Source: a virus. From it: 24,780 bases of DNA. The notes beneath the pieces are model-generated. The model was not told the DNA's origin. It did not search any database and saw nothing but the letters and a program-made list of their open reading frames with translations. The first letter of the stretch is position 1; the number at the start of each line of letters is the position of its first letter. A program made the position numbers and the translations under genes. Below are positions 1-24,780 of this stretch, one piece after another. The stretch lies in the IMG/VR virus record IMGVR_UViG_3300021197_000883, positions 1 to 24,780 of that record; one strand, 5' to 3'.

Positions 1-15
1 GTATTAAGATAATAA

Positions 16-39
16 AAAAGCCCAATTAAAAGGGCTTTT
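16..39. terminator. Bidirectional intrinsic terminator-like hairpin
   Basis: AAAAGCCC (16-23) pairs perfectly with GGGCTTTT (32-39) around an 8-base loop. Read on the minus strand the stem runs into a T-rich tract (bases 14-19). On the plus strand it is followed by TTTTGTTTAT. It could back up the hairpin at 116-141 for the minus-strand operon and also end a plus-strand unit entering from the left. Confidence 0.6.
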
Positions 40-115
40 GTTTATCGCTATTAGGTTGTAAAGTATTACAGATTGTATATTAGTTTTAATTCCGTATCAA
101 TAGAATTATAGAAAT

Positions 116-141
116 AAAAAAGGGCTTAATTAAAAGCCCTT
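116..141 (-). terminator. Intrinsic terminator of the leftward operon
   Basis: AAGGGCTT (120-127) and AAGCCCTT (134-141) form a perfect 8-bp stem with a 6-base loop. On the minus strand it is followed at once by a run of six T (116-121). It lies about 20 bases beyond the stop of the last leftward gene, where a terminator is expected. Bases 42-115, between the two hairpins, show nothing recognisable. Confidence 0.75.
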
Positions 142-161
142 AAATTTAGATCTATTGTTAG

Positions 162-356
162 TTATTGAATACCGATTATCTTAGTATTAAAAAGTTTATT
201 ATTTTTCCAAATAATACCTATTATGGCTTTGTCATTTGGAAAGGCTTTTTTATATTTTTTAAAAGTTTGATATTCTTTTCTAACTAAAGCTTTAATATAT
301 TTGTCATATACTTTTTTATCTATTTCAAGAATTATTTTATTGTTTTTTGTATTCAT
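162..356 (-). CDS. Hypothetical 64-aa basic protein
   Basis: This short lysine- and isoleucine-rich protein has no motif I recognise. It is the last gene of the leftward operon, 12 bases after the Gp88-like gene, and is followed directly by a strong terminator hairpin. The ATG has an AGGA about 10 bases upstream on its strand. The size, basic character and position fit a phage accessory gene. The reading frame looks real because of operon position and spacing, but no function can be proposed. Confidence 0.6.
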   Translation of the reverse strand: MNTKNNKIILEIDKKVYDKYIKALVRKEYQTFKKYKKAFPNDKAIIGIIWKNNKLFNTKIIGIQ

Positions 357-368
357 AATATTATTATC

Positions 369-1088
369 CTATTGTTTAATTACAAAACCATCATTAGTAA
401 AAACTTCTTTACGACCCTTTATTTTTTTATGAGTTAATCCTACAACTACATTTTTTTGATCTAAGAATCTTAAATCGGTTTCATCACCATTAATAACTTT
501 GAAACCTTTATACACCTTTGGAAGATATTTTTCGAAAACAACTGAAACATTACCACCATTATTTAAATTTTCTAATACCTGTAATTGATTATCTTCTTTT
601 CTTGAATAAGTTAAATAATAATTATTCGGAAGATCACCATTTAAAAAATTAGTATATTTTTTATCTAATACGGTGTAATCATAAAATTGAATATCTGGAA
701 AACTTTCAAAAATGTTTAATCCATCATCAAATTTATAATTTTCATATTGTAGATCGCTAGTACCATTTAATCTAATGCAAGGTATAAAACCATTTTTTTT
801 AGATCTATTAATAAATAATTTAATTTCATGTTTAAGTTGATTCATAAAATTAACTCGATCTTCAAAGTATCTTTTAGTTTTTATAATCCTTGCATTTTGA
901 GTAAATTTAAAACCACCAAAACCAGAAAAAAATAAACATAATTCCGAGCATTCTTTTGAAGCTTGTGCGCATACATTGTAGCCACTTTGGTTGTGACTGG
1001 CCATATAGATAATAGCGGTCTTGTATTTAAGTTTTTCACCTTTAGTTGTTTTAGCGTTATCTTCACCTAGTATTTTTTGAGTTTTCAT
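369..1088 (-). CDS. Gp88-like phage protein with an N-terminal cysteine cluster
   Basis: The 239-aa protein matches my memory of the phage Gp88-like family (mycobacteriophage gene product 88 type), which has no established biochemical role. Visible landmarks, in family order, are a cysteine cluster (C40, C47, C51) that might bind a metal, RLNGTSD near residues 107-112, FYDYT near 135, an SR motif near 162, a VVF segment near 183, and a GDETDLRFLD block near 200-210. The start codon overlaps the stop of the upstream 46-aa gene in an ATGA arrangement, suggesting translational coupling. The gene lies in a leftward operon apart from the replication genes, as phage host-takeover genes often do, but that role is only inference. 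Family assignment is from recalled motif order, not a search. Confidence 0.65.
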   Translation of the reverse strand: MKTQKILGEDNAKTTKGEKLKYKTAIIYMASHNQSGYNVCAQASKECSELCLFFSGFGGFKFTQNARIIKTKRYFEDRVNFMNQLKHEIKLFINRSKKNGFIPCIRLNGTSDLQYENYKFDDGLNIFESFPDIQFYDYTVLDKKYTNFLNGDLPNNYYLTYSRKEDNQLQVLENLNNGGNVSVVFEKYLPKVYKGFKVINGDETDLRFLDQKNVVVGLTHKKIKGRKEVFTNDGFVIKQ

Positions 1089-1225
1089 TTTTTAACCTCT
1101 ATTAGTTTAATTTGCTTATTAATATAATCATTAACCCTTGACCACATAAACGGGTCAATACATCGCTTTTGATTGAGTTTATTATTAACAAAACTTTGTA
1201 AAAATTTTAGTGTTATTAAATCCAT
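1085..1225 (-). CDS. Small 46-aa hypothetical protein
   Basis: This short gene was found by reading the minus strand between the Gp88-like gene and the intergenic region. It has a strong G-rich ribosome binding site (GGGGGG, 7 bases before the ATG). Its TGA stop overlaps the ATG of the Gp88-like gene, and its own ATG overlaps the TAA of the preceding 46-aa gene. These overlaps are the main evidence that it is translated. The peptide is basic with a CIDPFMW segment at about residues 22-28. No family is recognised. Confidence 0.6.
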   Translation of the reverse strand: MDLITLKFLQSFVNNKLNQKRCIDPFMWSRVNDYINKQIKLIEVKK

Positions 1226-1365
1226 TATTTAACCCCCCTTTTTTTAATTCCTAAAATTCTCATATATATAGGAAAAAATATCATTGAAAAAATAACAAAT
1301 GAAAAAAGTATTCCAAAAAAGAATATTAGTAAATGAACTATCACACTATTAAAAATTAATTCCAT
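1225..1365 (-). CDS. Small 46-aa single-pass membrane protein
   Basis: This is the first gene of the leftward operon. The peptide begins MELIFNSVIV and has a very hydrophobic, Phe/Ile-rich segment over about residues 8-36, then a basic tail ending KKRGVK, consistent with one membrane span and a cytoplasmic basic C-terminus. An AGAGG lies about 7 bases before the ATG on the minus strand. The TAA stop overlaps the next ATG. A membrane role is inferred from hydrophobicity alone; the specific function is unknown. Confidence 0.6.
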   Translation of the reverse strand: MELIFNSVIVHLLIFFFGILFSFVIFSMIFFPIYMRILGIKKRGVK

Positions 1366-1386
1366 TTTTATACCTCTATAGTTAAT

Positions 1387-1400
1387 TGTCAAAATTGACA
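1387..1400. promoter_or_regulatory. Inverted repeat upstream of the leftward operon
   Basis: TGTCAA-AA-TTGACA is a perfect 6-bp inverted repeat about 22 bases upstream of the first leftward start codon. On the minus strand a TATTAT element sits just upstream, so the repeat would lie near the transcription start of the leftward promoter. It is a plausible operator; the TTGACA could also serve as a -35 element. No protein can be assigned. Confidence 0.35.
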
Positions 1401-1478
1401 TAAATAATAATACAGTAAAAAAATACCTTTAAAGCCTTATATATACTTTTGAATCACCAAAGGATTTATGATTAGATC

Positions 1479-1521
1479 TAACAATTTTTTTAATTGTTAA
1501 CTGTAAGTTTACAATTTACAG
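1479..1521. repeat. Adjacent inverted repeats
   Basis: TAACAATT (1479-1486) and AATTGTTA (1492-1499) are perfect arms around five T. Immediately after, CTGTAA (1501-1506) pairs with TTACAG (1516-1521), and nested inside is TGTAA-GT-TTACA (1502-1513). Two dyads in 43 bases of non-coding DNA suggest protein binding or cruciform structure in the divergent control region. Confidence 0.5.
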
Positions 1522-1570
1522 GATCAGAAAATTTCCAATCAAAAACTAACTGGCTTACTTTAAATAGTAG

Positions 1571-1609
1571 TTTGTACAATAGCAATTTGTACAATAGCAA
1601 TTTGATCAA
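1571..1609. repeat. Iteron-like tandem repeat of 15 bp
   Basis: TTTGTACAATAGCAA occurs twice without gap (1571-1585, 1586-1600), and a degenerate third unit follows. Each unit contains a palindrome of form TTGNNCAA: TTGTACAA at 1572 and 1587, TTGATCAA at 1602, so three dyads at exact 15-bp spacing. The array is bracketed by TAGTAG (1565-1570) and CTACTA (1616-1621). Such arrays bind replication initiators or repressors; which one is not decided here. Confidence 0.6.
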
Positions 1610-1651
1610 CAAAAGCTACTACAGGCCTTGCCAGGATTGGGCGGCAGTCAT

Positions 1652-1688
1652 TTAACCTATGGTTAAAAACTCTATAACCTATGGTTAT
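1652..1688. promoter_or_regulatory. Twin operator-like palindromes
   Basis: TTAACCTATGGTTAA (1652-1666) and ATAACCTATGGTTAT (1674-1688) share the core TAACCTATGGTTA with perfect arms and the same TAT centre. Their centres are 22 bp apart, about two helical turns, so a dimeric protein would bind both on the same face. They lie just upstream of the early promoter candidate, as phage operators usually do. The cognate regulator is unknown; the ribbon-helix-helix protein at 10552 is one candidate. Confidence 0.6.
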
Positions 1689-1706
1689 TAATTTATCGTT
1701 CTACAC

Positions 1707-1735
1707 TTTAGGTTTGCTTTTTAGATCAATATAAT
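1707..1735 (+). promoter_or_regulatory. Candidate early promoter
   Basis: A perfect TATAAT (1730-1735) follows a weak -35 TTTAGG (1707-1712) with a 17-bp spacer. The expected start near 1742 coincides with the base of the leader hairpin before the first rightward gene. The weak -35 next to operator-like palindromes suggests activation or repression by a bound protein. Confidence 0.5.
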
Positions 1736-1741
1736 TTATAC

Positions 1742-1773
1742 TTAACACATCCCAATAAACTGTTGGGTGTTAA
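1742..1773 (+). promoter_or_regulatory. 5' leader hairpin of the early transcript
   Basis: TTAACA (1742-1747) pairs with TGTTAA (1768-1773), and CCCAA (1751-1755) pairs with TTGGG (1763-1767). The 11-bp stem has a 3-base bulge and a 7-base loop. It begins at the predicted transcription start and ends just before the AGAGG ribosome binding site, so it may protect the 5' end or tune translation of the first early gene. Confidence 0.5.
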
Positions 1774-1789
1774 CTAAGAGGAAAAAATT

Positions 1790-2206
1790 ATGAAAACTAA
1801 ATATAACATTACAGAAATAAACCCAAAAACTATTAAACAAGTTCGCCAGATGATTAAAGATTCATTGTCAGTTATTATGGAAGATAACAACCTAAGATTT
1901 GAATTAGGTAATGCGACTTATGATGATGACTCATTTAAGTTTACTGGTTTCAGAATCTCACTTGCTGATGCTTTAACTCCAGAGCAAAAAACTTTAAAAC
2001 AAATAATAGACATGAGAAGAAAAGCTGATTGGTTAAAAACAATTGACGATACTAAGATTGCTTGGGATAGAAGTGTTGCTTACAAGTTAGTTGGTTATAA
2101 ATCTCGTGCTAGAAAAAAGCCTTGGGTTATTGAGGGTGTTGAAAATGGTCAACAGTATGTCGCATCAGATTCTATAGTTGAAAGAATGTTTGGGGAGGAA
2201 GAGTAA
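1790..2206 (+). CDS. Hypothetical early phage protein, 138 aa
   Basis: This is the first rightward gene, with AAGAGG a short distance before the ATG and a leader hairpin upstream. The protein has a helical, basic N-terminus (residues 1-30) and a middle segment (about 36-58) in which YDDDSFKFTGFRIS resembles a pattern I have seen in uncharacterised phage proteins. The C-terminal half has KLVGYKSRARKKPWVIE (about 99-115), reminiscent of small beta-barrel-like ends in such proteins. Its TAA stop overlaps the next ATG by one base. No enzyme motif is visible. Position suggests early expression; the function is unknown. Confidence 0.7.
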   Translation: MKTKYNITEINPKTIKQVRQMIKDSLSVIMEDNNLRFELGNATYDDDSFKFTGFRISLADALTPEQKTLKQIIDMRRKADWLKTIDDTKIAWDRSVAYKLVGYKSRARKKPWVIEGVENGQQYVASDSIVERMFGEEE

Positions 2207-2445
2207 TGAATATTGTTGACAAATTATGGAATGTTGTTTTAGCCAATAAAAATAAAAGCAATAATTTATTTATAATTGCATCAGAAGGTAAATGGACTGA
2301 TACATCTTGTGATATGTGTGTTGATGATATGTTTACAGTTATTGACTGGATTGAAAATAAATATACTAATAAAACTATTAAGAAAAATTTTGGTCAAGTT
2401 AGTTTACATTCACAACTTGAAACTTACTATAAGGAGCAATCATAA
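2206..2445 (+). CDS. Hypothetical 79-aa protein
   Basis: The ATG overlaps the TAA of the upstream gene, and GGGGAGGAAGAG just before it is a strong ribosome binding site. The stop likewise overlaps the start of the methyltransferase gene. The protein is small and mixed in composition, with a CDMC pair near residues 35-38 and no recognisable domain. Tight one-base overlaps on both sides support a real, translationally coupled gene between an early gene and the DNA methyltransferase. No function can be assigned. Confidence 0.65.
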   Translation: MNIVDKLWNVVLANKNKSNNLFIIASEGKWTDTSCDMCVDDMFTVIDWIENKYTNKTIKKNFGQVSLHSQLETYYKEQS

Positions 2446-3353
2446 TGAAAACAGTACTTAGTCTTTTTGATGGTATTTCTGGAACACAAGTTGCCTTAAA
2501 TCGTTTAGGTGTAAAGGTTGGCAAATACTATGCCTCAGAGATTGATAAATTCCCAATTTCAATTACTCAAAAGAATTATCCAAACACAATTCAATTAGGT
2601 TCAGTTACTGACTGGCAAGATTGGGATATCGATTGGGCTTCTATTGATTTAGTGGTTGGTGGATTTCCATGCCAGTCTTGGAGTGTTGCAGGATTAGGTC
2701 TAGGCGATAAAGATAAGAGAGGAATGTTATTCTGGACAATGCTAGATGTTATGAAAAAAGTATTAGCCAATAACCCTCAAGCAAAATTCCTAATGGAAAA
2801 TGTTCGCATGAAAAAATCGTTTGAGGATTACATAACTTTTCATACTGAAGAGGCACTTGGTAAGGTCAATAAACATTTGATTAATTCAGCACTTGTTTCA
2901 GCCCAAAATCGTAAGAGATTTTATTGGACTAACATCGAGGGTATCAAGCAACCAGAAGATCAAGGATTAGTACTTGCTGACATTCTTATGGATGGTCATG
3001 TTGTATCTAATAGACCTTGTGAAAAAGTATTAATAGTTCCAGAAGCTACTAAGAAAGGTTATACAGAAATACAAGATGGCGATTGTTTCGATGCCACATT
3101 TCCTACTAGCAAAACTAGAAGAGGTAGAAATATGAAATATAAAAGCAATTGTCTTACAGCTACTAATTATGAATACATGAGATACGAACATCCTACCTAT
3201 AGAAAGCTACGACCTTGCGAATGTGAGGCTTTACAAACATTTCCAATAGGATATACAGAGGGTATATCAAATAGTCAAAGGTACAAATGTTTAGGCAATT
3301 CGTTTACAGTTTCCGTTATACAACACATACTTAGCAATGCTTTTAGTTCATAG
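2445..3353 (+). CDS. DNA (cytosine-5-)-methyltransferase
   Basis: This is a 302-aa C5-cytosine methyltransferase that transfers a methyl group from S-adenosylmethionine to cytosine in DNA. Canonical motifs are visible in order: FDGISG at 8-13 (motif I, SAM binding), GGFPCQSWS at 72-80 with catalytic C76 (motif IV), ENV at 118-120 (motif VI), QNRKRFYW at 154-161 (motif VIII), a variable target-recognition region at about 165-260, and LGNSF at 283-287 (motif X/IX end). The length and the YYASEID pattern near residue 30 resemble the compact phage and DNMT3-like group. AAGGAG precedes the start. No restriction enzyme gene is next to it, so it is likely an orphan enzyme that protects or marks phage DNA. 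The target sequence cannot be read from the protein. Confidence 0.95.
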   Translation: MKTVLSLFDGISGTQVALNRLGVKVGKYYASEIDKFPISITQKNYPNTIQLGSVTDWQDWDIDWASIDLVVGGFPCQSWSVAGLGLGDKDKRGMLFWTMLDVMKKVLANNPQAKFLMENVRMKKSFEDYITFHTEEALGKVNKHLINSALVSAQNRKRFYWTNIEGIKQPEDQGLVLADILMDGHVVSNRPCEKVLIVPEATKKGYTEIQDGDCFDATFPTSKTRRGRNMKYKSNCLTATNYEYMRYEHPTYRKLRPCECEALQTFPIGYTEGISNSQRYKCLGNSFTVSVIQHILSNAFSS

Positions 3354-3376
3354 ATTTGATACCAAAAGCGTATAAT
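3347..3376 (+). promoter_or_regulatory. Candidate internal early promoter
   Basis: A perfect TATAAT (3371-3376) is preceded by TTCATA (3347-3352) with an 18-bp spacer, in the 45-base gap after the methyltransferase gene. It could start a separate transcript for the genes from 3399 onwards. The -35 match is only four of six. Confidence 0.45.
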
Positions 3377-3398
3377 ATTAACCAACAGAGGAACCATT

Positions 3399-3719
3399 AT
3401 GGATTATAACCAATCACTATTAAATGCTCGTTACAATCAAGATGATAAAAATGAGCATGTCTATACAATCTTTGAGCATGAACTTGCTAGAGATCTACAC
3501 ACTTACAAACCACATGAGAGGCAAAGTATAAATGCCCTCGAAAAGTTTATTTTATATGCTAAAGAAATTTACGCAGAATTTGAAATGTCTGGCGATGTCT
3601 GGGATTTTTCAAATGAAGTAGTAGAGGCTACTGAAAATGCAATTATAACTTGCAATGAGTGGGATAAACAAAAACACACTAATGTTAAACATTTTAATGG
3701 AGGAAATTATTATGGGTAG
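3399..3719 (+). CDS. Hypothetical 106-aa protein
   Basis: The start has a clear AGAGGA ribosome binding site and lies just after a promoter candidate. The protein is acidic and predicted mostly helical, with a stretch rich in Glu, Ala and Tyr at about residues 45-80 and a Gly/Tyr-rich end (GGNYYG). No motif is recognised. Its end overlaps the start of the next gene by 8 bases. It lies between the methyltransferase and the single-strand annealing protein, so an early accessory role is likely but not specified by sequence. Confidence 0.65.
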   Translation: MDYNQSLLNARYNQDDKNEHVYTIFEHELARDLHTYKPHERQSINALEKFILYAKEIYAEFEMSGDVWDFSNEVVEATENAIITCNEWDKQKHTNVKHFNGGNYYG

Positions 3720-3912
3720 GATGAGCGATTTACATTTAGAGTTAGAAGAACTTGGTTTACTGGATGAGGAACAGAATTATCCTACACCAGATGAAATGCC
3801 AACAACAGGTCTAATTGACGATTGTAAGAAGATTGTTGATTTGGGCGAACAAATGAATACTGAGAAAATTAACTACTCATTTAGGAGTATTTTTGGGAGT
3901 CCAGATGGATAA
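3712..3912 (+). CDS. Hypothetical 66-aa acidic protein
   Basis: I chose the ATG at 3712 rather than an in-frame ATG at 3655, because ATGGAGGAAA, a near-ideal ribosome binding site, lies just before it and the upstream extension overlaps the previous gene heavily. The protein begins MGRMSDLHLELEELG and is strongly acidic in its first half. No family is recognised. The binding-site sequence is also perfectly complementary over 10 bases to the loop of the structured RNA at 9174-9305, which makes this gene a possible target of that RNA. Confidence 0.6.
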   Translation: MGRMSDLHLELEELGLLDEEQNYPTPDEMPTTGLIDDCKKIVDLGEQMNTEKINYSFRSIFGSPDG

Positions 3913-4117
3913 TGAAATTGAACTAATAGATTTAGAGTCTATGACTTTTTATTTTAAGCTAGGTGAATATCCAGATTTAGATAGTGCATCTGTAAGAAGT
4001 GCAAAGTATAAAGATGGAACAATTTTGACTAAGGAAGATAAGATTAGATTTAAGGAAGATTACCCCGAATCCTTTTATCAACTCTTATGGGATTTTATCG
4101 GTCAATATGGAAGATAG
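3905..4117 (+). CDS. Hypothetical 70-aa protein
   Basis: The ATG at 3905 follows GGGAG with a 5-base gap; an in-frame TTG at 3893 is an alternative with its own AGGAG. The gene overlaps the end of the previous one by 8 bases. The protein is acidic with aromatic-rich patches (FYFKLGEYPDL near 15-25 and FYQLLWDFIGQYGR at the end). No domain is recognised. Tight packing and good initiation signals support coding. Confidence 0.6.
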   Translation: MDNEIELIDLESMTFYFKLGEYPDLDSASVRSAKYKDGTILTKEDKIRFKEDYPESFYQLLWDFIGQYGR

Positions 4118-4143
4118 GGGTTTAACTAACAGAGGTAATTTAT

Positions 4144-4776
4144 ATGTCTACTAATCGAGAGAGGTTGAACACACTCTATAAAAAGTTCGGTTTAGAAACG
4201 GAAGATACTTTTAAACATCAACACTACACTATCTTAACTCGAAGTGGTATTGAGAAAGTCCAGAGAGGTGCTAATATTAAAGTTCACTATGAGGTAATCA
4301 AATGTGAGCCAGATTTTTCTTGTGTTAAAGCTTTTGCTACAATGAATGATTCAGAGATTGAAACTTTCGGATCTTGTAAGCGAGGTAAAGGTGGTGATGG
4401 AAACACCATATCTTGGTATGTAATGGAAATTGCAGAAAAGAGGGCCATGTCTAGAGCAGTCTTAAAACTGGCTGGTCTATACGAACTTGGACATATGGGT
4501 GAGGATGAATCAGAGTCCTTTAAAGCACCAACAAGGAGCCAACAAACAGGTACTGAGGTCAATAGGTTAATAACGGAATTAAAGAGTCCTAACTGCTCCC
4601 TGGATAGAGCAAAACAAATAATGGCTGACATGCAAGAGCGTGAATCAGAAAGTCCTAACTCACCTTGGGGAGCCGTTATCGATGTTGCTATGAATCAGTT
4701 TGGTGATGAGTTTTATTCCAGAGGTGATGATTTACTAGAAGACGATCTAGAACCATCTAGGTTTAAACCTATTTAA
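4144..4776 (+). CDS. Probable single-strand DNA annealing protein (Rad52/Erf/Sak-like)
   Basis: The 210-aa protein resembles a group of phage proteins thought to be single-strand annealing recombinases. Visible features are FKHQHYTILTRSGIEK at about 23-38, a beta-rich centre, and the helical signature AEKRAMSRAVLKLAGLYELG at 97-116, which is typical of that group. The C-terminal third is variable and acidic, ending near residue 205 with DDLEPSRF. These proteins anneal complementary single strands coated by SSB, for recombination and replication restart. The SSB-like gene lies immediately downstream and a RusA resolvase follows later in the same unit, which fits. The AGAGG before the ATG supports the start. 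Distant homology is judged from motif memory, so alternative DNA-binding roles remain possible. Confidence 0.6.
   Translation: MSTNRERLNTLYKKFGLETEDTFKHQHYTILTRSGIEKVQRGANIKVHYEVIKCEPDFSCVKAFATMNDSEIETFGSCKRGKGGDGNTISWYVMEIAEKRAMSRAVLKLAGLYELGHMGEDESESFKAPTRSQQTGTEVNRLITELKSPNCSLDRAKQIMADMQERESESPNSPWGAVIDVAMNQFGDEFYSRGDDLLEDDLEPSRFKPI
4759..4770. repeat. Perfect 12-bp palindrome AGGTTTAAACCT
   Basis: This palindrome lies in the last codons of the annealing-protein gene, just upstream of the structured leader before the SSB-like gene. Its AACCTAT edge matches half of the operator core at 1652-1688. It may be a regulatory site or chance in AT-rich DNA. Confidence 0.3.
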
Positions 4777-4930
4777 TAAAATTAGCAGGGGTTGACTTTC
4801 CAATGTTAATCGGTTGAATACCATCCCTCGTTAAGGCATTTATGTCTTTTGGTATTTGGTCGTTAAGTTGAGAATAAGTCTGGTGCTTGGGTCTACCATA
4901 AGTGACCCTTTAATTAACTAAGGAAATAAA
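4777..4930 (+). promoter_or_regulatory. Structured 5' leader upstream of the SSB-like gene
   Basis: This is a 154-base non-coding stretch in an otherwise packed operon. By eye it folds into a long bulged hairpin: TTT at 4797-4799 with GAA at 4872-4874 (one G-T pair), CAATGTTAA (4801-4809) with TTAAGTTG (4863-4870), then AATACCA (4817-4823) with TGGTATT (4850-4856), then AAGGCA (4833-4838) with TGTCTT (4843-4848). A second hairpin pairs GGGTC (4889-4893) with GACCC (4904-4908) and is followed by TTTAATT. TCGTTAAG also occurs twice. It could be an autoregulatory leader or a small RNA. No known riboswitch class is recognised. Confidence 0.45.
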
Positions 4931-5188
4931 ATGAGCGAATATGACAATACTAATAAGGGTGCTATTTGGAAAAACGACAATAGCAATCCTAATGCTCCTC
5001 AATACAAAGGTACACTTAATGTAGATGGGGAAGACTATCAGATCTCTGCTTGGAGGAATACAACTGAAAACACCAAAGCACCAGTTCTGAGATTTCAAGT
5101 ACAAAAGCCATCAAGTATGCCTAACATACCTAAACCAAATAATGATAGACCTTTGGGTGATGTGGGCGATGATGATGTGCCGTTTTAA
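4931..5188 (+). CDS. SSB-like protein with a DDDVPF C-terminal tip
   Basis: This 85-aa protein ends in DDDVPF (80-85), which nearly equals the DDDIPF tip by which bacterial SSB recruits replication and repair partners. The N-terminal part (NKGAIWKN at 8-15, YKGTLNVDG at 25-33, ISAWR at 38-42, FQVQKP at 55-60) resembles the small beta-rich DUF736-like phage proteins more than a classical OB-fold SSB. A flexible Pro/Asn linker (61-76) connects core and tip. It follows the annealing-protein gene and precedes initiator-like genes. I infer a phage single-stranded-DNA-binding protein that docks host partners through its tip. The start has AAGGAAA before it. The core fold is the less certain part. 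Confidence 0.65.
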   Translation: MSEYDNTNKGAIWKNDNSNPNAPQYKGTLNVDGEDYQISAWRNTTENTKAPVLRFQVQKPSSMPNIPKPNNDRPLGDVGDDDVPF

Positions 5189-5515
5189 ATGTTAACACTT
5201 GATCCAGAAACCCCCATCATTAATGTTGATGGGGTAGAGTTCATGAGAAATAATCTTATTGGTTGGGAGCATAGACTAGTTCGTGTTTATACTCTGGACG
5301 ATAAAACCAAGGTGACTGTTAAGATGGTTGCAGATTTTTTAGGATGTACTAATACTTGTGCCAGATCTAGACTAACGAAATATTCTGATCCGAAAATTAT
5401 TTATCGAGTTATTTTAAATAGAAAAACTAGAGAGCCTCGATTTAAAGTTCCGAAAGAAATGATTGATAGCCATGAATGGTACAAAGACCCTTTAACTAAA
5501 TTAATGCTTAAATAG
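5189..5515 (+). CDS. Putative helix-turn-helix DNA-binding protein
   Basis: The 108-aa protein has a segment at about 44-67 (KMVADFLGCTNTCARSRL) whose spacing resembles a helix-turn-helix, followed by a basic region. The frame opens directly after the SSB-like stop. The first ATG has no clear ribosome binding site, so translation may couple to the upstream gene, or a downstream ATG at 5243 may be used. It lies directly before the initiator-like and helicase genes, so it may be the DNA-recognition half of a replication initiator. That role is inferred from context only. Confidence 0.55.
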   Translation: MLTLDPETPIINVDGVEFMRNNLIGWEHRLVRVYTLDDKTKVTVKMVADFLGCTNTCARSRLTKYSDPKIIYRVILNRKTREPRFKVPKEMIDSHEWYKDPLTKLMLK

Positions 5516-5523
5516 GAGTTATT

Positions 5524-5871
5524 ATGAAAATGACATGCCCACATTGTAAGAAACCGTATGAGGTGAGCGTAACAATAAAACCACCAACTAAAGAGGAGTT
5601 GATTGAGTTTGAAATATTTAGAGATAATTACAAAGGTAAAAAGCGTGGCTTGATCACCGAAATGAACAACTTTGTAAAAAAACATACTGACTGGCGAGAA
5701 GTTCTTATGACACTCAACAGACTGTACATAGACTTTGGTACGGAATCAAAATACATTCCACATTTCCAGACCTTTATTAATCAAAGGCAATGGGAAATGT
5801 TTGACATTAAATCACAAAGAAAGACTAAGCCATATGTAAAAGAATTTAATTGGAGGAAAGACAATGAATAG
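5524..5871 (+). CDS. Putative replication initiator / helicase-loader subunit
   Basis: The 115-aa protein starts with a CPHC knuckle (C5, C8) without a second cysteine pair, then a helical middle. Its C-terminal signature YIPHFQTFINQRQWE (77-91) strongly recalls the IPHPSTWLNQERWE motif at the end of many phage replisome organisers that bring DnaB to the origin. AGGAG precedes the ATG. The helicase gene lies two genes downstream, supporting a loader role. It lacks its own clear DNA-recognition domain, which the upstream 108-aa protein might supply. The motif is confident; the biochemical role is inferred. Confidence 0.6.
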   Translation: MKMTCPHCKKPYEVSVTIKPPTKEELIEFEIFRDNYKGKKRGLITEMNNFVKKHTDWREVLMTLNRLYIDFGTESKYIPHFQTFINQRQWEMFDIKSQRKTKPYVKEFNWRKDNE

Positions 5872-6289
5872 ATTTGCAATTAAAAAATTAAACAGACATA
5901 CAAGAGCAGGTTTAAACGGTAAGCGTATTGTTTGTAAATGTAATGCACCAATACGGGTTTTTCACTTTTCTTGGACTGCTATTAGATGTGTTGATTGTGG
6001 TCAAGATATACAAAAAGAAGATTGGACAATCGGTTTAACAGAAAAACAAAAGTATATTAATGTTTGGGAGGGCCGTCCTGGATTTAAAAAAAGAGTTAAA
6101 AGAATTAACACAAGCCTAGTTGATGTAATGGACATTGACATTAATACAAGTGACTACCCAGATTTCTGCGATAGTTTTATAACTGAGGCAGTTTGGCATG
6201 ATGGCACATTATTAGTTGATGAAGAACTAGAAGAACTAAATGATGATGGTGATTATTTATATGCCCAAATTGAAAATCATTTATATTAG
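5864..6289 (+). CDS. Zinc-ribbon protein with acidic phage C-terminal module
   Basis: The 141-aa protein combines two parts. The N-terminal region holds CKC (24-26) and CVDCG (about 47-51), a probable zinc ribbon. The C-terminal region from about 95, containing DYPDFCDSFI and EELEELNDD, resembles a short acidic module found as a stand-alone protein in many tailed phages. TGGAGGAAAG is an excellent ribosome binding site, and it also matches 9 bases of complementarity to the RNA loop near 9257. The gene overlaps its upstream neighbour by 8 bases. The combined architecture is unusual. No activity can be named. Confidence 0.6.
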   Translation: MNRFAIKKLNRHTRAGLNGKRIVCKCNAPIRVFHFSWTAIRCVDCGQDIQKEDWTIGLTEKQKYINVWEGRPGFKKRVKRINTSLVDVMDIDINTSDYPDFCDSFITEAVWHDGTLLVDEELEELNDDGDYLYAQIENHLY

Positions 6290-6297
6290 GAGGTTTT

Positions 6298-6510
6298 ATG
6301 TCAATACAATATTTTGGAACCAAGATGCAAATGCATCAACAAAGAGTTGAACATATGAAAGAAGTATCAATTAAACCTAGAGGAGTTAGTATGAGATATA
6401 TAAAAAGATTTCTAATTTATGCATCATTTTTATCAACAATAGTATCAGCCAGTTGTTTGATCTATATAGTTCAATGGCTAGAGGCACTCAGAAAAGGATG
6501 GTTGGTATGA
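6298..6510 (+). CDS. Small membrane protein with two possible starts
   Basis: The 70-aa form starts after AGGAGG at 6290-6295. An in-frame ATG at 6391 has its own AGAGGAG and would give a 39-aa form starting MRYIKRFLIY. Both share one hydrophobic segment (about residues 37-60). The long form adds a 31-residue charged N-terminus rich in Gln, His and Lys. The stop TGA overlaps the helicase start as ATGA. Dual starts on a small membrane protein recall holin/antiholin pairs, but the position beside replication genes argues for caution. It might instead be a replication membrane anchor. Confidence 0.6.
   Translation: MSIQYFGTKMQMHQQRVEHMKEVSIKPRGVSMRYIKRFLIYASFLSTIVSASCLIYIVQWLEALRKGWLV
6379..6393 (+). 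promoter_or_regulatory. Internal ribosome binding site and second start
   Basis: AGAGGAG (6379-6385) precedes an in-frame ATG (6391-6393) inside the small membrane-protein gene. The strength equals that of neighbouring genes, so a shorter isoform beginning directly before the membrane segment is likely. Confidence 0.45.
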
Positions 6511-7787
6511 TGTTTAATTCTTTAGATTCAGAAAAGGCAGTCATCGGTGGATTATTAATTGAGCCATGTTTTGACAGGGTGGTGTCAACTCGATTAACAA
6601 ATGAAGATTTTAGTAACAATAGACTAGGGTACATTTTTACATCTATGTTAGAAATGTTTAGGAAAAAAAAACCAATAGATATTGTTACAGTTCGAGATTA
6701 CATTGATAAAGATAAATTAAATAAAAATTTATCATTTCCTGTTACCTTTGAAGACTTAGCTCTAATAGCTGAAAATTCTTCTGGTGTAGAAAATATTGAA
6801 ACATACTCTAAACACATTAGAGAATGCCGCATTAAGAACGCAATAGAAGATCTCAAAAAAGATATTAAATACGACAACTATCAAAATACTGTATCGCAAA
6901 TACAGAATTATGAATTAGAGTTGGAAGATAAAGATGAAAGCCATGTTAAGGCAATAGTCGGTAAGACAGTTGATTACATGCAAAGTTTAACAACAGGTGG
7001 TGTTGGATTACCTAGTGGTTTTAAATCTTTAGATGCGTTAATAACTGGGTTTCGTCCAGAAACATTGACAGTACTAGCTGGAAGACCTAGTATGGGCAAG
7101 TCAACACTAGCACTTAACATAGCTGACGCAGTATCCAGGACCAACAATGTTTTGTTTTACTCACTTGAGATGAGCCAGATACAATTAATGCTTAAAATAG
7201 CATCTTCACATTCTAATATTCATTTGTCCAAAATTACTAATAACAACATGTCCGATAGTGAGTCTGAGGTTTTTTATAAAGCAATGGCTAAAGTAGGGAA
7301 CCAGAATATGACTATTGTTGATAAGTTTGGAATGTCAATACATGACATTACATCTAAGTCTAGACAGATCAATAGTGAAAACAAGCTAGACATGATAGTC
7401 ATTGACTACCTACAAATCATTAAATACGACAAAGGACGAGAGATCTCTGAGTTAGGTAATATAACAAGAGAACTTAAATATCTTTCTAAGGAACTAGGAA
7501 TACCTGTAATACTGCTTTCACAATTAAACAGAGCAGTTGAGCAGCGAGAGAACAAAAGGCCTTTTATGAGTGATTTAAGATCGTCTGGGGAGATTGAGCA
7601 AGATGCAGATTGTATTATTATGGTTTACAGGGATGAGTACTACTATCCAGAAGAGTCTGATGACAAAGGTTTAGCAGAACTAATAGTTACTAAAAACAGA
7701 ATGGGTGAGTTGGGTTTTGTTAAGACTCAATTCTTAGGTCAATACTCTAAATTTCAAGATGAAGAGGTAAATATATATGACAAGTAG
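6507..7787 (+). CDS. dnaB: Replicative DNA helicase, DnaB family
   Basis: The 426-aa protein is a hexameric 5'-3' replicative helicase. The N-terminal helical domain (about 3-105) carries the family's opening pattern (SEKAVIGGLL). The RecA-like domain has Walker A GRPSMGKST at 192-200, catalytic E221 after LFYS, Walker B MIVIDY at 296-301, LLSQLNR with sensor Q339, and SGEIEQDAD at 360-368 followed by the arginine-finger region. Length is close to the usual DnaB length. I start it at ATG 6507, which overlaps the previous stop and has AAGGA upstream, rather than at the earlier in-frame ATG at 6453. No primase domain is present, so host DnaG or an unseen gene would prime. Confidence 0.95.
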   Translation: MMFNSLDSEKAVIGGLLIEPCFDRVVSTRLTNEDFSNNRLGYIFTSMLEMFRKKKPIDIVTVRDYIDKDKLNKNLSFPVTFEDLALIAENSSGVENIETYSKHIRECRIKNAIEDLKKDIKYDNYQNTVSQIQNYELELEDKDESHVKAIVGKTVDYMQSLTTGGVGLPSGFKSLDALITGFRPETLTVLAGRPSMGKSTLALNIADAVSRTNNVLFYSLEMSQIQLMLKIASSHSNIHLSKITNNNMSDSESEVFYKAMAKVGNQNMTIVDKFGMSIHDITSKSRQINSENKLDMIVIDYLQIIKYDKGREISELGNITRELKYLSKELGIPVILLSQLNRAVEQRENKRPFMSDLRSSGEIEQDADCIIMVYRDEYYYPEESDDKGLAELIVTKNRMGELGFVKTQFLGQYSKFQDEEVNIYDK

Positions 7788-8145
7788 AATGAAACAACAA
7801 GATGGCAAACCATTGGAAGATTGGGTAAAGCATTACGAACTTACTTTAACAAGGCTTGGTGATGATTGGAGTCCTTTAACAAAAAATGATAGTCGGTATG
7901 AAGTTATAAATTTAGCAAGTGTATGGAAATATTTTCGCAATCAAGAACATAATAGAAGTAGACACATTGAAACAGGTACTGTTGAAGTTGAGTTTCATGA
8001 TGATAGTTGGGATGATAAATTTAATGACAAAAAAATACACAAGTTGTTACATGATAAAAAACTGTACGCAATGGAACTCTTGTTACAAGAATATTTGAAT
8101 CGATTTATAATTGAAATAAATGAATGGGAAGATGATGATGAATAA
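7777..8145 (+). CDS. Hypothetical 122-aa protein
   Basis: The ATG lies within the last codons of the helicase gene and follows GAAGAGG at good distance. The protein is hydrophilic, rich in Asp, Lys and His, with a predicted helical C-terminal third ending NEWEDDDE. Residues 15-27 (DWVKHYELTLTRL) look helical. No family is recognised. Overlap on both sides places it in the replication operon; a helicase accessory function is possible but not shown. Confidence 0.6.
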   Translation: MTSRMKQQDGKPLEDWVKHYELTLTRLGDDWSPLTKNDSRYEVINLASVWKYFRNQEHNRSRHIETGTVEVEFHDDSWDDKFNDKKIHKLLHDKKLYAMELLLQEYLNRFIIEINEWEDDDE

Positions 8146-9019
8146 AAACTCACTATATTATATTAATGAGCCTACCTGTATTAGTTTTTCTGGAGGACGA
8201 ACTTCTGCATATATGCTACATAAGATATTAGAGGCACATGATGGTGATCTTCCAGAGTTTGCTAAGATTACTTTTGCTAATACAGGCAAAGAAATGCCTC
8301 AGACTTTAGACTTTGTTAGAGATGTAGGTGTTAACTGGGGTGTTGATATTGTCTGGCTTGAAAGATATGCTAGAAAATCCAGGGATGATGAAAAAAACAA
8401 GTATGCCTATGACACTAAAGTTGTTACTTATGAAACTGCTAGTCGTAATGGGGAGCCTTTTGCAGCACTTATTAAAGTTAAAAGATATGCACCAAATCCT
8501 GTTGCTAGATTCTGTACTGCTGATTTAAAGATTAGGGCTATTAAGGAATACCTAGTTGATCAATGTGGTTTTGAAACACCTTATACTTCTTTCATTGGCA
8601 TCAGAGGTGATGAAGTAAGAAGGGCTGTAAAAATGAATGGCACTATAGAAAGTGGTCAAGAAAGATATTTACCTTTGTATCTAGAGGGTGTTACTGCTAA
8701 AGATGTGGGTAAATTTTGGGATCAGAATAATTTTGATCTAGAATTACCAAACAATAATGGAGTTACAGATTGGGGTAATTGTGACTTGTGTTTTTTAAAA
8801 GGGCATAAAAAGAAGCAAAGTATAATACGGGCTAGACCAGAACTTGCTGATTGGTGGATTCAGCAAGAAGAATCTTTATCTAAGGAAGTTGGTAAGGCTG
8901 CATTCTTTAGATCTGATCAACCAAGCTATAAAGTAATGCAAACTATAGCTTTAGAGCAAACTAGTATCTTTGATGATATTTTTGATGACGAAACCATACC
9001 TTGTTTTTGTGGAGATTAA
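8135..9019 (+). CDS. PAPS reductase-like PP-loop protein
   Basis: The 294-aa protein belongs to the phosphoadenosine-phosphosulfate reductase / PP-loop ATP pyrophosphatase superfamily. The signature SGGRTS (19-24) binds the ATP or PAPS phosphates. Downstream are RFCT with C127, GIRGDE (155-160), CDLC (C216, C219), and a terminal CFC pair (C290, C292) suitable for an iron-sulfur cluster or thiol chemistry. Related phage proteins are widespread; proven relatives act in sulfate reduction, tRNA thiolation and, as DndC, DNA phosphorothioation. Other Dnd genes were not seen. Several ATGs in a row (8132, 8135, 8138) follow GGGA; 8135 is a compromise. The substrate here is unknown. Confidence 0.85.
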   Translation: MMNKNSLYYINEPTCISFSGGRTSAYMLHKILEAHDGDLPEFAKITFANTGKEMPQTLDFVRDVGVNWGVDIVWLERYARKSRDDEKNKYAYDTKVVTYETASRNGEPFAALIKVKRYAPNPVARFCTADLKIRAIKEYLVDQCGFETPYTSFIGIRGDEVRRAVKMNGTIESGQERYLPLYLEGVTAKDVGKFWDQNNFDLELPNNNGVTDWGNCDLCFLKGHKKKQSIIRARPELADWWIQQEESLSKEVGKAAFFRSDQPSYKVMQTIALEQTSIFDDIFDDETIPCFCGD

Positions 9020-9021
9020 TG

Positions 9022-9171
9022 ATGAAATTTAGCTTAAAATTTATATTTATATTGTTTATAATTGGGTTATTGACTGCATGTAATACGACACAAGAACAAC
9101 TACAATGTCATCCTATAGAAGTCAATGAGTGTATTGGTTGGTTGGGCGATAAGCCTATCATGTTAGAATAA
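9022..9171 (+). CDS. Small 49-aa lipoprotein
   Basis: This short gene, read directly from the sequence, starts after GGAG with a 7-base gap. It has a basic-then-hydrophobic signal segment (residues 2-17) ending in the lipobox LTAC with C20 as the lipidated residue. The mature 30 residues contain two more cysteines (CHPIEVNEC) that could form a disulfide, then GWLGDKP. It overlaps no other gene and follows the PAPS-reductase-like stop by two bases. Small phage lipoproteins can block superinfection or act as spanins; neither is shown here. Confidence 0.65.
   Translation: MKFSLKFIFILFIIGLLTACNTTQEQLQCHPIEVNECIGWLGDKPIMLE
9142..9169 (+). promoter_or_regulatory. Weak promoter candidate for the structured RNA
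   Basis: TAGAAT (9164-9169, five of six matches) with TTGGGC (9142-9147, three of six) and a 16-bp spacer would start transcription near 9175, exactly at the base of the outer stem of the RNA element. The overlap with the lipoprotein gene and the weak -35 keep confidence low. Confidence 0.3.
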
Positions 9172-9173
9172 CA

Positions 9174-9305
9174 GTTATAAGAAATTAGGGTACTCTAATG
9201 TTTATATGCCCGAGGGCATGGCATTACATATTAAGTGCTTACAACTTAGGTTTTTTCCTCCATAATTTTTCCTAAGTCTTAATCAGTACCCTAATCTGTT
9301 ATAAC
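9174..9305 (+). ncRNA. Three-way-junction structured RNA element
   Basis: Three stems fold the whole 132-base stretch. P1 pairs 9174-9194 with 9285-9305 (19 of 21 positions). P2 pairs TAATG (9196-9200) with CATTA (9222-9226) and inside it ATGCC (9206-9210) with GGCAT (9215-9219). P3 pairs ATTAAG (9230-9235) with CTTAAT (9278-9283) and ACTTAGG (9244-9250) with CCTAAGT (9271-9277) across an 8-base bulge. Junction strands are only 1, 3 and 1 bases. The P3 loop shows TTCCTCCATAA, containing the anti-Shine-Dalgarno core CCTCC. It lies between two small genes. No T-run follows P1, so it may be processed from the operon RNA. Strand is assumed plus; the class is not recognised. Confidence 0.6.
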
Positions 9306-9319
9306 AAGGGGAGAGAAGT

Positions 9320-9427
9320 ATGGAAAAGGTAATGGAAGTAGTAAACACAATCTTAAAAAATAGATCCTTAACAATTTTCTTAGGTGTGTGTGTCGTAGCT
9401 TTATTCTTTGGATGGGTTGGTGGATAA
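9320..9427 (+). CDS. 35-aa single-pass membrane peptide
   Basis: This short gene, read directly from the sequence, has GGGGAGAG just before its ATG. The peptide has a charged amphipathic start (MEKVMEVVN), then a hydrophobic segment (about 17-33) ending FGWVGG. It overlaps the next gene. It comes directly after the structured RNA, which could control it. A small membrane peptide is supported by initiation signals and hydrophobicity; its role is unknown. Confidence 0.5.
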   Translation: MEKVMEVVNTILKNRSLTIFLGVCVVALFFGWVGG

Positions 9428-9662
9428 CATAAACGACAATATTAAAAACCCCTCACACTATACTCAAGGCAAGATAGAGGCTAAGACATTTATTGTTGAC
9501 CAAGATATGACATGGGCAGTTGGTAACGCAGTCAAGTATCTTGTTAGATATAGATGGAAACATAAAGGTGAGGGGCAAATTCATGATTTACGGAAGAGCA
9601 TAGAAAACATTCAAATAGAAATTGATAAACTATTGGCTCTAGATAGAGATGGCAAGGTATAG
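9408..9662 (+). CDS. DUF3310 family protein
   Basis: The protein (84 aa from a TTG at 9408) carries the DUF3310 pattern: NPSHYTQG near residue 14, AVGNAVKYLVRYRWKHKG at about 37-54, then DLRKSIENI. This family is common in phages of many hosts and is sometimes labelled a nucleotide kinase-like protein, without firm proof. The start is uncertain: TTG 9408, TTG 9417 and GTG 9420 are all in frame, and none has an ideal ribosome binding site, so coupling to the 35-aa gene that it overlaps is likely. It sits in the replication module beside RusA. Confidence 0.8.
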   Translation: MDGLVDNINDNIKNPSHYTQGKIEAKTFIVDQDMTWAVGNAVKYLVRYRWKHKGEGQIHDLRKSIENIQIEIDKLLALDRDGKV

Positions 9663-9837
9663 TACAAAAGCGAAACGATATCAAATATTAGATGAAATAA
9701 CTGATAATACAAAAGATGCTTTAGAATTAGCAAGAGAAGAAGACACTCCCAGAGATGTCGAAATTAGACTCTTACTGGCTTTAGTTGTAAGAGATCTAGA
9801 TGTCCTAAGAGGCGAAGAGTATGGGGAAAAAATATAA
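9649..9837 (+). CDS. Hypothetical 62-aa helical protein
   Basis: The ATG overlaps the end of the DUF3310 gene and the stop overlaps the RusA start. The protein starts with a basic stretch (RYSTKAKRYQ) and then is predicted almost fully helical and acidic, with Leu-rich spacing at about 40-55 suggesting a coiled coil or dimer. No family is recognised. Tight overlaps on both sides support it as a coupled gene. Confidence 0.6.
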   Translation: MARYSTKAKRYQILDEITDNTKDALELAREEDTPRDVEIRLLLALVVRDLDVLRGEEYGEKI

Positions 9838-10261
9838 GAGGATAGCGTTAAAATTTAACATTAATCCAGTTCCTGCAGCCAGACCAAGAGTTTCAAGATG
9901 GTCTACATACTACCCAAAAAAGTACACTCAATTTAAGAAAGACATGTTAGCACTAACAAGTGAGTTGGATGTTACTCCTATTGAAAACTTGGTTGCTATG
10001 GGTATGGTGTTTAATGTGAAAATGCCTACTGCCTGGACTAAGAAGAAAAAACTAGAACAAAACGGTCAGTATTGCGATAACAATGTAGACCTAGACAACT
10101 ATCAGAAAGCTATATTAGACTCTCTGAATGGTGTCTTATACTTAGATGATCGCCAAGTTGTTAAGATAATGACTGTCAAGAGATGGAGTGATACTCCAAA
10201 TATTAAAATAGAAATGATACCTACAGGAGAAGAATGGAAACACTTACCAGAGATGAACTAA
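9821..10261 (+). CDS. rusA: RusA-family Holliday junction resolvase
   Basis: The 146-aa protein matches the RusA endodeoxyribonucleases, which cut four-way junctions symmetrically as dimers. Seen are NPVPAARPRVS at 15-25 and YPKKYTQFKKDM at 31-42 near the N-terminus, the acidic core VDLDNYQKAILDSLNG (89-104) with D90 and D92, and LDDRQVV (108-114) supplying D109/D110, corresponding to the catalytic aspartates of E. coli RusA. Length fits the family. In this operon it would resolve junctions made by replication and by the annealing protein at 4144, and help branch-free packaging. Its 3' end overlaps the next gene by 28 bases. Confidence 0.9.
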   Translation: MGKKYKRIALKFNINPVPAARPRVSRWSTYYPKKYTQFKKDMLALTSELDVTPIENLVAMGMVFNVKMPTAWTKKKKLEQNGQYCDNNVDLDNYQKAILDSLNGVLYLDDRQVVKIMTVKRWSDTPNIKIEMIPTGEEWKHLPEMN

Positions 10262-10500
10262 TAGTAGAACTTGCGAAAGATTATGGCATTAGAGCAAAAG
10301 TATTGGGCCTTAAATTTGAAGAGGCTTATGCCAAGTATGTTAAGAGATGTAGTTTAAGAACATATGAAAATCTATTAGAACAATTTACTATTGGTAATTT
10401 ATCGGATCCTGTAAAAATTAAACCCAAACTAAGAAGTAATGAATACATTGTATCAGCACCAGCAGATGATGATTGTGAAGATGGTGTTTGTAAGTTATAG
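10234..10500 (+). CDS. Hypothetical 88-aa protein
   Basis: AGGAG precedes the ATG, which lies inside the end of rusA. The N-terminal half is helical (DELIVELAKDYGIRAKVLGL), and the C-terminus is acidic with two cysteines (DDDCEDGVCKL). No domain is recognised. It is followed by a promoter/operator region for the regulator gene, so it ends the main replication operon. Confidence 0.6.
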   Translation: METLTRDELIVELAKDYGIRAKVLGLKFEEAYAKYVKRCSLRTYENLLEQFTIGNLSDPVKIKPKLRSNEYIVSAPADDDCEDGVCKL

Positions 10501-10522
10501 CTTAACTTAGCTAATGTATAAT
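10491..10522 (+). promoter_or_regulatory. Promoter with overlapping dyad before the regulator gene
   Basis: A perfect TATAAT (10517-10522) lies 29 bases before the regulator start. An inverted repeat, TAAGTTA (10491-10497) and TAACTTA (10503-10509), covers the expected -35 region, and TTAGCTAA (10507-10514) is another palindrome. Ribbon-helix-helix proteins commonly bind such dyads at their own promoters, so autoregulation is likely. Confidence 0.45.
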
Positions 10523-10551
10523 AAGTGTATTACAATTTATAGGAAATCAAG

Positions 10552-10731
10552 ATGGCAAAAGGAAATGTGATACACCAAATAAATATAAAAGTTAACTCTA
10601 AGGATTTGGCTTTAATCGATGCTAAAGCAGATAGGCTTGGTATATCTAGATCAGCTATGATTAAGATCTTTGCTATTAATGGTGAACTGACTGTCCAGAT
10701 GGCCCAACAACTACAAAAGCCAGTTAGTTAA
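10552..10731 (+). CDS. Ribbon-helix-helix (CopG/Arc-like) regulator
   Basis: The 59-aa protein was read directly from the sequence. It has a beta-strand IHQINIKV (about 7-14), a first helix DLALIDAKADRLG (18-30), the turn ISRS (31-34) and a second helix SAMIKIFAINGEL (34-46), the order of a ribbon-helix-helix DNA-binding dimer. AGGAAA lies before the ATG. A promoter with a dyad is directly upstream. It is the last rightward gene, and its TAA overlaps the stop codon of the opposing late operon. It probably represses its own promoter and perhaps the early control region. Confidence 0.75.
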   Translation: MAKGNVIHQINIKVNSKDLALIDAKADRLGISRSAMIKIFAINGELTVQMAQQLQKPVS

Positions 10732-11237
10732 AGGCCCTTAAACATACCTTGGTTCATTAATGTTCCAAGGTTTATCTGATAGGGTTTACCTTCGCCTTCT
10801 CTTGTACCCCCCTGTTCATATGCAAACTTTCCTAAGTTGTTTAAAACCCCATTAGGATCTTTCATATTTGCATAATCATGAGTCCAATCATATGTGTCAG
10901 TAAGAACATATTCACCAATATCATTTTGTACAACATTAAATGATCCAAGTGTATTTCTAAGTTGTCCATAAGGTGTAGTTACATGATCCATTCCACCAAC
11001 AAAATTGCCGCCATATTTATTAACCATACTTTGGTCTTTTTTTAAGTCTATTTGTCCAGAACCCTCGTTAGCAACAATTTGCCCAAGTAAATCTAATGTA
11101 CTGGATGAAAAATCATCAGCACTTATAGATGTTCCACGAGTCATAATATTGTCAATGTATTTTCTGGGTGCTAATAACATACCCTCTAGTTTATCTACAG
11201 GATGATTGTCATATAATTTTCTAATAAAATCGTGCAT
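10728..11237 (-). CDS. Hypothetical virion-module protein, 169 aa
   Basis: This is the last gene of the leftward late operon. It converges on the regulator gene with the two stop codons overlapping. The sequence has a NTLGSFNVVQN segment (about 94-104) followed by VLTDTYDW (110-117), a pattern I associate with large phage virion proteins and secreted-domain ends, but no enzyme motif. Its ATG overlaps the upstream stop by one base. Position at the end of the internal-protein genes suggests a minor virion or assembly protein. Confidence 0.6.
   Translation of the reverse strand: MHDFIRKLYDNHPVDKLEGMLLAPRKYIDNIMTRGTSISADDFSSSTLDLLGQIVANEGSGQIDLKKDQSMVNKYGGNFVGGMDHVTTPYGQLRNTLGSFNVVQNDIGEYVLTDTYDWTHDYANMKDPNGVLNNLGKFAYEQGGTREGEGKPYQINLGTLMNQGMFKGL
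10746..10775 (+). terminator. Possible rightward terminator inside the converging gene
   Basis: ACCTTGG (10746-10752) pairs perfectly with CCAAGGT (10765-10771) around a 12-base loop, followed by only a short T-rich run. It lies 15 bases beyond the regulator stop, on DNA that codes for the end of the opposing gene. The weak tail makes it tentative. Confidence 0.3.
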
Positions 11238-11929
11238 TATAAGCTTATTCTTTTAGTTGGTTTTAAATCAACATATTCTTCTTTTTTAATTGGATCGTAT
11301 TCTTTAGTCTTTGGATTGTAAATAAGACTTGGCTCCTTAACCCACCCAGGCTTAGTTCCATATAACTTCATAGCTTCATCATAGCCCTTCTTAGTTTGCC
11401 AATGCTTGTCTTTCTCATTAACACTCCAGTTACCCCCTTCATCTTGTTGATAACCCTTCTTATCTTGTTTTTCTGGGGCCTTGTAACCTTTTAAACCCCT
11501 ACCTTCATTAGCAAGATCTTTAGCTACATCTTTACTAACTTCTTCTTTATGGTCTTCATCTTTCATAATAGAGCCATCTGGCATTTTGTGAGAGCCTTTA
11601 GGTATCTGTTTTTCTCTATTACTATCTGGATCAAGCATACCTTTTTCTTTATTACCTAATCCTTTTAACATCTTTTGAATTTCTTTTTTTATTAATTCTC
11701 CAATCTCAGCAGCCTCATGAACCTCATCATCAGTCATTTCTCTTTTTTCTTTGGGGCCTTCCATACTTTCGGGGATAGCCTCTAGAGCTAACATTCTTTC
11801 AGAGATTGGTATAGGTGTACCATCAACAGTAAATTCTTGTTCGTCAACCCACTCTATCTCAGAGTCTGGCATTTTTTTTGTTAGCATTCCAGATAACAAT
11901 CTTTTAATTTTTGGATCTAATTTTGCCAT
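11237..11929 (-). CDS. Highly charged hypothetical virion-module protein, 230 aa
   Basis: The protein is dominated by Lys, Glu, Asp and Gly with few hydrophobic residues after about residue 60, so it is probably largely disordered. An acidic helical part covers about 60-95 and a GKPYD-like, Tyr/Lys-rich end closes it (TKEYDPIKKEEYVDL). Such low-complexity, charged proteins in internal-protein clusters may act in scaffolding or be ejected with DNA. It overlaps its downstream neighbour by one base. No family is recognised, so the role is open. Confidence 0.6.
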   Translation of the reverse strand: MAKLDPKIKRLLSGMLTKKMPDSEIEWVDEQEFTVDGTPIPISERMLALEAIPESMEGPKEKREMTDDEVHEAAEIGELIKKEIQKMLKGLGNKEKGMLDPDSNREKQIPKGSHKMPDGSIMKDEDHKEEVSKDVAKDLANEGRGLKGYKAPEKQDKKGYQQDEGGNWSVNEKDKHWQTKKGYDEAMKLYGTKPGWVKEPSLIYNPKTKEYDPIKKEEYVDLKPTKRISL

Positions 11930-11939
11930 AGTATTTCCT

Positions 11940-13697
11940 TTAATTTACTGCAAAAGACTCATCTTCTTTTGTAAGAGGTTGTTTCATTAAGTCAGCTATG
12001 TAAGCTCTGTCTAATTTAAGTTGTCTAAGCATGTTTTCATTGCTAGTTATTCTAAGCCCTTTGTCAATATTAGATAAAATTGATCCTAATGCTCTTTTAC
12101 CGCTTATTGAAAGAACTCCAGATGTAAAAGCAAGACCTGCTCCATAAGTTATTGCAGCTCCAGCGAGAGGTACTGCTAAAAATTGAGCGGCTCCAAAAGC
12201 ACCCATACCACCCATAACTGCAATTGTTCTGTTTAATGCTAATTGTCCATCTACAATAGGTGAAAGATTTTGAAATATTTGAGAAACTCTGTTGTTACCT
12301 TCTTTAACAGCTTTTATATCTAAAATATTTTGTGCGTTCCATAAAGCGTGTTGTTCTTTTAAACTTTGTTTTACTTTTACATTTGTATTAGAAACTCTTG
12401 ATTCTACTAAATCATTGATAGATTTGCGTACAGCATTAGCAACATCATTAGTTGGATTCATTACAGTAGGATCAAATAAATTATCTGCTAATTGTTTATT
12501 TATTAATTTATCAAATTTTTGTCTTGCTCGTAACAATCCTGCTGGAGAATTATCCATATTATTTATAATTTTATAAGCAGATTCAAGAGTGTTCTTTTTA
12601 ATATTTTCCATTGAAGCATCGCCTTTAATATAATTTATATCTTCCAATATATCATCAACTCTTTTTGCTAATTCTGTTTGTGTTCCTTGTGGAAAATTCC
12701 AACTGATGTTTGTATTTTCAAGATCATCCATTAACCTTTGTGCTTTATTTTTATTATGTTTTCTTACAGCATTCGCAGTATTAACTATTGTGTCTTTACC
12801 TTTAACACCACCAATATTTGCTACTAAATTATTTCTAAATAATTCAAATTCATTTTCTTGGATTCTAGAAAAAAAACCTCTATTACTTCCTTTATCGTTT
12901 CCAAAAATACTTATATTTTTAATGTCTTTAATTCTGTCAGTAGTTTTTTCGGGTTGTAATAAATCATCAACTCGTTTTCTAGCATTTCTTGATATTTGTT
13001 TTTCAGCGGCTTCTTCTAAAGTACCAGTAACATAAGTTCCAGCATAAGTGTTAGTTGTCCTAGGTTCTAAATCTGTTTTCTTTTTTCCCAGAGGTGTAAA
13101 AAGAAGGCTAAGATTAACACCACCACCTATAATTTTTGCATATTCTGGATATTTGTTTTCAAATTTTTTCCAATGTCCGACACCTTTTTGAAGTGCTTTT
13201 AATCCTTCTTGCCCAACAGCCGTTTCACCCATAAATTTAAAAGCTGTTTTCATAGCATCTTTAACTGGATCTTCGATTTCGTTAGGAATTATAACGCTTA
13301 AACCTTTTAATGCTAAAGTACCTGTTTCTGCTAAAACATCAACACTTGCTCCAATACCAGTAGCAGCAGTAGCAAAATTTGCTTTTACAATACCAGAATC
13401 TCCAGATTCATAACTTTTGACCGTATCAGCAAGTGCCTTTTTTCTTTTAACCATAGATTCAGCTATACCATTTACATAATCAGGTATAAGTTCAGCACCT
13501 TCTGAAGCCTGATAAGTTATTTCTTTTCCAATACTAATGCCTTGTACAGGAGTATCATCAGGTATTATTTCTTCACCAATAGACAAACCTTTTGGCAAGG
13601 GTTCTTGCATATATTTAGAATCTAAACCTATACCTTCTAAAGCATTTCTAGCTATGCCCTTATAATCAAATAAAGGATTAAATGTTAATTTTGCCAT
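11940..13697 (-). CDS. Large internal virion / DNA-ejection protein candidate
   Basis: The 585-aa protein has repeated IGEEI/IGKEI phrases near the N-terminus (39-60), an Ala/Gly-rich stretch (about 105-135), long charged helical regions in the middle, and a hydrophobic Gly/Ala-rich segment near 505-535 that could insert in a membrane. Podovirus ejection proteins share this mix of long helices and membrane-active segments. It lies among other large proteins downstream of the tail genes, where podoviruses keep their internal core proteins. No lytic transglycosylase motif was seen. Identification rests on size, composition and location. Confidence 0.55.
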   Translation of the reverse strand: MAKLTFNPLFDYKGIARNALEGIGLDSKYMQEPLPKGLSIGEEIIPDDTPVQGISIGKEITYQASEGAELIPDYVNGIAESMVKRKKALADTVKSYESGDSGIVKANFATAATGIGASVDVLAETGTLALKGLSVIIPNEIEDPVKDAMKTAFKFMGETAVGQEGLKALQKGVGHWKKFENKYPEYAKIIGGGVNLSLLFTPLGKKKTDLEPRTTNTYAGTYVTGTLEEAAEKQISRNARKRVDDLLQPEKTTDRIKDIKNISIFGNDKGSNRGFFSRIQENEFELFRNNLVANIGGVKGKDTIVNTANAVRKHNKNKAQRLMDDLENTNISWNFPQGTQTELAKRVDDILEDINYIKGDASMENIKKNTLESAYKIINNMDNSPAGLLRARQKFDKLINKQLADNLFDPTVMNPTNDVANAVRKSINDLVESRVSNTNVKVKQSLKEQHALWNAQNILDIKAVKEGNNRVSQIFQNLSPIVDGQLALNRTIAVMGGMGAFGAAQFLAVPLAGAAITYGAGLAFTSGVLSISGKRALGSILSNIDKGLRITSNENMLRQLKLDRAYIADLMKQPLTKEDESFAVN

Positions 13698-15238
13698 TAT
13701 GATCCCCCAGGTTGCATTAATAATCTATTTAAATCATCCATAGTGACTTCTCTATTTTCTGTATCATAATATCGACCATCCCAAGTATGATATCCAGTTT
13801 CTACACCATCTAATAATATTGGTGAAACACCTTCTACTGGCCTATCCCAAGTTCCTTTATACATTTCTGGTTTAGTTTGTATCATATCAATTTTAGCTTG
13901 TGCTAATTTTGCTTTAAAAGCATCAGAACCATCATCCTTAAGATTTCTATTTAATATAATATAATTATCTAAACTACCATTATTAATTTTTTCATTGTAT
14001 TTATCAACTGCTTCTGCTGCTATTTCTTGTCTTAATCGTGTTAGTCGTTTAATAGCCTCTTTATCCATTGTTCTTGTACCTGTCATTACAGATATTAAAA
14101 AATCTCTTTCGGCAGGAGTATCTAGTCCTCTAGCACCAATACCCAAAGTTTTAATCATTGCAAATACTTGACTGCCTAACAATGCTTCTAAATATTGATC
14201 TTTACTGACATCATCTCTTTTTACATCTTTTCCAAATAATTTAACAACTTGATTTCCTATTCTTTTAGCATTAGTTATATAACTAGCACCAATTCCAGTA
14301 GTTACACCATCATCATCTAATAATTTAAATACTTCATTAGTATTTGTTAAAGTTCGCATTGCAGGTGCAACACTATCTATAAGTGATAAATCTTGTGCAG
14401 CTGTTAACTCACCAATGGTTTTTCCATAAGCTTTTTCAGCATTATCATTTATAGCATTTTCAATAGTAATTTGCATAGCATCACCATCAAAAAAACCTGC
14501 TTGAACAAGTTCTTCTCTTCTTTGTGGGCTAGACTGATCCCAAACAGCTAGTCTTTCACTAAATGCTGATGGTGTTCCTGCTGCTGGTGCGTTTTCAACT
14601 TTGTCATATTCTCGAAGTCCATTAGCCCTTCCTGCTGCAATAATTTCTTCTTCAGATAATCTATTTGCATTATTTAATGGTGAAGAGTTTTCTACTCTTA
14701 ATTTTTGTGTTTCAGTAGCAATGTAACCATCTATTACTGCTTGTTGCACTTGCTCGTCTAAACCCAAAGCCTCTGGAGTTTTTACAACACCTGAAAATAC
14801 TTCAGATCCATCATCAACATATCTTTGTATATCATTTCGATCTTTTAATATTTTTCTTTCTGGAGTAGAAGATATAATTTCATTAGCCATAGACATAGCT
14901 GTGTTAGCTTCTTCATAAAGTTCAGCACCATTTAACAATCTAGCTAAATTTTTAAAATCTTCAGCCGTTTCAGGCATAGGAACTTGTTTCCTAATTTCTT
15001 CAAGTTTTTGCATTCTAGCCATTCTAGGGTCAACTGGCTCTGTTTCACCTGTTAACATTCTTCCTAGAGAAGCATAAGCATCACTTCTTTGATCACCAAT
15101 ACCACCAGCACGATACATCATTCCAGCACCTTTTGTACTAGCTAAATTGACAGCATTGTTTATATTTGACTGTTGTTGTGCCGCTTGTTCATCTGCCATT
15201 AATTGTTGCAGACCAAACATATCGTTACTGTATGCCAT
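13697..15238 (-). CDS. Internal virion protein candidate, 513 aa
   Basis: The start MAYSNDMFGLQQLMADEQAAQ and the Gln/Ala-rich helical N-terminus are typical of podovirus internal proteins. An Ala/Glu-rich helical region with many charged residues follows; residues 365-400 include an LGIGARGLDTPAERDFL segment that I have seen in phage structural proteins. The C-terminus ends with a small WDGRYYDTENR module (about 487-497), a short beta-type end. The stop overlaps the start of the next gene. The specific role is inferred from position. Confidence 0.55.
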   Translation of the reverse strand: MAYSNDMFGLQQLMADEQAAQQQSNINNAVNLASTKGAGMMYRAGGIGDQRSDAYASLGRMLTGETEPVDPRMARMQKLEEIRKQVPMPETAEDFKNLARLLNGAELYEEANTAMSMANEIISSTPERKILKDRNDIQRYVDDGSEVFSGVVKTPEALGLDEQVQQAVIDGYIATETQKLRVENSSPLNNANRLSEEEIIAAGRANGLREYDKVENAPAAGTPSAFSERLAVWDQSSPQRREELVQAGFFDGDAMQITIENAINDNAEKAYGKTIGELTAAQDLSLIDSVAPAMRTLTNTNEVFKLLDDDGVTTGIGASYITNAKRIGNQVVKLFGKDVKRDDVSKDQYLEALLGSQVFAMIKTLGIGARGLDTPAERDFLISVMTGTRTMDKEAIKRLTRLRQEIAAEAVDKYNEKINNGSLDNYIILNRNLKDDGSDAFKAKLAQAKIDMIQTKPEMYKGTWDRPVEGVSPILLDGVETGYHTWDGRYYDTENREVTMDDLNRLLMQPGGS

Positions 15239-15248
15239 AGTTATTCCT

Positions 15249-16151
15249 TTATCCTATTAGATTTCCTAAAAATTTACCAGCTACTCCACCAATTCCTGGT
15301 GCAACTGTGTTTCCTACTGCACCAAATATACTTCCCCAAAAATCACTTTTACCTTTTGCTTGTTGTTGATCAGCATAAGCTAATTGATCATAATATCTTG
15401 TGTTTGCATCTGATACATTGCCTAAATTACCCGTTGCATTTATTGCAGGAATGTTAAGATAACGATTAGTTTTATCCTCAACACCTGTAAGCATATTATA
15501 TTGGCCAGTTGACCTAGCTAAATTACTATCAATAAGTGATTGTGATTGATCAAAAGCTTGATTCATGGCAGCTAATTTAAGTCTATTTGTAGAAGCATCA
15601 GTATTCATTTGATTCATAAACTGTTGAGTAGAAGAAGCACCTGTGTTTAACTCTCTTGCTCTTCTCAGTTGGTCAGCTACTGCTAACTCTTCTTCATATA
15701 TGCTCATTAAATCACCGTATCTTGATTTTTGTGCATCTCTCCAACCACCAGCTGCTAAATCTTCTGCTTGTTGCCCAAACATACCTTGCCTTCTTATAGC
15801 ATCTTCTCTGATTTGTGTATTAGCAGCATCAGCCTCAGAGGTATAAGAATATGTGCCATCTGGGTTTTGCCTATATCTAGTAGTTCCACCAACAAAATTA
15901 ACATCTGGTGTTGTTTTTTTAAATATATCTTCTCTAAGGCCTTCTTGATAATTTAAATCAGCTTGACCATATTTTCCAGGATCTCTGTTAGCACCAACCA
16001 TATTTCCTAAATTTGATAAAAACTGACTACCACCTCTAGGAGTAATACCATTTTGCCTATTTAAGTTTGTAAGAAACTTTGAGTTCATACCTCCTGCTAA
16101 TTTACCAGAACCTCTTTTTCCTAGTCCTAAGTTACCTCTGCCTCTTGCCAT
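15249..16151 (-). CDS. Internal virion protein candidate with membrane-active C-terminus
   Basis: The 300-aa protein begins with a basic Gly/Arg-rich segment (MARGRGNLGLGKRGSGK), then an Ala/Gln/Asn-rich helical body, and ends with a hydrophobic glycine-zipper-like region (about 270-300, WGSIFGAVGNTVAPG). Glycine zippers near the C-terminus suit membrane insertion during DNA ejection. It is the first of three consecutive large internal-protein candidates after the adhesin gene. No catalytic motif was seen. Confidence 0.55.
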   Translation of the reverse strand: MARGRGNLGLGKRGSGKLAGGMNSKFLTNLNRQNGITPRGGSQFLSNLGNMVGANRDPGKYGQADLNYQEGLREDIFKKTTPDVNFVGGTTRYRQNPDGTYSYTSEADAANTQIREDAIRRQGMFGQQAEDLAAGGWRDAQKSRYGDLMSIYEEELAVADQLRRARELNTGASSTQQFMNQMNTDASTNRLKLAAMNQAFDQSQSLIDSNLARSTGQYNMLTGVEDKTNRYLNIPAINATGNLGNVSDANTRYYDQLAYADQQQAKGKSDFWGSIFGAVGNTVAPGIGGVAGKFLGNLIG

Positions 16152-16152
16152 A

Positions 16153-17007
16153 TTAATCTCCTGTCCTTGTAAATCCGTTATTGTCTATTGCTGTTCCTGC
16201 ACTTCCGCCTGACCCACCACCGTGGTTTACATCATTGCCACTTGCACCTGAGCCTGAAGAACCTGAATTGCCTACAGTACCTCCAGAGCCACCTGCTCCA
16301 GCATTAGCTGTTCCTCGGCTTCCACCTGCAACTGCACCTGCACCGCCACCTCCAGCACCAGTTAAAGTTCCTGCTCCACCATTACCAGATTGTGAAATAC
16401 ATCCAGAGCCATCACAAGTTCCATTTCTTGAACCAGCAGAGCCAAAAGACTGTCCGCCTCCGCCTCCACCGCCACCTGCTCTATCATTATCAGAGAAGGA
16501 TTGGTCATCTTGTGCGCCACCTCCGCCTCCTCCACCGCCTCCTCCACCGAGGATTGAGCCATTGTTGTCTAAAGTAATATTTTTTTCTAACTTTAAGGCT
16601 GTACCGCCTGTTCCTCCAGAACCAGCACCGCCATCTGGACTTCCTCCAGAACCACCTGCTCCTCCAGCACCATAAATATAGCCATTGTTAATAATAGTAA
16701 GAACACCAGCAACACCACTTCCAGTAAGTAAAGCAGGAGTTCCTGTAGAGTCTGAGTAAACATAAACACCAGAGTTAATGACTACATCTACATCACCTAA
16801 TTTATTAGAAGATGAAAGAACAGTATCTAAATCTAGTTTATTTACATTACTTGAAACTGTATAAGTAAACTTTCTTTGATAAAAAGGTTTCCAAGAACCG
16901 CCATCTTTTACACTAGCAGTTAATACTTCTTTCCAAGCACCACCATCTTTAACTGATACTGCTGTAGGTTCTTTCCAAGTTCCTGAATCGTTTACTTTTA
17001 AAGTCAT
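16153..17007 (-). CDS. Polyglycine tail adhesin (receptor-binding protein)
   Basis: The 284-aa protein has three tandem N-terminal repeats of form VKDGGAWKE (about 4-40), a beta-rich linker with VVINSGVYVY (75-84) and a glycine-dominated C-terminal half (112-272) with runs such as G154-G164 and G178-G185 and loops between them (QDDQSFSDNDRA; SRNGTCDGSGCISQ with two cysteines). Polyglycine sandwiches with variable loops form the receptor-binding tips of T-even gp38 adhesins, so the loops here probably contact the host surface. It lies directly after the short fibre gene. The repetitive GGN codons make length variation by slippage or recombination likely. Confidence 0.75.
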   Translation of the reverse strand: MTLKVNDSGTWKEPTAVSVKDGGAWKEVLTASVKDGGSWKPFYQRKFTYTVSSNVNKLDLDTVLSSSNKLGDVDVVINSGVYVYSDSTGTPALLTGSGVAGVLTIINNGYIYGAGGAGGSGGSPDGGAGSGGTGGTALKLEKNITLDNNGSILGGGGGGGGGGGAQDDQSFSDNDRAGGGGGGGGQSFGSAGSRNGTCDGSGCISQSGNGGAGTLTGAGGGGAGAVAGGSRGTANAGAGGSGGTVGNSGSSGSGASGNDVNHGGGSGGSAGTAIDNNGFTRTGD

Positions 17008-17008
17008 A

Positions 17009-17365
17009 TTAACTCGCTACTTGATACCAAATATCTCCATTAGAGCCACCACTTGCAGCAGATGTGCTTACTGTTCTCAAACCAAAACCATTTGTTCTAG
17101 CAGCTTCAGTTGCAGTTTTGTGACTAGCAATTGCTGTAGTTACAAAAGCTGTTGAAGCAACTTGTGTAGTATTTGTGCCTTCTGAAGCAGTTGTAGCACT
17201 AAATGCTTGAGAAGCACTACCTGCCAGATCAGCCTTAGTGTTTACTGCTGTTTGTACTGCTGTAAACTCAGTATTAAAATCTGCACCAGATATTACTTTT
17301 CCTGCATCGGAATCTGCTAGTGCATCTTTGCCAGACCATCCGACAGCTATAGTATAGTTTGCCAT
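17009..17365 (-). CDS. Short tail fibre protein
   Basis: The 118-aa protein has fibre-like features: SGADFNTEFTAVQTAVNTKADLAG (27-50) followed by a Ser/Thr/Ala-rich repeat region and ASTAFVTTAI (70-79), a recurring phage-fibre motif, and an NGDIWYQ end (110-116) that commonly closes such proteins. It probably forms a trimeric stalk or a connector for the adhesin encoded next. The start overlaps the stop of the large tail gene by one base. Confidence 0.7.
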   Translation of the reverse strand: MANYTIAVGWSGKDALADSDAGKVISGADFNTEFTAVQTAVNTKADLAGSASQAFSATTASEGTNTTQVASTAFVTTAIASHKTATEAARTNGFGLRTVSTSAASGGSNGDIWYQVAS

Positions 17366-18996
17366 TATCTTATCTTTCCTTGTTTATGTAATAAAGTTAA
17401 GTCTTGTAAAGAAGCATCAAATCCATTTGATTCAATATCTATCTCTAGTTTAAGGTTTTTTGCCGAACCAGTTAACGGTGTTTTATATTCATGTAATCCA
17501 TATATAGGTTTGTAAGTAGATGAATTAGGATGTACTGCTGAATTGTGTGTATGTGTAACTGTTGTCGCTCCATATAGAGAACTAGAAGCACCCCACAATG
17601 AAGTTGTTCCTGTAGTTGTAGGGTTTAAAGTTATAGATGTAGTATCCGATGGACTTGGACTATAATCTTTATACCATTTTAATCCTAATGTTGCTCCAGA
17701 ACCACCCTCTAAAACTAAAAACAATCTCTTTAAAAATGAAGCTGCTATAGATTGACCTAAATTAATCCATGTTGTAGCAATACTACTTGTATATGAACTA
17801 TAAGTATAAGTTGATGCACCAGCTAAATCTGTGTCGTAATAACCTTCATAACCAGCTAAACCACCATCTTTTTGTCCTACTAATAAACCATATAACTCTG
17901 TATATGACATATTAGAAGGCTCTCTATCATTGTCAAAAGTCCATGTTGTTACTCTTGGTGCTTGGTTAGGTGTGAAATGTTTAAAATCAAACACATAAGT
18001 AATGTTTTTATCAACAAATGACATTATGTAAATACCTTCATTTTCTACATAAACACTTTTAACATTTGAACTTTGACCAATATTTCTAATTAATCTATCT
18101 TTAATGTTTACGCTTAAATCAGTTAATGGTAATTTATCTTTTTCAGTTGTTCTACCTAATGATCTAACACCCGTATTAGACAAGAAAACTAAATCATCAC
18201 CAATAGCTTGAACTGTATCTCTTGATACAAGACCTACACCCCTAATAACTTCATTGAGTGCAAGTGATCCTACTGTTTCTGGCCTGTCATATATAACAAT
18301 ATTGTTTTTACCAAATATAACTAATTTTCCATAAAAAGGAGCAATTGCTATAATTGTATCAATACCCCAAATTTTAGACAAATCTATTAAACCTGCATCA
18401 CCACCTGTCCAATCATCACCATCTAAAAGATTAGAATAATAAACAACATCTGGTGATTCTGCTACACCACCTGCCCAAATTCTTCCGTATAAACCCATTC
18501 CACAGGTTGGTTTAAATTGATTAGAAGATACACTTGCTGGTTTAGTTGCATGTGCTGTCCATCTTGATCCAGAAGTTAAACTACCATCATATCTTTGTGG
18601 CTCTACTCCAGCATGAAAACAATGCAATCGATCATTAAAATTAACAAATTGCCAATCACCCGTACTATTAGCAACAGTATGTTTTACATCAGCACCACTA
18701 CTAGGAAAAGCTGATGCTGGTGAAGTAAAATCTACAGCATAAATACTTGTTCCATAACTTACAAATATTTTATTAGTTCCTACATCATTATGTTCTACTA
18801 CAGATGCAATAGCTGTTCCAGAAGGTGCTACTTTTTGTTTTAATCCTTTTCTAAAAGCAATACGACCAGACTCTCTAATAACTACATTTTCTGCTTTAAC
18901 TAAAAATGATGTATCTAATGATGCAGGATTACTTTGAGTATTTAACCCATTTAATCCAATATCAGTTAACGGTTGATATGATAATTCTTTTGCCAT
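17365..18996 (-). CDS. Large tail protein, nozzle/propeller type
   Basis: The 543-aa protein opens with GLNTQSNPASLDTSFLVKAE (15-34) and ENVVIRESGRIAFRKG (36-51), a familiar start for podovirus tail proteins located after the head-tail adaptor. It then shows repeated beta-strand units with aromatic and Gly turns (IFVSYGTSIYAVD, YYSNLLDGDDW, VFLSNTGVRSLG), consistent with a beta-propeller nozzle such as P22 gp10 or T7 gp12. It sits directly after the adaptor gene, overlapping it by one base. The exact homologue is not decided. Confidence 0.7.
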   Translation of the reverse strand: MAKELSYQPLTDIGLNGLNTQSNPASLDTSFLVKAENVVIRESGRIAFRKGLKQKVAPSGTAIASVVEHNDVGTNKIFVSYGTSIYAVDFTSPASAFPSSGADVKHTVANSTGDWQFVNFNDRLHCFHAGVEPQRYDGSLTSGSRWTAHATKPASVSSNQFKPTCGMGLYGRIWAGGVAESPDVVYYSNLLDGDDWTGGDAGLIDLSKIWGIDTIIAIAPFYGKLVIFGKNNIVIYDRPETVGSLALNEVIRGVGLVSRDTVQAIGDDLVFLSNTGVRSLGRTTEKDKLPLTDLSVNIKDRLIRNIGQSSNVKSVYVENEGIYIMSFVDKNITYVFDFKHFTPNQAPRVTTWTFDNDREPSNMSYTELYGLLVGQKDGGLAGYEGYYDTDLAGASTYTYSSYTSSIATTWINLGQSIAASFLKRLFLVLEGGSGATLGLKWYKDYSPSPSDTTSITLNPTTTGTTSLWGASSSLYGATTVTHTHNSAVHPNSSTYKPIYGLHEYKTPLTGSAKNLKLEIDIESNGFDASLQDLTLLHKQGKIR

Positions 18997-19706
18997 TATC
19001 TAAAATTTAATCCTGTTGCGTATTGACTACTATGATTTTCATTTACAAACCAATCTGATTCATATTTAGTATTACCACTATCTAATATTATTGCTTGTTT
19101 AAGTGCTTCATTAGCCTCTTGAGCCATTAAACTAGATTGTGTGCCACCATCTTCACCTCTCTCAGCTATTGCCCTGGCCCATGCTCCAAGTATAACTGGC
19201 TGTGCTGGTACTTTTAAAACTGTAGCGGCACTTGTAAGTTTGTCTTGATACTTAACAACATCAAAAGATATAGTGTGTGCTTCAGTAGGAACTGGTGATA
19301 AATCTACTTTTAAATTATTAGAAGCATCGCTACCGTTAAAAGCATAGTACAGAGGCTCACCAGTATCGTCTGTAGGGTACTTTACGGTGTTAATGTACTG
19401 TTTGCTCACTTGATGTAAATGAAGGCCTGTATCGTTGTTTATGGCATCCAATATTTTTATCTCTTGACCAGATGATAAATTGTAATTTTTTGTACTTGCT
19501 ACTGTCGATATATCAACTGTTTCTCTAAGATTTAACCAATCATGTCTTTCTTCAACACCTCGTTTAGCATCATTAATTAATGATCCTATAACTTTATGAT
19601 AGGCAGATACATTAGTACTATCATTTATAGCACCAGACCAATCAGTTGCAATTGTATCTTCACGCAACCTTATTAATACTTCATTAATTAATTCTTTATA
19701 AGTCAT
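18996..19706 (-). CDS. Head-to-tail adaptor (gp4/gp11-like)
   Basis: The 236-aa protein begins MTYKELINEVLIRLRED, the helical opening common to podovirus adaptor proteins, then AKRGVEERHDWLNLRE (48-63) and a beta-rich centre with YPTDDTGEPLYYAF (109-122), ending in helices with WARAIAERGEDGG (175-187). These features match adaptor rings that bind under the portal. The following gene encodes the large tail protein, the usual order. Family recognition is by pattern memory. Confidence 0.7.
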   Translation of the reverse strand: MTYKELINEVLIRLREDTIATDWSGAINDSTNVSAYHKVIGSLINDAKRGVEERHDWLNLRETVDISTVASTKNYNLSSGQEIKILDAINNDTGLHLHQVSKQYINTVKYPTDDTGEPLYYAFNGSDASNNLKVDLSPVPTEAHTISFDVVKYQDKLTSAATVLKVPAQPVILGAWARAIAERGEDGGTQSSLMAQEANEALKQAIILDSGNTKYESDWFVNENHSSQYATGLNFR

Positions 19707-19709
19707 AAC

Positions 19710-20465
19710 CTATCCTTTAATTATTTTTCCCCAAACCGAACCTTTACCTTCTACAATATCTACTACTTCTACTTGAAAATTACCATTGTCAAAAAAAGTT
19801 ACAATTCCAAAAGCATGATTCCAATTGTGTAGCCTTCCTTTTAACCATGTATTTTTTTCTGCTGACATATCTTTTAAACAACCCATAGCCCAAGAACTTA
19901 TGTTTCCATCTAGTAACCTAGTGGCTGAGTGTCTTGCTACATCATGAACATGCCCATACATAATGTTTGTTCCATAATTATCTAAATGTTTCTTAGCGTG
20001 ATTTACACCACAATAAGCACCATGTATAAAAGATAATTTACCAATACTTAATACTTCATTGTACTTGCGATATTCATAACCTCTATCATCCCATTTACAC
20101 GCATTTCTAAAACTGTATTGATCTAAGTATGGATTCTCTTCTACAAACGCATCTAGCCATTCGTCATGATTACCTGCAAGAATATGTCGTTCTTTGCATT
20201 TAATCTTGTCTAACACCCTGTCAAACCTGTCTATTTGCTTATTAACAGCTTTAATTTCTTTATCTATTTCTGGAAGTTGGTATTCTAATGGTGGTCTTTT
20301 TCTTCTTTTATATCTGTGTCCAGATACTGACTCCCATTCTCCAACATCACCCAGATTAATAAATATGTCTGGCTTTACAAATTCTATCGCTTTTAATGTA
20401 ACTTTGACTGCACTTTCATCATGTATTGGAAAATGCTGGTCGGGTATAACAATCGCCCTTTTCAT
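19710..20465 (-). CDS. Calcineurin-like metallophosphoesterase
   Basis: The 251-aa protein carries the full metal-binding set of the calcineurin-like phosphoesterases: DQH at 9-11 (D9, H11), GD at 39-40, GNHDE at 98-102, H148 and GHVH at 171-174. The two-metal centre hydrolyses phosphate esters; the substrate is unknown. It lies among late virion genes, between the adaptor and small membrane proteins. It might act on nucleic acid, on a signalling nucleotide or on the cell envelope. The ATG follows an AGGT 7 bases upstream. All ligands appear intact, so it is probably active. Confidence 0.9.
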   Translation of the reverse strand: MKRAIVIPDQHFPIHDESAVKVTLKAIEFVKPDIFINLGDVGEWESVSGHRYKRRKRPPLEYQLPEIDKEIKAVNKQIDRFDRVLDKIKCKERHILAGNHDEWLDAFVEENPYLDQYSFRNACKWDDRGYEYRKYNEVLSIGKLSFIHGAYCGVNHAKKHLDNYGTNIMYGHVHDVARHSATRLLDGNISSWAMGCLKDMSAEKNTWLKGRLHNWNHAFGIVTFFDNGNFQVEVVDIVEGKGSVWGKIIKG

Positions 20466-20467
20466 TT

Positions 20468-20899
20468 TTACCTACCTTTTGCTAATTGCGCTCCAAAGTA
20501 GAATTCGATTATCATTGTTGCCCATCTAAATATTTCATCAAACTTCAACATCCCTTCTACAGTTACATATTCTATCACATCAGGAGTAAGCTGTAATCCT
20601 AATATACTGGCCCCTTCAATGACCGTAGGAATGACTGTAGGAACATCCCAAAACACAGGAGCCACTTGTGTAAAAATAACTAAGGCTAATATAGTTAAAA
20701 TAATGATCCTTCTATTCATAGCAGCCATTGGACTTTCTTTTTGTGCCATTGACCTAGCTTGATTAATAGATTCGTTCCTAACCTGTAGGTTTTCTATCAT
20801 CATTTTTTGTTGTTCTTGTGCTGCTTGACTTTTAAGTGCAAGTAACTTAGCTACAAAGCCTAATGCTATTGGTGCTATGTTTGTTAAAAAACCTATCAT
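20468..20899 (-). CDS. Membrane protein, possible holin
   Basis: The 143-aa protein has a hydrophobic N-terminus (3-20), a charged helical region (24-58, QAAQEQQKMMIENL), a clear transmembrane span (64-83) and a third hydrophobic stretch near 126-140. Preceding SPMAAMNRR (56-64) resembles the lead-in of 3-TM phage/GTA holins. It sits after two other small membrane proteins in a possible lysis cluster. Holin is a reasonable but unproven label. Its ATG overlaps the upstream TGA. Confidence 0.6.
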   Translation of the reverse strand: MIGFLTNIAPIALGFVAKLLALKSQAAQEQQKMMIENLQVRNESINQARSMAQKESPMAAMNRRIIILTILALVIFTQVAPVFWDVPTVIPTVIEGASILGLQLTPDVIEYVTVEGMLKFDEIFRWATMIIEFYFGAQLAKGR

Positions 20900-21102
20900 G
20901 CGACTAACCTTAATACATTAAAAACTCCCACCTCTGAAGCTAGGAAATAAGCAAAACCACCTAACAAAAAATATCTAATTTGATTAAGCATATTAAATAT
21001 CTTTTGTATTTTGGCATTAGTGTCATCAATCTTGCTAAACAACTTACTTATTTGTGAAGTATGTTTGTCTAATTGCAATTGCATTCTGTTATCGTCTATC
21101 AT
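20896..21102 (-). CDS. Small coiled-coil membrane protein, 68 aa
   Basis: The N-terminal 40 residues form a heptad-like helix (LDKHTSQISKLFSKIDDTNA), followed by a hydrophobic span (about 44-66) and a very short end. A small N-in, coiled-coil-plus-anchor protein would fit a spanin partner or holin regulator. Its start overlaps the TGA of a 10-codon reading frame that has the better ribosome binding site, suggesting translational coupling. The role is inferred from topology only. Confidence 0.6.
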   Translation of the reverse strand: MIDDNRMQLQLDKHTSQISKLFSKIDDTNAKIQKIFNMLNQIRYFLLGGFAYFLASEVGVFNVLRLVA

Positions 21103-21131
21103 CTTTTTTTTGGCTTTTTACCGTATCCCAT
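21099..21131 (-). CDS. Ten-codon coupled reading frame (MGYGKKPKKR)
   Basis: AGGAG with ideal spacing precedes ATG at 21131, and the frame encodes a basic 10-residue peptide ending in TGA that overlaps the next ATG. The next gene has no strong ribosome binding site of its own, so the short frame may deliver ribosomes to it, or the peptide itself may act. It is too short for statistical support. Confidence 0.4.
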   Translation of the reverse strand: MGYGKKPKKR

Positions 21132-21139
21132 AATATCTC

Positions 21140-21607
21140 CTAGTTTGCTAGTGGGTTATCTAAAGACTCTTGTATTCGTTTTTCTATGTCTACCTTAGTC
21201 TTTTCTACTTTGATCTCAAACCGATCTAATTTAGTGTCGTAGTTTGTTAACTTTGTATCTACTGACTGTAATTTAGTATCGACCTTTGACTCTAAGTTCC
21301 ATTGTGCATTTCGTAAATCTGTCATGTCTTTCTTTAACTCTATTTTTATGGCATCAGCATGTTCTTCTATTCTCATAACATCGCTTGAAGTTTTTGCCAT
21401 CTGTCCAGCTATTGCATCTAAGTCCAAATTTGCTATTCCTTCAACTTTTTGATATAAAAGGAATCCTCCATAGAGTGAACCAACAATCGTTGAAATTAGA
21501 GCAAATGCTGCGACTAAACTGGTATATGTAAACCTTAATCCCAGAAATTTTAGTCGTTTATCAACTAAACCTTCAACTTGTGCAACTTTTTCTCCTAGAT
21601 CAGCCAT
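21140..21607 (-). CDS. Membrane-anchored coiled-coil protein, 155 aa
   Basis: An N-terminal helix (1-25) is followed by a transmembrane segment at about 30-52 and then a long hydrophilic coiled coil (70-145) with repeats of form DTKL near 110-128. One end would span the inner membrane with a rod in the periplasm, like an inner-membrane spanin but longer. It lies beside other small membrane proteins. The role, lysis or envelope organisation, is inferred. Confidence 0.6.
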   Translation of the reverse strand: MADLGEKVAQVEGLVDKRLKFLGLRFTYTSLVAAFALISTIVGSLYGGFLLYQKVEGIANLDLDAIAGQMAKTSSDVMRIEEHADAIKIELKKDMTDLRNAQWNLESKVDTKLQSVDTKLTNYDTKLDRFEIKVEKTKVDIEKRIQESLDNPLAN

Positions 21608-22020
21608 TAATTATTAAATGCTCCATCATTCTGTAATTGCTTCAAGTATTCAATTTCTTGTTTTAATCTTTCTACTTCTAACCTTCTTCTTTGTAGTTCT
21701 AACTGGTAAAGTGTATTACAATTTATTCTTTCACTTGGTGCATCTAAAGGAATAATAAGTCTAGCATATAACCCAATGTCTTTAGTTTGCGGATCATTGC
21801 CTTCTTTCCCTATAATTGGCACAATAGCATTGTTTATTACGCCAGTCATTCCAATCTCAAAGTTTGTGCTACCGCCTATAGCATTTTTACAATCAAGATC
21901 ACCTGCTCTAATACTGTCCGAACCACTAACTGAACTAATACTCGGTATCGAAAAACTCATTGAGTTACTATCTGCTATTACCTGTGAACTCAGTAATAAT
22001 AAAATTAACCACCGTTTCAC
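21607..22020 (-). CDS. Secreted protein, 137 aa, with C-terminal coiled coil
   Basis: A GTG at 22020 with GAGGTTT before it starts a signal peptide (KRWLILLLLSSQVIA, 2-16). The mature part has a Ser-rich stretch, a C43-type cysteine (DLDCKNAIGG), an IGMTGVIN strand, DIGLYARLIIPL (about 81-92), then ERINCNTLYQLEL and a helical end rich in Arg, Glu and Leu. The arrangement INC-x4-L before the helix resembles a motif I have seen in uncharacterised secreted proteins of phages and pilus regions. It overlaps both neighbours by a few bases. Confidence 0.6.
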   Translation of the reverse strand: MKRWLILLLLSSQVIADSNSMSFSIPSISSVSGSDSIRAGDLDCKNAIGGSTNFEIGMTGVINNAIVPIIGKEGNDPQTKDIGLYARLIIPLDAPSERINCNTLYQLELQRRRLEVERLKQEIEYLKQLQNDGAFNN

Positions 22021-22388
22021 TTAAACCTCGAACAGATCCTAGATTCTACAATGGGTTTAAAATCATCATTGCCTCTAAGTTTTGATGTTGAGCATATGTA
22101 TTCAACAACTTTTGCATTTTTATCATTAACATAAACATCAAACCTAACACGATGCAAATACTTTATGTTTATGATCTTGTATCGAGTAACAAACGGTATA
22201 GGCTTCCATTCTTTATCAAACACACCAATCTCATACCATTGCACATCCGATCTTTTATTAAACACCTGCATTGTGGTCATCTTGGCACTTGGTATAAACG
22301 ACATTTTCCACTTGGGGTAAGTGGGTGTCATATCATGTGCTGCTACACTACCACATAGCAACAACCACAGTATTACTGGGCGATACAT
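22017..22388 (-). CDS. Secreted PapD-chaperone-like small protein
   Basis: The 123-aa protein has a signal peptide (VILWLLLCGSVAA, 5-17) and a single immunoglobulin-like stretch whose pattern recalls the N-terminal domain of periplasmic pilus chaperones: MQVFNKRSDVQWYEIGVFD (41-59), WKPIPFVTR, then the F1-G1-like end with YICSTS (about 95-100) and SRICSRF (116-122). Two late cysteines could bond. A true PapD chaperone has a second domain, absent here. It is encoded next to a lipoprotein with pilin-like pattern, so a chaperone-client pair is possible. Similarity is from memory of motifs. Confidence 0.55.
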   Translation of the reverse strand: MYRPVILWLLLCGSVAAHDMTPTYPKWKMSFIPSAKMTTMQVFNKRSDVQWYEIGVFDKEWKPIPFVTRYKIINIKYLHRVRFDVYVNDKNAKVVEYICSTSKLRGNDDFKPIVESRICSRFK

Positions 22389-22897
22389 TCTGCTACTACA
22401 ACTGCCGAATATGAACCACCAGGAAATGCTTTTTGTGAACCACCACCGTAGGTAGCAACTGAAGTAACATTAAACCAAGTTGTACCTGCTAGTGTTAAAT
22501 TATAAATTCGCATTGCACCGCCATCTGCTGTTGTACTGGCTGCTTGATAACCACTCATATCAGAAACACTTCCAGAGGCATATGCAACTGTTCCTGTCCA
22601 TGTAACAGAGTCACCTAAACTTGGACTTGAACTAAAAGAAGTGGGGTAACTTATCTGCGCTTTGTAAGCATTAGCTAGAGATGTATCAACACGAATAACA
22701 GGTACTTGACCATCACTTGCAGGTAAAGTTGTAAGCGTATACGCATTAGGGTTTCCGTAATAACCAACAGTATCAGTATTAACTGTACATCTTGATTCTA
22801 CATTGCCATTAATATTAGTATTAGCCTCTACTTTCTTTGCAAATAAAGAACACCCAGTTAGTCCTACGATTAAAAATAAAGTTATTAATTTGTTCAT
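22373..22897 (-). CDS. Lipoprotein with spore-coat-U/CS1-pilin-like pattern
   Basis: The 174-aa protein has a lipobox LTGC (13-16). The mature chain shows NGNVESRCTVNTDTVGYYG (30-48) with C37, long beta-strand-rich Ser/Thr stretches and an end SYSAVVVAEC with C171. A cysteine near the start and a final beta-strand resemble the SCPU/CS1-type pilin fold, whose subunits need a PapD-like chaperone; such a protein is encoded just downstream. Lipidation would place it on a membrane. The pilin assignment is a hypothesis; a beta-sandwich lipoprotein is well supported. Confidence 0.55.
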   Translation of the reverse strand: MNKLITLFLIVGLTGCSLFAKKVEANTNINGNVESRCTVNTDTVGYYGNPNAYTLTTLPASDGQVPVIRVDTSLANAYKAQISYPTSFSSSPSLGDSVTWTGTVAYASGSVSDMSGYQAASTTADGGAMRIYNLTLAGTTWFNVTSVATYGGGSQKAFPGGSYSAVVVAECIAQ

Positions 22898-23772
22898 TTA
22901 TACTGCTCCTGTATCATTTCGTTGTGTAATTGCTCTTGTGTTAAACTTCTAAAAACTAACTTGTTGTCTACTACCTTTCCACCATCTAACTGAGTTGTAT
23001 CACGATATACACCACCTTGAATCTGTGCTACATAATAAGAGTTAATATTTGTAGCTTTATTTATTTGTCTTAAAAGCGATGCTTGTGATGCTGTGTTAGC
23101 TATAGTTAAGGCATTTTCTGTTGCTGCCATTGCTATCTCTAATCGTTCTTTTTCTTCATCTTCTTCTTCTGTTTCTCTTTTTTCTTCCTCTTTATCCAAA
23201 AGTTTATCATCCGACTTCTCTGTTGCCTGTTCAACAAACTCATCATCTAAAGCATCATATATTTCTATAACTGGTATAACGGGTAAAGGCGGTATGTAAT
23301 TAGGGCAACTCTCATCATTTTGTGCATTTCTACATAAATCCCATCTGTACATATAAAGTATGGTTACATCTTCAATACTGCCTGTACCTGTACCTCTGAT
23401 CCTACCATCGCCAAACTGCTCAATTGGTGTGTAAGGTAAAGGTATGACATTCTGTACCGTACCGCCATACTGTCCATCCCAATCATGCTTCTCTTGGAAC
23501 ACATAACCACCACCAACTTTGTCGCTTTCTATCGTTACTGTAAAGTCATCGACTACATTCTTAACTGTTGTGTAGTTGTAAAGCACACCACTTATATCTA
23601 AACCTTCTTCAACGCTAACACCTAAAGTGCCTGTATTCATCTTCCAAGTATTGCCATATATAGCAGCATTACTGGTGTAACCAAAGTCGTAACTAAAAGA
23701 ACAAAAAGGCAGCAGCAACAGTACCCATAATGTTAAGGGCTTTATCACGCTTTTCTGCAACACTAATTTCAT
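22894..23772 (-). CDS. Secreted protein with signal peptide and acidic helix, 292 aa
   Basis: I start it at 23772, where AAAGGAG precedes ATG and the residues form a signal peptide (KLVLQKSVIKPLTLWVLLLL, 2-21, cut near SFS-YDF). The mature part is beta-rich (YTSNAAIYGNTWKMNTG) with two cysteines near 150-160 (LCRNAQNDESCP), a Pro-rich hinge (PPLPVIPVI) and a very acidic coiled coil (EEEKRETEEEDEEKERLEIA), then a VAQIQGGVYRDT end. It overlaps the upstream gene by 80 bases. It seems to span periplasm or surface with a rigid helix. No family is named. Confidence 0.6.
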   Translation of the reverse strand: MKLVLQKSVIKPLTLWVLLLLPFCSFSYDFGYTSNAAIYGNTWKMNTGTLGVSVEEGLDISGVLYNYTTVKNVVDDFTVTIESDKVGGGYVFQEKHDWDGQYGGTVQNVIPLPYTPIEQFGDGRIRGTGTGSIEDVTILYMYRWDLCRNAQNDESCPNYIPPLPVIPVIEIYDALDDEFVEQATEKSDDKLLDKEEEKRETEEEDEEKERLEIAMAATENALTIANTASQASLLRQINKATNINSYYVAQIQGGVYRDTTQLDGGKVVDNKLVFRSLTQEQLHNEMIQEQYK

Positions 23773-24262
23773 CTTTCTCCTTTGGCATTGGTATCTCATC
23801 TGTCTTGACTGCCCATGCTCTCTTAGCTTCATCACCAATCAAACCATCTATAGGGCAAGGCGTTCCAGCCGACATCATTGCAGACCATACATCTGGGTCT
23901 TGACACATCACACTTACTGCTGCGACTTTCATTCCAAACATATACAGCTTTTGTGCTTTCTTTAACCTTAAACAATTTTCTTCTGTGTATGTCGTACCTA
24001 CTGACAATCCTAGTATCTGTGTCTGTACTGAACCACTAGAACTAATCGTACATAAATCTGAGTTATTACCACTTCCAAACTGAGGTGCTATTGCACTCGG
24101 TGGTGGACTTATTACTTCTGTCTTTTGACTACCTTTCGTTGTAACTACGCTTGTCGAATCTGTAACGATAGGGTCAGCAGCCATTACTGGCAATACAAAC
24201 ACTATCCAGAACGCTACAACTATAAAACCTGCAACTATATTGTTGCGTAATCTATCAGACAT
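23693..24262 (-). CDS. Secreted protein with signal peptide and C-terminal anchor, 189 aa
   Basis: An N-terminal signal (about 8-28, ending VMAA) is followed by a Thr/Ser/Pro-rich region, then a cysteine-containing helical domain: DLCTISSSGSVQTQILGLSV (69-88), ENCLRLKKAQKLYMFGMKVA (95-114), SVMCQDPDVWSAMMSAGTPCP (117-137). The last residues (MGTVAAAFLFF) are hydrophobic, a possible membrane tail. The pattern recurs in marine phages in my memory, without function. It is upstream of the other secreted proteins and may form the first member of that cassette. Confidence 0.6.
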   Translation of the reverse strand: MSDRLRNNIVAGFIVVAFWIVFVLPVMAADPIVTDSTSVVTTKGSQKTEVISPPPSAIAPQFGSGNNSDLCTISSSGSVQTQILGLSVGTTYTEENCLRLKKAQKLYMFGMKVAAVSVMCQDPDVWSAMMSAGTPCPIDGLIGDEAKRAWAVKTDEIPMPKEKDEISVAEKRDKALNIMGTVAAAFLFF

Positions 24263-24780
24263 TAGTCAGCTACTAAACTCACAAATGCTGGGTCTACTTC
24301 ATCTGTAGGGTTAGCAGTAAAGTGTGTACACATATCAATATGTCTAGTTGCTGTTGTTGTAGCTGGTCCATAAGTTACTGTGCCATCTTCAGCAGTATTC
24401 TTAACCTTTCTAGTTTCAGTATGAGGTTTGTTCTCATAAGCAATAACACCAGCTAAATCTGATATAGCATTAATAGCTGTCTTGATTGTTTCGTGTTCGC
24501 TATACAAAGCTGTAGCATAAGTAGCAATGTTACTTGGCACAGCAGTACCACCTTTAGCTGCTCTTGACCAATACCAATCTATAGCATCGTGTCTACTAGC
24601 TACTGCACTTTTAGCCTTGTCAAGCATACTAGCTTTAAGCGTAGCTACATCTCTAGCTGTTGAGGCATATGTACCTACAACCTCTGAGCCACTTGTGTCT
24701 ACAGTAAACTCACCATTCCAATAGTATCTGCTATCAGGAGTGACTTCTCTGTATGCCTTAATGCCTAGTGAGGTAAGTGT
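24262..24780 (-). CDS. Fibre-associated protein (partial, 5' end outside the window)
   Basis: The frame stays open to the window edge, so at least 172 residues belong to a longer protein; the ATG at 24627 is internal. The visible part contains YYWNGEFTVDT, then a helical DUF4376-like region: ARDVATLKASMLDKAKSAV and RHDAIDWYWSRAAKGGTAV, TYATALYSEHETIKTAIN, and an end with HIDMCTHFTANPTDEVDPAF. Such regions occur in tail fibre or fibre-assembly proteins. Its stop overlaps the next ATG. The full length and N-terminal domain cannot be seen. Confidence 0.55.
   Translation of the reverse strand, partial: TLTSLGIKAYREVTPDSRYYWNGEFTVDTSGSEVVGTYASTARDVATLKASMLDKAKSAVASRHDAIDWYWSRAAKGGTAVPSNIATYATALYSEHETIKTAINAISDLAGVIAYENKPHTETRKVKNTAEDGTVTYGPATTTATRHIDMCTHFTANPTDEVDPAFVSLVAD

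Follow-up and report, generated by a model that had tools for sequence, protein, structure and literature searches.

Does the 132-base gap between two small phage genes hold a functional RNA, and if it does, does that RNA serve the genes on either side or act independently of them? The gap lies at 9174-9305 of the window, the whole 24,780-nt stretch of IMG/VR virus record IMGVR_UViG_3300021197_000883 that was analysed, and the 132 bases fill the space from the stop codon of a 50-aa ORF (9171) to the Shine-Dalgarno sequence (SD) and start codon of a 35-aa ORF. The first-pass annotation had drawn three stems here, P1, P2 and P3, joined by junction strands of 1, 3 and 1 nt, and all of them are present in the sequence as it described them. 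P1 pairs 9174-9194 with 9285-9305 at 19 of 21 positions; no inverted repeat found in the window is longer or more complementary. P3 consists of two stems (9230-9235/9278-9283 and 9244-9250/9271-9277) and an 8-nt bulge, TGCTTACA, at 9236-9243. The features of the locus are as follows.

9019-9171, + strand: upstream gene, a 50-aa lipoprotein-like ORF with its stop just 5′ of P1; no family match
9174-9305, + strand: whole structured RNA element; fold z = -5.1, recovered by covariance models R1 and R2
9174-9194, + strand: P1 5′ arm, GTTATAAGAAATTAGGGTACT; 8 of its 19 pairs show two-sided compensatory changes among 17 divergent homologues
9196-9226, + strand: P2 hairpin, variable; inner stem 9206-9210/9215-9219, outside it TAATG/CATTA
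9222-9246, + strand: conserved internal core, CATTACATATTAAGTGCTTACAACT; family motif RGYAYURCAUUUAGUGYUUMCA
9230-9283, + strand: P3, with the 8-nt bulge and a long apical extension (9244-9277); one two-sided pair in the upper stem
9255-9265, + strand: proposed anti-SD loop, TTCCTCCATAA; present in the window, unconserved even among relatives 94-95% identical
9285-9305, + strand: P1 3′ arm, AGTACCCTAATCTGTTATAAC; compensatory changes as in the 5′ arm, G-U:A-C = 40:2
9306-9322, + strand: SD and start of the 35-aa ORF, AAGGGGAGAGAAGTATG; start codon 15 nt past P1
9320-9427, + strand: downstream 35-aa membrane peptide ORF; no convincing family match
9408-9662, + strand: DUF3310 gene (PF11753, 40.5 bits), used to collect relatives

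The neighbourhood in the window is a lambda-like replication/nin region with a DnaB-type helicase, a NinC-like protein of the PAPS-reductase family, DUF3310 and RusA. Within it, 8120-9662 forms a nin-like block of the NinC-like PAPS reductase, the lipoprotein-like ORF (with a CHP...C motif), the 35-aa membrane peptide and DUF3310, and the small membrane ORFs of this block gave no convincing family match. No tRNA or tmRNA was found in the RNA region, and no separate promoter was recognised near it. Another inverted repeat, AAGGGCTTTTGTTTA / TAATTAAAAGCCCTT, its arms 82 nt apart, was seen at the left contig end (30-141).

The window RNA folded at -38.5 kcal/mol; 200 dinucleotide shuffles averaged -21.6 ± 3.3 (z = -5.1), and none of them folded as well. 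Its minimum-energy fold has an interior slightly unlike the one first drawn, while those of L049, L056 and L112 are the same P1/P2/P3 three-way junction and that of L108 is nearly so. Energy alone cannot assign the strand, since the opposite strand of 9174-9305 folds about equally well (z = -4.9). Wobble pairs are more informative: across homologues, G-U/U-G combinations fill 40 cells at P1 pairs and A-C/C-A combinations only 2, which points to the + strand, the same as that of the flanking genes, as the RNA. On these sequence patterns the + strand is very probably the transcribed strand of the element. The same asymmetry at P1 led us to reject a DNA palindrome. An inverted repeat acting as DNA, either a protein-binding palindrome or the ends of a mobile element, would fit the resemblance of the P1 arms to 21-bp terminal repeats and the clean presence or absence of the element at one site. 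However, G-U pairs are conserved in P1, the element keeps a sense orientation to the upstream gene, and its interior changes while the pairing of the helix persists, so that this explanation is extremely improbable.

Relatives were collected by searching viral contigs with the neighbouring DUF3310 protein, which gave 80 loci of graded divergence, about half of them carrying the RNA. Scanning the collection for sequence patterns taken from the element added many further members, in new gene contexts. About 40 distinct members were obtained in total, from marine phages that included lambda-like ‘nin’ regions and an N4-like phage. Covariance model R1, built from 17 short-type members and no window-type sequences, found the window RNA at 9175-9307 (56.6 bits, E = 1.9e-8) as well as other window-type members. 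R2, built from 32 members with window-type sequences again excluded, recovered the window RNA with E = 5.7e-9. All 29 new loci tested from a scan with the pattern UAGGGCAU scored with R1 (E from 9e-11 to 0.02); they hold this pattern by construction, and it is the score added by the remaining P1 and the motif that counts as support. A scan with GGGUAY returned mostly chance matches or other hairpins and one clear new member, L287 (E = 2.8e-9).

The family is widespread in marine phages and usually occurs once per phage genome. Each positive record that was scanned held a single sense-strand copy, and six related records of 34-46 kb held none. The same gene pair occurs without the RNA in L041-L044 and with it in L108, a clean absence. 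Several RNA-less loci among L052-L065 retain TAGAGGGTACTTTAAT between an HNH gene and the SD of the 35-aa ORF; this sequence is similar to the 5′ arm of P1 and may have been left behind when the element was deleted. When the 80-aa membrane protein that follows the RNA at some loci was used as a query, only four of the 80 loci found had the RNA, three of which were already known, so the RNA and that gene are not coupled. Among isolate phages, the near relatives searched gave no DNA match for the window or for L092, and two isolates matching the gene after the L120 RNA were without the RNA. No copy was found in 200 bacterial genomes of one phylum, a set that had no positive control, and of the four pattern matches in a collection of 84,980 species, none scored with the model.

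Support for the helix came from covariation. In the 17 divergent members, 8 of the 19 P1 pairs showed two-sided changes, 95.0% of the P1 cells were paired (84.3% in shuffles), and 36 cells were two-sided, against 10.7 in shuffles, a count reached by 0 of 500 shuffles. Sliding the register lowered pairing in the same set to 39-48% in every register. For a 12-pair core of P1 across 32 members there were 47 two-sided cells, against 14.4 in shuffles, and the slid controls collapsed there too. The 12 window-type members had two-sided changes in P1, P2 and upper P3. Within this clade they affected three of the five pairs of the inner P2 stem and one pair of upper P3 (A-U to G-C), and lower P3 was neither supported nor opposed because it is invariant there. 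In the alignment, P2 of L002 and L010 was largely unpaired. The search for compensatory changes that the first-pass annotation had set as its own refutation test thus found them in P1, P2 and P3.

The window RNA combines compensatory changes in P1 with the motif UAGUG(Y)UU and is recovered by a model independent of it. It is virtually certain that it belongs to a real structured RNA family. That family is very likely to be new to Rfam: with Rfam 15 no match at the gathering threshold was found for the window and 13 further loci, and on this basis a known RNA family was rejected. At E <= 10, the window and L092 gave sub-threshold matches only, to eukaryotic miRNA and snoRNA models. The homologues and these Rfam negatives bear out the earlier description of the element as structured, phage-borne and of no known class.

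The role first proposed for it fared less well. The first-pass annotation saw an anti-SD sequence in the P3 loop and suggested that the RNA may block early-gene translation or mimic the 16S rRNA tail. Its exact pairing with two ribosome-binding sites is literally true in the sequence, the loop being complementary over 10 nt to 3697-3706 and over 9 nt to 5851-5859, and CTCC occurs in 9 of the 12 window-type loops. The complementarity is nevertheless weak evidence, because other 10-nt matches exist (e.g. at 1778) and any CCUCC pairs with SD sites. TTAATAA replaces CCUCC in L005, L008, L009, L010, L011 and L035, of which L005, L008, L009 and L035 are 94-95% identical over the RNA. CCTCC was found in just 4 of 42 distinct members, so that no unpaired anti-SD sequence is conserved and the loop is not supported as a working part. 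No member outside the window clade has the P3 extension that bears it. With CCUCC lost in close relatives and the extension missing elsewhere, a family-wide anti-SD role was rejected, and an anti-SD regulatory RNA is highly improbable. We suggest that the CCUCC loop is a decoration of one lineage. What looked like an anti-SD loop was misleading, and it is the conserved internal motif that deserves attention.

Across the family, P1 has a conserved core, UAGGGYAY/RYRYCCUA, and the interior has a conserved motif, UAGUG(C/U)UU(M)CA, in its fullest form RGYAYURCAUUUAGUG(C/U)UU(M)CA. GTGYT was present in 36 of the 42 members (shuffle mean 6.0) and GTGCTT in 21 (shuffle mean 0.6). The interior enclosed by P1 ranges from ~35 to ~90 nt, with P2 and the P3 extension present in some members and absent in others. 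An alternative inner hairpin, P2b (RGYAYU/AGUGCU), averages 4.36 pairs against 3.73 in shuffles and is plausible in many members. It is mutually exclusive with lower P3, the two local hairpins competing for the internal motif, and a conformational switch between them is possible. A pseudoknot between the motif and the downstream SD (CUUCC/GGGAG) was considered by eye in a few sequences: pairing with GGGAG is possible in L012 and L084, but motif and tail vary independently in L083, L084 and L092, and the CUUAC of window-type members does not match this pairing. The motif is no more complementary than shuffles to the 16S, 23S and 5S rRNA of E. coli, used in place of the host's, and we propose no target on this basis.

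Other hairpins resembling the element were also observed. Those at L257:6569-6636, L284:1040-1109 (- strand), L273, L281, L285 and L291 share a closing helix, TAGGGTAC/GTACCCTA, whose 5′ arm contains a stop codon and which is directly followed by an SD. They have another conserved interior (AATAGTTAGTCGAGGA...ATAGTAATAAGC), fold with z = -3.4 and -4.6, and might represent a second class, related to the first, that occurs in other phages. The record of L066 contains two more hairpins similar to P1, L141 and L142, which enclose hardly any interior and each lie just before an SD; they may be reduced forms of the element.

The position of the element relative to genes is regular, and the genes themselves are not. 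It lies just past an upstream stop: in all 24 loci measured the stop of the upstream ORF falls from 20 nt before to 14 nt after the start of P1, and in 20 of them the next AUG is 10-20 nt past P1. Stop positions were similar in 16 further loci, where the next start was mostly at +3 to +19 nt. Upstream genes include lipoprotein-like ORFs, DUF1364-type HNH (phrog_131), NinB (phrog_72), a 51-aa basic ORF and a weakly XhlA-like ORF. Downstream there are membrane peptides of 35-36 aa and 80 aa, a weakly holin-like protein, small acidic or basic ORFs and an SSB gene. In L244 and L247 the order is O-like replication protein, HNH, RNA, 36-aa membrane peptide and NinB, and L229 and L247 continue into terminase. 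L092 comes from an N4-like phage, with an N4-like RNA polymerase, DNA polymerase, primase and SSB.

Some members have no start codon close behind them. In L048 the downstream start is at +132 nt, with U-rich hairpins in between, and in the N4-like loci L083, L084 and L092 the SSB start is ~170 nt past the RNA, with a terminator-like hairpin in between. The stretch after the L092 RNA (L092:12810-12950) is non-coding and holds further hairpins (GACGCTAGTCC..., GCGGTGCTCCGCACCG) and the terminator-like hairpin before the SSB gene. The L287 RNA (836-919, - strand) lies ~130 nt after a 143-aa ORF on the same strand, a 3′-UTR-like position. An ORF on the opposite strand ends inside its P1, CCUUUUUUG follows right after P1, and there is no same-strand gene close behind. 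Judged by this arrangement, the L287 RNA is the best candidate for a stand-alone transcript.

In each member of this new family of phage structured RNAs, the long closing helix P1 encloses a short, variable and usually hairpin-bearing interior that displays UAGUG(C/U)UU(M)CA. From the sequence comparisons we propose, with a probability of about 40%, that these RNAs function as gene-independent modules, most likely as stable, trans-acting non-coding RNAs. The RNA would be made as part of an operon transcript and fold after the upstream ribosome leaves. P1 and the internal motif would then be recognised by a factor, probably a protein or RNA of the host, that unrelated marine phages have in common. 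The RNA, either persisting or excised as a stable non-coding species, would act in trans and not control one particular downstream gene. A gene-independent RNA is favoured by the loci with no adjacent start (L048, the N4-like loci and L287), together with the single copy, the unrelated phages and the optional presence. Against this reading, in most members a start codon follows the end of P1 by 3-20 nt, as a translation-linked element would also predict. That no separate promoter was recognised near the window RNA also counts against it, as does the unremarkable complementarity of the motif to E. coli rRNA.

Close behind comes the rival view that the RNA acts in cis, on mRNA processing, translation or antitermination. 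The most plausible version, which we consider a substantial possibility short of even odds, is an intercistronic regulator whose P1 ends hold the upstream stop and the downstream SD, and in which folding, or the binding of a ligand or protein at the motif, sets the translation or stability of the next gene, as in a riboswitch-like or protein-bound leader. The next AUG 10-20 nt past P1 in 20 of 24 loci, and 3-19 nt past it in most of 16 more, argues for this, as do the end of P1 near or at the SD and the many downstream genes that encode small membrane peptides. In compact phage genomes, however, every intergenic element falls between a stop and an SD. The downstream genes are moreover unrelated, which argues against a gene-specific switch, and none is nearby in L048, L083/84/92 and L287. 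The earlier suggestion of a leader for the 35-aa peptide holds for part of the family, the remaining members being followed by unrelated genes or by no close gene at all. Since some members lack a neighbouring gene downstream, we favour a gene-independent module over such a leader.

Other cis roles have less in their favour. Bacteriophage T7 uses several RNase III sites, irregular hairpins between cistrons and close to SDs, and the irregular P1 might similarly be cut by RNase III or a similar enzyme, or shield transcript ends, as in T7 early mRNA. The ~20-bp irregular helix between cistrons and the nearly interior-free hairpins like P1 that precede SDs in a related record (L141, L142) fit such a processing or mRNA-stability site, which is nonetheless unlikely, as there is one copy per genome against several in T7 and the conserved internal motif is left unexplained. 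The RNA could also act while nascent, like the put RNA of HK022, modifying RNA polymerase as the transcript emerges so that it passes downstream terminators, for example from replication/nin into late genes. This would agree with its location between replication/nin and terminase genes in L229 and L247, with the terminator-like hairpins after it in L092 and L048, and with its single copy and gene independence. We regard such an antiterminator as improbable, since the L287 RNA follows a gene and has a convergent gene behind it, and no terminator-like site was recognised downstream of the RNA in the window.

To return to the trans-acting RNA, its more specific form is tentative: a single-copy non-coding RNA, exchanged between lambda-like and N4-like marine phages, that might target a conserved component of their shared hosts through UAGUG(C/U)UU(M)CA. 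Little is known of structured RNAs in phages of uncultured marine bacteria. The covariation, the wide spread over unrelated gene neighbours and phages, and the optional and nearly always single-copy presence point to a general job in infection.

Comparison with known systems gives several partial likenesses. The T7 RNase III sites and the phage RNA are both irregular intercistronic hairpins near SDs, but the phage RNA is single copy and has a conserved internal motif. The manA and wcaG motifs are orphan structured RNAs of marine phages whose function is unknown or inferred (PMC2864571). They precede metabolic or stress genes; the phage RNA has no Rfam match. The closest architecture known to us is the rpsB leader (RF01815, RF00127), with a long P1, a junction, a conserved joining strand and two stems that vary and may be missing (PMC2704228). 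The two are alike in the layout of P1 and junction, and the rpsB leader is also common in marine alphaproteobacteria. The phage RNA differs in not lying upstream of rpsB. As to a J2-3/3′-tail pseudoknot, the few sequences considered by eye gave some possible pairings but uncorrelated changes. Neither the window nor L092 matched the t44 and rpsB leader models at E <= 10; with the same tool, the E. coli locus scored 83.5 bits with t44. The put RNA of HK022 is a phage RNA that acts as a structured nascent transcript (PMC9378689). Compared by description and not by sequence, it is like the present RNA in being phage-borne, structured, gene-independent and in few copies, and differs in that the present RNA sits late in the replication/nin region. 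By analogy, it is possible that the phage RNA works as the put RNA or the T7 RNase III sites do.
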